Of a stretch of 47,932 nt of DNA, positions 1 to 47,932 are shown piece after piece. The DNA comes from a virus: IMG/VR virus record IMGVR_UViG_3300037247_000411, positions 1 through 47,932 of that record; one strand, 5' to 3'. Both the position numbers and the translations under genes were made by a program. The number at the start of each line of letters is the position of its first letter. Within the stretch, counting starts at the first letter, position 1. Under the pieces are notes generated by a model. That model worked only from the letters and a program-made list of their open reading frames with translations. It had not been told where the DNA came from and searched no databases.

Positions 1-213
1 ATTGGTTGGGAAGCACATGGAGAAATAATAAATAATATAAAGGAAAGTCTTGAGGTAACACTAAACTATAAGGGTAGAGAATTTATAATACCTGTTGCGT
101 GTAAACTTGGCTATAACCTTTATGATGTTAAAGAAATTAAATTGACTAATCAAGAGGATGTAGGACAAGAAATTGAACGAGCAATCGAAGAACTTAAAGA
201 AGGTAAGTTGTAA
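1..213 (+). CDS. DNA polymerase (UDG-exo-PolA fusion), C-terminal fragment
   Basis: The window opens inside the polymerase gene. The reading frame begins at base 1 and encodes the last 70 residues of the protein found complete at 44930-47344. It is cut by the window edge, not by mutation. Compared with the complete copy it differs at V/I and Y/C positions near the start. The fragment lies just past polymerase motif C and contains no catalytic residue of its own. On the circular map it is the same gene. Confidence 0.9.
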   Translation: MGWEAHGEIINNIKESLEVTLNYKGREFIIPVACKLGYNLYDVKEIKLTNQEDVGQEIERAIEELKEGKL

Positions 214-403
214 AAATAAGGAAGAGGCACTTGACCAGATAAATAAGTTTATTAGTAAAGACTGTAGTGAAGGAGGTAAACATACCTTTTACAAAGTAGA
301 GATAACGTATGGGTGTCCTAAATGTGGTAGCACCTTCTCCGTTGATAAACAAATCATAGCGACTGTAGATATAGATAGGCTTATCAATGGCAAGAAAACT
401 TAG
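173..403 (+). CDS. Small zinc-ribbon-like protein
   Basis: A 76-residue protein of unknown role. A C-P-K-C pair near residues 48-51, inside a YGCPKCG context, suggests half of a zinc knuckle, and a third Cys lies near residue 31. The only usable start is TTG at 173, which overlaps the polymerase 3' end by 41 nt; the stop overlaps the next gene by 17 nt, so translation is probably coupled. The second copy at 47304-47534 differs at five residues (N/T, D/E, K/E, S/N, A/K) but keeps the CxxC, evidence that the gene is expressed. The exact start is uncertain. Confidence 0.7.
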   Translation: MNEQSKNLKKVSCKNKEEALDQINKFISKDCSEGGKHTFYKVEITYGCPKCGSTFSVDKQIIATVDIDRLINGKKT

Positions 404-1664
404 TAACTGGTTAGAGTCCTACCTAAAGTACACGCTTAATAGTGAACCACCAGACCTCTATCGTTTATGGGTAGGCATATCTGTTATTGCTTCTGTACTT
501 CAAAGAAGGGTTTATTTAAAGTGGGAAAAGAAAACGTTTCCTAATATGTATATAGTCTTAGTCGGTCCGAGTGGTAAGTGCAGGAAGGGGACTGCCATGT
601 ATCCTGGACAAGCTCTTCTCAGAGGTATTGGTATTAACATGAGCGCAGATTCTATAACAAGAGAAGCGCTTATACAAGATATAAAAGGAGCTGAGGAGAC
701 TGATATTAATGTAAAAGACCATGTTATAAACATACATAGCTCGTTGACGATATTTAGTAAAGAGTTAACAGTATTCTTAGGGTATAATAATGCACCACTT
801 ATGAGCGCACTCACTGACTGGTATGACTGTGATGATAGGTGGACATATAGAACAAAGCACATGGGTACTGATGAGATTATAAATGTTTGGGTTAACCTGA
901 TTGGAGCAACAACACCTGAATTGATACAGACAGCCCTTCCCCAAGATGCTATTGGTGGGGGGTTGTCTAGCCGTATCATATTTGTCTATGAAGAAGATAA
1001 AGGTAAGATTGTACCAGCTCCTTTCCTAACACCTTTAGATAAGAAGCTTCGGAAAAGTCTTGAAGAAGACTTAGGTAAACTACAAATGATGAGTGGTGAG
1101 TTTAAAATTACGGAAGAGTTTATGAACTACTGGATAGATTGGTATACAAACCAAACAAAGAATCCACCAGTAATGGACTCTAAGTTTAGTGGTTACTTAG
1201 AACGGAGACCTCACCATGTGCTTAAGCTAAGTATGATATTAAGTGCCGCAGAGGATGACTCACTACTGGTTGAGATTAGACATATGAAGGAAGCAATAAC
1301 TATCCTTGAACAGACAGAAGTCAAGATGCCCTATACATTTAGCGGTATGGGTCAGAGCGACCTGTCTGAAGTAACTGATAGGGTTATAAGAACATTAGCG
1401 ATAAGGGGTAAGATTAGTCAATCAGAGCTGTTAAGGCTATTCTACTTAGACGCTGACAAGCTAACACTATCAAGGATAATTGATACGTTGGTAAGTATGG
1501 GTGTAGTCAAACCACACTACATTGGTAATGAAGCTATCCTTGAGTATGTTAGTAAAGAGGAAAGAGAAAGGAAGGAAGCGAAGGAAAAGAAAAGGCTAGT
1601 TGTCCGAAAAACGGACGACCAGACTACCTTAAAATTGAAGGATAGGGATGAACAAAAAGATTAA
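387..1664 (+). CDS. DUF3987-type helicase/primase-associated ATPase
   Basis: A 425-residue protein likely to act at the replication fork. The N-terminal part (residues 20-75) reads like phage DUF3987 proteins: a PPDLYRLWVGISVIAS segment, then a variant P-loop GPSGKCRKGT at residues 60-69. The C-terminal third has a winged-helix pattern (from about DRVIRTLAIRGKISQSEL to GVVKPHYIGNEAILEY), then a charged tail. DUF3987 proteins are often found with phage replication genes and treated as putative primase-helicases; that activity is inferred. It directly follows the polymerase and zinc-ribbon genes. Start ATG at 387 overlaps the upstream gene. The gene's 3' end contains one of the 33-bp palindromic elements. 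It is the only helicase candidate in the genome. Confidence 0.7.
   Translation: MARKLSNWLESYLKYTLNSEPPDLYRLWVGISVIASVLQRRVYLKWEKKTFPNMYIVLVGPSGKCRKGTAMYPGQALLRGIGINMSADSITREALIQDIKGAEETDINVKDHVINIHSSLTIFSKELTVFLGYNNAPLMSALTDWYDCDDRWTYRTKHMGTDEIINVWVNLIGATTPELIQTALPQDAIGGGLSSRIIFVYEEDKGKIVPAPFLTPLDKKLRKSLEEDLGKLQMMSGEFKITEEFMNYWIDWYTNQTKNPPVMDSKFSGYLERRPHHVLKLSMILSAAEDDSLLVEIRHMKEAITILEQTEVKMPYTFSGMGQSDLSEVTDRVIRTLAIRGKISQSELLRLFYLDADKLTLSRIIDTLVSMGVVKPHYIGNEAILEYVSKEERERKEAKEKKRLVVRKTDDQTTLKLKDRDEQKD
1593..1625. repeat. 33-bp palindromic element, copy 1
   Basis: The core is GTTGTCCGAA, a central A, then AACGGACGAC, with AGGCT and AGACT at the outer ends. It lies in the last codons of the DUF3987-type gene and ends 22 nt before the start codon at 1648. 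The right inner arm departs from the consensus TTCGGACAAC at three positions, but GTTGTCCG still pairs with CGGACGAC through one G-T wobble. Confidence 0.8.
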
Positions 1665-1944
1665 TAAAAGTATGGGTCTAGTAGAGTTTATAGAGACTTT
1701 TTTTGATAAAGAACTTACACCTTTACAAAAAGCTATAGCTAAGAAATTTACAATAACGAAAACGGCTAAGCAAAAGAAGAGACCTGGAGCTATACTTAGA
1801 TGGTTCAGACGTTTGTGGTGTAAGATAAGAGGTATACACTATGTGGAAGTACATGGTATGGGAAGGGGTACTAAAGATGTTGGTGTACGCTTTACATCAG
1901 TAATAATAGATGACTTAGAAGAAGAGGAGGAAGATAATGAGTAG
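1648..1944 (+). CDS. Hypothetical protein, basic core with acidic tail
   Basis: A 98-residue protein I do not recognise. The middle is strongly basic with several Trp and Arg residues (around ILRWFRRLWCKIRG), and the last ten residues are nearly all Glu and Asp. It overlaps the preceding gene by 17 nt, has an AGGATAGGG ribosome site and follows palindromic element 1. The Glu codons at its end supply the GAGGAGGAAG ribosome site of the next gene. Confidence 0.75.
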   Translation: MNKKINKSMGLVEFIETFFDKELTPLQKAIAKKFTITKTAKQKKRPGAILRWFRRLWCKIRGIHYVEVHGMGRGTKDVGVRFTSVIIDDLEEEEEDNE

Positions 1945-2230
1945 AACAGTACTAACAATAGAACAATTAGATAATGATATTAACAGCGATAAAATCCTAG
2001 CTCTTGGTTATGCTAAGGATAACCTTGAAGGGCTACATATGACTGGCTCTGGAAAAGAACTACATTGGATATTAAAGATAGGAACAGCTCATGACTGGTG
2101 TGTATACTGTCATTGGTCAGATAAAAGTACTCAGTATGTTTTATCTAATGGAGACAAGGTTTTTGATAGAAACAATATAAATAATATCTTAGATATAACT
2201 GATGAGGTCTGGGCAAGGTATAGAGATTAA
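1937..2230 (+). CDS. Hypothetical protein
   Basis: A 97-residue protein without recognised motif. It is aromatic-rich in the centre (LHWILKIGTAHDWCVYCHWSDK region, residues 42-63) with two Cys and two His that could bind metal, though the spacing fits no family I know. A strong GAGGAGG site precedes ATG 1937, and the gene overlaps its upstream neighbour by 8 nt. It belongs to the chain of small genes at the end of the rightward arm. Confidence 0.75.
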   Translation: MSRTVLTIEQLDNDINSDKILALGYAKDNLEGLHMTGSGKELHWILKIGTAHDWCVYCHWSDKSTQYVLSNGDKVFDRNNINNILDITDEVWARYRD

Positions 2231-2231
2231 G

Positions 2232-2519
2232 ATGATATATATTAATACAAAGACAAATATAATTAGTATAGATAGGTTTTTAAGTGTATGGGCTGAATGG
2301 CAGTTTAATCCAAGCATATTTAGCTTTAAAAATAATGAAGCAGAGATGGCTATACCTAAATACTTGTATGACTATATCTTTCTTAGTCACTGGGATATTG
2401 ACCCATTAGAAAGGTCAGCTAAAAGACCTGATTGGACGCCAGAACTCGAACCTTTTTATGGAGACTGTATAAAATACACTTCATCCTTTGGCTCATTTAT
2501 ATTTAACCTCCAACAATAG
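2232..2519 (+). CDS. Hypothetical protein
   Basis: A 95-residue protein of unknown role when started at ATG 2232, one base after the upstream stop. An in-frame ATG at 2202 would add ten residues and overlap the upstream gene by 29 nt; I prefer 2232 because such tight junctions are the rule here. The protein is rich in Trp, Tyr and Phe and has no clear motif. Confidence 0.7.
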   Translation: MIYINTKTNIISIDRFLSVWAEWQFNPSIFSFKNNEAEMAIPKYLYDYIFLSHWDIDPLERSAKRPDWTPELEPFYGDCIKYTSSFGSFIFNLQQ

Positions 2520-2528
2520 AGTCTGGAC

Positions 2529-2747
2529 ATGAAAGTAATGTTTGATAATGGAGAAATTATAGACGAAGCTGTGGGAGTAGAGTTTGCTAAGAAAGCCTTT
2601 GGTCGTGCAAGAACTATAAGTATTGACAGAACTGAAATAATATTCTTTACTGCTAAAGGCGGACTATGGAATAACTATGCTAAGTATCTTAGAGATTATA
2701 TACTAGAAGACCAAGCTAAAATTATAGGTATTAATGAGGATAAATGA
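2529..2747 (+). CDS. Hypothetical protein
   Basis: A 72-residue unknown protein beginning MKVMFDNGEIIDEAVGVEFA. The pattern suggests a small alpha/beta fold. Its TAA overlaps the ATG of the next gene by 4 nt. No motif assigns a role. Confidence 0.7.
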   Translation: MKVMFDNGEIIDEAVGVEFAKKAFGRARTISIDRTEIIFFTAKGGLWNNYAKYLRDYILEDQAKIIGINEDK

Positions 2748-2956
2748 TGTGTGAAAAGAAATACACAAAAAAAGACATTGATAAAATAGCAGATAATGTT
2801 GTTCTCTTTGCAAAGATATTCTTAGGGTTTGAATTGGATAGAGCCAACACAAGGTTGATGAGAAGATTTATAGATATAGAAGCCAGTGAGTTAAGGTATT
2901 CTTATGAACAAACTCTTGGTTTTAATGATAGTGTTTGGAATATTGAGGAGGACTAA
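2744..2956 (+). CDS. Hypothetical protein, last gene of the rightward arm
   Basis: A 70-residue, probably helical unknown protein (MCEKKYTKKDIDKIADNVVL and on). ATG codons at 2744 and 2747 are both possible, with a GAGGA site upstream. Its stop codon overlaps the stop codon of the leftward 1323-residue gene (2953-2956), so the two genome arms meet tail to tail with no room for a terminator. Confidence 0.7.
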   Translation: MMCEKKYTKKDIDKIADNVVLFAKIFLGFELDRANTRLMRRFIDIEASELRYSYEQTLGFNDSVWNIEED

Positions 2957-5900
2957 TCAAGCTCATCAAGTTCACCATACATATCTACATTGTAGGACTT
3001 AAGTATTTTGTTAACCTTTTTTAGAAGCTCCTTATACCGCTCTTCAAGTACAGCGTTAGGAACTTCACCAATATCTTTATAAACATTATTAATATCTTCA
3101 TGGAAGAAAGCCTTAAGGCGTTGTATTGAGTTGGACATTCTAACTTCCTTAGGCATTCTTAGATAGGTAAAAGTAAAGTATCTTGTAAGAAGCTCTGATG
3201 TTTGTCCTATCTCTTTCTTAAGCTGTTCCCTAGCATCTGCACTTTCAACCTCACCACCATATATTTTAAGTATAGGTAGCAATCCCTTAATCATATAGGC
3301 TGTCATCTTCATAAGCTTACCCTCATAAGGTTCTAGGTGTCCGTAGATAGGTGAGCCATCTGATTTTTCATTACTAGCTATAGCAAAGCTTACACGATAA
3401 AGAGGATGTATTTCCCAGCTGTTACTTTTTACTAACTGCATCATAGCATTATCTACCTCTGGACCGAAGGCTTCGTTAGCTCTGTACGCATACTTGAGGA
3501 ACATATTATGAGGAGCACTAAATGTAAGCACCGATTCCTTTTTACCTTCTTCAGTCTCTACCTCTTTAACATACCTACGACCAAACTGGTCTCTGTCATA
3601 TCCAAGACTCATCATAAGCATATCCCAAGCGCCAAGCATAGCTACCATCCTGAGGACAGCATAAAAGTTATTCTTAGCATCAGCCGAAGTCTTGATGGTT
3701 GGCGCTATTGTCTGACCAAATCCATGTATCATATTTATATAGAGCTTACCCATAGCTACCTTAAAGGTAGGTGTAAAGAACAAACGGTTCATCTGATTCC
3801 TTGTCCTTGCAGGTACACCGGCATAGTCACCATGAAACAAAGCAGCTCTTTGTGCAGCCTTCTCAGGAGACAACCCCTTCTTATCAATCAAGTAGTTATA
3901 GGAGTACATTCTAATAATACCATCTAGTTGCCATGCAGTATTCCAAGACAGCGTGTAAACAGCCTTAAAGATTTTAACAGGATTAACAGTTGCAAAGTTT
4001 GTAATCAAGTTCCTGAGTTCTGGTGTACCAGAAGCCATAGTATTCATCTGTTCCTGATAGTTCTGTAATGGGTTAGGATATGGTGTTGAAGTAAGACCAT
4101 TACTAACTGCGCCTTGATACTTAGCATCCTTTGTTACAACGCTTCTTATTGCACTTCTAAATCTCTTATCAGAAATAAGTCCTATACCACCACCAATAAA
4201 TCCTCCTAATGCACCACCAACAACTCCGCCAACAGCTCCTACCTTAGCACCAACACCTGCACCGGTCAACATACGAGCTGTGAGACCTGTGGTACTTCCT
4301 AACATAACGCCCTGTATGATGTCATACATGGGCAGGAACAACGGATTATAGAATTGTGTCATCTTAGTAATATTTAAAATTTTCGACGGTATGCCCAAGT
4401 TATCTGCCCTTCGGGTGATACCATCTAAATATTGAAAAAAGTCGTTCTTGACCATGTAATCGTACAAAAATGGGGTATATATGGGGGTGTTTACGAACCC
4501 AGCGTTGTTCATAGTCTTAGTCCAATGCTTATTGACCTTACCATTCTTATCCCTCTTTTTCTTCACAGCGATGCCATCCTCTATCAGCGCTTCCCTCAAG
4601 TTCAGGAACGCAAGGTCTTTACCTTTCTTCCTTGCATACGAAGCAAGTATATCTCCCATGCGTACATCACTCTCCTTGATGTCAAGCCCATGCTTCTTAT
4701 CAAACAAGTCAGCTATCATAAAGGTCTGTCTTTTCTTAGCGGCAAGTATAGATAGAACCTGTCTGCCAAGCTCTGGCTTATGTGCAAGGATAGAGTTGAG
4801 CCAAAGATTAATGGGTATTGGAAGGAAGTGCATACCTTTAGCTCTCTCTATCATTTCTTCAATTTTCCTAATTCTTTCAGAGTGTTTAATTCTTGCCTTG
4901 TTACCACGAACAGTCTTGCTTTGAAGCTCAGCCAGCCTTGTGTGAAGTGTATCCATTATCCTTTCTTCAAAGCCTAGAGTAAGACCACCAGTAGTCTTGT
5001 AGGACTTCAAGGACTCTTTCATATAATTACGGAGTAGGACTTTAGCCGGTTGAAGTATCTCCTTCTCTTCTACAGTAAGCAGATTCCACTTAGCATCATC
5101 TTCATAAAGGAACACAAGCTCATTAAGTTTCTCTATAGTATGCTTCCTTGAGACACCTTGAGACTTTATACTCTTATACATATCTCCATAAAGTCGTAGA
5201 CCCTCAACCTCATTTTGCTTTCCTATAGAATGAATTAACTTAGCAGCAAGCCCTGTATTAGGAGCATCCTTAAATCTATATTGTATATCAAGTTTCCTAC
5301 CTATCTTATTCATACCCTCCTTAAAGTATGTATATGGCATGGCTAAGTATTCTGTATAGGCTGCCTGTCTATCCTGTAGGGCTTGGAAGTTTTCAAAAGC
5401 TTTATCCTTTCTCGTTTCTTCATAGGTGGTAAGCATCTGGTTAAACATCCTAGATACTTCCTTATTCATAGTAGCATCTTTGTCTTGTAGCTTAGCTGAC
5501 TTATAAACATTGGACATCCAAGCGTTGAAGTCAACAAATAAACCCTTCATTTCCTTATTGGTTGTCTTACCCTTTGTAATATAAGCTTGGAAGGATTCTG
5601 CAAACTTCTTTGAGTGTTCCTCTGTCCACTCACCCTCACCAACCTTGAACAGCTTGTTAGCGATAGCTTGTTCATCAGCATCCAGAGTTCGTGCGTATAT
5701 ATGACCTATTGATTGTATCAGGTCTGGGAATGTCTGTTCCCCTAAGCTATTATTAAGCAACCTTGCGTTGCCACCAAATAGCTCATCTTGTACAGCAGGA
5801 TTTTCAAGTACCTCATTAACTTCCATACCCATCTTGTTAGCCCTTGCAACCAACAACATTGTAACACCAATCGCTTCATCCTTACTAACATTAGGCATCT

Positions 5901-6924
5901 TTGTTTGTATATCTCTTATGAGTTGGTTCGATGTTTCTTTATTAAGATACTCTCCACTCATCCTAATAAGGTCGTTCTTATCAACACCAAGCTTTAAACC
6001 CTTACCTGCTCCACCAAGTATAAGACCACCGACTGCTCCCATCTTCATAGCTTGAGCAAGTCCTTCAGTAAGACCTTCAAGGGTACGCTTATCAGGATTG
6101 TATACAGATTCTATAAAATTATTAATGGTATTCTCAACACCTTCCTCACCAGCTTCTATACCAGCAGAGAGTGCTCCACTCTTAACCACTTCTTTCGTTA
6201 TAAGCTTAGTAGCAAGCGTTAGGTTCTTAGCACGGTAAGCATCACCAATCTCCTTGAGTGCTACCTTTGTCATACCTTGTATAAACTTCCTACCTATAAT
6301 CTTAGCACCTAACATCTCTGATGCTCCAATGGCAAGACCTGCTCCAACTGCAACAGAACTTTCTACTGCTGGACTAAACTCCTTTCCACTCTCATCTTCA
6401 TAAAGCCTTAAGTCTCTAAGTGCTCCACCTGCTCCACCAAGCACATAATATCCAAGTGCTCCAATGGCAAGTATACCGGCTAGAACTGGAGACCCAACCA
6501 CACCAGCACCTATGGCAAGGGCGGTTGGTGCTATGCTACTAAGTGTGTGACCAAAGAAAGCAGAAGCACCATCATCAGTTTTATACTCCCTTTCTGCTTC
6601 CTGTAATGTCCTAAGCCCAGCAACATGCTGACCCTTAAGTTCTTGGTAGGAAGATTTAGTGCCAACAATCATATCTTTATATACAGTTCTAAAGAAGTTA
6701 GTTAGCGCATCAACATCTTCCTCAGGGTTATCATCTATGGATATAGGAGGTATGCCAAACTGTAGGCTTGGGGCTGGTAAACCGGAGGGAGTGGAAAGCC
6801 CATCTAATGATAAAAGCTTCCCAGACCCATCCGGCGGAGCTGGCGTTAGACCAGACTTCTTTTCATCACTTAACCTTACGGCTAATGGCGATTGTAAATC
6901 TTTAAATACAAACTCTTGAGGCAT
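2953..6924 (-). CDS. Large internal virion / ejection protein
   Basis: At 1323 residues this is the largest protein of the genome. The N-terminus is Pro/Gly-rich; residues about 130-175 and 200-215 are small-residue hydrophobic stretches (IAPTALAIGAGVVGS; LAIGALGYYVLGGAGG), and a long Gly-rich segment follows past the middle (AGVGAKVGAVGGVVGGALGG). Such membrane-compatible segments in a very large helical protein at the end of a podovirus structural arm match ejection proteins analogous to T7 gp16. The C-terminal part may contain an LPD-type (large polyvalent protein) domain, which I could not confirm. I see no lytic transglycosylase motif. It overlaps the upstream gene by 1 nt (TAATG). Confidence 0.7.
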   Translation of the reverse strand: MPQEFVFKDLQSPLAVRLSDEKKSGLTPAPPDGSGKLLSLDGLSTPSGLPAPSLQFGIPPISIDDNPEEDVDALTNFFRTVYKDMIVGTKSSYQELKGQHVAGLRTLQEAEREYKTDDGASAFFGHTLSSIAPTALAIGAGVVGSPVLAGILAIGALGYYVLGGAGGALRDLRLYEDESGKEFSPAVESSVAVGAGLAIGASEMLGAKIIGRKFIQGMTKVALKEIGDAYRAKNLTLATKLITKEVVKSGALSAGIEAGEEGVENTINNFIESVYNPDKRTLEGLTEGLAQAMKMGAVGGLILGGAGKGLKLGVDKNDLIRMSGEYLNKETSNQLIRDIQTKMPNVSKDEAIGVTMLLVARANKMGMEVNEVLENPAVQDELFGGNARLLNNSLGEQTFPDLIQSIGHIYARTLDADEQAIANKLFKVGEGEWTEEHSKKFAESFQAYITKGKTTNKEMKGLFVDFNAWMSNVYKSAKLQDKDATMNKEVSRMFNQMLTTYEETRKDKAFENFQALQDRQAAYTEYLAMPYTYFKEGMNKIGRKLDIQYRFKDAPNTGLAAKLIHSIGKQNEVEGLRLYGDMYKSIKSQGVSRKHTIEKLNELVFLYEDDAKWNLLTVEEKEILQPAKVLLRNYMKESLKSYKTTGGLTLGFEERIMDTLHTRLAELQSKTVRGNKARIKHSERIRKIEEMIERAKGMHFLPIPINLWLNSILAHKPELGRQVLSILAAKKRQTFMIADLFDKKHGLDIKESDVRMGDILASYARKKGKDLAFLNLREALIEDGIAVKKKRDKNGKVNKHWTKTMNNAGFVNTPIYTPFLYDYMVKNDFFQYLDGITRRADNLGIPSKILNITKMTQFYNPLFLPMYDIIQGVMLGSTTGLTARMLTGAGVGAKVGAVGGVVGGALGGFIGGGIGLISDKRFRSAIRSVVTKDAKYQGAVSNGLTSTPYPNPLQNYQEQMNTMASGTPELRNLITNFATVNPVKIFKAVYTLSWNTAWQLDGIIRMYSYNYLIDKKGLSPEKAAQRAALFHGDYAGVPARTRNQMNRLFFTPTFKVAMGKLYINMIHGFGQTIAPTIKTSADAKNNFYAVLRMVAMLGAWDMLMMSLGYDRDQFGRRYVKEVETEEGKKESVLTFSAPHNMFLKYAYRANEAFGPEVDNAMMQLVKSNSWEIHPLYRVSFAIASNEKSDGSPIYGHLEPYEGKLMKMTAYMIKGLLPILKIYGGEVESADAREQLKKEIGQTSELLTRYFTFTYLRMPKEVRMSNSIQRLKAFFHEDINNVYKDIGEVPNAVLEERYKELLKKVNKILKSYNVDMYGELDELD

Positions 6925-8003
6925 TACTGTATTTCCTTAACAACTTTATAACCATCAGCTTCTATCTGAACTACCACCCACTTACCATCTTTGATAGCCA
7001 TATACATTTCACCTTCTTGAATATCTTTACTATCTTCCGGTAGGTCTGGGAAGTGTAACCTAAACCATTCAGGACTCATTCCTTTACTTTGCGTAAGCTC
7101 CTCTCTCCAATAGTCTTGCCTCAACTTCGTTGTCTGACCTGGACTCATCCTGTGCATAATACCTTCTTCATCTTTAATCTTTTCGTCTACAGCCTTAGAC
7201 ATTCTGTCATAAAGTTTTATTTGGTTCTGGTAAGCACTAGTATCAAACTCACCCTTTAACTTAACTGCCTCAAGTCTAAACTCCATCTCCATACGTTTAG
7301 TACCCCTTTGGAACTCAAGCGTTTCTAAGTCAGGTAACCTTTTTTCTATATTAGAATAAAGCTCCTGTGAAGCAGCATCCCTATACTTCGACAATGCAAC
7401 CTCAGATTTCTCTTCTGTTGTTTGTTCTCTTTCCTCAATAACAAGTTTACCCTCTGCTCTCTTTTCCGCAAGTGCTCGAGACTTCATAGCTACAGGAAGT
7501 AGACTAACTCCTGGAATCTTTGATACATCCTCACCTGCATCTAAAGCAGACATATAATCCTCAAACACACTACTCTGTATCTGTTCAATAGCAGCCTGAC
7601 CAAGCATACCACCAACAGAGTCCTTGCCTCCTATAGACGCTCCTAGTGCAGCAAGCATATAGGAAAATTCAGGACTTTGTAAAAACTCACCTGTCTGTCT
7701 TGTGAACTTTTGTCCTTCAGTTTCTACGGTAGCATCAAACTCCATAGTTGGAGCTTCCTCAGCAAATAGTAAAGGCATCTCCATATCCTCATCTGGAGTT
7801 CTCCTTAGGGCAGTTGGAAGTCCCAGACCTTCACTTCTCACATCAGACAGTTGTACTCGTGGCTTTTGTAACTCTGTAACTATATCTAACTGTGGTAAGA
7901 TTTCTTCATCTCTATCCTTGTTGATAAAGTCAAAGGGTCTGACAAGCTGAGTTTTCTTAGGTATCTTTATACCAAAGATTTGTTCAATTATATTTTTAGG
8001 CAT
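6924..8003 (-). CDS. Putative internal virion protein
   Basis: A 359-residue protein between two other probable ejection proteins. The first 110 residues are poorly structured and Pro/acidic-rich; residues about 160-290 are charged and helical, probably coiled coil (EEREQTTEEKSEVALSKYRD; LEFQRGTKRMEMEFRLEAVK); the end is a compact beta stretch (MYMAIKDGKWVVVQIEADGY). Its stop and the next gene's ATG share a base. Position and coiled coil suggest a role like T7 gp15; the sequence alone does not prove it. Confidence 0.55.
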   Translation of the reverse strand: MPKNIIEQIFGIKIPKKTQLVRPFDFINKDRDEEILPQLDIVTELQKPRVQLSDVRSEGLGLPTALRRTPDEDMEMPLLFAEEAPTMEFDATVETEGQKFTRQTGEFLQSPEFSYMLAALGASIGGKDSVGGMLGQAAIEQIQSSVFEDYMSALDAGEDVSKIPGVSLLPVAMKSRALAEKRAEGKLVIEEREQTTEEKSEVALSKYRDAASQELYSNIEKRLPDLETLEFQRGTKRMEMEFRLEAVKLKGEFDTSAYQNQIKLYDRMSKAVDEKIKDEEGIMHRMSPGQTTKLRQDYWREELTQSKGMSPEWFRLHFPDLPEDSKDIQEGEMYMAIKDGKWVVVQIEADGYKVVKEIQ

Positions 8004-8020
8004 TTTTCTCTCCTATATGT

Positions 8021-9463
8021 TTATGCACCTGCAAGGTATCCCCCTATTCCACCAAGAATTGCTCCAGCCGCTATTGCTGCCGGGCCTCCGCCTGACTGTA
8101 TTCCCAAAGCAGCTCCACCTAATGCTCCACCAAGAGCTGACTGAGAAGCTGACATTTTCTCTGGCATTATTTGTCCACCTGCACCAATACCGGATAGAAC
8201 ATTAGTTCCATACTGATATATGTTCATATCCCATAGGGTATTTTTAACGTCAAGGTCAAGCGTCCTATCAAGATACTCTTGTGAAGCTACAATTTTTAGT
8301 CTATTAAATTCTGCTATTAATGAAGCAAGGGCTCTACTCATGTCTACTGTTGTTAACTGATACCTCATCATTTCGGTTATACCAGCGTTAGTAGCCATCA
8401 CCCTTAGCTTCGTTTGGTTAAGAAGCATTTCAATCATAGATACAAGCGACTTAGTTATAAAGGTAACTTTCCTGTCTTCAAATGAATCCCTTAGTCTACG
8501 CTCAGTATCTGCTTTTCTAAAGTCAATTTCACCTGCAAGGTCTGATGTATTTTCTATGAACTCTTTCTGAATCCTTGCATGTAATCCAAGAAGGTTTCCA
8601 TGTATATTTGCCTCACCCCTTTCAATATCACCCCTTAAGGTAGCTATGTTCTGGATGAAATTCATACTTTCCTTCTCATACTCAACTCTAAGGTCAGCCC
8701 TAAACTTGTTAACATCTTGTACTCTCCTACGAGCCAGTAAAGATAAGCCCACCATATAGGCAGAACTATTAACAGCATTAATATCAGCCATACCACCGGC
8801 AAATCTTGCTACTTCCCTTTGATAACTTGGAAGCGTATCATCTTCATAAGCATCAACCTTATTTGCCATTTCACTATCGCTAAATATAGCATCACGTTTA
8901 GTCTTGGCATCATCTAGAACAGTAGTCCATTCTGTTATACCAGCTATGGCAACACCAGCGAAGGCATTTGTTATTGCTGTACCTGCCTTTGTTATGGCAG
9001 CATCTATAATAGATGCCCAAGTACCAAAGTACGCTATAATAGTAGATATATGACCGTCGGTAATAATAAGCGCCATTTCCGATTGTGCCTTAGTTGAAAG
9101 GCTTCCCCATGCAGCTGACATAGCAGTTGCTACTGTACCGTAGTCAGTATCAATAAGCGTCGCCACCTCTGTTATTGCCTTAGTCATATTTGACTTCCAA
9201 TCCGTCTCTGGGTCTAGTCCTTCAAGCTCATCTACAACGCTTTGGATAGAATCTTCTACTTCCTCAAGCCAATTTTCTGGGTCTACATAATCAAACCCTT
9301 CGAAAGGTGTAGCAGCTCCGAAAGCAGTATTCATAAGGTCTACAACACTAAAATCTATTACATCAGGTGTTCCTGATTGACCAAGCCATTCCTCATGAAC
9401 GGTTGTCATATAAGCTGGAAAACCTGTGCCGCTTGCTCCAAGTGAACTTCCACCTCTACTCAT
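8021..9463 (-). CDS. Putative internal virion protein, Gly/Ala-rich C-terminus
   Basis: A 480-residue protein. Residues about 90-200 hold Ala/Thr-rich helices, 220-380 are long charged helices likely to form coiled coil, and the last 60 residues are a Gly/Ala-rich hydrophobic tail (ALGGALGGAALGIQSGGG) that could enter a membrane. In podoviruses the gene after the tail-tube genes often encodes such an ejection protein (compare T7 gp14). It is followed by two more proteins of this type, together forming an internal core set. No enzyme motif seen. Confidence 0.6.
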   Translation of the reverse strand: MSRGGSSLGASGTGFPAYMTTVHEEWLGQSGTPDVIDFSVVDLMNTAFGAATPFEGFDYVDPENWLEEVEDSIQSVVDELEGLDPETDWKSNMTKAITEVATLIDTDYGTVATAMSAAWGSLSTKAQSEMALIITDGHISTIIAYFGTWASIIDAAITKAGTAITNAFAGVAIAGITEWTTVLDDAKTKRDAIFSDSEMANKVDAYEDDTLPSYQREVARFAGGMADINAVNSSAYMVGLSLLARRRVQDVNKFRADLRVEYEKESMNFIQNIATLRGDIERGEANIHGNLLGLHARIQKEFIENTSDLAGEIDFRKADTERRLRDSFEDRKVTFITKSLVSMIEMLLNQTKLRVMATNAGITEMMRYQLTTVDMSRALASLIAEFNRLKIVASQEYLDRTLDLDVKNTLWDMNIYQYGTNVLSGIGAGGQIMPEKMSASQSALGGALGGAALGIQSGGGPAAIAAGAILGGIGGYLAGA

Positions 9464-9464
9464 A

Positions 9465-9911
9465 TTATACCTCTAATCTTATAAAAGTTGTTTTAATGTT
9501 AGCACCTGCTTTCTTAGCAAGTGAAACTACATTTGGTATGTCAGAAAATGCAGATATATATGAACACCCTTTAGAGTGTGCATACGTCCTTATTGTCTTC
9601 AAGGCATCTGACCAATCTTCCATAGTTATTATTGCCTTAGGCATAGCTGTAAGAGTATATATTAATAATGACTTCTCATTTGTAAGTTCATCCTCTACTA
9701 TATGTGTGGTAGCAAATGCGCTCATGTTCTGGTTGTCCGAATTTCGACCAAGCAGAACCCAACAGTCAAGCGTTTCTACCATAATCGCTTCAAGGATAGA
9801 TGTCATCGTAGTCACGTTACCACCAAGTGCAGGTGGTATTGATTTAGCTATAAGAGGTGCAAACACCTCCCAGCTCTTAGCTACGTCTTCAGGATAAATC
9901 TTGTTTAACAA
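9465..9911 (-). CDS. GNAT-fold-like protein of the internal virion cluster
   Basis: A 148-residue protein whose layout resembles a GNAT fold: an early helix pair, a central beta pair (CWVLLGR; AFATTHIVEDEL), a helix (ALKTIRTYAHSKGCSYISAF) and a closing KKAGANIKTTFIRLEV typical of the last GNAT helix and strand. A GNAT-like gene beside the tail and internal virion genes is a familiar podovirus arrangement. An acetyl-CoA pyrophosphate-binding loop is not obvious, so it may be structural. It overlaps the upstream tail gene by 23 nt and contains palindromic element copy 2 in its reading frame. Confidence 0.5.
   Translation of the reverse strand: MLNKIYPEDVAKSWEVFAPLIAKSIPPALGGNVTTMTSILEAIMVETLDCWVLLGRNSDNQNMSAFATTHIVEDELTNEKSLLIYTLTAMPKAIITMEDWSDALKTIRTYAHSKGCSYISAFSDIPNVVSLAKKAGANIKTTFIRLEV
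9726..9758. repeat. 33-bp palindromic element, copy 2 (inside a gene)
   Basis: The core is GTTGTCCGAA, T, TTCGACCAAG, with outer arms GTTCT and AGAAC that pair exactly. It keeps the 33-bp size and centre of the other copies but lies within the GNAT-like coding sequence rather than at a gene boundary. Its outer arms (GTTCTG/CAGAAC) are a variant shared with one arm of copy 3. Confidence 0.7.
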
Positions 9912-11475
9912 TGTTCAAGCCCCTTACATATCTCATGTCTATAGGTTTCCACCTAATTAAAATATAGTCTTGGTTAACATACCAATCAGTTTCATCAACA
10001 AATGGTACTTTAACCACAATTCTAACATCAAGCCCAGAGACTGGTAGTACAGCAACACCCTCCGGATTTGTTCGTACAAATTTGCTCCTAGTATAATCAT
10101 CACTCTTGTCATGCCTATAGTCAATAGCAACATATGCAACATCTTTAGTGTCGACTGCTACTTCTATAAGCTGTACCATCTTTTTAGCTCTATACCCAAA
10201 GTCAAGTGCATCAGTTGTTACAATAAAGTCTCCCCTATTAGCACCAGCTACATCTTCAGCTACACCAATAAGACTTCCCTCAAACATAAATAATGATGTA
10301 ACACATTCCCTTATCTGACCAAGCCCATCAGCCGTTAGTATGAAGCTGTCAACTCCATTACTTATATAAAAGTCATCAAGGTATGGATTGTACTGTACAA
10401 CAAGGTCTGTGTCTACAATACTACTAATATACTCCTTAAAGCCAAGTTTAACAGCTTCAAGCTCAGGAGTAATCTTCCATATATCACCCATTGTAGAGAC
10501 AAAGATATGACCACCATCTCCTCCACCGGCAGACAACCTTGAGAACGTACCAAAGTTAGCTATTTCCTTATAGCCATAAGTTGATATTGGGTCTCGTTCA
10601 AGCGTCAGCGCACCTATACCTTCAGAACCATATAGGATAATATTCTTACCCATAGGAAGCGTTTGGTATACAGCTCCTTGCCAATGTACCGGTAGGAAAC
10701 CTCCGTCATTCTTTTCAAGCATATCAAATAGCATAGGTGACTCATCTTCATTATAGGAGCTTTCATCATCAGTAACACCAAGACGCATAATATCCGAGAA
10801 GAATAAGGATAGTGCATCTCCTCCACCAACCTGACCCCACCAGACAAAGTTATTCTTTACGTTATCTCTTAGATTGCTTGGTAGATTATCAGTTATCTCT
10901 TCATAATTATCTATCCAGTCAGACCAAAAGTCATCCCAATCATTCTTCCAGAATGTAGTAGGGTCGAACCCACCCATAACGTGCCTACCTCTATGAGTAC
11001 ATCCACATTCAATATCTACATCATCTATAACAAAAGCCTTGTTGCTGTCTGTACCTGTAAACTCTTCATACTTACTTTCAAATACTATACAACTACCATT
11101 AAATAAGAACCAAGCCTGTTCTCCATAATCCACAAAGTTCCAAGCACCTCCGGCAGTTATAGCCTTAGGAGTACCTACAGAATAAGCGTCATATGTGGTA
11201 ATCTGTGTATATGTCCAATCAGCATTTACAATATATATAGTGGTCTCGAAACACAACAGTATAAAGTCTCTACCCTTAAACATTTGAGGGAAGGGATAGT
11301 CTATACTTGGTGTTGGGTCTAAAGGTTGTAATATCCTTTCATAAAGGTGCATACCTGCTTTACGAGGCACAGCATTTTGTGCTTGATACAGAAAGTCATT
11401 GTTTCTTACAAATCTACTTTCAGGTCTCAAGCCCTTTATATAAGGTTTAGCAATCGTTAAACTATATTCCTTCAT
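9889..11475 (-). CDS. Tail tube / stabilisation protein (T7 gp12-like position)
   Basis: A 528-residue, beta-rich protein. Its opening (SLTIAKPYIKGLRPESRF, then a segment ending QAQNAVPRKAG) resembles the N-terminus of podovirus tail-hub or stabilisation proteins that bind their own genome-specific adaptor. The rest alternates short strands and Gly/Asp turns, consistent with a beta-propeller-like body. It lies one small gene downstream of the head-tail adaptor. I infer a tail nozzle or tube role comparable to T7 gp12. It overlaps both neighbours by 4 and 23 nt. Confidence 0.6.
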   Translation of the reverse strand: MKEYSLTIAKPYIKGLRPESRFVRNNDFLYQAQNAVPRKAGMHLYERILQPLDPTPSIDYPFPQMFKGRDFILLCFETTIYIVNADWTYTQITTYDAYSVGTPKAITAGGAWNFVDYGEQAWFLFNGSCIVFESKYEEFTGTDSNKAFVIDDVDIECGCTHRGRHVMGGFDPTTFWKNDWDDFWSDWIDNYEEITDNLPSNLRDNVKNNFVWWGQVGGGDALSLFFSDIMRLGVTDDESSYNEDESPMLFDMLEKNDGGFLPVHWQGAVYQTLPMGKNIILYGSEGIGALTLERDPISTYGYKEIANFGTFSRLSAGGGDGGHIFVSTMGDIWKITPELEAVKLGFKEYISSIVDTDLVVQYNPYLDDFYISNGVDSFILTADGLGQIRECVTSLFMFEGSLIGVAEDVAGANRGDFIVTTDALDFGYRAKKMVQLIEVAVDTKDVAYVAIDYRHDKSDDYTRSKFVRTNPEGVAVLPVSGLDVRIVVKVPFVDETDWYVNQDYILIRWKPIDMRYVRGLNIVKQDLS

Positions 11476-11891
11476 TCCTCATCAACCTTTATTTTTACTA
11501 TAAACTTCTTATCATAAATAGGAAGTATAGCTATTGAAACAAACGCACTAGTTGCAAGCTCCTCCTTGTTATTATCACTTGTAAGAGTAACCTTAACAAT
11601 ATCACCTTTCTCAACCTTTAAGTCAAAACCATTACCTACAAGGAGGTCATTAACGTGCATATCTACCTTGACTTCCTTAACAGGGTTTCTCATCTTTGTT
11701 TCAATATTAAGAATGACACCAGTTATAGGTATTACTACTTCAAGAAGTAGACAAGGATTAGTGACCTCGTAGCTTTCACCATGAACAACATAAGGCGTTA
11801 ACATTGATATATGTTTTACCTTTATATTATCTCTAGCCCTAATTCTATTATCTCTATTAAATCTTGTGCGTTTTCCTCTTCCTGTAGCCAT
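11472..11891 (-). CDS. Small beta-rich tail/neck protein
   Basis: A 139-residue protein with an Arg-rich start (MATGRGKRTRFNRDNRIRAR) followed by alternating beta strands, including CLLLEVVIPITGVILNIETK, compatible with a beta-sandwich. It lies between adaptor and tail-tube genes and shares bases with both, so it is probably a neck or tail component. I do not recognise the family. Confidence 0.55.
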   Translation of the reverse strand: MATGRGKRTRFNRDNRIRARDNIKVKHISMLTPYVVHGESYEVTNPCLLLEVVIPITGVILNIETKMRNPVKEVKVDMHVNDLLVGNGFDLKVEKGDIVKVTLTSDNNKEELATSAFVSIAILPIYDKKFIVKIKVDEE

Positions 11892-12655
11892 TAGTTTTCC
11901 TCATCCATTTGGTTTCTACCACTTATCTCCTCTTCAACAAGGTCATGGTCAAGACCCATTAGATACTTGTCTATAATCCCCAATCTATCCTTAACACCTG
12001 CTGTATTTCTATAAGTCTCTTCTATAACCATGTTAGTAGCTGCTATAAGAACCTCAGGAAACTGTGTTGTCCAAAAGTTTCTGTCACCATCAATAGTAAG
12101 GGGGTCTGACATAAACTGACCAAGTACCTCGATAGTATATGCACCACTTGAAGGAGGCATCCACATAATACCGGTATGCTTATAATGTCCTTCATCCTGG
12201 TCGCTAAAGATAATATCCTCTCCACCATGTGTAAACTGAGCAGTATAGTTTGCAGATGTTAGCGCCTTCTGCTCTGGTGCAAGTCCAGTAACCACCCTTG
12301 CAAAGTAAACAGGTAAACCGTTACTAATGCCAGATACAGCTCCAGGATAATTCTCTTTTATATAACCTAAAGATTTCTTAGTAAGTTGCCATCCTGTAGT
12401 AGCATCTCTCATCCATACTTCCTTAACGGCAAGTAGTCTTTCGATAGCTACAAAGTAGTCCCCTGCAATTATATCTTTCTTAAGCCACTTATAACTTTTC
12501 GGAGATAGTTGGTAACTATCAAGGAATCGAGAACCAGCATTGATATAATAGTCAAGACCATTGTCTGTCCAATCAGCATTAACAAGGTCATACCTACCAT
12601 CCTGCTCTGCTATCTTCTGTCTAAGCTGTATTAGCGTTAGATTATCATTGGGCAT
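11891..12655 (-). CDS. Head-to-tail adaptor protein
   Basis: A 254-residue protein resembling phage adaptor proteins of the P22 gp4 / T7 gp11 functional group. It begins NLTLIQLRQKIAEQDGRYDL, has a short helical domain ending in NAGSRFLDSYQ, and a C-terminal helical bundle around FPEVLIAATNMVIEETYRNT. These flank a beta insertion (residues 120-190). Such proteins bind below the portal ring and receive the tail tube. The location between capsid and tail genes agrees. Start and stop overlap neighbours by one base each. Confidence 0.65.
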   Translation of the reverse strand: MPNDNLTLIQLRQKIAEQDGRYDLVNADWTDNGLDYYINAGSRFLDSYQLSPKSYKWLKKDIIAGDYFVAIERLLAVKEVWMRDATTGWQLTKKSLGYIKENYPGAVSGISNGLPVYFARVVTGLAPEQKALTSANYTAQFTHGGEDIIFSDQDEGHYKHTGIMWMPPSSGAYTIEVLGQFMSDPLTIDGDRNFWTTQFPEVLIAATNMVIEETYRNTAGVKDRLGIIDKYLMGLDHDLVEEEISGRNQMDEEN

Positions 12656-12882
12656 TATAGTAAGTCCACTACATCCATGTTGATAGTAACATTAATTAAT
12701 CTTCCTTTATAATCACTATCATATTCATTTTTCTTTTTCTTATCATCCTTCCTATCAAGATTTAAGTGTCTTATAAAGGTATCATACTTTTTCTCAAACG
12801 CCTGAAACAGCTCAAGAACTTCTAGCTCTATAACTACTTGAGCCTTTTTTATTTCAGTAACTGTAACTTTTTTCTTAGCCAT
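12655..12882 (-). CDS. Small hypothetical protein between capsid and adaptor genes
   Basis: A 75-residue charged protein beginning MAKKKVTVTEIKKAQVVIEL, with a Lys/Asp-rich middle and a beta-like end (RLINVTINMDVVDLL). I choose ATG 12882 because a GGAAT ribosome site precedes it; an in-frame extension to 12921 would run through palindromic element copy 3. The gene is separated from the capsid gene by a hairpin and that element, so it may start a separate expression unit. Confidence 0.65.
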   Translation of the reverse strand: MAKKKVTVTEIKKAQVVIELEVLELFQAFEKKYDTFIRHLNLDRKDDKKKKNEYDSDYKGRLINVTINMDVVDLL

Positions 12883-12895
12883 AATAATTCCATTT

Positions 12896-12928
12896 AGCCT
12901 GGTTGTACGAATTTCGGACAATCAGAAC
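12896..12928. repeat. 33-bp palindromic element, copy 3
   Basis: The core is GTTGTACGAA, T, TTCGGACAAT. The outer arms are AGCCT and AGAAC, which do not pair fully. It lies 13 nt upstream of the leftward start codon at 12882 and downstream of the capsid gene hairpin. Confidence 0.75.
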
Positions 12929-12948
12929 ATTAAAAATTAGACTCAAGC

Positions 12949-12981
12949 ATTAGACAGGACTTATACAATGTCCTGCCTAAT
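12949..12981 (-). terminator. Hairpin after the major capsid gene
   Basis: On the leftward strand a 12-bp stem (ATTAGGCAGGAC pairing with GTCCTGTCTAAT, one G-U) encloses a 9-nt loop. A TTTTT run appears only about 9 nt further on, so it may be a terminator, a partial terminator or a 3'-end-protecting structure for the abundant capsid mRNA. It lies 25 nt after the capsid stop codon. Confidence 0.65.
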
Positions 12982-13006
12982 ACTTAAATCTATGTTTCAA
13001 ACTATA

Positions 13007-14296
13007 CTACGACAGTCCGTTATCAAAGCCAAAACCAGATAACAAACCATGACCTCGAGCCTCATGAAGTTCTAGAGACCACTCAGTCAGGAACTCTTCA
13101 TCCGTCGCATCCTTACCAACGTGTCCGCCTTTGCGTTCACTATCGTCTGCCTTGAAGAATGTATCATCAATATATCGGTAGATTAGGTTAGGCATATCAA
13201 GTATAAACATGATATTGGTTGTTGTTGCCTCTCGGCTAAACAACGGATGTGTCTTTAAAGGTAATATCCCGAAGGGAGTTACCCAATCAACAACCGCAAT
13301 ACCGTACTCTTTCTGACGGGCTTTAAGCGTAAAGTTACCACTATTCTTAGCAAGCTTGTTAATTGCTGAGAGTACTCCTGAACCACAAACCCCTACCTTA
13401 TCTTGAGTACCATATTTATACAACTGCTCTAGTTGGTCATCAACCCATTCTTCTCCACTTGTTAACCAGCTATCGCCACTAAAATCAGTGTTATATCTGT
13501 AATCATCTATGTTGTCAGAAGCATACTTAGAGATAAAGGAGCGTACCCCATCCATTGAGCGTTCAGGCTTTCCATTTTCTCCGATGCTTTCGCTTTTCAC
13601 AGACCAGAAGAACTGGTTCTCCATTTCAATACCATGAATCTCAAGGGCTTCCCTTTTTGATTCTTTGTATTGGTCAACCGTTCTTAACTTGGTCTTACGA
13701 GCTGTACGAGTGATAGACAGTGGTGTTCTTGCAATCGCATGTAAGTTGTTATACTTAACAGGATTGTAAGAAATAGCGTCAGGCATAAATCCACCTTCTG
13801 GATTTATGTTACCAATTATCAAAATGCGGTCAGCATCTGATAAGTCCTTAGTCGCTCCATTATCATCATCTTCTAACAGCTTTACTGTTATACGAGAATC
13901 TGAACCATTTCGTAGAGACTCTAATACTTTCGCATTAACGTCTACATCAATATAGTCAGAATCACGTAAGGCAACCTGATGTCCTTTGCGGATATGCTCT
14001 GCTGTTGCAAGTGCAACCTTAACGAACAATATATCATCTTCCACTCCGCCTGTAGTGTATGAACTAGTCATAGCAGCATCTGTGAAAATGTCCGTTATTG
14101 TTCCTGCTTGAGCAGCAAGGTCTTTAGTCCACCAGTTTATTGATGGGTCTTTAGACTCTTCTTTTTTACCCTTAGACATAATACCTGTAATAGGCATCAT
14201 TCCATTAGGGTAAAGGTAAAGCATAAGCTGCCTATAGTCTTCAGGGCGCTGGTCTGTTTCCCAGTCTCCAGTGCCTCTCATTCCTAAAAATGGCAT
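13007..14296 (-). CDS. Major capsid protein
   Basis: A 429-residue protein that builds the icosahedral shell. Its character fits HK97-fold capsid proteins of the SU10-like group: an N-terminal arm, a segment DLAAQAGTITDIFTDAAMTS, SITRTARKTK, and a C-terminal domain ending in IMFILDMPNLIYRYIDDTFF with a hydrophilic tail. Its codon use is richer in G and C than its neighbours, as often seen for the most expressed gene. It follows scaffold and decoration genes and is followed by a strong hairpin. A short AT-rich leader with a GGAAA ribosome site precedes the ATG. Confidence 0.8.
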   Translation of the reverse strand: MPFLGMRGTGDWETDQRPEDYRQLMLYLYPNGMMPITGIMSKGKKEESKDPSINWWTKDLAAQAGTITDIFTDAAMTSSYTTGGVEDDILFVKVALATAEHIRKGHQVALRDSDYIDVDVNAKVLESLRNGSDSRITVKLLEDDDNGATKDLSDADRILIIGNINPEGGFMPDAISYNPVKYNNLHAIARTPLSITRTARKTKLRTVDQYKESKREALEIHGIEMENQFFWSVKSESIGENGKPERSMDGVRSFISKYASDNIDDYRYNTDFSGDSWLTSGEEWVDDQLEQLYKYGTQDKVGVCGSGVLSAINKLAKNSGNFTLKARQKEYGIAVVDWVTPFGILPLKTHPLFSREATTTNIMFILDMPNLIYRYIDDTFFKADDSERKGGHVGKDATDEEFLTEWSLELHEARGHGLLSGFGFDNGLS

Positions 14297-14338
14297 ATTA
14301 CTTTTCCTTTTAGTTAGTTAATTAAATTAGTTAATACT

Positions 14339-14677
14339 CTATCTGTTGTCAAAGATAAGAGCCCAAGTATATCCATCACTTAGGAGGATTACATGCTCAG
14401 CTGCTAGGTCAAGTACAACATCACTAAGACCAGCGTCTCCATCTAAATCCTCGACAGTAATATCCTTAGCTGCATCTCTGCTAACCATAGTAATAGAGTA
14501 GAGTTGTCCAGCCGCCTCAACAACACTCGGAAGTGTTATTGTAAAGGCTGCGCCACCAGAAGTGGTTTTAGCCCTAACTACTTGTTCTCCTAAACTAAGA
14601 GACAAAGCAGCTTCTGGTAATACCGTCTTCTGTTTTACCTCGTCTAAATTAAAACGAGTTATTTTGTCATTAAACAT
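14339..14677 (-). CDS. Capsid decoration-like protein
   Basis: A 112-residue beta-rich protein. Segments FTITLPSVVEAAGQLYSITM and AEHVILLSDGYTWALIFDNR match the pattern of small decoration or capsid-associated beta proteins found directly before the capsid gene in many phages. Decoration function is inferred from that pattern and from its place between scaffold and capsid. Confidence 0.6.
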   Translation of the reverse strand: MFNDKITRFNLDEVKQKTVLPEAALSLSLGEQVVRAKTTSGGAAFTITLPSVVEAAGQLYSITMVSRDAAKDITVEDLDGDAGLSDVVLDLAAEHVILLSDGYTWALIFDNR

Positions 14678-14690
14678 ATGGTTTTTCCTC

Positions 14691-15671
14691 TCAATCCATT
14701 AGTGTATCAATGTCCTGTTGAATAGGAGTACGCTTATCATCCTTATTACCTTTGCGTCTCCTCTTTGTTCTAGTCTTATCCGGAAGAGCTGGTTTCTTTT
14801 TCGTTCTTTTATCTTCAACTTTCCTTGCTTGCTCCTTTATTCCAAGACCCTTCCTCGATGCCGAGGCTAGGTTCTCAAAAATCTTTGTTTCATCCCAATC
14901 AGGATGTTTAGATGCTAACTGACCGGCTGTAAAACTAACATAAGGTTTATGTTTCAGCAAGTCTTCATTATCAGTATAAAAAGCGTCAACGAGGTTATCA
15001 AACATCCTCTGTCTTTTTATCTGCTTACCTACAACCAATGGTGTAGCTCTAAGTGAACCTTGAATAGCAGCATTTATGATACTTGTACCAAATTCGTTAA
15101 GCATCTCAGCAGTTAAAACACCTTCACTTTTATCAAGCACTTCCTGAGATATTAAATCATAGGTCTTACCTTTCTTAACCGGCTTCTTCTCAGGTTCTTC
15201 TTCTTCCTCATCTTCATCTTTATCATCAGTATCTTTACCCTTCTTGTAAGTACCTTCTCTAATATTAGCTATAATATCAGCTAGTGCAGAATGCTCTTTA
15301 GGTTTCTTCTTTGTCTTTTTAGCATCTTTCTTTTTCTTATCATCATCTTCTTCGTCTTCTTCCTCATCTTCATCATCATCTTCTCCTTCCTCGTCATCAT
15401 CTTCGTCAGCATCTTCATCTTCATCCCCATCTTCTTCATCATCATCGTCTTCGTCTTCATCAGTATCCTCGTCCTCGTCTTTATCATCTACATCAGTATC
15501 TAGGTCTTTATCATCATCTTTCTTTTTATCATCAGTGTCCTTCTTTTTATCATCAGTATCAGTATCATCTTCATCAGCCTTCTTAATATCTGCTGCTTTT
15601 GCAGGAGTATAGTTTTCCAACATATCCTCCACACCTGCTTTGGTTGATTCTTCTACATTTTCTTTTGCCAT
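14691..15671 (-). CDS. Putative scaffold protein, extreme acidic domain
   Basis: A 326-residue protein. Residues about 28-125 are almost entirely Asp, Glu and Lys, encoded by GAT/GAA/GAC repeats; residues 130-270 are mixed helix; and the last 50 residues are strongly basic (KKPALPDKTRTKRRRKGNKD). Scaffold proteins of podoviruses are acidic, helical and encoded between portal and capsid genes, with a basic C-terminal capsid-binding segment, which this matches. The acidic run is unusually long and may change length by repeat slippage. Confidence 0.65.
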   Translation of the reverse strand: MAKENVEESTKAGVEDMLENYTPAKAADIKKADEDDTDTDDKKKDTDDKKKDDDKDLDTDVDDKDEDEDTDEDEDDDDEEDGDEDEDADEDDDEEGEDDDEDEEEDEEDDDKKKKDAKKTKKKPKEHSALADIIANIREGTYKKGKDTDDKDEDEEEEEPEKKPVKKGKTYDLISQEVLDKSEGVLTAEMLNEFGTSIINAAIQGSLRATPLVVGKQIKRQRMFDNLVDAFYTDNEDLLKHKPYVSFTAGQLASKHPDWDETKIFENLASASRKGLGIKEQARKVEDKRTKKKPALPDKTRTKRRRKGNKDDKRTPIQQDIDTLMD

Positions 15672-15674
15672 AAC

Positions 15675-15950
15675 TTAGCTCCTTTTACTTTCATCTTTTT
15701 CTTCTTCTTCAATGGGTAAATCAGTTTCCTCAGTAAATCTATCAGGTAAACTGAGGAAGAAATCTATCTCACTTAGTTCACCCTGTACTCTTTTCATATC
15801 ATATACACTTTCAGTTGCTAAAAGTTCTTGCGTTAGAATAACTTTCCTTTCAGTATATAATTGAACTATAGCTCTCCATACATTGTTTACTTCGAGACTC
15901 TTTAATTCACCCTTTGTAACAGTTATTTCCTTCTTTATTTCTTTAGCCAT
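15675..15950 (-). CDS. Hypothetical protein between portal and scaffold
   Basis: A 91-residue protein with a Lys/Glu-rich start (MAKEIKKEITVTKGELKSLE), two likely helices and an acidic end. It shares the gap-free spacing of the head-gene cluster, so a head assembly role is possible. I do not recognise it. Confidence 0.6.
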   Translation of the reverse strand: MAKEIKKEITVTKGELKSLEVNNVWRAIVQLYTERKVILTQELLATESVYDMKRVQGELSEIDFFLSLPDRFTEETDLPIEEEEKDESKRS

Positions 15951-15960
15951 TAACCTGCTC

Positions 15961-17871
15961 CTATTTCGGAACCTTCTTAAGGTTACCTTTCTTTACTTCT
16001 TTTTCTACATCTTCATCAGATTTAATCTCTGGTCTTACTCTAGCATTAGACCTGATAAAATCATCTACATTTTTAGCTCCCATTTGGAAAGCTATATGTT
16101 TAAAAATTCTTACTATGTCAAACTCTGCAGCAAGCTCTGGACTTGTTCCAAACACTTGCCAAAGCTGTGTCCAAGCCTTTACGTCCTCACTTCCAGGAGT
16201 ACTTCCATCATAAGGAACAATATCAAAGTTTATAAGTACATCTTCTGGAAGTACATTTATACTATTTGCCTTCCATCCATATTGTTTCTCAAGAGTCTCC
16301 TTAAGAGTTCCTGTAAGCTTAACCCAAGTTTCTTCTTCCATAAACTGTTGAGTTTGGAAAGCAATTATATAGGCAAGGTCTTGCATACTCTGCATACCAA
16401 CTATCTTAGCAGCTTTACCAAGTCTGTTAAGAACACCACGACTAATACCGCTTACTTCAGTTGCACTAATTCTTTCACCTGCTCTCATAGGAGTACCCTC
16501 TGACATATCACTTGTTGCACTAACCTTATGTACTATGTCCATAAGAGCTCCTGCGTCTTTCATATGACCCTGAGTTACATCTAAAACATCTAATTGTTTG
16601 ACAAGGTTCTCAACTCCTCTACCCCAATAGCTCCGTCTTGTTCGTATAATCTTACCAGCTCTCGGAGACAGTAAATCATTCATATTAATAAGTGAAGGGT
16701 CAACAATAAGCATGTCGTTTATTGCTTTCCTTACATTAGCTATATGACTACTAAACAACCAATCTACAGATTCCTGCATACCCTGTATAAGCTCAAGCTT
16801 AGATATTGGGTCAAATGAGTAACCATCATACTCAGGAGCACAGACTACTCCAGGAAACTTATTATGATTAAGGTTAGCTGGTCGTGCCTCATGAACTACA
16901 GTATCAGCGCCTACAGTAAACTTCCACTTTTCTAACTTTTCACTTTTTCCTAATTGCCAATCATCACTAGCTGGTACAAGGTCTACAAACATATGTATAA
17001 GGTCAACCGGAGAAGTAACATCCCAATTCTTTCTTGTTGTCTCACGTCTCTTACTGCCTTTAGCTGTTTCAATTTTACCAATAATGCTTGAGTAACCAAC
17101 AGTCATCTCCTTAAGATATTCCATATTAAACAGGTTTTCATTAAATTCTTCATCGTTTAGTAAAGCTTGATAACTAGCCGTTTCAAGCCAACCTTGATAC
17201 TCACCTCTATTAGGTTCATGTATTGGATAGTTTATATCAGGCAAATAGTAATAAGGGTCTACATTAACAAGTTCATTACCTTCAAACAATACGACTTCTT
17301 CTACATCTAGGCTAGCTTCAGTACCTAAAAACTTTCTACCTATACGACTAAATATATTTTTCTCTTTAACTATATGCCTTAGTCCTCTTTCTACTAACCA
17401 ACGTGGGAACAGGATACCGAACCCCTTAGAAAAGGCATCTCTCCATTGTGTATGTAGATTAAGTCCCATCTTACTTTTCATTACCTGTGCTTGTACTACA
17501 TGCTCTAAGAGTCCAGCTTTAATAGCGTCCTCTGGAGACCTTCCTTCATACTTAAATACTGTACCATTAAGAAAAGTTGCTACAAAATGCGTCAGTAACG
17601 TCTCGAGCGTAGCGTAAGATATTGGTATAACTATTGGTGCTGTCTTATTAAGGTCTTTCCACTTTTTATCTTCCTCAGGTCTTATAAAGACATTCAACGA
17701 ATTTTCTATAATATTCCAGTTAGCATGTTTCTTACTAATCTCACCATAGGATTCTTTAGCTCTAGCCATAACATTCTTAATAATTCTATCATGTAACTCA
17801 GAGCCAGGTCTTAGGTCAAGCCCTTTCGGGTAACTATATCCTAAGTCTAAACTAAGTGTATTAATTGCCAT
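15961..17871 (-). CDS. Portal (head-tail connector) protein
   Basis: A 636-residue protein directly after the large terminase. Length, order and sequence character fit podovirus portal proteins: an N-terminal helical region (HANWNIIENSLNVFIRPEED), the segment PISYATLETLLTHFVATFLN, a central beta wing with charged loops, a long helix near residues 370-400 (PISKLELIQGMQESVDWLF), and the T-E-V-S-G-I-S-R-G-V-L-N region near 465. The ring of portals forms the DNA entry channel and binds terminase and adaptor. No frameshift is seen. Confidence 0.8.
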   Translation of the reverse strand: MAINTLSLDLGYSYPKGLDLRPGSELHDRIIKNVMARAKESYGEISKKHANWNIIENSLNVFIRPEEDKKWKDLNKTAPIVIPISYATLETLLTHFVATFLNGTVFKYEGRSPEDAIKAGLLEHVVQAQVMKSKMGLNLHTQWRDAFSKGFGILFPRWLVERGLRHIVKEKNIFSRIGRKFLGTEASLDVEEVVLFEGNELVNVDPYYYLPDINYPIHEPNRGEYQGWLETASYQALLNDEEFNENLFNMEYLKEMTVGYSSIIGKIETAKGSKRRETTRKNWDVTSPVDLIHMFVDLVPASDDWQLGKSEKLEKWKFTVGADTVVHEARPANLNHNKFPGVVCAPEYDGYSFDPISKLELIQGMQESVDWLFSSHIANVRKAINDMLIVDPSLINMNDLLSPRAGKIIRTRRSYWGRGVENLVKQLDVLDVTQGHMKDAGALMDIVHKVSATSDMSEGTPMRAGERISATEVSGISRGVLNRLGKAAKIVGMQSMQDLAYIIAFQTQQFMEEETWVKLTGTLKETLEKQYGWKANSINVLPEDVLINFDIVPYDGSTPGSEDVKAWTQLWQVFGTSPELAAEFDIVRIFKHIAFQMGAKNVDDFIRSNARVRPEIKSDEDVEKEVKKGNLKKVPK

Positions 17872-17885
17872 ATTTTTCCTATATC

Positions 17886-19487
17886 CTAATATCTATTATC
17901 ACCACTAAATATTCTATTAACATCATCAGTATCATCATAGATTATCTCTTCAAGGTTTTCACTTTCTAATTGTTTATACTCACTATCTATTCCTTTACCT
18001 TCAGTAATCTGTGTTACAGGCATAAAGAACATATGGTACTCTTCAAGAATTTCTACTATATAAGCACCAGCATCCATAATATCCCACAGCTTACTCTTAG
18101 GGTAGTATAACAGTTGCTGTTCATAACGACCACAATTAGCTCTATTATGAAAAACAAGACCTTGTCTGTAGAAAGGTATAAGACCTGCTACTCTACCTTT
18201 CTTCCCACCACCAATACCACTAAACTCCCCCTTACCAGCTTTAGCATTAAGCCAAATAAATTGAAAATTATGTCCTCTCCTGTGAGCTTCATTCTCAAAT
18301 GGAAAGGTTATATACTCATTAAGTCCAGATTCTTCTACAGCTATAATATGAGCCTTATATCTAAGAGCCGTTCCAAACGTATCTGTTATCAAAGTGTCTG
18401 GGTGATGTTTTTCTCCCCTTGCTTCCCTTACATACATAGCATTAGTCTCTACATCTATACCCCAGACAAATATACCACTTTCTTTACTGTGCATCTTTGC
18501 TGTCTTAGCAGGGTCTACAAGGACAATGTTTCTAATATAAGGTAACCGCTCTATAAACTTCTCGTCTGTCTCATCATAATATTGAAACATATCAGACTTA
18601 AAAGCTGCATCCTCTTTAGATACAGGCATTGACATTCTTTCTCTTGCAAACAGGTCAAGTGTTCCTTGTTCCCTATGTCTATTTATTTCTTTATCAAGAG
18701 TTATTTGTGGAGCAAAAACTGGGTCATTCGTTTTATACTCATCATCACAAACTGAAAGTATTACTGACTCATAATCTGGGTCATCCAACAATTCAACTAT
18801 AAGTGCATCCTCGTGCTTAATTGTATCAACATAGAAGATTTCCCAATGTACTCCTGGATACTGTGGTACTGCTTTTTCTACTGAACCATAGTACCATATC
18901 CGTCTATCCTGTCTAATCCTTTCATTATCAATAGTATCATCATCCTCAAGGTCGTCAATTATCATATAGTCCGGTCTATACTTAATCCAGTTAAGACCAC
19001 GAACCTGTTGACCACTACCACGAGGTACTACAATAGTGCTACCAAGTGCAACCCATGACTTCTTACTAAATTCTTCAGGAATATCTCTAGGGCTATCAGA
19101 TATCTTTATGCTACCAAATACTTTCCTAATCATATCATTAGACAGCAACTCTCTTTTAATATTTTCTGTCTGAAGCATTGCATGACCTTCACTCTTTGAG
19201 ATATAAGGTAAAAAGTGTATATCTCTAAACAGTATCTTTTTAGAGCCAATCGCTCGAGCAACACTTGTCTTACCAAGACCACGAGGAGCTGCTAATACTT
19301 TCTTCTTAGCCTTAGGGTCATCTATAAGTTCAAATATATCATCATGAAGCCTTCCAAAAGGTTGGTAAAATATATCTGGGTGGAATACTTCGCAATATAC
19401 TTTTGTACTCCTATAAGAGTCCATCAAAATATCTTGAAGCTCACTATCCTTAGTAAACTTTCTTGGATTAAATGCGTCGTTATACAT
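17886..19487 (-). CDS. terL: Terminase large subunit
   Basis: The packaging motor. Walker A is APRGLGKTS near residues 67-75 and Walker B is MIIDDLEDDD near 176-185; the C-terminal nuclease half begins with IVLVDPAKTA near residue 325 and continues AHIIAVEESGLNEYITFPFE. I use ATG 19487 (MYNDAFNPRKF); TTG 19520 and ATG 19496 are in frame, but 19520 has no ribosome site. It overlaps the upstream gene by 8 nt with this start. The small subunit lies about 8 kb away, with fibre and lysis genes between. Confidence 0.85.
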   Translation of the reverse strand: MYNDAFNPRKFTKDSELQDILMDSYRSTKVYCEVFHPDIFYQPFGRLHDDIFELIDDPKAKKKVLAAPRGLGKTSVARAIGSKKILFRDIHFLPYISKSEGHAMLQTENIKRELLSNDMIRKVFGSIKISDSPRDIPEEFSKKSWVALGSTIVVPRGSGQQVRGLNWIKYRPDYMIIDDLEDDDTIDNERIRQDRRIWYYGSVEKAVPQYPGVHWEIFYVDTIKHEDALIVELLDDPDYESVILSVCDDEYKTNDPVFAPQITLDKEINRHREQGTLDLFARERMSMPVSKEDAAFKSDMFQYYDETDEKFIERLPYIRNIVLVDPAKTAKMHSKESGIFVWGIDVETNAMYVREARGEKHHPDTLITDTFGTALRYKAHIIAVEESGLNEYITFPFENEAHRRGHNFQFIWLNAKAGKGEFSGIGGGKKGRVAGLIPFYRQGLVFHNRANCGRYEQQLLYYPKSKLWDIMDAGAYIVEILEEYHMFFMPVTQITEGKGIDSEYKQLESENLEEIIYDDTDDVNRIFSGDNRY

Positions 19488-21084
19488 CGCTAACATCCAA
19501 TAAACAAAGTACACCGGCAAATCCAGGAGTACGAGTACTATTTACACAAAGCCTTCCATCTTGTATTCTTTCTCCTGATAAAATAACGGGAGTAGCTTGG
19601 GGTGATAAGTCTACTGTATATATATCAGCAAAAACACCAAAGTAATTATCTGTCCATGCCATAGGATAGACCTTAGCATTACCATCTGATACTGCTACAG
19701 CAAACCTTTCATCATCTATTCGATAAGCATGACTTGCTGCGCTATTTTCATCAATTTTAAGACTTTTAATTCTATTACCAGCATACATCCCACCAGCATT
19801 GTCTATTTCAAAGCCCATAACATATATTCTCTCATCATAACCCTCAGGCATATAAGCAAGTGGTCTTTGTACTAATGTAATAAGCTTAGATGGAGCTATA
19901 GCAATACACTCTAATCTACTTCCTTGAGCCAGACAAAAACGATGAGGAGTAAATTCAGTAATAGTAACTCCACCACTTTTATTAACCTTAAAAGAAACAT
20001 TTATAAGTATCTCTTTATATCTTGGAGTTGGAAGAACTAAGCAGTGTGAAAAGAAATAATCCATCCACTTAGTAAGAACAACAGGCTGAACGAACCCACC
20101 AGCAAAAAGATAGGAGTTACCCTCTTCCCTCATAAAGTCCATATCACTAGAACGAGCTTGTATGTCTTCCAAATCTGTTAATCCCTCTACACAACAAGAA
20201 TATCCAGCATCAGCTGGTATAGGAAATGGGCAACAATAATACTCATCCCAATCAGTTAGTGGTACGTACGCAGGAGGAACACGTACAGAGATTGGAAGTC
20301 TGGGGGCTACTGTATATGAACCTAAAAGGGCAAAATTAGCACCATCATAAGAATAGCTTTTAAAATAAACAGAGTTTCCTGGAGTTTCCCAATCAGGAGT
20401 ATAACCAATTCTATCAACATTATAAAAGACACCAAAGACATTACTACCATCACCAGAAAGACTAACATTGTCCATACGAAAAGTTGAATCAAGTGTAGTA
20501 AGAATGTAATCAAAACTAAGTACATTTACAGTAACACTACCAACCATTAAAACACTTTTATTACCAACCTGTGTACCAAAAAGAGCTATGACAAAGGTAT
20601 CATCCCTTAAAGCAACAATGTCTATAGCCTCATATGCATAAACATCATCTCCAGTTGGGGTCTCTACTCTAATATTAGTAAGTTCTACAGGAGATGCACC
20701 ACCCACATCAACCAAAGCAAGATATAAGTATCCTCGTTTCCAATTACCATCTTGATAATGTAAGATAAGCATTCTACCATCACTTAAAAGGGTTGTCTCT
20801 CCAAACTGATAATTAGAAGCCCCACAAGCAAATGAACTAATATCTGGTATTTCTATGTCTGGAAGCCCACCAGGGTCTCCAGCTTCTGGTCTTTTACTTA
20901 TCTCCTTTTCAATAATAGTACAGGTCTCGTTAATGTCAGCACAGTCAGTTTCACTTTCATAGCTTACTTTATGACCATACTCAGTCAGCTTAAGACTTCC
21001 ATTACAATCTGGAAGAGTTATGTGTGGCTCTACACAAAGTAGATTAATATATCTTTTATCTAAGTCTTGTCTATCTGTTTGCAT
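19480..21084 (-). CDS. Cys-rich beta-repeat appendage protein
   Basis: A 534-residue protein with repeated beta-blade units of roughly 45-55 residues (for example TTLLSDGRMLILHYQDGNW; IDIVALRDDTFVIALFGT), in the style of a beta-propeller. It has many Cys in the N-terminal and central parts, including paired Cys in YYCCPFP and YSCCVEG, suggesting disulphides or metal sites in an exposed protein. It lies between tail-type genes and terminase. A tail appendage or receptor-contact role is inferred; no enzyme motif is visible. A palindromic element lies 18 nt before its start. Confidence 0.5.
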   Translation of the reverse strand: MQTDRQDLDKRYINLLCVEPHITLPDCNGSLKLTEYGHKVSYESETDCADINETCTIIEKEISKRPEAGDPGGLPDIEIPDISSFACGASNYQFGETTLLSDGRMLILHYQDGNWKRGYLYLALVDVGGASPVELTNIRVETPTGDDVYAYEAIDIVALRDDTFVIALFGTQVGNKSVLMVGSVTVNVLSFDYILTTLDSTFRMDNVSLSGDGSNVFGVFYNVDRIGYTPDWETPGNSVYFKSYSYDGANFALLGSYTVAPRLPISVRVPPAYVPLTDWDEYYCCPFPIPADAGYSCCVEGLTDLEDIQARSSDMDFMREEGNSYLFAGGFVQPVVLTKWMDYFFSHCLVLPTPRYKEILINVSFKVNKSGGVTITEFTPHRFCLAQGSRLECIAIAPSKLITLVQRPLAYMPEGYDERIYVMGFEIDNAGGMYAGNRIKSLKIDENSAASHAYRIDDERFAVAVSDGNAKVYPMAWTDNYFGVFADIYTVDLSPQATPVILSGERIQDGRLCVNSTRTPGFAGVLCLLDVSDV

Positions 21085-21102
21085 TATCTTCCAATATTAA
21101 TT

Positions 21103-21135
21103 AGTCTAGTTGTACGAAATTCGGACAACGAGCCT
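21103..21135. repeat. 33-bp palindromic element, copy 4
   Basis: The core is GTTGTACGAA, A, TTCGGACAAC; outer arms are AGTCT and AGCCT. It overlaps the stop codon of the gene ending at 21134 and ends 18 nt before the leftward start at 21084. One inner pair (A opposite G) is mismatched although each half matches a common form of the repeat, which favours protein binding over RNA pairing at this copy. Confidence 0.8.
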
Positions 21136-21487
21136 ACCTCGTTACTTGTTTACTAAATTTTACCTTGCCCTCAAGGACTCGTCTAGTCTTTGTGGCATCT
21201 CCAGCTTCAGCAAGTTCAACATCATACACACCCTTTTTAAAGTCAAGACCCTCTGTTAAATCTGCTGAGATGCGTATAAGAACCGTTCCTAATGCTCCAC
21301 CAAGAGTTATACCATCCGTCTCACTAAGTGTAACTATAAAAGTTAAACTGTCCTTCTCTTCCCTTATCTGCATTTGTGCAGTATAACCTGTAAGGTCTAT
21401 AAGAACATCATCACAATCTTTATACTCAAAGAAGAGTTCAAATACACTACCTTGTTCTACTATAATATCATGCGTTGCTGCTGCCAT
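21134..21487 (-). CDS. Ig-like beta-sandwich tail protein
   Basis: A 117-residue protein with a widespread phage tail domain pattern: an early IIVEQGSVFELFFEYKD, then LIDLTGYTAQMQIRE, a central GTVLIRISADLTEGL and a closing YDVELAEAG. Such proteins resemble the N-terminal domain of baseplate upper proteins and serve as fibre adaptors. It is part of a run of small structural genes. Confidence 0.6.
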   Translation of the reverse strand: MAAATHDIIVEQGSVFELFFEYKDCDDVLIDLTGYTAQMQIREEKDSLTFIVTLSETDGITLGGALGTVLIRISADLTEGLDFKKGVYDVELAEAGDATKTRRVLEGKVKFSKQVTR

Positions 21488-21491
21488 ATCT

Positions 21492-22097
21492 TTAATCCTC
21501 TATAGTTATAACTTCAATAATGCTACTATCCCCAAGACCCACAACGTAAAGGTCTGACAGGGCGCTATTAACTCTAAACAGTACAAAGTCTTTTACCTCA
21601 AGACTAACCTCACAAAAAAATCTTGAATACATAGGAACGGTACTTTCATCAGCAGTATATGTCTCAGTAATCTTGAAGTTATCTATATCAACAATACTAT
21701 CTATAACATAATATCCACTGTAGGTAGAACCATTCAGTATAATATTAGCATCATCATTTGTAAAAAAGAAACCATGACTAGGACAGTAAATGTTAAGTTT
21801 CCCTCCACCACCATCAGTTATATCACAGCTCTTTTCAGGGTTGCTACCTATACCTACCCTATCACCATCAAGATGTTCTATAAGCATATAACCCATTGTA
21901 CCTATATCAGCACCTTTGGATATAGGATTCTTTGCATATGCTGGAAGTATAGTTCCGCCAAAGACAAACATAGTTATTCTTGAAAAAGCCTGACCACTAG
22001 TTTCTATTGTTCTTGTTAACCTTTTAAGTAAAACCTTTGGGTCTTCAAGGTTATTAGGTACATATATAAGCTGTGTACCTATTACAAGTTTTGCCAT
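21492..22097 (-). CDS. Hypothetical structural protein
   Basis: A 201-residue beta-rich protein. The segment KLNIYCPSHGFFFTNDDANIIL resembles domains that describe surface or carbohydrate contact in phage tails, but I do not recognise a family. It adjoins the next gene with no gap. A minor tail or appendage role is likely from the context alone. Confidence 0.5.
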   Translation of the reverse strand: MAKLVIGTQLIYVPNNLEDPKVLLKRLTRTIETSGQAFSRITMFVFGGTILPAYAKNPISKGADIGTMGYMLIEHLDGDRVGIGSNPEKSCDITDGGGGKLNIYCPSHGFFFTNDDANIILNGSTYSGYYVIDSIVDIDNFKITETYTADESTVPMYSRFFCEVSLEVKDFVLFRVNSALSDLYVVGLGDSSIIEVITIED

Positions 22098-22478
22098 CTA
22101 CATCTCCTGTAATAAGAAAAGGTCTATAGGAGTATCAACTTCAGTTGATACAACCATAAGGGTAAAAAGCTGAACTCTTATAAGCATAAGTTCAGTTGGC
22201 TTAAGCATAAACATAAAAGTTTCACCAAACTTTCCAAGTGTAATAGTACCAGTTGTACTTCTGTTAATTATGTATAAGAATCCTCTTATAGTAACATCAT
22301 GTATTATCTGCAAACTCTCTGGTGTAGTACCTACAATCTGTCTAAGATGTATATAATGACCAAAGCTAGAAATAACCGAAGCTATATTTACAATCCTCTT
22401 GCTACTATCAAGAGCCCAGTGTCCACCAACTCTATCAAATTTTAAAGTACATTTTATACTTACTTGGTCTCCTTCCAT
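22098..22478 (-). CDS. Hypothetical beta-rich protein
   Basis: A 126-residue protein with alternating hydrophobic strands and no signal peptide or membrane helix. Its start overlaps the stop of the upstream membrane protein gene by one base. The strands resemble a jelly-roll-type capsid or tail attachment, but there is no specific motif. Role unknown. Confidence 0.5.
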   Translation of the reverse strand: MEGDQVSIKCTLKFDRVGGHWALDSSKRIVNIASVISSFGHYIHLRQIVGTTPESLQIIHDVTIRGFLYIINRSTTGTITLGKFGETFMFMLKPTELMLIRVQLFTLMVVSTEVDTPIDLFLLQEM

Positions 22479-22732
22479 TATTTATCTCCTAAAATCCATG
22501 TCCAAATTGCCCTTACCGCTAATCCAACTGATACCGGAATTAAAAAGGTTAATGTTTTATTTACACTCCTTCTCCATCTTTTATTATTACCTATAACACC
22601 AACCAAGCCTGGTTCCTCTAATGGTCTTTTCGGATTACCAAGTAAACAAGTCTTTATAATAGTAACATCTTCCTTAATGTCAAGAACTTCATTTTTCAGC
22701 TGGTCAAATGTTTTTATTTCCTTTCTATTCAT
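22478..22732 (-). CDS. Putative holin-type membrane protein (coiled coil plus one TM)
   Basis: An 84-residue protein: a helical N-terminus (FDQLKNEVLDIKEDVTIIKT), a hinge with Gly and Pro, a basic NNKRWRRSVNK and one C-terminal membrane helix (TLTFLIPVSVGLAVRAIWTW). This layout resembles XhlA-like or class-type lysis accessory proteins. It lies immediately downstream of the endolysin gene, which supports a lysis role. Confidence 0.5.
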   Translation of the reverse strand: MNRKEIKTFDQLKNEVLDIKEDVTIIKTCLLGNPKRPLEEPGLVGVIGNNKRWRRSVNKTLTFLIPVSVGLAVRAIWTWILGDK

Positions 22733-22736
22733 TTAT

Positions 22737-23156
22737 CTAAGTTCCTAATACTAACGTAAAATGAACCAAATCGTTAAATTTCTGGTCAGTAAAAATATAA
22801 TCACCATCCCAATCTCCTCCCCATACTGCTTTATATCCCATACTCCAAGTAATGCCAATAATAAGACCTGCTAGTATTAGGAATTGTTCTCTGTCGCTAT
22901 CCCAATACAAAGGAAATGGCGCAACATCTACACCTAAAGATTCGGGGCTTCCACCTTTGTCCAACCGATTGTGCGAACTCAATGGAAAAGGAAATTTCGA
23001 AGCACCACTTTTGAACACTTTAGTTTGTCGTACTTCATTCCTATAACCCTCTAAAACGGTGAGGTCATAAATCTCTATAGCTTTATTGAGTGCTTCCTGC
23101 CATACAGGATGGCAAGTCAACAGTTGCTTTGTAGAGCTTGCGCCATATTTAAACAT
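22737..23156 (-). CDS. Endolysin, M15-family D-Ala/L-Ala-D-Glu peptidase
   Basis: A 139-residue zinc peptidase that cuts peptidoglycan cross-bridges. It matches the M15 pattern: LEGYRNEVRQTKVFKSGAS, His62 in SSHN, Asp77 in GVDVAP and His132 in DLVHF as the likely zinc triad. Length is normal for the compact phage form (compare T5 endolysin). It has no signal peptide, so release needs a holin; membrane proteins lie on both sides (22478-22732 and 23156-23350) and overlap or almost touch it. Confidence 0.85.
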   Translation of the reverse strand: MFKYGASSTKQLLTCHPVWQEALNKAIEIYDLTVLEGYRNEVRQTKVFKSGASKFPFPLSSHNRLDKGGSPESLGVDVAPFPLYWDSDREQFLILAGLIIGITWSMGYKAVWGGDWDGDYIFTDQKFNDLVHFTLVLGT

Positions 23157-23350
23157 TATGCAGGTGCTTTGCGATTAATTTTAGCAGCTATTGTTATACC
23201 AGCAATTGCTAACATAACTCCTTGATAAAACTCTACTAAGGTTATAGCACCTTCTGCGTAAGCGACAGTCAAACCTAATATTGTACTAACGCATACAAAA
23301 TAGGTTTTGTAATCACTAATCCACTTTCTAAACTTTTTAAACCATTTCAT
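23156..23350 (-). CDS. Putative holin
   Basis: A 64-residue protein with a basic, aromatic N-terminus (MKWFKKFRKWISDYK) and two hydrophobic stretches (TYFVCVSTILGLTVAYA and FYQGVMLAIAGITIAAK), ending in basic residues. Size, layout and its one-base overlap with the endolysin gene suggest the pore-forming holin. This is an inference from context and topology. Confidence 0.6.
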   Translation of the reverse strand: MKWFKKFRKWISDYKTYFVCVSTILGLTVAYAEGAITLVEFYQGVMLAIAGITIAAKINRKAPA

Positions 23351-23381
23351 AATTACCCCTTATCTTTTGTTATTAAAAAAA

Positions 23382-24629
23382 TCATTCTACCCCGCTTACT
23401 TTTGTAAATGTTGACGCTGAATTAACCGCCGTTGGTGTTGATACTCCACTTACACTATGCGCCCAACCAAAGCTAGGCGGTGTACCGATTGTGCTTATTC
23501 TAATCGTAGTTAGCCACATATCATTATCAGTGTCTGTGTAAATAGCGCAAATCGTTGAATCATCAAATGCCTCCACCCAAATATCATCCGGTCTAACAAT
23601 ACCCGCCGGATGCCATTCTATACGGTCGTTATTAGCAGTAATTTGATTTGTTCCGTCTAAGCTAAGACTTTCGATTGCGCTTGTATCGCCCAAAGCGCCA
23701 TTCAAAGCTATAACAGTAGTATTATTGTATCTATGTAGCGCCGGAAAGCCATCTACCTTAACTAATCCCTCGACATAATCCGGCGTAGATATATTGCTAC
23801 CATCTGCATCCCACTCAATAACATAATAAGTAGCATAAACCCTGTTGGTTACATAATCTGTTGCCACAATCGCCGTAGTATCGTTCATTAATACAAAAGC
23901 GTGATGTATCGTGTTTATATTGACTATAAGCTGACTTCCAATTAGTGTACCCAACCAAGAGCCATCATATCCGATTGTTTGTAATGCTAAATCATAAGCG
24001 GCATCCCTCCAAAAAAGAACAGCTTTTGTACCGTCGCCAAAACCGGCAATATCATTAGATAGAGATACTCCAGTTTCGTCAATATGTTGAGTTTCAATTT
24101 GCGTTACATCATAGGTTGATAAATCTACGTCAAACTGTGCGGTACCCTCCCAATCGTTTGCCCTACCCATTATTACCGCAACGGTCGTGTCATTTAACAT
24201 CGTTGACCTTGAAACTCTACCATTGGTTACTGCACCTACGCTTATACTGTCCATTCTTGTTATAACACCAGAACCATCAATACTAAAGGTTTTTGCGTGA
24301 CCGGTTGCGTTTCGGTCTTGATAAGCGAAAAAATGTGTATCGTCTATTCTTGCCAAAGACACACCCGCACCAATAGTATCACCAGTAATTAAAGTATCTA
24401 ATTTTGTTAGTTCAAATCCCGCATTATAAGAATATGATGCCAATACTTGTACGTTACCGCTACTGGCACCATAAACTATTATTAATCTATTAGAACTTAA
24501 TCGTATAGCGTCTGGATGCGGTGTTGTGCTTGTGCCATCGTAATATTCTACTTCATCAAGAACGTGGTAATAATATCCCTGTCCAAAGCAAAACGATACT
24601 AAAAATATTAGTGTTGGTAAGAATTTCAT
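23382..24629 (-). CDS. Secreted beta-propeller-like tail/appendage protein
   Basis: A 415-residue protein with a clear signal peptide, MKFLPTLIFLVSFCFGQ, unusual in a phage structural arm. The body repeats units of about 50 residues with alternating D-[ST]-x-x-A/V strands (for example DAIRLSSNRLIIVYGA; VSLARIDDTHFFAYQD; LMNDTTAIVATDYV), typical of a beta-propeller. It adjoins a tail-fibre gene with no gap. Codons such as GCG, CCG and GCC are more common than in the neighbours, a possible sign of transfer. Receptor binding or a surface role is inferred. Confidence 0.55.
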   Translation of the reverse strand: MKFLPTLIFLVSFCFGQGYYYHVLDEVEYYDGTSTTPHPDAIRLSSNRLIIVYGASSGNVQVLASYSYNAGFELTKLDTLITGDTIGAGVSLARIDDTHFFAYQDRNATGHAKTFSIDGSGVITRMDSISVGAVTNGRVSRSTMLNDTTVAVIMGRANDWEGTAQFDVDLSTYDVTQIETQHIDETGVSLSNDIAGFGDGTKAVLFWRDAAYDLALQTIGYDGSWLGTLIGSQLIVNINTIHHAFVLMNDTTAIVATDYVTNRVYATYYVIEWDADGSNISTPDYVEGLVKVDGFPALHRYNNTTVIALNGALGDTSAIESLSLDGTNQITANNDRIEWHPAGIVRPDDIWVEAFDDSTICAIYTDTDNDMWLTTIRISTIGTPPSFGWAHSVSGVSTPTAVNSASTFTKVSGVE

Positions 24630-26048
24630 CTAAATCTCTACTAATACATAGCTTGGATTAAAGTATATTCTATCAGCATGAGTAGCCACTCCAACAACTT
24701 GTACTTGCTCACCTGCGCCAACCGGTGCGGTTTGAGTTAGAGTATTTGTAGATGTTCCAGTAATTGAAATATATATCAAGCCTCCTGGTGTCCAAGCCCA
24801 AGTGTCATTTCTTGCATAACCGCTTAGCAAAAATTCACCACTTGCAGTTGTGGAAATAGTTGCAAGAGCCATAACAAATCCTGGCATTGTTGTAGTAACA
24901 CTAGCATCAGCAAATTCTAAATCACCATCTGCAGCAATATAACATACATCACCAAAGACTACATTCCCACCATTTCCGTTAGTATGTACTGCTTTTACTC
25001 CACTAGCAGTAACGGTTGCATCTGGTTCTGAATCATATAAAATTTCATAAGTAAGTAATTCTAAATCACCACCTAACTGTGGACTTGTATCCTCAACAAG
25101 ATTAGATATCTCAGTAGTTACTCCAACCTTAGCATTATTGGTTACAATCTCATCCCACTTTGCTTTGGTAAGAACTCCTGCTCTGCTCGTTGAGGCTGAA
25201 ACCAAAGTTGCATTACTACCATCAGAACTGTTTACATCAACAGTAGTTTCGGTTGATGTTCCCTCTGATAAATCTGTAGATACGTTTGTGTTCTTAGCGC
25301 TATTAGCAGTAACGGCGGTAGTAGATGAAACATCAACAGTCTTAGTTGCTTCACCATCACTTTCTAAACTTAATTCTATATTATCACCAGAGATGCTAAA
25401 TACATCAATTTTCTGGTCGTCTGTACTTGCTCCAATTCCTGCACCTATGTCAACACCACGCACAAGCAAGACACCTGATATGTCTACATTACCACCTGTT
25501 ATTTGCTTAAGAGTTACATCATCAATCTCGAAAGTACCTTCTGTATCAGTTCCGCTAACAATACTAATAACAAAGTCGACAGGGGTAGTTTTAGACTTAA
25601 AGTAAACAGAGTGTGTACCGACACTTAGGTCTAAGGAAACTGCACTTGAAGCAAACCCTGTTGTTATTGTAGCAGCTCCATCACCATCAAAGGCGGTTGT
25701 TACTGTTACAGTATAGGTAAACAAGTACCAAACTGCATCAACTCCAGCAGTTGCTAAGTTTGCTTGTATCTGTGTAAGCGTTGATGTCTGATTAAGACTC
25801 CATATATAAGCAGCATTTCCACCAGTGTCTAAAAGGTCATTAGTTACATCCCACTTTGCGTGAGTAGCAAAGTCTGTTTCATTCAGACTTTCAGCAGCAA
25901 GTGTACCTTCATCAACAACAGTAACACCCTCACTATATAACGTACCATTTGGTACATAGTAAGCGCCACCATACCATCCAGCTATATCGTTTGTGAATTG
26001 ACAAAGTGCTATTGATATAAACAATAGCGTAAATAATATCTTTTTCAT
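24630..26048 (-). CDS. Tail fibre protein with signal peptide
   Basis: A 472-residue fibre-like protein. From ATG 26048 it begins MKKILFTLLFISIALCQ, a signal peptide; GAGAGG just upstream supports this start over ATG 26060. The middle contains repeats rich in Ser/Thr/Asn (DLSEGTSTETTVDVNSSDGS), then SRAGVLTKAKWDEI and TSPQLGGDLELLTYEI, both common in phage fibres. The final domain (GFVMALATISTTASGEFLL to VGVATHADRIYFNPSYVLVE) is a familiar fibre C-terminal head. It sits between two other secreted proteins. Trimeric fibre function is inferred. Confidence 0.75.
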   Translation of the reverse strand: MKKILFTLLFISIALCQFTNDIAGWYGGAYYVPNGTLYSEGVTVVDEGTLAAESLNETDFATHAKWDVTNDLLDTGGNAAYIWSLNQTSTLTQIQANLATAGVDAVWYLFTYTVTVTTAFDGDGAATITTGFASSAVSLDLSVGTHSVYFKSKTTPVDFVISIVSGTDTEGTFEIDDVTLKQITGGNVDISGVLLVRGVDIGAGIGASTDDQKIDVFSISGDNIELSLESDGEATKTVDVSSTTAVTANSAKNTNVSTDLSEGTSTETTVDVNSSDGSNATLVSASTSRAGVLTKAKWDEIVTNNAKVGVTTEISNLVEDTSPQLGGDLELLTYEILYDSEPDATVTASGVKAVHTNGNGGNVVFGDVCYIAADGDLEFADASVTTTMPGFVMALATISTTASGEFLLSGYARNDTWAWTPGGLIYISITGTSTNTLTQTAPVGAGEQVQVVGVATHADRIYFNPSYVLVEI

Positions 26049-26059
26049 ATTACCTCTCA

Positions 26060-27112
26060 TTATTCTATTTCTTCTAATAGGTTATCAACCTTATATAATA
26101 ACTCTCGTATATCTTCTACTATTATATCATTATTTGGTAGTGGTGGAGGTGGCGGTTCACTTCCTGTAATGACATCAGCTAAGTACATCTTGTCACTAGT
26201 TATTGTATTTGCTAATGCTTTCCAGCCATACTTCTGTGTATAAAATAGGTTAAATATAGCGTGTTCGCCATTCTCATTTTGAATATCTGAATCAAGTACT
26301 TCCCAACCGCTTAACAATGAATTGCTAACAGCCAAGCCTTGACACCAATAACCATCCGGAGGAAATCCCATGTATACAGTAATTTCCATAATATACTTTT
26401 CGGTTAACTCATAAATCCTATCTGCTAACCCAGTTGTTAATGCTCCTGGTATTTGTGATGTCTTAAATATTGCCGTAGGATTAGGAACCCACCTTTTACC
26501 GTTCCACTCTGCATAACCAATATCTTCTCTATATATTCCTATTCTACCGTCAAAGAATAAAATCCGATGTTCGTCCTTCCAAGCATCCGGTGAGTAAACT
26601 GCATCTTGCATAAAACCATTACCAGAAGGTGATAGTCCTGTTGAACCACCAAGAAAATAAAACCCATCGTTTATGTTCTCTGTATACGACTTATAATGAT
26701 TAATCAAAAACATCCTATAATCAGCTTCGGTTGATTTATCTTCGCAATACAAATGCCATCGTTTTTCAGTAGGATTAAAATAGAAAGACGGGTCTTCACC
26801 CTGTCTAAGAACTTGACCAGCACCCCACAGCTTTACCACTCCACGATAATTCCATTCTTCTAAATTGGTCTTATAATTACAAGTCCAATAGTGAATTGAA
26901 TACTTATTAGTACCAAGACTTCTAGCCGTTGACATATATATTAATTGGTCATCATGCTCAACAATCGAACTACCCTCACGCAAGTCATAGTATCCACTTG
27001 GTACTGAAAGTATCTCTACACCAAAATCTAAGGACTTTATGTTTAGAATATCATTAAGTTGTGCTACACAGACTGTAGCCAACATCAGTATTAGAATTAG
27101 TAATCTTTTCAT
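26060..27112 (-). CDS. Secreted five-bladed propeller, GH43/GH32-like
   Basis: A 350-residue protein with signal peptide MKRLLILILMLATVCVAQ. The body looks like a five-bladed propeller of the glycosidase clan F/J type: segments EDPSFYFNPTEKRWHLYCED, YSPDAWKDEHRILFFDGRIG, and ITVYMGFPPDGYWCQGLAVS resemble blades with Asp or Glu at the strand edges. Catalysis is not shown. The C-terminus is a Pro linker (PPPPPLPNN) and a short coiled coil (IRELLYKVDNLLEEIE) that could oligomerise or anchor it. It may be a polysaccharide-cutting or sugar-binding tail part; its stop overlaps the fibre gene's upstream ATG. Confidence 0.5.
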   Translation of the reverse strand: MKRLLILILMLATVCVAQLNDILNIKSLDFGVEILSVPSGYYDLREGSSIVEHDDQLIYMSTARSLGTNKYSIHYWTCNYKTNLEEWNYRGVVKLWGAGQVLRQGEDPSFYFNPTEKRWHLYCEDKSTEADYRMFLINHYKSYTENINDGFYFLGGSTGLSPSGNGFMQDAVYSPDAWKDEHRILFFDGRIGIYREDIGYAEWNGKRWVPNPTAIFKTSQIPGALTTGLADRIYELTEKYIMEITVYMGFPPDGYWCQGLAVSNSLLSGWEVLDSDIQNENGEHAIFNLFYTQKYGWKALANTITSDKMYLADVITGSEPPPPPLPNNDIIVEDIRELLYKVDNLLEEIE

Positions 27113-27122
27113 AATCTTCTCC

Positions 27123-27482
27123 CTATACTTCTAAAGTTAACCTTAAACATTTCCAATCAACATTAATTGCTGCTCCCGTAATTACCCTGATAAGTACATC
27201 TGTACTAAGTATCACAAAGCTTACAACCCAGCCTGCTGGAGCTTGGTCAAATATGTTACCAACAGCTCCCTGCCTTGATACAGCACCTGAGTTATTAGCG
27301 AAGATTGCTTCTTTAACAAATCCACCTTTCTCGGTAAGGTCATCTTTCTTAGCTGATACATCTATACTAATCTTAAAAGCTTTATCAGTGGGAATTGGAA
27401 CTGTGTCGATAGTCTGGATTGCTGAGGTCGTAGTTGTTAAGGTAGTCTTAGTACCAACACCACTACCTCCTGTTAAACGCAT
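27123..27482 (-). CDS. Small beta structural protein
   Basis: A 119-residue protein rich in Thr at the start (TKTTLTTTTSAIQTIDTVPI) then beta strands (FKISIDVSAKKDD; VSFVILSTDVLIRVITG). No signal peptide. It resembles small phage beta-sandwich proteins that trim capsids or fibres. Two bases separate it from the upstream gene. Confidence 0.5.
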   Translation of the reverse strand: MRLTGGSGVGTKTTLTTTTSAIQTIDTVPIPTDKAFKISIDVSAKKDDLTEKGGFVKEAIFANNSGAVSRQGAVGNIFDQAPAGWVVSFVILSTDVLIRVITGAAINVDWKCLRLTLEV

Positions 27483-27484
27483 AA

Positions 27485-27808
27485 CTAGAACCCCACCGTT
27501 ACCATGATAACAGCATCCTGACCAGCGACAGCGTTTATAAACTCAAAGGTCTTTATGGCTTGAAGGCACTCAAGGTAGATTACATTCTTAGGCTCACGTA
27601 AATGCCCAAGAGTTAGTGAAGCATCAACACCACCTACTGTAAACCTTAGACTATTATCTTCAACGGTTATAACAGCACCAACCGGAGAACGATTAGAGTC
27701 TCCAGGATGAACCAGCTCAGCAGCTGTTAGTCCTTGTGAAGCATCAGTACCTGTCATCTTAAAGGTTGGCTGTGGAGTACCAGCCGTTATTCTTGTCTGT
27801 CTTGACAT
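27485..27808 (-). CDS. Small beta structural protein
   Basis: A 107-residue protein with segments PVGAVITVEDNSLRFTVGG and YLECLQAIKTFEFINAV, a pattern seen in small phage virion proteins. It lies just after the small terminase gene, in the virion arm, and probably forms part of the particle. Function otherwise unknown. Confidence 0.5.
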   Translation of the reverse strand: MSRQTRITAGTPQPTFKMTGTDASQGLTAAELVHPGDSNRSPVGAVITVEDNSLRFTVGGVDASLTLGHLREPKNVIYLECLQAIKTFEFINAVAGQDAVIMVTVGF

Positions 27809-27812
27809 AATA

Positions 27813-28316
27813 TTATTCCTCTTCTATAGTTTGAATCTCCACACTTTCAGCATCTACAATAGGAGCATCTTTCATTGCCCTTCGTTTTATTTCTTCAAGG
27901 TCATCTTTATCAAAAACTGCGTTAGCTATAAGCATTCTTTTAACAGGACTGTGTCCGCCCATATCAAGAACCCTAATTGCACTCTTTAACTTATCCCCTT
28001 CCTTAGAACCATTTGCCATAATATCCCGCATCGTGTCGAGGGCTAAAGGTAATAACTCTTTAATATCTTTAGCTATGTCGATTGCACCATTATCCCTTAA
28101 AAGAGCGAGACGAGAAAGTTCTTGCTTGACTATTGAGCTGTTAAGGTTGTTGACAACGGTTGCTGTGGTTATACCAAGTAGCTCAGAAATCTCAATATTC
28201 TTAAAGCCTAGCACGTGCAAACGGGCTACTTCCCTGTGCCGACCCCAAAGTTTCTTGAGCATATTCTGTCTATCGGTTTGCTTCTGTAGTTGCTCGGTGG
28301 AGTATAAACTGTTCAT
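27813..28316 (-). CDS. terS: Terminase small subunit, HTH type
   Basis: A 167-residue protein, first gene of the leftward arm. Residues about 24-65 form a helix-turn-helix of the small-terminase kind (WGRHREVARLHVLGFKNIEI, then SELLGITTATVVNNLNS); residues 70-125 are helical and oligomerising, and the tail is acidic. It would recognise the phage packaging site and load the large subunit. It is unusually far from terL (about 8.3 kb). A divergent non-coding region lies immediately upstream. A sigma-type or regulator HTH is the alternative reading. Confidence 0.7.
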   Translation of the reverse strand: MNSLYSTEQLQKQTDRQNMLKKLWGRHREVARLHVLGFKNIEISELLGITTATVVNNLNSSIVKQELSRLALLRDNGAIDIAKDIKELLPLALDTMRDIMANGSKEGDKLKSAIRVLDMGGHSPVKRMLIANAVFDKDDLEEIKRRAMKDAPIVDAESVEIQTIEEE

Positions 28317-28425
28317 TTTAGGTGATAGAAGTTACAACAGTTTGAGGTAAGATACAATAAAATAATGGGAGTATTTAAGAGGTGCTATCACCCTTTCAAA
28401 GACCTCTGTCGAAGGTAGGGTCGAG

Positions 28426-28507
28426 GGGGATATAAGGCTGACCATTAGGGAAAACTCAGAAATTTTGTAAGAGCACCCGTTATTGTGTCCCCGAGCCTAA
28501 AATCCCC
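28426..28507. repeat. Imperfect 14-bp inverted repeat in the divergent region
   Basis: GGGGATATAAGGCT at 28426-28439 pairs with AGCCTAAAATCCCC at 28494-28507 at 12 of 14 positions. The 54-nt interval carries AAAACTCAGAAATTTTG. It could be a leader RNA hairpin of either arm, an origin structure or a protein site. No T-run marks it as a terminator. Confidence 0.6.
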
Positions 28508-28698
28508 AAGCACCCATCCCCTAGCCATGTATTTAGTGTATGGTCATTAATGTCATGGTGGCAGACTAGGTATGACATTCTGTCATGGTTCAACATGTCA
28601 TATATCATATTGAATCAGGAATTGCAAATTAATGGGGTGCGTATGAAAATAAATTAAATAATGCTTGACTGGTATTATGTAATGGGGTTAACTTTATT

Positions 28699-28718
28699 TG
28701 TCGGTCAGGACACCGACA
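28699..28718. promoter_or_regulatory. 7-bp hairpin or operator
   Basis: TGTCGGT and ACCGACA are exact inverted repeats around a 6-nt loop. There is no T-run, so it is not a simple terminator. It lies about 85 bp before the first rightward gene, fitting an operator or leader hairpin. Confidence 0.5.
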
Positions 28719-28751
28719 TCACAATTTGGCTGTTTGACAATTTGGCAGACT

Positions 28752-28767
28752 AACGTGTCATCACGTT
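28752..28767. promoter_or_regulatory. Palindrome AACGTG-TCAT-CACGTT
   Basis: Exact 6-bp arms around TCAT, 35 bp before the start of the first rightward gene and overlapping one TGTCAT hexamer. The location suits a repressor or activator site controlling the rightward arm. Confidence 0.5.
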
Positions 28768-28801
28768 GGTAATTCATAATCATAATAACAAGGATATAAT
28801 A

Positions 28802-29233
28802 ATGGATAATAATAATATGGTTATCAATACTGGTAACTTGAAGGATGTTAAAATCAACCTCGTACATGAACGCAAGATGACAATGAAAATATTGGGTCAG
28901 GATACGGATTTTAATTTGGTATTCAATTTTGATGGTAATGTAATGCGGGATGTAATCAATCAAGCAGTGCGTATGTCGAAGACTGACTTCGGTAATATGT
29001 TACGTCAATGGGTTAATCAGGGCGTTGATACTGGTACACAGGATGCGGTTGATTGGATTGACAGCATGACTGGTAAACCAATACAAATCAATGTTGAATC
29101 AGCCGGTCATCGCCCAAGCGCACCAATTACAACCAATGCGGTTGCGAACCAATGGAAATCATTGGACAAGGATGAACAGTTGAAACGGTTGGAAGCTTTG
29201 GCAAAACAGGTTGGTGTTGACTTGAAACTGTAA
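28802..29233 (+). CDS. First rightward gene, unknown protein with foreign codon use
   Basis: A 143-residue protein I do not recognise. ATG 28802 follows AAGGAT; an upstream in-frame TTG at 28766 lies in the palindrome and is less likely. The protein opens with an Asn-rich stretch, has a beta-rich part (residues 10-50), then helices (VMRDVINQAVRMSKTDFGNM) and a helical end. All six Arg codons are CGN and Leu is mostly TTG, whereas neighbouring genes use AGA/AGG, CTT and CTA. It stands alone between two non-coding islands and ends in its own terminator. This suggests recent acquisition and independent control; host takeover or regulation are guesses. Confidence 0.7.
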   Translation: MDNNNMVINTGNLKDVKINLVHERKMTMKILGQDTDFNLVFNFDGNVMRDVINQAVRMSKTDFGNMLRQWVNQGVDTGTQDAVDWIDSMTGKPIQINVESAGHRPSAPITTNAVANQWKSLDKDEQLKRLEALAKQVGVDLKL

Positions 29234-29240
29234 ATAATGG

Positions 29241-29277
29241 AATACCCATCAGTCTAACGATTGGTGGGTATTTTTTT
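29241..29277 (+). terminator. Rho-independent terminator
   Basis: AATACCCATCA pairs with TTGGTGGGTATT (one wobble) around a short loop and is followed by seven T. It begins 7 nt after the stop of the 28802-29233 gene, so that gene is a one-gene transcription unit. Confidence 0.85.
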
Positions 29278-29289
29278 GTCCAACCGGTC

Positions 29290-29322
29290 AGGATGGTTGT
29301 CCGAAATTCAACCGACCAGTCT
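29290..29322. repeat. 33-bp palindromic element, copy 5 (degenerate)
   Basis: The left core GTTGTCCGAA and centre A fit the consensus; the right core is TTCAACCGAC instead of TTCGGACAAC. Outer arms are AGGAT and AGTCT. It lies 13 nt after the terminator at 29241-29277 and far from a start codon. A matching right half occurs at 29430-29444. Confidence 0.6.
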
Positions 29323-29429
29323 ACGAAATATTACCTTTAGGGATACAGAGACGTGGGTCAAAGGATGTCAATGTAGTTTTGTTACCTGTAGCGTTGGTAA
29401 CAGGGGGGTGTACCATGTCATCAAAACTG

Positions 29430-29444
29430 TCGGACAACCAGCCT
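29430..29444. repeat. Right half of the palindromic element
   Basis: TCGGACAACCAGCCT equals the right half of the 33-bp element, with no left half directly before it. Together with the good left half at 29290-29306 it could be one element split by about 123 bp. Confidence 0.5.
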
Positions 29445-29473
29445 ATCTCTTTGTCTCTCTCTTGTTCTGTTTT

Positions 29474-29504
29474 AAAAAAAAAAAAAAAAAATAAAAAAAA
29501 AAAA
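29474..29504. repeat. Poly-A tract (18 A, T, 12 A)
   Basis: The longest homopolymer of the window, in non-coding DNA between two half-elements. A-tracts bend DNA and melt easily, as at many origins and strong promoters. Its length is likely to vary between genomes and between sequencing methods. Confidence 0.85.
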
Positions 29505-29568
29505 GAATAACAAAAACCCTAAAGATTTAGACTACCACACAGTACACTAGCACATGACACTACAGGAT

Positions 29569-29582
29569 GTTCTAGTTGTCCG
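29569..29582. repeat. Left half of the palindromic element
   Basis: GTTCTAGTTGTCCG matches the left half of the 33-bp element in its GTTCT-flanked form (as in copy 2). The right half is missing. It may be a decayed copy or a half-site. Confidence 0.45.
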
Positions 29583-29666
29583 CATGAATTGGGGGAAGTG
29601 TATGGGGGGTATGTAACCAACGAAACATGTTACAACGCTACAATAAACCCTGTCTACCAACAGTAC

Positions 29667-29682
29667 GACATTTGTAAATGTC
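29667..29682. promoter_or_regulatory. Inverted repeat GACATTT-GT-AAATGTC
   Basis: Exact 7-bp arms with a 2-nt centre, too tight for an RNA hairpin of full length, hence more likely a dimeric protein site. It lies about 300 bp before the small-gene block. Confidence 0.5.
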
Positions 29683-29720
29683 TTGCAACCAACGGTTATT
29701 ATCCGTAAATTGTTGATACG

Positions 29721-29745
29721 CATAACACCGATGTATTGTGTTATG
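29721..29745. promoter_or_regulatory. 8-bp inverted repeat with 9-nt loop
   Basis: CATAACAC and GTGTTATG are exact inverted repeats around CGATGTATT. No T-run follows on either side. It could be an operator, an origin hairpin or a leader RNA structure. Confidence 0.5.
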
Positions 29746-29985
29746 TTGGTCAGGTTATTTGACAGGTTGTAATCGTTAGCGGTCATACCGATATATATTT
29801 ATAGCCTCCAAACTGTAATCATATCAAAGGACACTAACGGTTGCGCCTGTCATACAGTTATTTGACAAATCATTATACAGCCATCAGCAAGCTTATTCTG
29901 CCTCGTAAATCTCCTATGCTAGTTCGATTGTATGAGGTCTGGTTGGTGGCTGTACCATTACACTAATAATAATAAGGAGAATAAT

Positions 29986-30201
29986 ATGGCTGTAATTGAA
30001 CTTGAGTCAGTTGGAACTACTCTTGATTTAGATACAGGAATGACCTACCCAACAAATGCTGATAATACATATGATAAAGAATCAGGTTGTTCATTGAAGG
30101 AGATGAATTTTTCAGAAGATAGTTATGACTGGTATACACAGTTATCTGTGAAAGATAAATGGATTGTAGACAACTGGTTATTACTTAATGAAAAGGAATA
30201 A
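29986..30201 (+). CDS. Small hypothetical protein, first of the early block
   Basis: A 71-residue acidic protein (MAVIELESVGTTLDLDTGMT). ATG 29986 has an AAGGAG site 8 nt upstream; a longer in-frame start lacks one. Unknown function. It opens a block of about 20 small genes typical of early host-modifying phage proteins. Confidence 0.7.
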   Translation: MAVIELESVGTTLDLDTGMTYPTNADNTYDKESGCSLKEMNFSEDSYDWYTQLSVKDKWIVDNWLLLNEKE

Positions 30202-30205
30202 TAAT

Positions 30206-30394
30206 ATGGTAGATGTAATTATAGATGAGAAGGAAGGTGTTAAAAATAGATACAGTTTAATGCTTAATGGAAAAGAAATATGTATATGCTCATCTAAACG
30301 AGTCGCAGAATATATACAGGAAATAGTATTGCATGACTTCGATTATAATAATGAGGATTATGTAATAACTATGTTGCAAAAGCTTACACAATAA
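30206..30394 (+). CDS. Small hypothetical protein
   Basis: A 62-residue protein (MVDVIIDEKEGVKNRYSLML) with a probable beta hairpin followed by helices. ATG 30206 is preceded by AAAAGGAAT; an in-frame ATG at 30188 overlaps the upstream gene's end and would use those very bases as codons. Unknown function. Confidence 0.65.
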   Translation: MVDVIIDEKEGVKNRYSLMLNGKEICICSSKRVAEYIQEIVLHDFDYNNEDYVITMLQKLTQ

Positions 30395-30411
30395 GAAGGA
30401 ATAATAATAAT

Positions 30412-30681
30412 ATGGATATGTATGTAAAACATAAAAGACCTGCGGAATACACAAAAGGACAGGATGTTATTTGTTGTGTTTCACAGGTAGCTTTTAGCGG
30501 TAAAATTGTTGACATTAATCCTAAAAAGACTGATGATGTAGATGACATTACAGGGTATAAAATACAGCTTAGAAGTGAAGTAGCAGGGTTTTTAACAGAC
30601 TGTTATAATTCTATTTTCGGAAAGGTATTTGACCATGTATGGATTAATGAAACTGAATTAGTAAGTCTTAACAACTTCTAA
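30412..30681 (+). CDS. Small hypothetical protein
   Basis: An 89-residue protein with a beta-barrel-like pattern (EYTKGQDVICCVSQVAFSGK; KIQLRSEVAGFLTDC), perhaps an SH3- or Tudor-like small fold. The GAAGG site is followed by AATAATAAT and ATG 30412. No family recognised. Confidence 0.65.
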   Translation: MDMYVKHKRPAEYTKGQDVICCVSQVAFSGKIVDINPKKTDDVDDITGYKIQLRSEVAGFLTDCYNSIFGKVFDHVWINETELVSLNNF

Positions 30682-30702
30682 TAATAAACAGGAATAATAA
30701 TA

Positions 30703-30978
30703 ATGAATAATAATCAAGAAGTGTTTGATGTACCTACTCTTGGCTATACTGATTGGAAGGAAACTACCAAGAAAGTTATAGAGTTTGGTATAAAAAACTG
30801 GAATGGTACAAAGGTTAAAAAACCTATGGTGTTTAACTTTCCAACGTATGTTGGAACAGTCAGTCAATCTTTAACCTTTATAGCACAGCTTAACAACCGG
30901 TTCAAGCTAGGAGGTTTATGGGTACAAGCTGTATGGAATAGACCTGATGGAACAGTTGTAGTGCGTTACATTGATTAA
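30703..30978 (+). CDS. Small hypothetical protein
   Basis: A 91-residue protein (MNNNQEVFDVPTLGYTDWKE). Its end, FKLGGLWVQAVWNRPDGTVV, looks like a beta hairpin. The AGGAATAATAATA leader fits the style of the block. Unknown role. Confidence 0.65.
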   Translation: MNNNQEVFDVPTLGYTDWKETTKKVIEFGIKNWNGTKVKKPMVFNFPTYVGTVSQSLTFIAQLNNRFKLGGLWVQAVWNRPDGTVVVRYID

Positions 30979-30990
30979 CAGGAGGTTAAT

Positions 30991-31224
30991 ATGAATCATG
31001 TAAACAAAGCTATTGTAAAAGCAAGTAACAAAGTAGAAATGATAGAAAAAACGTTACTAAATGCTACCGATGATGAGCTTGATTTGATGAAAGAGTTAGC
31101 AGAAAGTAATGGTGCTACTGCTAGTTCTAAAGACTTGCACCTAGAAGAAACTTTCTATAATGATTTAGAAGAGTTAATAGATAATATCATCGCAGAAAGA
31201 CTTATATTAAGGAGTATGGATTGA
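30991..31224 (+). CDS. Small hypothetical protein, helical and acidic
   Basis: A 77-residue, almost fully helical acidic protein with a CAGGAGG ribosome site 6 nt before ATG 30991. It overlaps the next gene by 4 nt (its TGA lies inside the TTG start region). Unknown role; small acidic helical early proteins often bind host factors, which is only a suggestion here. Confidence 0.7.
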   Translation: MNHVNKAIVKASNKVEMIEKTLLNATDDELDLMKELAESNGATASSKDLHLEETFYNDLEELIDNIIAERLILRSMD

Positions 31225-31490
31225 AAAATAAACCGATAGCATATAGAACGCAGGAACAAGTTAGAAGTGCACTTTTGCACGTCTCAAGCATAATGCGTTA
31301 TCCATCAAAGCACACTAGGGTAGATAAACCTATAGTGCATATTCGTAATAACAAGGCATGTCTGGTACTCAGCAAAAGGAGCTGCACAGCTTCTGTAGTG
31401 CTTGACCTCAGAAATGATTGGTGTAAGCAGTGGGTTTACAAATTACTTGGGCGGAAGTTATACCAGTCAACATTTAACAAAGGAGATTAA
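31221..31490 (+). CDS. Small hypothetical protein, TTG start
   Basis: An 89-residue basic protein (MKNKPIAYRTQEQVRSALLH). The start is TTG 31221, chosen because AAGGAG lies 7 nt upstream. The protein has four Cys without zinc-type spacing. Unknown role. Confidence 0.65.
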   Translation: MKNKPIAYRTQEQVRSALLHVSSIMRYPSKHTRVDKPIVHIRNNKACLVLSKRSCTASVVLDLRNDWCKQWVYKLLGRKLYQSTFNKGD

Positions 31491-31491
31491 T

Positions 31492-31677
31492 ATGAAACAG
31501 CTATATGTAGTATGTTATTATGACTATCATGGTGATAAAATAGTTCAATGTATTACAGATAATTTTAAAAAATGGCTTGAGCAAAATAATAAGGAGCTGA
31601 AAGAAAACCATTTGAGTATTAGGGCAGAAGAAGACTTTAGTGTTGAGAATGTTGAATTTATACAGTTTGATAAATAA
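31492..31677 (+). CDS. Small hypothetical protein
   Basis: A 61-residue protein (MKQLYVVCYYDYHGDKIVQC). The pattern strand-loop-strand followed by EQNNKELKENHLSIRAEEDF suggests a small alpha/beta fold. ATG 31492 has an AAAGGAG site; an in-frame upstream start at 31402 would overlap the previous gene extensively. Unknown role. Confidence 0.7.
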   Translation: MKQLYVVCYYDYHGDKIVQCITDNFKKWLEQNNKELKENHLSIRAEEDFSVENVEFIQFDK

Positions 31678-31688
31678 AGGAGAATAAT

Positions 31689-31889
31689 ATGTCTGGAGGA
31701 ATAGACGACATTAATAACGAGACAAGTCATAAGTTATTAACTGAAATAGTAGAAAGAAATAAAGGCAGAGCCTGTTTTGAGTTATTCGGCGTACTTCCCG
31801 ATAAATTTGTTGGAACAGTTAAGAGAACTTTCCTATATAAAAGTAGGAAGTTCCTTGTGGTGTTAAAGGACATGACTAATGGAGACTGA
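31689..31889 (+). CDS. Small hypothetical protein
   Basis: A 66-residue protein (MSGGIDDINNETSHKLLTEI) with a basic C-terminal half. AAAGGAG precedes ATG 31689. It overlaps the next gene by 11 nt. Unknown role. Confidence 0.65.
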   Translation: MSGGIDDINNETSHKLLTEIVERNKGRACFELFGVLPDKFVGTVKRTFLYKSRKFLVVLKDMTNGD

Positions 31890-32142
31890 TGAAAAGTTTA
31901 ATGATGTATACTTAACAAAGACTGACCTCGAAAAGATAGTTGGAATAACTGCACCAACTGAGACGCTTACCATTGTGGATAACAGAACAGGTATAAAGAT
32001 AATCATTGAACCTTACATAAAAGGTAAGGGTGTAGAGGTAAAGGTCAACAGGAAGATAAACATAAGACAGTTACTTAAAGCAGCCGGTGTTAGAAAGAAG
32101 ATGTTCAAGATACCGGCTAAGTATAGGAGAAAGTACAGATGA
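31879..32142 (+). CDS. Small basic protein, possible nucleic-acid binder
   Basis: An 87-residue protein. The N-terminal half is mixed; the C-terminus is strongly basic (AAGVRKKMFKIPAKYRRKYR). That charge pattern suggests DNA or RNA contact. It overlaps both neighbours. No recognised family. Confidence 0.65.
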   Translation: METDEKFNDVYLTKTDLEKIVGITAPTETLTIVDNRTGIKIIIEPYIKGKGVEVKVNRKINIRQLLKAAGVRKKMFKIPAKYRRKYR

Positions 32143-32297
32143 ATAAACTAGAAGAAAGAATAAAAAAGTTCCTTGAGGAGAAGTATCCTTATGAATGGCT
32201 ATGGAAAAGGCGTATAAGACTTGATGCAATATTAGACTATATTAAATGGAACAAGGAAGATAATATAGCTCGGAACACTAGACGTAATGACAGATAG
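32139..32297 (+). CDS. Very small basic hypothetical protein
   Basis: A 52-residue reading frame (MNKLEERIKKFLEEKYPYEW and on) from ATG 32139 to TAG 32297, overlapping the previous gene by 4 nt. It is helical, Lys/Arg-rich and Trp-containing. Tight coupling and codon use like its neighbours support it as a gene. Its stop codon lies in palindromic element copy 6. Confidence 0.55.
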   Translation: MNKLEERIKKFLEEKYPYEWLWKRRIRLDAILDYIKWNKEDNIARNTRRNDR

Positions 32298-32328
32298 ACT
32301 ACTTGTCCGAATTTCGGACAAGGAGGCT
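32296..32328. repeat. 33-bp palindromic element, copy 6 (perfect core)
   Basis: CTTGTCCGAA, T, TTCGGACAAG form a perfect 10-bp inverted core; outer arms are AGACT and AGGCT. The element starts on the stop codon of the 52-residue gene and ends 20 nt before ATG 32349, so it fills the whole gene boundary. Confidence 0.85.
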
Positions 32329-32348
32329 ATTATAAAGAGGGTATAAGA

Positions 32349-32537
32349 ATGACTTATAAAAATCAATATCCCACAGACTCACATTTCAAGACACTAAATA
32401 TACCTAAATGGAAAGAGAAGAAGTGTTCTTACTGTGAAAAGATATTTAAAACAACAAAAAATAATAAGCATTGTTGTAGTAGTACTTGCCACAAGGCTCT
32501 TATGAAACAGCAAAAAGAAAAGAGACTAAGAAAATGA
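32349..32537 (+). CDS. Small zinc-finger protein
   Basis: A 62-residue basic protein. CSYC, then after 14 residues the HCCSSTCHK cluster, gives a treble-clef-like zinc site (Cys pairs about 15-18 residues apart). Such small phage fingers often bind nucleic acid. It follows palindromic element 6 and ends in a run of Lys and Arg. The TGA overlaps the next start. Confidence 0.65.
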   Translation: MTYKNQYPTDSHFKTLNIPKWKEKKCSYCEKIFKTTKNNKHCCSSTCHKALMKQQKEKRLRK

Positions 32538-32899
32538 GAAAAAGTATTGTCCTGTCAACTAGGACGGATATAATTGTAGTTGCTAAGCTTGCTCAGTTAT
32601 ATGAGCAGGAACTGAGTGTAGATAGACCACGTACTAAGTCTGCACTTATAGATATGTGCTTACATAGCCTGTTACAAATTGCTGAGAATAATAAGATGTT
32701 AAAGGAAGACGTACTAAAGATAGAAACTGAGGCACAGGCATATAAGTGTCTTATGATGCTAGGTTACGATATAAGGGATGAAAACTTACGGATACCTAAA
32801 GACATATTTAGAAATATAAGAGAAGAATCTATTAGGAGTACAGACAGCGAAATAGATATAATAAAGAAAGCTATTGAAAAAGTAGATAAAGATTTATAA
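32534..32899 (+). CDS. Hypothetical protein, possible ribbon-helix-helix regulator
   Basis: A 121-residue protein. From ATG 32534 it begins MRKSIVLSTRTDIIVVAKLA, then helices with RPRTKSALIDMCLHSLLQI, a layout resembling a ribbon-helix-helix domain (short strand, two helices). The rest is charged helix. DNA binding is inferred and weak. It overlaps the zinc-finger gene by 4 nt. Confidence 0.55.
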   Translation: MRKSIVLSTRTDIIVVAKLAQLYEQELSVDRPRTKSALIDMCLHSLLQIAENNKMLKEDVLKIETEAQAYKCLMMLGYDIRDENLRIPKDIFRNIREESIRSTDSEIDIIKKAIEKVDKDL

Positions 32900-32931
32900 A
32901 TGATAGAATTTAGTGGCAGTACGAGTTAAAA

Positions 32932-32951
32932 ATATTACTTGCATGTAATAT
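32932..32951. promoter_or_regulatory. Inverted repeat ATATTAC-TTGCAT-GTAATAT
   Basis: Exact 7-bp arms with a 6-nt centre in the 100-bp gap before the gene at 33000. TTGCAT in the centre could be a -35 box, but no clear -10 box follows. It may be an operator for the next genes. Confidence 0.45.
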
Positions 32952-32999
32952 GAATATGATGTAAGTTACTACCATGATAACCGCAAAAACATTTTGGTT

Positions 33000-33305
33000 A
33001 TGAATAATAAGAATAATAGAAAGAATAAAGGCTTAGTCCTTATACCTGAGAAAGGAACTATACTACCTACCAAAGAAGCCTTCGTTGATGTGCCTAAAGA
33101 CATACTTAAAGGTCTCGATGTCCTTATAAATAAAACCAACAGGAAGCATACAGAACTTGATGCAGAAATGCTAGTTCTTTATGATAAAAGGACAAGTATA
33201 TACCTTGAAGAAAGCAATGTAAGAAAAGTAGTTGGCGCACAGTTATATCACATGAGAAAAGATTTCTTGTTTACACAGGGAAATGAAAAGATACGCTTAA
33301 GATAA
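33000..33305 (+). CDS. Hypothetical protein, RHH-like or helical
   Basis: A 101-residue protein (MNNKNNRKNKGLVLIPEKGT). The start is uncertain: ATG 33000 has no clear ribosome site, and TTG 32994 is in frame. The segment VDVPKDILKGLDVLINKTNR could be a small DNA-binding helix pair. It is preceded by a 100-bp gap, so it may have its own promoter. Confidence 0.55.
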   Translation: MNNKNNRKNKGLVLIPEKGTILPTKEAFVDVPKDILKGLDVLINKTNRKHTELDAEMLVLYDKRTSIYLEESNVRKVVGAQLYHMRKDFLFTQGNEKIRLR

Positions 33306-33339
33306 GTGTATAATTATAAATAATAATAAGGAGCTAATA

Positions 33340-33783
33340 ATGGCTAAAATAACTGGTAAGGTTGGAACACTTACAGAAACAGTTGAAGGCAAAAAGCAAG
33401 CAGTAGACTACAATCGTAGTGCAAGTGTGGAGTATGCTTTACCGGAAACTGTTAAAGATGCACAAAAGCTGTTCGGTGATGAGGTCTGTATTACGATGAT
33501 ACAGAGAGCTACTGTTACAAGTGCTCGTAATAAGATTAACAGCTTGATTGTTCAGGGTGCTACTGATGATGAGATTGGTAAGCACTTTGAAGGATGGATA
33601 CCACCTCTTGGTAGTGTTGGTCAACGTAAGTCTGCCGCTGAAAAGATGGCTACAAAGCTTAATAAAATGAGTACTTCTGATAGAGAAAATACGCTTAGGG
33701 AACTGCAGGAACTTTTGGAAGCGGAAGGTACTGAGGATGCAAGTGATGTAGAAGATAGTGATGAGGAGCAGGACGACGATTAG
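33340..33783 (+). CDS. Hypothetical protein with acidic tail
   Basis: A 147-residue protein; residues 1-120 are mixed helix (VKDAQKLFGDEVCITMIQRA; VTSARNKINSLIVQGATDDE) and the last 25 are almost all acidic. GGAG precedes ATG 33340. A strong terminator follows. Abundant early DNA-associated proteins can look like this, but I recognise no family. Confidence 0.7.
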   Translation: MAKITGKVGTLTETVEGKKQAVDYNRSASVEYALPETVKDAQKLFGDEVCITMIQRATVTSARNKINSLIVQGATDDEIGKHFEGWIPPLGSVGQRKSAAEKMATKLNKMSTSDRENTLRELQELLEAEGTEDASDVEDSDEEQDDD

Positions 33784-33804
33784 ACTTATCCGGTAAGTAG
33801 TTTG

Positions 33805-33839
33805 GAAGGGCTCTTCAAAATGTTGAGCCCTTCTTTTTT
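33805..33839 (+). terminator. Rho-independent terminator
   Basis: A perfect 9-bp stem, GAAGGGCTC and GAGCCCTTC, with an 11-nt loop followed by six T. It ends the first rightward small-gene transcription unit, 22 nt after the stop codon at 33783. Confidence 0.92.
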
Positions 33840-33856
33840 ATACCTTTAATGGTATA
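33839..33856. promoter_or_regulatory. Inverted repeat TATACC-TTTAAT-GGTATA
   Basis: Exact 6-bp arms around a 6-nt centre directly after the terminator and 36 bp before the next gene. As a new transcription unit must start here, it may be part of the promoter or operator; the -35 and -10 boxes are not clear. Confidence 0.45.
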
Positions 33857-33891
33857 TTACGCATTTAATAAAGAATAATAAGAAGTATAAT

Positions 33892-34236
33892 ATGAATAAT
33901 AAAATTGATAAGCTTGCATTACTAACGCTTGAGGAAAAGAATGACTACCTAGACTGGGCTATAGAAGAATTTGATTGTATAATGCCTAGTAAGTATATAT
34001 GCCTTGAACTTAGTTCTTGGATTACTTTGAAAAGCAAAGGAAGGTTTTCTAGTGATATCTTTGAGGACTTAGTTTTGTTTCCAGAGCTATATAAACTTGT
34101 TAAAAAGGAAGTTATTACAAGCGGTAGTCACTTTGAAGAAAGTGGTGAGGGTGTAGACATGGGCGTTATTAGGCTTAAAGATAATAAGTATAGAAGAGAT
34201 TTACTTATACAACTAAAGAAAGATATTAATAAATGA
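33892..34236 (+). CDS. Hypothetical protein
   Basis: A 114-residue protein (MNNKIDKLALLTLEEKNDYL), helical and acidic at first. The ribosome site is AAGAAG. It shares 4 nt with the next gene. First gene of a new unit after the terminator. Unknown role. Confidence 0.65.
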   Translation: MNNKIDKLALLTLEEKNDYLDWAIEEFDCIMPSKYICLELSSWITLKSKGRFSSDIFEDLVLFPELYKLVKKEVITSGSHFEESGEGVDMGVIRLKDNKYRRDLLIQLKKDINK

Positions 34237-34430
34237 TACAGTTTTTAGCTATGGCTAAGCACAACTTAGGTTCATCAAGTGTATGGTTTGCTATAGATAA
34301 TTATATATATGAGTATCATGCGGATAGCTGTCATGTAGATAAATGTGAAAAGCTATCGAGACATTCAATTAAAAGAGCTCTTAATTATATAAAGAAGCAC
34401 TCAGTCAAAACTATAAAGAGTATGAGATAA
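34233..34430 (+). CDS. Small hypothetical protein
   Basis: A 65-residue protein (MIQFLAMAKHNLGSSSVWFA) with two Cys near the middle and a basic end. ATG overlaps the upstream TGA. Unknown role. Confidence 0.6.
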   Translation: MIQFLAMAKHNLGSSSVWFAIDNYIYEYHADSCHVDKCEKLSRHSIKRALNYIKKHSVKTIKSMR

Positions 34431-34439
34431 AGGATTAAT

Positions 34440-34667
34440 ATGAGACTTACAGCATATCGTAAATTAATAGACTCGGCGAATGAGCTACCAACTAAGATTG
34501 AGGGTAGCGAATATTTTAAAACATCACTGCAGATGACTTTATTTAGTCACGACCCAAGAAGAGTAGCTATAAGCGCAGTATTAAAGATGGCAAGAAAAGA
34601 TACTGATGAACTCTTTCATTGTGAGTTTATTAGGTTATATAAATATAGTAGGAAAAATGATAAATAA
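34440..34667 (+). CDS. Small basic hypothetical protein
   Basis: A 75-residue protein (MRLTAYRKLIDSANELPTKI), helical and basic, with an AAAGGAT site before ATG 34440. It overlaps the next gene by 11 nt. Unknown role. Confidence 0.6.
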   Translation: MRLTAYRKLIDSANELPTKIEGSEYFKTSLQMTLFSHDPRRVAISAVLKMARKDTDELFHCEFIRLYKYSRKNDK

Positions 34668-34995
34668 AAAAGTTTATGTAATAAACAAAGGTGGGCATGA
34701 TTATAGCGATGCCAGAAGATTTGGTAGACTTGTGTACCTGAGTGAAGGTATAATGAATAGATATAGCGTTGGTAGGATGTACAGGGAGTTTTCTGCTATC
34801 CTAAAGGATAGTAATAAAGATGATTATATTCTTGTTAGCGGTCTTAACATTATGAACCATATAGCAGGAGCTATCTTTGGCAGACTTCATGGCAGACTAA
34901 ACATCTTACTGTACCGGAAAAATACTTATGTAGAAAGGAGAATCATTATTGATGAACTCCTAAATAATAAAGAAGAAGAGGATAGTAATGAGTGA
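34657..34995 (+). CDS. Hypothetical protein, nucleotide-hydrolase-like pattern
   Basis: A 112-residue protein from ATG 34657 (MINKKVYVINKGGHDYSDAR). Strand-helix alternation with YILVSGLNIMNHIAGAIFGR resembles a small Rossmann-like fold seen in many phage proteins. An in-frame start at 34606 would overlap the previous gene by 62 nt. The AGGA site lies 5 nt before ATG 34657. Unknown role. Confidence 0.6.
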   Translation: MINKKVYVINKGGHDYSDARRFGRLVYLSEGIMNRYSVGRMYREFSAILKDSNKDDYILVSGLNIMNHIAGAIFGRLHGRLNILLYRKNTYVERRIIIDELLNNKEEEDSNE

Positions 34996-35431
34996 TAATG
35001 AACAGTCAATCTTAGAGAAAGGTCAACGTGCCTTTCTTAAAAAACAAGAAGAAGATAAGGATAAACAAGCCGTAGTAAATGATAGAGTCTTTGAGAAAAT
35101 GCTAAAGCTTGCCAACGAAAGGTTTGGTGAGGAGTTTTCTTGGACACAATCAAAGGCAGGAAAGTATTATATAATAGTCAATATTGAAACAGGGATTACT
35201 CTTGGAAGTTTATTAACTGATTTTAGTAGCTTGGTTTATGTCAAGAAATGTAAAGATTGTGGGGAGTATGTAGGCTCAGTAGATGTATATCTTCATAGTA
35301 TACCATCAGTTAAAGATGGTACTATAAAGTTCTATCATAATTGTAGAACAGACCCATGTAGCCCAGACCAAGCGCTTACGTCAAAATTAGAAGACTTTGT
35401 AATAGCTATCATTGAAGACCACCAGCACTAA
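34988..35431 (+). CDS. Hypothetical Cys-rich protein
   Basis: A 147-residue protein. The N-terminal third is charged helix. The rest is beta-rich with KKCKDCGEYV, then HNCRTDPC, that could form a four-Cys zinc site. It touches the exonuclease gene with no gap, so it could act with it. Family not recognised. Confidence 0.65.
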   Translation: MSDNEQSILEKGQRAFLKKQEEDKDKQAVVNDRVFEKMLKLANERFGEEFSWTQSKAGKYYIIVNIETGITLGSLLTDFSSLVYVKKCKDCGEYVGSVDVYLHSIPSVKDGTIKFYHNCRTDPCSPDQALTSKLEDFVIAIIEDHQH

Positions 35432-36028
35432 ATGAAGTATCTTTTCTTCGATACCGAAACTACAGGACTTCCTAAGAAGTGGAACGCTCAAGCCTCTGAT
35501 GTAGACAACTGGCCTAGACTAGTACAAATAGCTTGGACTTTTCAAGACTATGATAATTACATACTTAAGAAAGGAACAGATTGTGAGAGTTTTATAATAA
35601 AACCTGATGGCTTTGAGATACCGGTGGAAGCCTCTGAGATACATGGCATAACACAAGAGAGAGCTATGGATGAGGGAGTACCTATCTTAAATATACTAGA
35701 GAGGTTTCTTATATTAAACAAGAGGGCTAGTAGATTTGTAGGACATAATATAAACTTTGATGTTAGTATAGTCGGTGCTGAAATGTTTAGGGCTGACCTG
35801 AATGGAAGGTTTATATTCCTTAAGCAAATATGCACTATGAAAACTTCCACTAACTATTGTAGACTTCCGGGGAAGTATGGATATAAGTTTCCAACGCTTG
35901 GAGAACTATATCTTAAGCTGTTTAAAAAAGAATTGAAAGATGCTCATGATGCTTTGGTAGATATTAATGCTACTGCCAAGTGTTTTTGGGAATTAAAGGA
36001 GCTTGGTGTTATAGTATCAGAGAGCTGA
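35432..36028 (+). CDS. DnaQ-type 3'-5' exonuclease
   Basis: A 198-residue DEDD-family nuclease. Exo I is FDTETTG (Asp7, Glu9), Exo II is HNINFD at 105-110 and Exo III is HDALVD at 172-177, the DEDDh form. The length equals a stand-alone epsilon-like domain. Because the polymerase has its own exonuclease domain, this one may degrade host DNA, trim recombination ends or process RNA. It starts directly at the upstream stop. A structured RNA candidate follows. Confidence 0.85.
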   Translation: MKYLFFDTETTGLPKKWNAQASDVDNWPRLVQIAWTFQDYDNYILKKGTDCESFIIKPDGFEIPVEASEIHGITQERAMDEGVPILNILERFLILNKRASRFVGHNINFDVSIVGAEMFRADLNGRFIFLKQICTMKTSTNYCRLPGKYGYKFPTLGELYLKLFKKELKDAHDALVDINATAKCFWELKELGVIVSES

Positions 36029-36031
36029 AAG

Positions 36032-36127
36032 CTTGGGGAGGATTACTTGCTATAGGACTACCAGTCTAGAGATATAGTGATTGGGTTTTTGACTTGGTAA
36101 TGGTCATGCCTATAGTACCTCCCTGAG
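36032..36127 (+). ncRNA. Structured RNA / 5' leader element, about 96 nt
   Basis: The ends form a 10-bp stem (36032-36041 with 36118-36127, including wobbles; core GGGAGG/CCTCCC), then a second 7-bp stem CTATAGG/CCTATAG (36050-36056, 36109-36115), and inside ACTACCAGTC can pair with GACTTGGTA. Nothing is coded in this gap of 128 bp. It lies 30 nt before ATG 36157, so it could be a leader switch or a separate small RNA. I recognise no known riboswitch. Not a tRNA: no T-loop. Confidence 0.55.
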
Positions 36128-36156
36128 AACTGTTAATAATAAGAAAAGGAAATAAA

Positions 36157-36786
36157 ATGGAAGATGAAAAGAAAAAGGATATAGATGAAACCATAGCGGA
36201 GAAAAATGCTGAAGAAAAAAAGGATGAGGCGAAACGTGGTGGTGCTGTAAATAGACCACACTCGGAGGAAAAGAAAGGTGAGTCTATTGAGAGCATAACT
36301 AAAGATGTTCCTCCAAATAAGGAGAAGGTAAACTTGCTTGACAAGGCTAAGAATATACTTAAACGCAAGCCTACCGCAACTACATCGGAGAAAGGTACTG
36401 ATAGTGAAAGAGTTCCTGAAAAGCAGAACACAGAATCTGAAGCGGTTAAGCAGTCTAAGGTTCGTAACAAAGATGGGGCTGTTAGAGAGCATGCCTTTGA
36501 TGATGATGGACTTTGTGTAAGATGTGGTGTTAGTAAGGAGTCAGCGACTACCCATTGTTTTGGCAAACCACTACCCAGAGCAACCGCTGAGAAAGTCAAA
36601 GAAGGTCTTGTTGACTATCACAATGGGGTATGGAAAATGAGAAAGCCTAAGGATGAAGATGCTGGTGAAGAAGAGTTTGAGCCAGATGAGGAAGAGAACT
36701 TTAAGGAAGATGCAGATGAGGGTGATAGAGATGGTGAAGACAAGGAAGATACTGATACTGACGAAGAAGAAGAAAAACAAGATTAA
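36157..36786 (+). CDS. Highly charged protein with small zinc knuckle
   Basis: A 209-residue, low-complexity Lys/Glu-rich protein. Only residues about 115-150 look folded: DGLCVRCGVSKESATTHCFG (CxxC, then HC), a small zinc knuckle seen in many phage proteins. The last 45 residues are nearly all acidic. The AGGAAATAAA leader carries the structured RNA element. A DNA-mimic or nucleoprotein role is possible, but not shown. Confidence 0.65.
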   Translation: MEDEKKKDIDETIAEKNAEEKKDEAKRGGAVNRPHSEEKKGESIESITKDVPPNKEKVNLLDKAKNILKRKPTATTSEKGTDSERVPEKQNTESEAVKQSKVRNKDGAVREHAFDDDGLCVRCGVSKESATTHCFGKPLPRATAEKVKEGLVDYHNGVWKMRKPKDEDAGEEEFEPDEEENFKEDADEGDRDGEDKEDTDTDEEEEKQD

Positions 36787-36797
36787 ATAAGTAACGT

Positions 36798-36917
36798 AGA
36801 ACAGTTGCACTAATTGGTAAAGTGCAGTATGGCTCTCATAACATACATACTCCCACGAACCGTAGTCGTAGTAAGTTGAAATGCTAGAGGTTGGAGGTTC
36901 GAATCCTCCCTGTTCTA
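36798..36917 (+). tRNA. tRNA-like gene, CAT anticodon, with insertions
   Basis: Acceptor AGAACAG (36798-36804) pairs with CTGTTCT (36910-36916), discriminator A; D-arm GCAC/GTGC with a GG-containing loop; one base; anticodon stem GTATG/CATAC; V-loop AGGTT; T-arm GGAGG-TTCGAAT-CCTCC. These parts would form a normal 76-nt tRNA with loop CTCATAA (CAT, Met-type). But the anticodon loop has three extra bases and 41 nt separate the anticodon stem from the V-loop, giving 120 nt. No CCA is encoded. It may be an intron-bearing tRNA, a tRNA with a giant variable arm or a tRNA mimic. Confidence 0.6.
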
Positions 36918-36920
36918 CTG

Positions 36921-37119
36921 CTGTAGTGGTATCCCCTATCGGAAACATTGGAGTTTCCTAAAAAGGGAGAGTGGTGGACAATCATCTCACTGTGTAGAGA
37001 TAACAAATCCATAGCCATTATAAACCTTGAAGTTTCTAGATTAAAAAGAAACTTTGAGGGTTATGCACAGTTAGTGGAGTACGGTAGAGCTGACTTAGTA
37101 ATATCGTGTGCCACTACAG
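36921..37119 (+). ncRNA. Structured non-coding RNA, about 199 nt
   Basis: A perfect 9-bp terminal stem, CTGTAGTGG (36921-36929) with CCACTACAG (37111-37119), closes a region without a gene. Inside are GGAAAC/GTTTCC (36941-36958), ATCTC/GAGAT (36984-37001) and a strong hairpin AAGTTTCT/AGAAACTT extended by AACC/GGTT (37023-37062), and a weaker CAGTT/AGCTG. It starts 3 nt after the tRNA-like gene and may be co-transcribed with it. I cannot match it to a known family (not tmRNA, 6S or RNase P by eye). Confidence 0.65.
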
Positions 37120-37148
37120 TATAGACGATAATAATAAGGAAAATAATA

Positions 37149-37346
37149 ATGGAAGATGTAAGGGAAAGAAAACGAAGGGCTCAAAAGATGAATTTTGATA
37201 AGTTTAAGTTAAGTGGGACAAGATTTACCTTTGCAAGTATATCTGATAACAGGGACTTGCCCTCAGTGTTAAGAGATAAAGCTGAGAAAATAGTTGCTGA
37301 GATAGTAATAATGCTAGAGCTGTTTCCTAAACATCTACCAAGATAA
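37149..37346 (+). CDS. Small hypothetical protein
   Basis: A 65-residue protein (MEDVRERKRRAQKMNFDKFK), basic at the start and helical at the end. AAGGAAAATAAT precedes ATG 37149. Unknown role; it follows the RNA cluster and opens the recombination-replication segment. Confidence 0.65.
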   Translation: MEDVRERKRRAQKMNFDKFKLSGTRFTFASISDNRDLPSVLRDKAEKIVAEIVIMLELFPKHLPR

Positions 37347-37357
37347 GGAGAATAATA

Positions 37358-37663
37358 ATGAGTAAAAAAGATGGGCTTGTTGATATGAGAGCCATTATAA
37401 GAGAGTCTGAAAGAGTCAGACAACTGTTTCCAAACATGCTGTCGCATAATAATATTGGTAAGGGCATAGGTTTCTACTCAAACGGAGACCGTTCATACCA
37501 GACTATTGTTGCACTTAATAAGACTGGTGGTGAGATAGCAAAAATTACTTTCAATGTTAATGGTGCTACTAGCATTTCTGTTAATGCAAAATACCTAAGT
37601 CCACGAAGTCTTGGTAGTATGGTAAGTCGCTTGAAAAAGATTACCGGAGAGGAAGCGGTATGA
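37358..37663 (+). CDS. Hypothetical protein
   Basis: A 101-residue protein (MSKKDGLVDMRAIIRESERV). The pattern ATSISVNAKYLSPRSLGSMV suggests a small beta-alpha fold. AAGGAG precedes ATG 37358; its TGA overlaps the nuclease gene's ATG. Possibly works with that nuclease. Not recognised. Confidence 0.65.
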   Translation: MSKKDGLVDMRAIIRESERVRQLFPNMLSHNNIGKGIGFYSNGDRSYQTIVALNKTGGEIAKITFNVNGATSISVNAKYLSPRSLGSMVSRLKKITGEEAV

Positions 37664-38622
37664 GAGCAACTGAAATAATAGAAAAGCATAAAACACATGA
37701 CATCCTTGACAGTAGTAAAATACAATGCTATATGGACTGTCCTCGTAAGTTCTTCTACAAATATGTTCTTGGTTGGACTATAGATAAACCTAACATACAC
37801 CTCGTTTTTGGTGAGGCTTGGCATAGAATGATGGAACATATGCTTCTTACTAAACTTGATAAGGGGTATGATGAAAAGGAAGTTGTTAATGCTGTGAAGA
37901 AATTTATGGCTTACTATAGAGATAGCTTTGGTACTGAGTATGATGATACGTTTGCACCTAAGAATCCTGAAGGAGCTATGCTCGCTATTGTAGATTACGT
38001 AGAGGCTTATAAAAGAGATACCTTTGTAGTATTACATACTGAGGTACATGGCTATATACCAATATCAACTAATAGACAACTTGCTGTTAGACTTGATAGC
38101 ATCGTGGAGAGTGAAGCCGGTGTAAGTAGTGTTGAGCATAAAACATCCAAGTATCAGACAAAGATATGGGGAGAGCAGTGGCAATTATCTGTACAAATAG
38201 GTGCGTATAATCATGCGCTCTACTGTAACTTTGAAGAAGAAAGGGTACAAGGTGTAACAGTTAGCGGTACATTCTTTAAGAAAAGTGGTAGCACTTTTGA
38301 GAGGGTGCAAGTAAAAAGGTCTCCAAGAAGTATGGTAGCTTGGTTTGATATGGTAAACGATTGGTATGACTCTATCATAACTGATATGGAGCTTTTGCTT
38401 AGTAGCAACGATAGTGATGCAACGCTAAATGCGTTCAGAATGAACCCACAGTCTTGTAATAACTTTATGAGGATGTGTATGTACCATGACTTCTGTAATG
38501 CTTGGTCTAATCCGCTACAGAGATGCCACAAATGTCCTCCAGGATTTATAGTAGAAAGATGGAATCCTGCCGATGTTAGCGGAGGTGCTACTGAACTTGT
38601 TGATGGTAAGATTGTGAAATGA
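37660..38622 (+). CDS. PD-(D/E)XK nuclease, Cas4/RecB-like
   Basis: A 320-residue recombination-type exonuclease. It opens with SKIQCYMDCPRKFFYKY (the Cas4/RecB CPRKF signature, Cys27), catalytic Asp146 in RLDSIV, Glu159-His-Lys161 in VEHKTSK and the QIGAY motif near 179. Four Cys near the C-terminus (CNNFMRMCMYHDFC and CHKC) could hold a 4Fe-4S cluster together with Cys27, as in Cas4 and AddB. Likely 5'-3' resection for phage recombination, working with the Sak4-like ATPase and SSB downstream. Overlaps both neighbours by 4 nt. Confidence 0.8.
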   Translation: MRATEIIEKHKTHDILDSSKIQCYMDCPRKFFYKYVLGWTIDKPNIHLVFGEAWHRMMEHMLLTKLDKGYDEKEVVNAVKKFMAYYRDSFGTEYDDTFAPKNPEGAMLAIVDYVEAYKRDTFVVLHTEVHGYIPISTNRQLAVRLDSIVESEAGVSSVEHKTSKYQTKIWGEQWQLSVQIGAYNHALYCNFEEERVQGVTVSGTFFKKSGSTFERVQVKRSPRSMVAWFDMVNDWYDSIITDMELLLSSNDSDATLNAFRMNPQSCNNFMRMCMYHDFCNAWSNPLQRCHKCPPGFIVERWNPADVSGGATELVDGKIVK

Positions 38623-38873
38623 AAGTATCATTAGAAGACCTTGAAAGACTTAAAAGATTGGACAAGAAAATAGAAGAGATGTTTGATGAAAAAGGAATCT
38701 TTAAGATTACTGCTACTAATACCTTTAGTAATGTTTTAGATGTAGGTCAGGAGTTACTTTGGTTATCAAGCCTACTCTATAAACTCCTTAGTGATATTAC
38801 ACAGAAGTATGAGAACAGTGTAGAAAGGACAATCAAGATTCTTGATAGAATAAATAGTAGATTGAAAAAATAA
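38619..38873 (+). CDS. Small helical hypothetical protein
   Basis: An 84-residue, nearly all-helical protein (MKVSLEDLERLKRLDKKIEE). ATG overlaps the nuclease stop by 4 nt. It could be a coiled-coil partner of the nuclease. Palindromic element 7 follows. Confidence 0.65.
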   Translation: MKVSLEDLERLKRLDKKIEEMFDEKGIFKITATNTFSNVLDVGQELLWLSSLLYKLLSDITQKYENSVERTIKILDRINSRLKK

Positions 38874-38879
38874 CTGATT

Positions 38880-38912
38880 AGTCTGGTTGTACGAAATTCG
38901 TACAACTAGGCT
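38880..38912. repeat. 33-bp palindromic element, copy 7 (perfect core)
   Basis: GTTGTACGAA, A, TTCGTACAAC is a perfect inverted core; AGTCT and AGGCT form the outer arms, extended by TT and AA further out. It begins 7 nt after a stop codon and ends 24 nt before ATG 38937. Confidence 0.85.
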
Positions 38913-38936
38913 AACCATTAATAATAAGGAGCTGTT

Positions 38937-39152
38937 ATGTTAGATGAGAGACAGATGAAATTGGTAAAAATATTGAAGGAAGACCGTGTTCCTGCTATAC
39001 CGCCTGATGACTATAAAGGTAGTGTTGCTGATTGGCACTATGCCTTACATGAGTCAGGTATATGGGATGGGGAAGACCCCTCAGAGATTTGTGATATTGT
39101 AATTAGCGGAGCAGACTATAATATACTATTACGCATATGCGAAGATTATTAA
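38937..39152 (+). CDS. Small hypothetical protein
   Basis: A 71-residue acidic protein (MLDERQMKLVKILKEDRVPA) with a Trp-rich middle. AAGGAG precedes ATG 38937. First gene after palindromic element 7. Unknown role. Confidence 0.65.
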   Translation: MLDERQMKLVKILKEDRVPAIPPDDYKGSVADWHYALHESGIWDGEDPSEICDIVISGADYNILLRICEDY

Positions 39153-39301
39153 TAAAGTTACTTAAGAGGTTGTTTATTAAAGAAAAACAACAGGTAAAAA
39201 TAAATAACAATTCTAGACCTTTTGATGAAGATGAGTGGAAAGATGCAAGAGACTTTGCTATGTATGGGGAAGCTCACTATTCTTGTGGAGACAAGGATTA
39301 A
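39137..39301 (+). CDS. Very small hypothetical protein
   Basis: A 54-residue reading frame (MRRLLIKLLKRLFIKEKQQV) from ATG 39137 to TAA 39301, overlapping the previous gene by 16 nt. The N-terminus is an amphipathic basic helix, the rest acidic. No clear ribosome site; it would rely on coupling. Without it, a 170-bp gap would remain in an otherwise packed arm. Confidence 0.45.
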   Translation: MRRLLIKLLKRLFIKEKQQVKINNNSRPFDEDEWKDARDFAMYGEAHYSCGDKD

Positions 39302-39321
39302 TAAAATAAAGGAATAATAAA

Positions 39322-40131
39322 ATGGAAGGAAATATAACCAGTAACAAGAAAGCTGAGGAGATACGTTCCCTTTATATGAAACAGAGTAGTGGAGACAACT
39401 TCACCGCTTTGGTAATGTCAGAATTTGGCATGGGTAAGACCTCTCTCATATGTACAGGGCGTAAGCCTATCCTCATTGATAGCTTTGACCCACGAGGAAC
39501 AGTTGTTGTTGAAACCCTATACCCTGACCTCATAGAAAAGGGCGACATCCTGATAAGAACTTTTTGGAATGAGAGTAGCAAAGCACCAACGGAATACCTA
39601 AGGTGGGAACGTCAGTGGATGGATGATATTAATAGCAACTTCCTAAACCTGTTTGGAACGTATGCTATAGACAGTGCAACTACCTTCATTGATGCTCTGT
39701 CCTATATAACTGCGAAAAAGCAAGATAGGAAAAGAGGACAACTAGCAATATCAGACTACATTCCGATATACAATACCCTAAAGGATATAATAAAGCAGAC
39801 GAGTAGTCAAGCATGTGATTTCATTCTGACAGCACATCTTGTTATGACTCAGGATGAACTAACCGGTGTGGTTCGGGCGGAGATGGATACCTATAACAAA
39901 TTGAAGAGTCAGATACCCCTGTTGTTTACAGAAAAATATGTACTCCTAACAAAGAAAACGAGTAGTGGTCTTGACTATCAACTTTTGACTCAAGACCAAG
40001 CTCGTTATAGAGCAAGTACACAACTAGGAGCTGGAGGTAAGCTCGACCCAATAGAAACACCTGACATTAAACATATTCTTAAAAAAGTTGGAAGAAGTAC
40101 TGAAGACAAGCCATCACTGTTCTCTAAGTAG
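39322..40131 (+). CDS. Sak4-like RecA-fold recombination ATPase
   Basis: A 269-residue ATPase of the phage AAA_24/Sak4 type. Walker A is SEFGMGKTS at residues 33-41; TYAIDSATTF near 110-120 is the Walker B strand; FILTAHL near 165 fits the sensor strand. Sak4 proteins anneal or pair single-stranded DNA and are shorter than RecA, matching this length. The next gene is an SSB-like protein, its usual partner, and a Cas4-like nuclease lies upstream, so the three form a recombination module. Confidence 0.75.
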   Translation: MEGNITSNKKAEEIRSLYMKQSSGDNFTALVMSEFGMGKTSLICTGRKPILIDSFDPRGTVVVETLYPDLIEKGDILIRTFWNESSKAPTEYLRWERQWMDDINSNFLNLFGTYAIDSATTFIDALSYITAKKQDRKRGQLAISDYIPIYNTLKDIIKQTSSQACDFILTAHLVMTQDELTGVVRAEMDTYNKLKSQIPLLFTEKYVLLTKKTSSGLDYQLLTQDQARYRASTQLGAGGKLDPIETPDIKHILKKVGRSTEDKPSLFSK

Positions 40132-40176
40132 AGAAAGAATGGCACGAATAATAAACAAAATCAAAGGAGAGATATT

Positions 40177-40569
40177 ATGGGTTTACTAGACCTACATCTC
40201 GATAAAGTACCTGACCAAAAGCCTGTTACAGGTGGTGAGGAATATAAACTAACCATAAAAACTTGTGAACAAAAGGATAGTAGCGGTGGAAAACCTATGT
40301 TAGCTATAATGTTCACAATCAATGACCATCCTGACGCACCGCCGGTGTTTCAGAACTTTATGCTTCCTGAAAAGGAAGATGATAAAGCCATTAAGTTCAT
40401 GAAGCTTCGTAGAATTAAGGACTTAGTAATAGCTCTAGGTAGAGACCCTGCCGAGGCTATTCAACTTGATGACCTACCTGGTGAGGGCTTGTGGGCTATC
40501 CTTAAAGAAGATAGTGATGCTACTTATGGTGATAGGAATATTATTGGTAAGTTTATAAACCAAGCATAA
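40177..40569 (+). CDS. SSB-like protein (DUF669 type)
   Basis: A 130-residue protein. The pattern GEEYKLTIKTCEQKDSSGGK, PMLAIMFTINDHPDAPP and GLWAILKEDSDATYGDRNII fits the OB-fold, DUF669-like single-strand binding proteins that accompany Sak4-type recombinases. AAAGGAGAG precedes ATG 40177. It lacks a long acidic tail. The tRNA-like element begins 5 nt after the stop. Confidence 0.65.
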   Translation: MGLLDLHLDKVPDQKPVTGGEEYKLTIKTCEQKDSSGGKPMLAIMFTINDHPDAPPVFQNFMLPEKEDDKAIKFMKLRRIKDLVIALGRDPAEAIQLDDLPGEGLWAILKEDSDATYGDRNIIGKFINQA

Positions 40570-40574
40570 ACGGT

Positions 40575-40704
40575 AGGGCAGTAACATAGATGGCTTAATG
40601 TTGACAAGTTCGGATTTAGCCCGAACATCTAAGATAACCTCCTTGAGTGATGGCTTAGACATCTTTACTTGGGGAGGTCGCAGGTTCGAATCCTGTCTGC
40701 CTTA
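40575..40704 (+). tRNA. tRNA-like gene, 130 nt, anticodon arm unclear
   Basis: Acceptor AGGGCAG (40575-40581) pairs with CTGCCTT (40697-40703) plus discriminator A; D-like arm ACAT/ATGT with a GG loop; V-loop-like AGGTC; T-arm GCAGG-TTCGAAT-CCTGT. Between D and T arms are about 55 extra bases with two strong stems: GTTCGG/CCGAAC (loop ATTTAGC) and ACCTCC/GGAGGT enclosing GATG-GCTTAGA-CATC. Neither gives standard anticodon-arm spacing. If ATTTAGC is the loop, the anticodon would be TTA (ochre), but I do not claim this. No CCA is encoded. Confidence 0.5.
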
Positions 40705-40725
40705 CAACTTTAGAGAGGAATAGTT

Positions 40726-40977
40726 ATGGATAAGATAGACATTTCAAAACTAAAGGTTGGAGACAAAGTATGTTATCAACCAAGTCAGTATAACAAAGAC
40801 GAATGGGAGAATGGGATGGTAAAAGAAGTTCCTGACTTTCCAACAAATGAAAAGGTTAGTGTAGGCTATAATTGTGTTCGTGTTGTCTATAATTGTGCAG
40901 GGGATTGGGAAAATTTTAAAGATTATGCAGGTGCTTTAACTAACTTAGATGACCTGAAGCTTGGATGGCTTCATTGA
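40726..40977 (+). CDS. Small hypothetical protein, SH3-like pattern
   Basis: An 83-residue protein (MDKIDISKLKVGDKVCYQPS). KVGDKVCYQP followed by NGMVKEVPDF resembles small SH3-like or KOW-like barrels. AGAGGAAT precedes ATG 40726. It overlaps the peptidase-like gene by 13 nt. Unknown role. Confidence 0.6.
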   Translation: MDKIDISKLKVGDKVCYQPSQYNKDEWENGMVKEVPDFPTNEKVSVGYNCVRVVYNCAGDWENFKDYAGALTNLDDLKLGWLH

Positions 40978-41366
40978 GAATAATAAAGCAAAAGACTAAT
41001 AGAGATTGTGTTTATGCTTGTATCGCTATGGTATGTGAAGTAGAGCTAAGCCAAGTAATGAGGGTTGCAAAAGGTAACTACCCTTTAGGACAAGAAGAAG
41101 AGTTTGAGTTGATTGCTCACTTCGGATACTTACCTACACTGGTTACTTTTGAACATCTAAGCGCTAATTGTACATACCTAGCAACAGTTCCATCACTAAA
41201 TGTTCTTGGAGATAATCATAGAATAGTAGTAAAAACAGTAGACAATGGAGTGATAAAAGTGTATGACCCTAACAAAGGTAGGGAAGGTAAAAAGTATTAT
41301 GATAGTAGAGAATTTAGGTCTTGGACACAACTAACTAGAATAACAAGATACAAGGAGCAACTATGA
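40965..41366 (+). CDS. Papain-like (C39-type) peptidase domain protein
   Basis: A 133-residue protein with the layout of C39-like domains: QKTNRDCVYACIAMV (Cys15 as nucleophile), then NHRIVVKTV (His85) and IKVYDPNKG (Asp101), giving a Cys-His-Asp triad. Such domains cut Gly-Gly leaders, serve as isopeptidase-like phage effectors or are inactive binders. There is no membrane or ATPase domain, so it is a stand-alone cytoplasmic protein. The start is ATG 40965; TTG 40974 is a less likely option. It overlaps both neighbours. Confidence 0.6.
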   Translation: MASLRIIKQKTNRDCVYACIAMVCEVELSQVMRVAKGNYPLGQEEEFELIAHFGYLPTLVTFEHLSANCTYLATVPSLNVLGDNHRIVVKTVDNGVIKVYDPNKGREGKKYYDSREFRSWTQLTRITRYKEQL

Positions 41367-41563
41367 ACTTTATAAAAAATATTTTCAAAACAATAGAGCC
41401 TGCCAAAGGTGAGGTATGGGTTAGAGAACCTAATAATCCTTTTGGTAAAAGCCCTGTTACAGTTATTGATATTAAAGATGGCTATATCTTATACAAATAT
41501 TCTACTGGGGGTACTAGCTCAGAGACAGTTAAGGATTTTAAGAGACTTTATACTAAGGAGTAA
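41363..41563 (+). CDS. Small hypothetical protein, beta barrel pattern
   Basis: A 66-residue protein. After MNFIKNIFKTIEPAKGEVWV a KGEVW / TVIDIKDGYILYKYS pattern resembles small phage beta barrels of SH3 type. Overlaps the peptidase-like gene by 4 nt; two bases separate it from the next gene. Unknown role. Confidence 0.6.
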   Translation: MNFIKNIFKTIEPAKGEVWVREPNNPFGKSPVTVIDIKDGYILYKYSTGGTSSETVKDFKRLYTKE

Positions 41564-41565
41564 CT

Positions 41566-41829
41566 ATGCCAAGAAGACCAAGAAGAAAACCTTTAACAAA
41601 AGAACAGATAGCTGAGCTTAATAGAAAGAATAGAAACTTTCAAGCAAGAGCTAGGTATGCTTTAAAACAAAAGAGCCTATTCTATACTGAGTATGAAAAA
41701 CTGTGTAAGAAATATGGGTGTTTTGTTCAATGCTTATATGGTGCGCATATAACAAAGGAAAAACGTGGAGAGGAACTATATACAATACAAAGTCATTTAG
41801 AAACTGTTAGAAGAAGTATAAAGGATTAG
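41566..41829 (+). CDS. Small basic hypothetical protein
   Basis: An 87-residue very basic protein; the first 30 residues are mostly Arg, Lys and Pro (MPRRPRRKPLTKEQIAELNR), then helix with three Cys. Suggests nucleic-acid or membrane contact. An AAGGAG site overlaps the end of the previous gene. Unknown role. Confidence 0.6.
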   Translation: MPRRPRRKPLTKEQIAELNRKNRNFQARARYALKQKSLFYTEYEKLCKKYGCFVQCLYGAHITKEKRGEELYTIQSHLETVRRSIKD

Positions 41830-41831
41830 CT

Positions 41832-42041
41832 ATGGATAAGCCAATATCAAAGACTGCACTAAGGTCAATTTTGTTTGACCAATATAAGCACTCACTTCCA
41901 CCAAGCCAAAAGAATATTATTGTTGAGATTATAAATGTTCAGATGAAAGCATTAGAGCTTACGATGGGCAACCTTCATCTATTATATTTTAGAGTTATGC
42001 AACACCATAAAGAATTTATTAAGGAGGGAAAGATAAGATGA
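41832..42041 (+). CDS. Small helical hypothetical protein
   Basis: A 69-residue helical protein (MDKPISKTALRSILFDQYKH). Two bases from the upstream stop, sharing 4 nt with the next gene. Unknown role. Confidence 0.6.
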   Translation: MDKPISKTALRSILFDQYKHSLPPSQKNIIVEIINVQMKALELTMGNLHLLYFRVMQHHKEFIKEGKIR

Positions 42042-42253
42042 AAATACAAGTTATTCTAATTGATGAGCAAAATGGTAAGTGGGGATGGTCTGTTAGAGGT
42101 AAAGGTTTTAGTAGTGGGGGGGATAATACTGCTGATACAAAAGATGAGGCAGAACAACAAGCTAAAGAATTTGTAAGAGTATTGATAAAGAAAGAAACAG
42201 TAAACTTAGCTACTGATACACTCTCTCTTAGAGAAGGAAAAAGAATTGGGTAA
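42038..42253 (+). CDS. Small hypothetical protein
   Basis: A 71-residue protein (MKIQVILIDEQNGKWGWSVR) with a beta-turn-beta core and a helical stretch (ADTKDEAEQQAKEFVRVLIK). It resembles the small alpha/beta domains common in phages. GGAGGGA precedes ATG 42038. Unknown role. Confidence 0.6.
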   Translation: MKIQVILIDEQNGKWGWSVRGKGFSSGGDNTADTKDEAEQQAKEFVRVLIKKETVNLATDTLSLREGKRIG

Positions 42254-42551
42254 GAAAAGAAAGAAAATATACTCCCTACATCTCGGGAGTATAAGCCTTC
42301 AGATACTGCGCATCCTTGATGCTGCTGAGAATATGGATGTAAGCATATCTCATATATCTACCAGTTACTATGTTCACCAACGTATTGTAGAAGAAATGAA
42401 TATGGCTCTTATGCTAGGTGGTAACGTACAAGATATATATGGGAGGCTACTTAAGGATAGTATAAGTATAAATGTAAACCCTTTATTTGTATTTAATTTA
42501 ATTGAAGTAGAAGGAGAAAAGAAGTGGACTTTCGGTATGAATCCAAACTAA
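42246..42551 (+). CDS. Hypothetical protein, TTG start
   Basis: A 101-residue protein (MGKKRKKIYSLHLGSISLQI). TTG 42246 is used because GAAGGA lies upstream and it overlaps the previous stop by 8 nt. Helical with a basic start; it shares 28 nt with the next gene. Unknown role. Confidence 0.55.
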   Translation: MGKKRKKIYSLHLGSISLQILRILDAAENMDVSISHISTSYYVHQRIVEEMNMALMLGGNVQDIYGRLLKDSISINVNPLFVFNLIEVEGEKKWTFGMNPN

Positions 42552-42772
42552 CAATAAACATAGAAAGAGAACAGCACCTTGAGCTACAAAGGCTAATCCC
42601 TTGGGGACTTAAGAGCGCCATGTTTAGGAACATTATAAGAGACCTTATTGTTGTGCTAAGAAATGATAAGATTAGAGGAAGATTTGTTGATGGTATACTG
42701 TCAAGGCAAATAAAGTTAGAAGATTTTAATAAGGAGTTGTTGGCTATGAAAAAGGAAAAGCAAGGGAAATGA
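42524..42772 (+). CDS. Hypothetical protein, GTG start
   Basis: An 82-residue protein. GTG 42524 has GGAG 12 nt upstream. It reads DFRYESKLTINIEREQHLEL, then a helix pair (LKSAMFRNIIRDLIVVLRND), a layout compatible with a ribbon-helix-helix DNA binder. Unproven. Confidence 0.55.
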   Translation: MDFRYESKLTINIEREQHLELQRLIPWGLKSAMFRNIIRDLIVVLRNDKIRGRFVDGILSRQIKLEDFNKELLAMKKEKQGK

Positions 42773-42957
42773 AAAGGAAGAAGCTAAAAAAGTACATTAA
42801 GAAAAGATGGAGAGGAATTAGGTTTAATTCTATAAGTAATGGTGTCTTACTAGGACAAAAGGATATTAACTTTGACGATGGTAGAGAAAGTATTCTCAAA
42901 GATATAGATGAGAAGTTCAATTTAGGAGCAATCAAGAGTGAATCTAGGAAATCTTAA
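42769..42957 (+). CDS. Small basic hypothetical protein
   Basis: A 62-residue protein with a Lys/Arg-rich start (MKRKKLKKYIKKRWRGIRFN) and an acidic helical end. ATG overlaps the upstream TGA by 4 nt and its own end overlaps the next gene by 20 nt. Unknown role. Confidence 0.6.
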   Translation: MKRKKLKKYIKKRWRGIRFNSISNGVLLGQKDINFDDGRESILKDIDEKFNLGAIKSESRKS

Positions 42958-43186
42958 GGTTACATTCAGTAAGCTTTCTGAAGAAGAACAGCTTGACCTT
43001 ATTGTAGAACTAAGAGCTGACAGGCGCATATCAAAAGTTGTTGTAAAGGCAAAGAGGAAAAAGGCTGGTGGTGTAAGCGATAAGCAATCTGTACTTGAGC
43101 TTGCTCGTGGTATGGATAAGAAAAAATTATCTGAATTAATAAGTAAACTTGAAAAGGATATAGGAGACAAGGTTGAAAAGAATTGA
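42938..43186 (+). CDS. Small helical hypothetical protein, GTG start
   Basis: An 82-residue protein (MNLGNLKVTFSKLSEEEQLD). GTG 42938 is preceded by AGGAGC. The middle is basic (SKVVVKAKRKKAGG), followed by helices (VLELARGMDKKKLSELISKL). It overlaps the ParB-methyltransferase gene by 14 nt and could be its partner. Not recognised. Confidence 0.55.
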   Translation: MNLGNLKVTFSKLSEEEQLDLIVELRADRRISKVVVKAKRKKAGGVSDKQSVLELARGMDKKKLSELISKLEKDIGDKVEKN

Positions 43187-44498
43187 AAGTGTTTTATTAA
43201 ATATTCTGGTTGATGACATAGAAGTTAAGGATAGAGCAAGGAAGGATTACAAAGATGTAAAGGCTCTAATGGAAAGTATTAGGACTAAAGGACTAATCCA
43301 ACCTATAGCTGTATGTCAGGGTGATGATGGGTTTAGCCTTCTTGCCGGTGGTCGTAGACTCTTAGCATATAAACAACTTAGACTTAAACGGATAGAAGCA
43401 AAGGTATTTCCGAGAGACTTAGATGAGTACGAAAGAAAAGCTATTGAGCTAGAAGAGAACATCCAACGTGAAGACCTAAGCTATTCTGAAGAAGCAAGTT
43501 TAACTGCTGAGATACATGAATTGTATAAGACTATAGGCATGAAAAGGGAAGGTAAAGAGCATAGCATAAGAGATACTGCTGTGGTTCTTGGTCGTGGCAA
43601 GAGCAGAGTGAGGGATGAACTTGAACTTGCTCGTTACATAAAAGCAATACCAGGATTAGCGAAGCTTAAGAATAAAAGTGAGGCACTTAAATTTATAAAG
43701 AAAGCTGGTAGTCTCGCTAAGCTAAAGAAAGAAGTAAGCGTTATTAAGGAAGCGAGAAAGAGTACAACAAAAAGTAATCAGCTAACTAGACTTGAGAACA
43801 GCTATATTGTAAAGGACTTCTTTGATGGTGTTAAAGGCATTGAAGATAGAAGCATTAAACTTATAGACCTTGACCCTGATTGGGCAATTGATATTAAGGA
43901 TAGTAAACAAGGGTTGTCTGCAGTGGATTATACCCAGACTGACATTGACAAGTTCAGAGAATTTTTTGAGGGAGTGGCAAGTGAATGTGTAAGGGTGCTT
44001 CAGAATGATGGTTGGCTAATCGTCTGGTACGGAGCGGAGTGGTATCAGTTCATTGTAGACACCCTAACCAAACTCGGTTTAAAGGTGCAACCAGTTCCTG
44101 CTATATGGGTTAAGGATAGCAAAGGTAGCAATCGCAATCCAGACCTCAAGCTATCAAGGGGTTATGAAAGTTTTATATATGCACGGAAGCCTCAAGCAAA
44201 GCTAAGCTTTACAAAGCTTGGGCGGAGTACTAACTTTGTATACAATCAGGTTAGTCAAGGAACTAGAATACACCCAGCAGAAAAACCTGTATCACTTCTT
44301 AAGGAGATATATGAAACATTTGCAGGTCGTACTGGTAGAGTTCTCCATCCTTTCTTAGGTAGTGGTAATGGTCTACTTGCCTGTAGTGACTTAGGTCTCA
44401 TTGGATTCGGCTATGACCTTTCAGAGAATAACAAGAACGCTTATATCCTAAGGGTTAACAATGGTAAGCCTGGAACTTACGAAGAGCTGGTAGGTTGA
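43173..44498 (+). CDS. ParB-like / DNA methyltransferase fusion
   Basis: A 441-residue, two-domain protein. Residues 1-115 are ParB-like: LLAGGRRLLAYKQL (GGRR at 59-62) and LEENIQREDLSYSEEA; residues 130-160 add an HTH (RDTAVVLGRGKSRVRDELEL). Residues 210-441 form a methyltransferase in the order motif IV then motif I (FLGSGN, 394-399, followed by GFGYDLSENN), with IHPAEKP near 366. Motif IV, normally DPPY/W or NPPY, here reads DPDW (234-237), so activity is uncertain. TTG 43173 has TAGGAGA upstream. Possible role: protection of phage DNA or segregation-type DNA binding. Confidence 0.8.
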   Translation: MKRIESVLLNILVDDIEVKDRARKDYKDVKALMESIRTKGLIQPIAVCQGDDGFSLLAGGRRLLAYKQLRLKRIEAKVFPRDLDEYERKAIELEENIQREDLSYSEEASLTAEIHELYKTIGMKREGKEHSIRDTAVVLGRGKSRVRDELELARYIKAIPGLAKLKNKSEALKFIKKAGSLAKLKKEVSVIKEARKSTTKSNQLTRLENSYIVKDFFDGVKGIEDRSIKLIDLDPDWAIDIKDSKQGLSAVDYTQTDIDKFREFFEGVASECVRVLQNDGWLIVWYGAEWYQFIVDTLTKLGLKVQPVPAIWVKDSKGSNRNPDLKLSRGYESFIYARKPQAKLSFTKLGRSTNFVYNQVSQGTRIHPAEKPVSLLKEIYETFAGRTGRVLHPFLGSGNGLLACSDLGLIGFGYDLSENNKNAYILRVNNGKPGTYEELVG

Positions 44499-44501
44499 GT
44501 C

Positions 44502-44933
44502 ATGAGAATATTATTTACAAAGACTGAGGGTAGTTTCTGGAATCCTTTACATTTACACAGTATAGACAGACCAGGATTGTTAAGCCTTTTAACTGATGGC
44601 GTTGGAGACATACCTGTAAAAAGAAGTAGGAATCATACAATTCTTAAAGGTGTAATGGTCTCAGATACATTGAAACCTGATTCAATACGTGAAGAGGATA
44701 TTAAGTTCCATAGTCTTATGATAGAGACTGGTACTATATTTGATACTTATTTTTATTTCATACATAGGAATAGTGGGTTAGACTATTGTAACTTTCAATA
44801 TAGAAACTTTGGTTTACCTGCAAAGAGGTTTGAAGAGCTGTGGAAGGATATGACTGAAAAAGCACATGAAGCTTGGATAGATAAAAGAATTAAAGAGAAG
44901 ATTGATAAAGCTTTAAGGAAAAAGAAGAAATGA
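44502..44933 (+). CDS. Hypothetical protein before the polymerase
   Basis: A 143-residue protein (MRILFTKTEGSFWNPLHLHS). The second half is helical and basic, ending in RKKKK. Its stop overlaps the polymerase ATG by 4 nt, so the two are made together. A polymerase partner is possible. Not recognised. Confidence 0.65.
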   Translation: MRILFTKTEGSFWNPLHLHSIDRPGLLSLLTDGVGDIPVKRSRNHTILKGVMVSDTLKPDSIREEDIKFHSLMIETGTIFDTYFYFIHRNSGLDYCNFQYRNFGLPAKRFEELWKDMTEKAHEAWIDKRIKEKIDKALRKKKK

Positions 44934-47344
44934 ATAAGGTTATAGTAAGAGGAGTTGGTGACCTTAACAATAAGATAGCTCTTGTTGGTGAGGCTCCTGG
45001 AGCAGAGGAGATAAGATACCACCAACCATTCGTAGGAAGCTCCGGTAAGTTACTGAACAGTTGTCTAAGCAGTGCCGGTATTAGCCGTTCACAATGTTAC
45101 ATAACGAATGTTATAAAAGAAAGACCGCTAAATAATGATATAAAACAGTTCATAGACTTATCAAAGAAACAAATAATTACTACTAAAGAATACACAATCT
45201 ATGAAGCGCAACTTAAAGAAGAACTCGAGGAGTGTAAGGCTAACGTCATAGTAGCTATCGGTGCTGTCTCCCTATATGCACTGTGTAGACAAAGGGCTAT
45301 AACGAAACGAAGGGGTAGTATCTATGAAAGCACATTAGTTGAAGGCAAGAAGATAATCCCAATAATACACCCTGCAGCAGCCTTGCGAATGTATATATGG
45401 AAACACCTCATTAGCATTGACCTTGAGAGGGTTCTTGAAGAATCATTCTATCCTGGAATGCCTGTAAGAACAAGAGAGATAATACTTGAACCATCCTTTA
45501 TAGATTGTATGAGCTATCTTAATGATGCTAAAACTGCTGGTATGATAGGGTATGATATAGAAATTGTTAATGAACAGTTATCCTGTATATCATTTGCAAA
45601 GAACAAGTATCAAGCAATCTGTATTCCTTTTGTAAAAGGTGGTAGAGACTACTTCAGTCCAGAGCAAGAAATTGAGATATGGAAAGCCATAGATGATATA
45701 CTTGGAAATGAAGCTATTGTAAAGGTAGGACAAAATATAGGCTTTGATAATATGTTCATGCACCGTTGGTATGGTATTAGGGTTAGACCTGTACAAGATA
45801 CAATGGTAGCACAAGGCATAACATTCCCAGACTTTCCAAAGGGTCTTGACTTCTTGACAAGTGTATATACTAAAGAACCATATTATAAAGATGAAGGAAA
45901 GAAAAGGTTCAAGGGTCTTGGTGGAACTGATAAAGATTTCTGGTTGTATAGTGCTAAAGATAGTTTAGTGTTGATGGAAATATTGCCGAAACAACTTAAG
46001 CAAATTATGAAGCTTGAGAACCTTGATACATATAAGAACCAAGTTAAGCTTATAGAACCGCTAACCTTTATGGGTGAAAGAGGTATAAGACTTGATGTAG
46101 AAGGTATGAAAAAAGAATCAGATAGCTTAGAGAAAAGTATTATAAAACTAAGGGAAGAAGTATATAAGATGTCTGACGAGATGATAACTAATCCTAATAG
46201 TACCAAGCAGTTAAGGGATTATTTTTATATAACTAAAGGTATATCTGCTTATAAGCATAAGGGTACTATTACGACTAATGATAAGGCATTGAGAAGAATA
46301 TCTATAAAAGGTTTTAGGGAAGCCGATGTTATTAGAGAGATAAGGAAGCAGACGAAGTATAGGAGTACATACCTTACTATAAACACAGGCAAGGATGGTA
46401 GGTTACGAAGCTCATTTAATCCTGTCGGTACAAAGACAGGACGCTTATCAAGTAGTGCAAATATATTTGACGAAGGTACTAACATGGAGAACCTACCCCA
46501 TAAGTTTATGAAATACTTATTGGCGGATGAAGGGCGCATACTATATGAGGTTGACCTAAAGCAGGCAGAGAATAGAATCGTGGCATATATAGCACCAGAA
46601 CGTAATATGATGGAAGCCTTTGAAAGCAACATAGACATCCATTCGTTAACTGCAGCCTTAGTATTTAGAAAAGATGTTAGCGATATAAGTAATGAAGATG
46701 GAAGTAGTATTCTTGGTAATGGAGAGCAGAGCGAAAGGTTCTGGGGTAAGACTTGTAACCATGCACTCAACTACGATATGGGTTATAGAACATTTAGTCT
46801 TGAATATGAATTGCCTGAGAGTGAAGCCAAGCTACTTAGGGCGGAGTATCATAGGTCATATCCTGGAGTAAAGCTATATCATAACTGGGTAGATTCTGAG
46901 TTATATAATTCAAGAAGCCTTGTTAACCTACTCGGTAGGAAAAGATACTTTATGGACAGGTGGTCTTCAGCGCTTAAGCGTGAGGCATATAACTTTATAC
47001 CACAAAGTACTGTTGCTGATGTAATGAATAAGTATGGTATAAATGCTTTATACTATGACCAAAAGAAATACAAATATCTTGAACTACAAAATCAAGTACA
47101 CGACAGCCTTGTGTTCCAGTTACCTATAAGCATTGGTTGGGAAGCACATGGAGAAATAATAAATAATATAAAGGAAAGTCTTGAGATAACACTAAACTGT
47201 AAGGGTAGAGAATTTATAATACCTGTTGCGTGTAAACTTGGCTATAACCTTTATGATGTTAAAGAAATTAAACTGACTAATCAAGAGGATGTAGGACAAG
47301 AAATTGAACGAGCAATCGAAGAACTTAAAGAAGGTAAGTTGTAA
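44930..47344 (+). CDS. UDG-exonuclease-family A DNA polymerase fusion
   Basis: An 804-residue replicative enzyme. Residues 1-175: a family 4-type uracil-DNA glycosylase fold with GEAPGAEE (20-27), PFVG (33-36) and HPAA (147-150). Residues 195-370: 3'-5' exonuclease with Asp209/Glu211, Asn269-Asp273 and Tyr340/Asp344. Residues 380-804: PolA with motif A VDLKQAENR (541-549), motif B around Lys607 (WGKTCNHALNYDMGYRTF) and motif C QVHDS (722-726; Asp725). The glycosylase part lacks the Cys ligands of the 4Fe-4S cluster, so it may sense rather than cut uracil. Start overlaps 44933. Confidence 0.85.
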   Translation: MNKVIVRGVGDLNNKIALVGEAPGAEEIRYHQPFVGSSGKLLNSCLSSAGISRSQCYITNVIKERPLNNDIKQFIDLSKKQIITTKEYTIYEAQLKEELEECKANVIVAIGAVSLYALCRQRAITKRRGSIYESTLVEGKKIIPIIHPAAALRMYIWKHLISIDLERVLEESFYPGMPVRTREIILEPSFIDCMSYLNDAKTAGMIGYDIEIVNEQLSCISFAKNKYQAICIPFVKGGRDYFSPEQEIEIWKAIDDILGNEAIVKVGQNIGFDNMFMHRWYGIRVRPVQDTMVAQGITFPDFPKGLDFLTSVYTKEPYYKDEGKKRFKGLGGTDKDFWLYSAKDSLVLMEILPKQLKQIMKLENLDTYKNQVKLIEPLTFMGERGIRLDVEGMKKESDSLEKSIIKLREEVYKMSDEMITNPNSTKQLRDYFYITKGISAYKHKGTITTNDKALRRISIKGFREADVIREIRKQTKYRSTYLTINTGKDGRLRSSFNPVGTKTGRLSSSANIFDEGTNMENLPHKFMKYLLADEGRILYEVDLKQAENRIVAYIAPERNMMEAFESNIDIHSLTAALVFRKDVSDISNEDGSSILGNGEQSERFWGKTCNHALNYDMGYRTFSLEYELPESEAKLLRAEYHRSYPGVKLYHNWVDSELYNSRSLVNLLGRKRYFMDRWSSALKREAYNFIPQSTVADVMNKYGINALYYDQKKYKYLELQNQVHDSLVFQLPISIGWEAHGEIINNIKESLEITLNCKGREFIIPVACKLGYNLYDVKEIKLTNQEDVGQEIERAIEELKEGKL

Positions 47345-47534
47345 GAATAAGGAAGAGGCACTTGACCAAATAACTAAGTTTATTAGTAAAGAATGTAGTG
47401 AAGGAGGTGAACATACCTTTTACAAAGTAGAAATAACGTATGGGTGTCCTAAGTGTGGTAATACCTTCTCCGTTGATAAACAAATCATAAAGACTGTAGA
47501 TATAGATAGGCTTATCAATGGCAAGAAAACTTAA
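47304..47534 (+). CDS. Small zinc-ribbon-like protein, second copy
   Basis: A 76-residue protein equivalent to 173-403 on the circular map. The CPKC motif is kept and five other residues differ. TTG start overlapping the polymerase end by 41 nt. Confidence 0.7.
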   Translation: MNEQSKNLKKVSCKNKEEALDQITKFISKECSEGGEHTFYKVEITYGCPKCGNTFSVDKQIIKTVDIDRLINGKKT

Positions 47535-47932
47535 AAATTGGTTAGAGTCCTATCTAAAGTACACACTTAATAGTGAGCCGCCAGACCTCTATCGCTTATG
47601 GGTAGGCATATCTGTTATTGCTTCTGTGCTTCAAAGGAAAGTATTCTTACAATGGGAAAAGAAAGAATATCCCAATATGTATATAGTCTTAGTCGGTCCG
47701 AGTGGTAAGTGCAGGAAGGGGACTGCCATGTATCCTGGACAAGCTCTTCTTAGAGGTATTGGTATTAACATGAGCGCAGATTCTATAACAAGGGAGGCAC
47801 TCATACAAGATATAAAGGGAGCTGAAGAGACTGATATTAATGTAAAAGACCATGTTATAAACATACATAGCTCGTTAACGATATTTAGTAAAGAGTTAAC
47901 AGTATTCTTAGGGTATAATAATGCACCACTTA
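47518..47932 (+). CDS. DUF3987-type ATPase, N-terminal fragment (window edge)
   Basis: The first 138 codons of the gene seen complete at 387-1664, cut by the window end. P-loop GPSGKCRKGT is unchanged. About half of the 44 substitutions of the redundant segment lie in this stretch, mostly third-position, except the cluster at residues 41-52. Confidence 0.85.
   Translation, partial: MARKLKNWLESYLKYTLNSEPPDLYRLWVGISVIASVLQRKVFLQWEKKEYPNMYIVLVGPSGKCRKGTAMYPGQALLRGIGINMSADSITREALIQDIKGAEETDINVKDHVINIHSSLTIFSKELTVFLGYNNAPL

What the first reader, a model, noticed from the sequence alone, without database searches (positions are those of the whole stretch)
36798..36917. tRNA-like gene carrying a 41-nt insertion next to the variable loop
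All canonical parts can be lined up as a 76-nt Met-type tRNA (CAT), yet the gene holds 3 extra loop bases and 41 bases between the anticodon stem and AGGTT. This is not the usual intron site and is longer than known bacterial variable arms. It could be a new short tRNA insertion, a processed intron or a tRNA mimic.
Basis: partly seen in the sequence, partly recalled or inferred. Interest (0 to 1): 0.66.

Follow-up and report, generated by a model that had tools for sequence, protein, structure and literature searches.

The report
Phage tRNA-headed RNAs lacking anticodon arms
The odd "tRNA with an insertion" is real. It is one of two in this phage and belongs to a widespread, apparently undescribed group of phage RNAs that keep the two ends of a transfer RNA but replace its codon-reading half with a different insert in each phage, so they probably do something other than read codons.

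Summary
At 36796-36918 a tRNA-like RNA has an acceptor helix (9 bp, not 7), D-arm and T-arm, but a 10-nt "anticodon" loop and 46 nt before the T-arm. A second one lies at 40573-40705. ARAGORN and Rfam (gathering) miss both. Sister phages (35-60% protein identity) carry nine more, 71-232 nt long. Seven phages, this one included, have one just downstream of the same SSB-like gene. The acceptor/T-arm covary strongly (98% paired; 50 double-change cells against 14 shuffled). Two copies in one sister phage are absent at the matching junctions of an 80-87%-identical relative. An IMG/VR scan for a Leu-type D-arm spaced abnormally far from a T-arm found 68 stretches; 66 have a paired acceptor that was not part of the pattern. 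Among 47 distinct ones none has a canonical anticodon arm after the D-arm, and inserts share no core. In two pairs of close relatives the insert is unchanged while flanks differ by 6-13%; in one pair an acceptor pair changed by a compensatory double substitution. A spliced intron, decoding tRNA, tmRNA and dead pseudogene all fit worse. Best reading: phage RNAs capped by a tRNA head, carrying a lineage-specific payload. The function is inferred, not shown.

The parts
36796..36918 (+). tRNA-like element W1 (whole)
   Evidence: 9-bp closing helix, D-arm, T-arm; fold and descriptor
36796..36804 (+). W1 acceptor 5' strand GTAGAACAG (pairs with 36910-36918)
   Evidence: mean pair probability 0.99; covaries across 11 relatives
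36806..36826 (+). W1 D-arm TGCACT-AATTGGTAA-AGTGCA with GG
   Evidence: mean pair probability 0.91
36827..36846 (+). W1 hairpin at the anticodon position, 10-nt loop GCTCTCATAA
   Evidence: fold, mean probability 0.48
36847..36892 (+). W1 inserted region (46 nt): 11-nt linker plus weak extra arm 36858-36892
   Evidence: fold, mean probability 0.2-0.44
36893..36909 (+). W1 T-arm GGAGG-TTCGAAT-CCTCC
   Evidence: mean pair probability 0.93
36910..36918 (+). W1 acceptor 3' strand CTGTTCTAC
40573..40705 (+). second tRNA-like element W2 (whole), 3 nt after the SSB-like gene
   Evidence: (z = -4.6)
40573..40581 (+). W2 acceptor 5' strand GTAGGGCAG (pairs with 40697-40705 CTGCCTTAC)
   Evidence: mean pair probability 0.99
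40582..40603 (+). W2 D-arm, loop AGATGGCTTA
40608..40626 (+). W2 hairpin at the anticodon position GTTCGG-ATTTAGC-CCGAAC
   Evidence: mean pair probability 0.98
40637..40678 (+). W2 extra arm, 12 bp + 4 bp
   Evidence: mean pair probability 0.98 for the 12-bp part
40680..40696 (+). W2 T-arm GCAGG-TTCGAAT-CCTGT
   Evidence: mean pair probability 0.98
40177..40569 (+). SSB-like gene directly upstream of W2; its homologues also precede the element in six sister phages
   Evidence: weak PHROG ssDNA-binding match; synteny

Best explanation
W1 and W2 belong to a class of phage-encoded, tRNA-headed RNAs. The two ends fold into the upper half of a tRNA (acceptor helix plus T-arm, and a D-arm that can make the elbow), while the anticodon domain is replaced or distorted by an insert of about 40-180 nt that differs between phage lineages. 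SHOWN by sequence: the head is under base-pair selection, the insert is held constant between two pairs of close relatives, and the elements sit between co-directed genes and are gained or lost as units. INFERRED: the element is transcribed with its operon; host tRNA-maturation enzymes (RNase P at the 5' end, 3' tRNA processing) recognise the head, cut the RNA out and leave it with stable ends. In other words it is a natural counterpart of the laboratory 'tRNA scaffold'. GUESSED: the variable insert is the working part, acting by binding a host or competitor RNA or protein. Hypervariability and presence/absence between near relatives would suit a counter-defence or host-takeover role.
For: Two elements of the same build in one genome. 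Nine more in sister phages: one search finds six against a shuffled expectation of 0.33; others. Acceptor+T-arm covariation over 11 members: 98.1% paired, 50 double-change cells against 14.4 shuffled, covariation score 0.90 against 0.26, slid controls 0.15-0.23. Synteny: element near or directly after the SSB-like gene in seven phages including this one. Both elements of G349 are missing at the matching junctions of G359. 66 of 68 IMG/VR pattern hits have a paired acceptor that the pattern did not ask for. Canonical anticodon arm after the D-arm 0 of 47, chance 0.25. L277 versus L290: three changes in 158 nt, two of them a compensatory acceptor pair (C:G to T:A), insert identical, flanks 87-91% identical; L261 versus L309: one T-stem change, flanks 88-93%. 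Intergenic, 71 of 93 neighbours on the same strand. Several reach the Rfam tRNA cut-off over 136-156 nt.
Against: No expression or processing data. W1 and W2 keep a hairpin at the anticodon position, have non-Leu D-arms and were not found by the Leu pattern, so their link to the wide class rests on architecture, synteny (W2) and phage kinship. W1 is in the same neighbourhood as, but not at the same gene junction as, the G337 and G349 elements. The covariance model of W2 scores W1 at 36 bits, no better than the best ordinary tRNAs in 297 genomes, so that match only shows tRNA-ness. D- and T-arm conservation in the 66 is imposed by the pattern. The payload role is unsupported by any target.
Confidence: 0.55

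Rival explanations
1. Interrupted tRNA genes: the insert is an intron (or several) removed by a splicing or cleavage-ligation system, giving an ordinary tRNA-Leu (W1: tRNA-Met).
For: Leu-type D-arm, A73 in 39 of 56; a helix placed as an anticodon-loop intron would need is seen in 16 of 47 against 8.5 expected; one element (L274) lies 24 nt from an RtcB ligase gene.
Against: No single excision gives a canonical arm in W1 or W2; a true anticodon stem should be seen in nearly all, not a third; no conserved ribozyme core in the inserts; RtcB in only one of the fetched loci.
Confidence: 0.15
2. Decoys or inhibitors of tRNA-directed defence or toxins (anticodon nucleases, 3'-end-modifying toxins): the head is bound by the enzyme and the altered anticodon half makes it uncleavable.
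For: Accessory, hypervariable, early-operon position; phage tRNAs are known to act against tRNA-cutting defence such as PARIS (PMC11455837, listed, abstract only).
Against: No common anticodon-like loop; no target known; the known counter-defence tRNAs are normal tRNAs.
Confidence: 0.12
3. Functional but unusual decoding tRNAs with a huge variable arm (allo-tRNA, tRNA-Sec or suppressor type; W2 loop would read UAA).
For: W2 has a 6-bp anticodon stem, a 7-nt loop with U33 and a long extra arm; five-stem-junction allo-tRNA-like RNAs are described (PMC7609411).
Against: W1 loop is 10 nt; W2 has about 4 extra nt before the stem; 9/5 rather than 8/4 or 9/3; Rfam tRNA-Sec only 15 bits, cut-off 47; 0 of 47 wider members have an anticodon arm after the D-arm.
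Confidence: 0.07
4. tmRNA-like ribosome-rescue RNAs.
For: tRNA head without anticodon arm around a variable domain; weak Rfam tmRNA match for G346 (21.5 bits, E 1e-4, cut-off 47); tag-like string in L026/G334/L059.
Against: A[AV]-stop tag ends in 4 of 56 inserts against 1.5 shuffled; true D-stem; Leu- not Ala-type head; ARAGORN reports no tmRNA in the 53 sister loci scanned.
Confidence: 0.04
5. Decaying phage tRNA genes broken by random insertions.
For: Extreme divergence of inserts; loss in close relatives.
Against: Acceptor covariation, compensatory change and unchanged insert beside diverged flanks, recurrence at one locus in seven phages.
Confidence: 0.05

Closest known systems
tRNA (Rfam RF00005), especially tRNA-Leu
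   Same: Acceptor helix, D-arm (TGGCGGAATTGGTAGACGC in the wide class), T-arm, A73 in most
   Different: No canonical anticodon arm in the wide class, insert of 50-180 nt; 9-bp acceptor in the window's phage clade; the window copies are below the Rfam cut-off
tmRNA (RF00023)
   Same: tRNA head without anticodon arm enclosing a different RNA domain
   Different: A third to a half of the size, D-stem present, no conserved tag frame or pseudoknot core found
Allo-tRNAs and allo-tRNA-like five-stem-junction RNAs (reviewed in PMC7609411)
   Same: Lengthened acceptor branch, long extra arms, extra junction arms, unclear function of the irregular ones
   Different: 8/4 or 9/3 there, 9/5 here; those were reported from bacterial genomes and soil/sediment metagenomes and metatranscriptomes, these from phage contigs; inserts much longer
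tRNA-Sec (RF01852)
   Same: Long D-stem and long extra arm in W2
   Different: 15 bits against a cut-off of 47; no UCA loop; 9/5
GOLLD and ROOL phage RNAs
   Same: Phage structured RNAs of unknown function, often near tRNAs (PMC12286853)
   Different: Much larger, conserved cores; no Rfam match here

Membership tests
canonical tRNA | acceptor helix, D-arm with GG, T-arm with TTCRA | tested here: met
canonical tRNA | 5-bp anticodon stem with 7-nt loop directly after position 26 | tested here: not met
   W1 loop 10 nt, W2 offset; wide class 0 of 47
canonical tRNA | covariance-model score above gathering | tested here: not met
   W1 20.6 of 29 bits, W2 no tRNA match kept; some wide-class members do pass
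intron-containing tRNA | removing one segment restores a canonical tRNA | tested here: not met
tmRNA | tag reading frame ending in a degron-like AA-stop | tested here: not met
   4 of 56 inserts against 1.5 shuffled
allo-tRNA | 12-bp acceptor branch, 8/4 or 9/3 | tested here: not met
   9-bp acceptor plus 5-bp T-stem; definition from PMC7609411
tRNA-Sec | Rfam RF01852 score above gathering | tested here: not met
   15 bits, cut-off 47
tRNA-headed phage RNA (class proposed here) | paired acceptor + D-arm + T-arm enclosing an oversized, unconserved insert, in a phage | tested here: met
   W1, W2 and relatives
tRNA-headed phage RNA (class proposed here) | accurate 5' and 3' processing by tRNA-maturation enzymes | not testable with these tools
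   needs RNA from infected cells

The most novel reading that the evidence does not exclude
Phages across many lineages use the upper half of tRNA-Leu as a standard cap for a hypervariable arsenal of small effector RNAs: a modular, non-translational use of tRNA that gene finders have hidden as unscored or over-long tRNAs.
Probability: 0.35. Interest if true: 0.9.

Novelty: new variant of a known kind. Interest (0 to 1): 0.76.

Why it matters
If right, there is a large reservoir of phage non-coding RNAs that standard annotation misses, with conserved ends and interchangeable middles. It would raise the question of what phages do with a tRNA head that cannot read codons, and it gives ready-made alignments, loci and natural plus/minus pairs (G349/G359) for testing it. 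It also warns that tRNA counts in viral genomes miss some tRNA-like genes and may count others as tRNAs.

Tried and rejected
Near and distant nucleotide searches of phage records gave nothing for the element beyond shared T-arms. Exact patterns of W1 and of the common W1/W2 frame gave nothing in IMG/VR. Single-protein scans with neighbouring genes failed; the polymerase alignment gave relatives with one further copy (L026), noticed late; the major-capsid alignment opened the family. The W2 covariance model finds W1 but also ordinary tRNAs at 28-37 bits, so it was not used as proof. A suspected 1.2-kb non-coding region 28317-29546 turned out to contain an ORF. Whole-window z-score scan timed out. 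tmRNA-tag idea tested and dropped. Search for the oversized pattern in 395 bacterial genomes was empty, but so was the normal-spacing control, so it says nothing. Literature searches found no description of this class, in an open-access library only.

Full report
WHAT WAS CHECKED. The window is an IMG/VR virus record of 47.9 kb, a tailed phage distantly related to Desulfofustis phage LS06-2018-MD01 (DNA polymerase 42% identical). Its outer helix is 9 bp, not 7 (GTAGAACAG/CTGTTCTAC). ARAGORN and Rfam at their cut-offs see nothing; with permissive settings Rfam places a poor tRNA (20.6 of 29 bits) using the wrong 5' strand.

A SECOND COPY. A simple descriptor (7-bp acceptor, D-arm with GG, 5-bp T-arm with TTCRA, free distance) finds exactly two places in the window: W1 (36796-36918) and W2 (40573-40705). 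In 300 shuffled windows it fires 10 times in all, once with a 9-bp acceptor; both real ones are 9 bp. W2 fills the gap between two genes (3 nt after one stop codon, 20 nt before the next start), folds with z = -4.6, and has a 12-bp extra arm and a 6-bp/7-nt hairpin at the anticodon position. A covariance model of W2 finds W1 with 36 bits and nothing else above 13 in the window. Ordinary tRNAs reach 28-37 bits with it, so this shows tRNA-likeness, not special kinship.

RELATIVES. Most polymerase-based relatives lack such an element, with one overlooked exception (L026). A scan with the major-capsid alignment gave 80 more, and Rfam/W2-model searches of 40 of those records flagged long tRNA-like matches. 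Reading 31 records in full gave six oversized tRNA-like genes against 0.33 expected from shuffles, then L026, a 71-nt miniature in G346, and L059. In all, 11 members including W1 and W2, 71-232 nt. Their acceptor helix is 9 bp in nearly all, with Watson-Crick changes on both sides at every position: 98.1% paired cells, 50 double-change cells against 14.4 +/- 3.1 shuffled, covariation score 0.90 against 0.26 shuffled and 0.15-0.23 for slid versions. Members are related, so this is not a formal probability. In ordinary tRNAs of the fetched loci the two extra pairs are both present in 7 of 65; in this clade in 10 of 11.

POSITION. The phages keep the gene order exonuclease, Sak4-like ATPase, SSB-like, ParB-methyltransferase, DNA polymerase. 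In seven of them, the window included, the element lies directly or within 300 nt downstream of the SSB-like gene (window W2, L026, L059, G334, G342, G346, G349). W1, G337 and the second G349 copy lie upstream of the exonuclease, but not at one gene junction. Most of the about 45 syntenic records have no element at the SSB site. G359, 80-87% identical to G349 in DNA around these sites, lacks both G349 copies with clean junctions: the element is accessory and comes or goes as a unit.

THE WIDE CLASS. The sister-phage elements carry a tRNA-Leu-type D-arm. A pattern of that D-arm followed at an abnormal distance (92-122 nt) by a T-arm hits 68 IMG/VR stretches, of which 66 have at least 6 of 7 acceptor positions paired, a feature not in the pattern. 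After removing near-duplicates and adding the sister-phage elements 56 remain. In the 47 with inserts of at least 80 nt, a canonical anticodon arm after the D-arm occurs 0 times (chance 0.25) and one next to the T-arm once (chance 1.2). A helix of the kind an anticodon-loop intron would need occurs in 16 against 8.5 expected: an excess, but far from the near-100% that a tRNA requires. No insert motif is shared by more than a minority. Discriminator A73 in 39 of 56. The elements sit between mostly co-directed genes (71 of 93 neighbours) of replication and nucleotide metabolism (Sak4, clamp loader, thymidylate synthase, DNA polymerase, Gp2.5-like SSB; one RtcB ligase). Several pass the Rfam tRNA cut-off as tRNAs of 136-156 nt.

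SELECTION. L277 and L290 differ at three positions in 158 nt: a compensatory C:G to T:A swap in the acceptor and a C to U in the T-stem that keeps a G:U pair; the insert is identical while 400-nt flanks are 87% and 91% identical. L261 and L309 differ only at one T-stem position, with flanks 93% and 88%. So both head and insert are constrained in these pairs, which speaks against decay.

MECHANISM. Shown: a tRNA-like head under pairing selection, an insert that is lineage-specific yet held constant between close relatives, an intergenic co-directed position, gain/loss as a unit. Inferred: host tRNA-processing enzymes cut the RNA from the operon transcript and the head stabilises it. Guessed: the insert is the effector. 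Intron, decoding tRNA, tmRNA, decoy and pseudogene rivals are weighed above. For W1 and W2, a tRNA restored by one excision is excluded within the tested geometry.

LIMITS. No RNA data. D- and T-arm sequence and the length range of the wide class are set by the search pattern. W1 and W2 have a different D-arm from the Leu-type members. The host is unknown; genome-bin matches (WOR-3, Bacteroidales, Desulfobacteraceae and others) may be binning errors. The absence of earlier description rests on an open-access paper library and Rfam 15 only.

Noticed in passing
window 36919-37121: Directly after W1: a strongly structured stretch closed by a 13-bp helix (TGCTGTAGTGGTA/TGCCACTACAGTA), five-way junction, z = -5.1. 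It overlaps a 58-aa ORF with a TTG start (36948-37124; weak PHROG matches, E about 0.025), so it may be RNA, coding, or both.
   Followed up: partly
window 36029-36156: Intergenic 10-bp plus 9-bp nested hairpin, z = -2.65.
   Followed up: partly
window 40588-40596 and 40650-40658: GATGGCTTA occurs both in the D-loop of W2 and at the tip of its extra arm.
   Followed up: no
L167 (G346:4480-4550): A 71-nt miniature with a 9-bp acceptor sits directly upstream of the 156-nt element; possible tandem pair.
   Followed up: partly
L274:3938-5095: RtcB tRNA-splicing ligase gene 24 nt from an oversized tRNA-Leu-like element; the only RtcB among the loci compared.
   Followed up: partly
L313:2002-2076: Hammerhead type II ribozyme (49.7 bits) in a phage contig that also has two oversized tRNA-like genes.
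   Followed up: no
L267:458-570 and L313:2853-2961: Further oversized tRNA matches above the Rfam cut-off that the pattern had not selected; the class is larger than the pattern shows.
   Followed up: no
L026, L059, G334 (L177): Three orthologous elements share a hairpin inside the D-loop and a conserved string ACGAAAACRCYTAGCGG that resembles a tmRNA tag region; probably coincidence.
   Followed up: partly
window 38874-38936 and 33784-33891: Long perfect hairpins between genes (GTTGTACGAAATTCGTACAAC type; GGAAGGGCTC...GAGCCCTTC followed by T-run, terminator-like).
   Followed up: no
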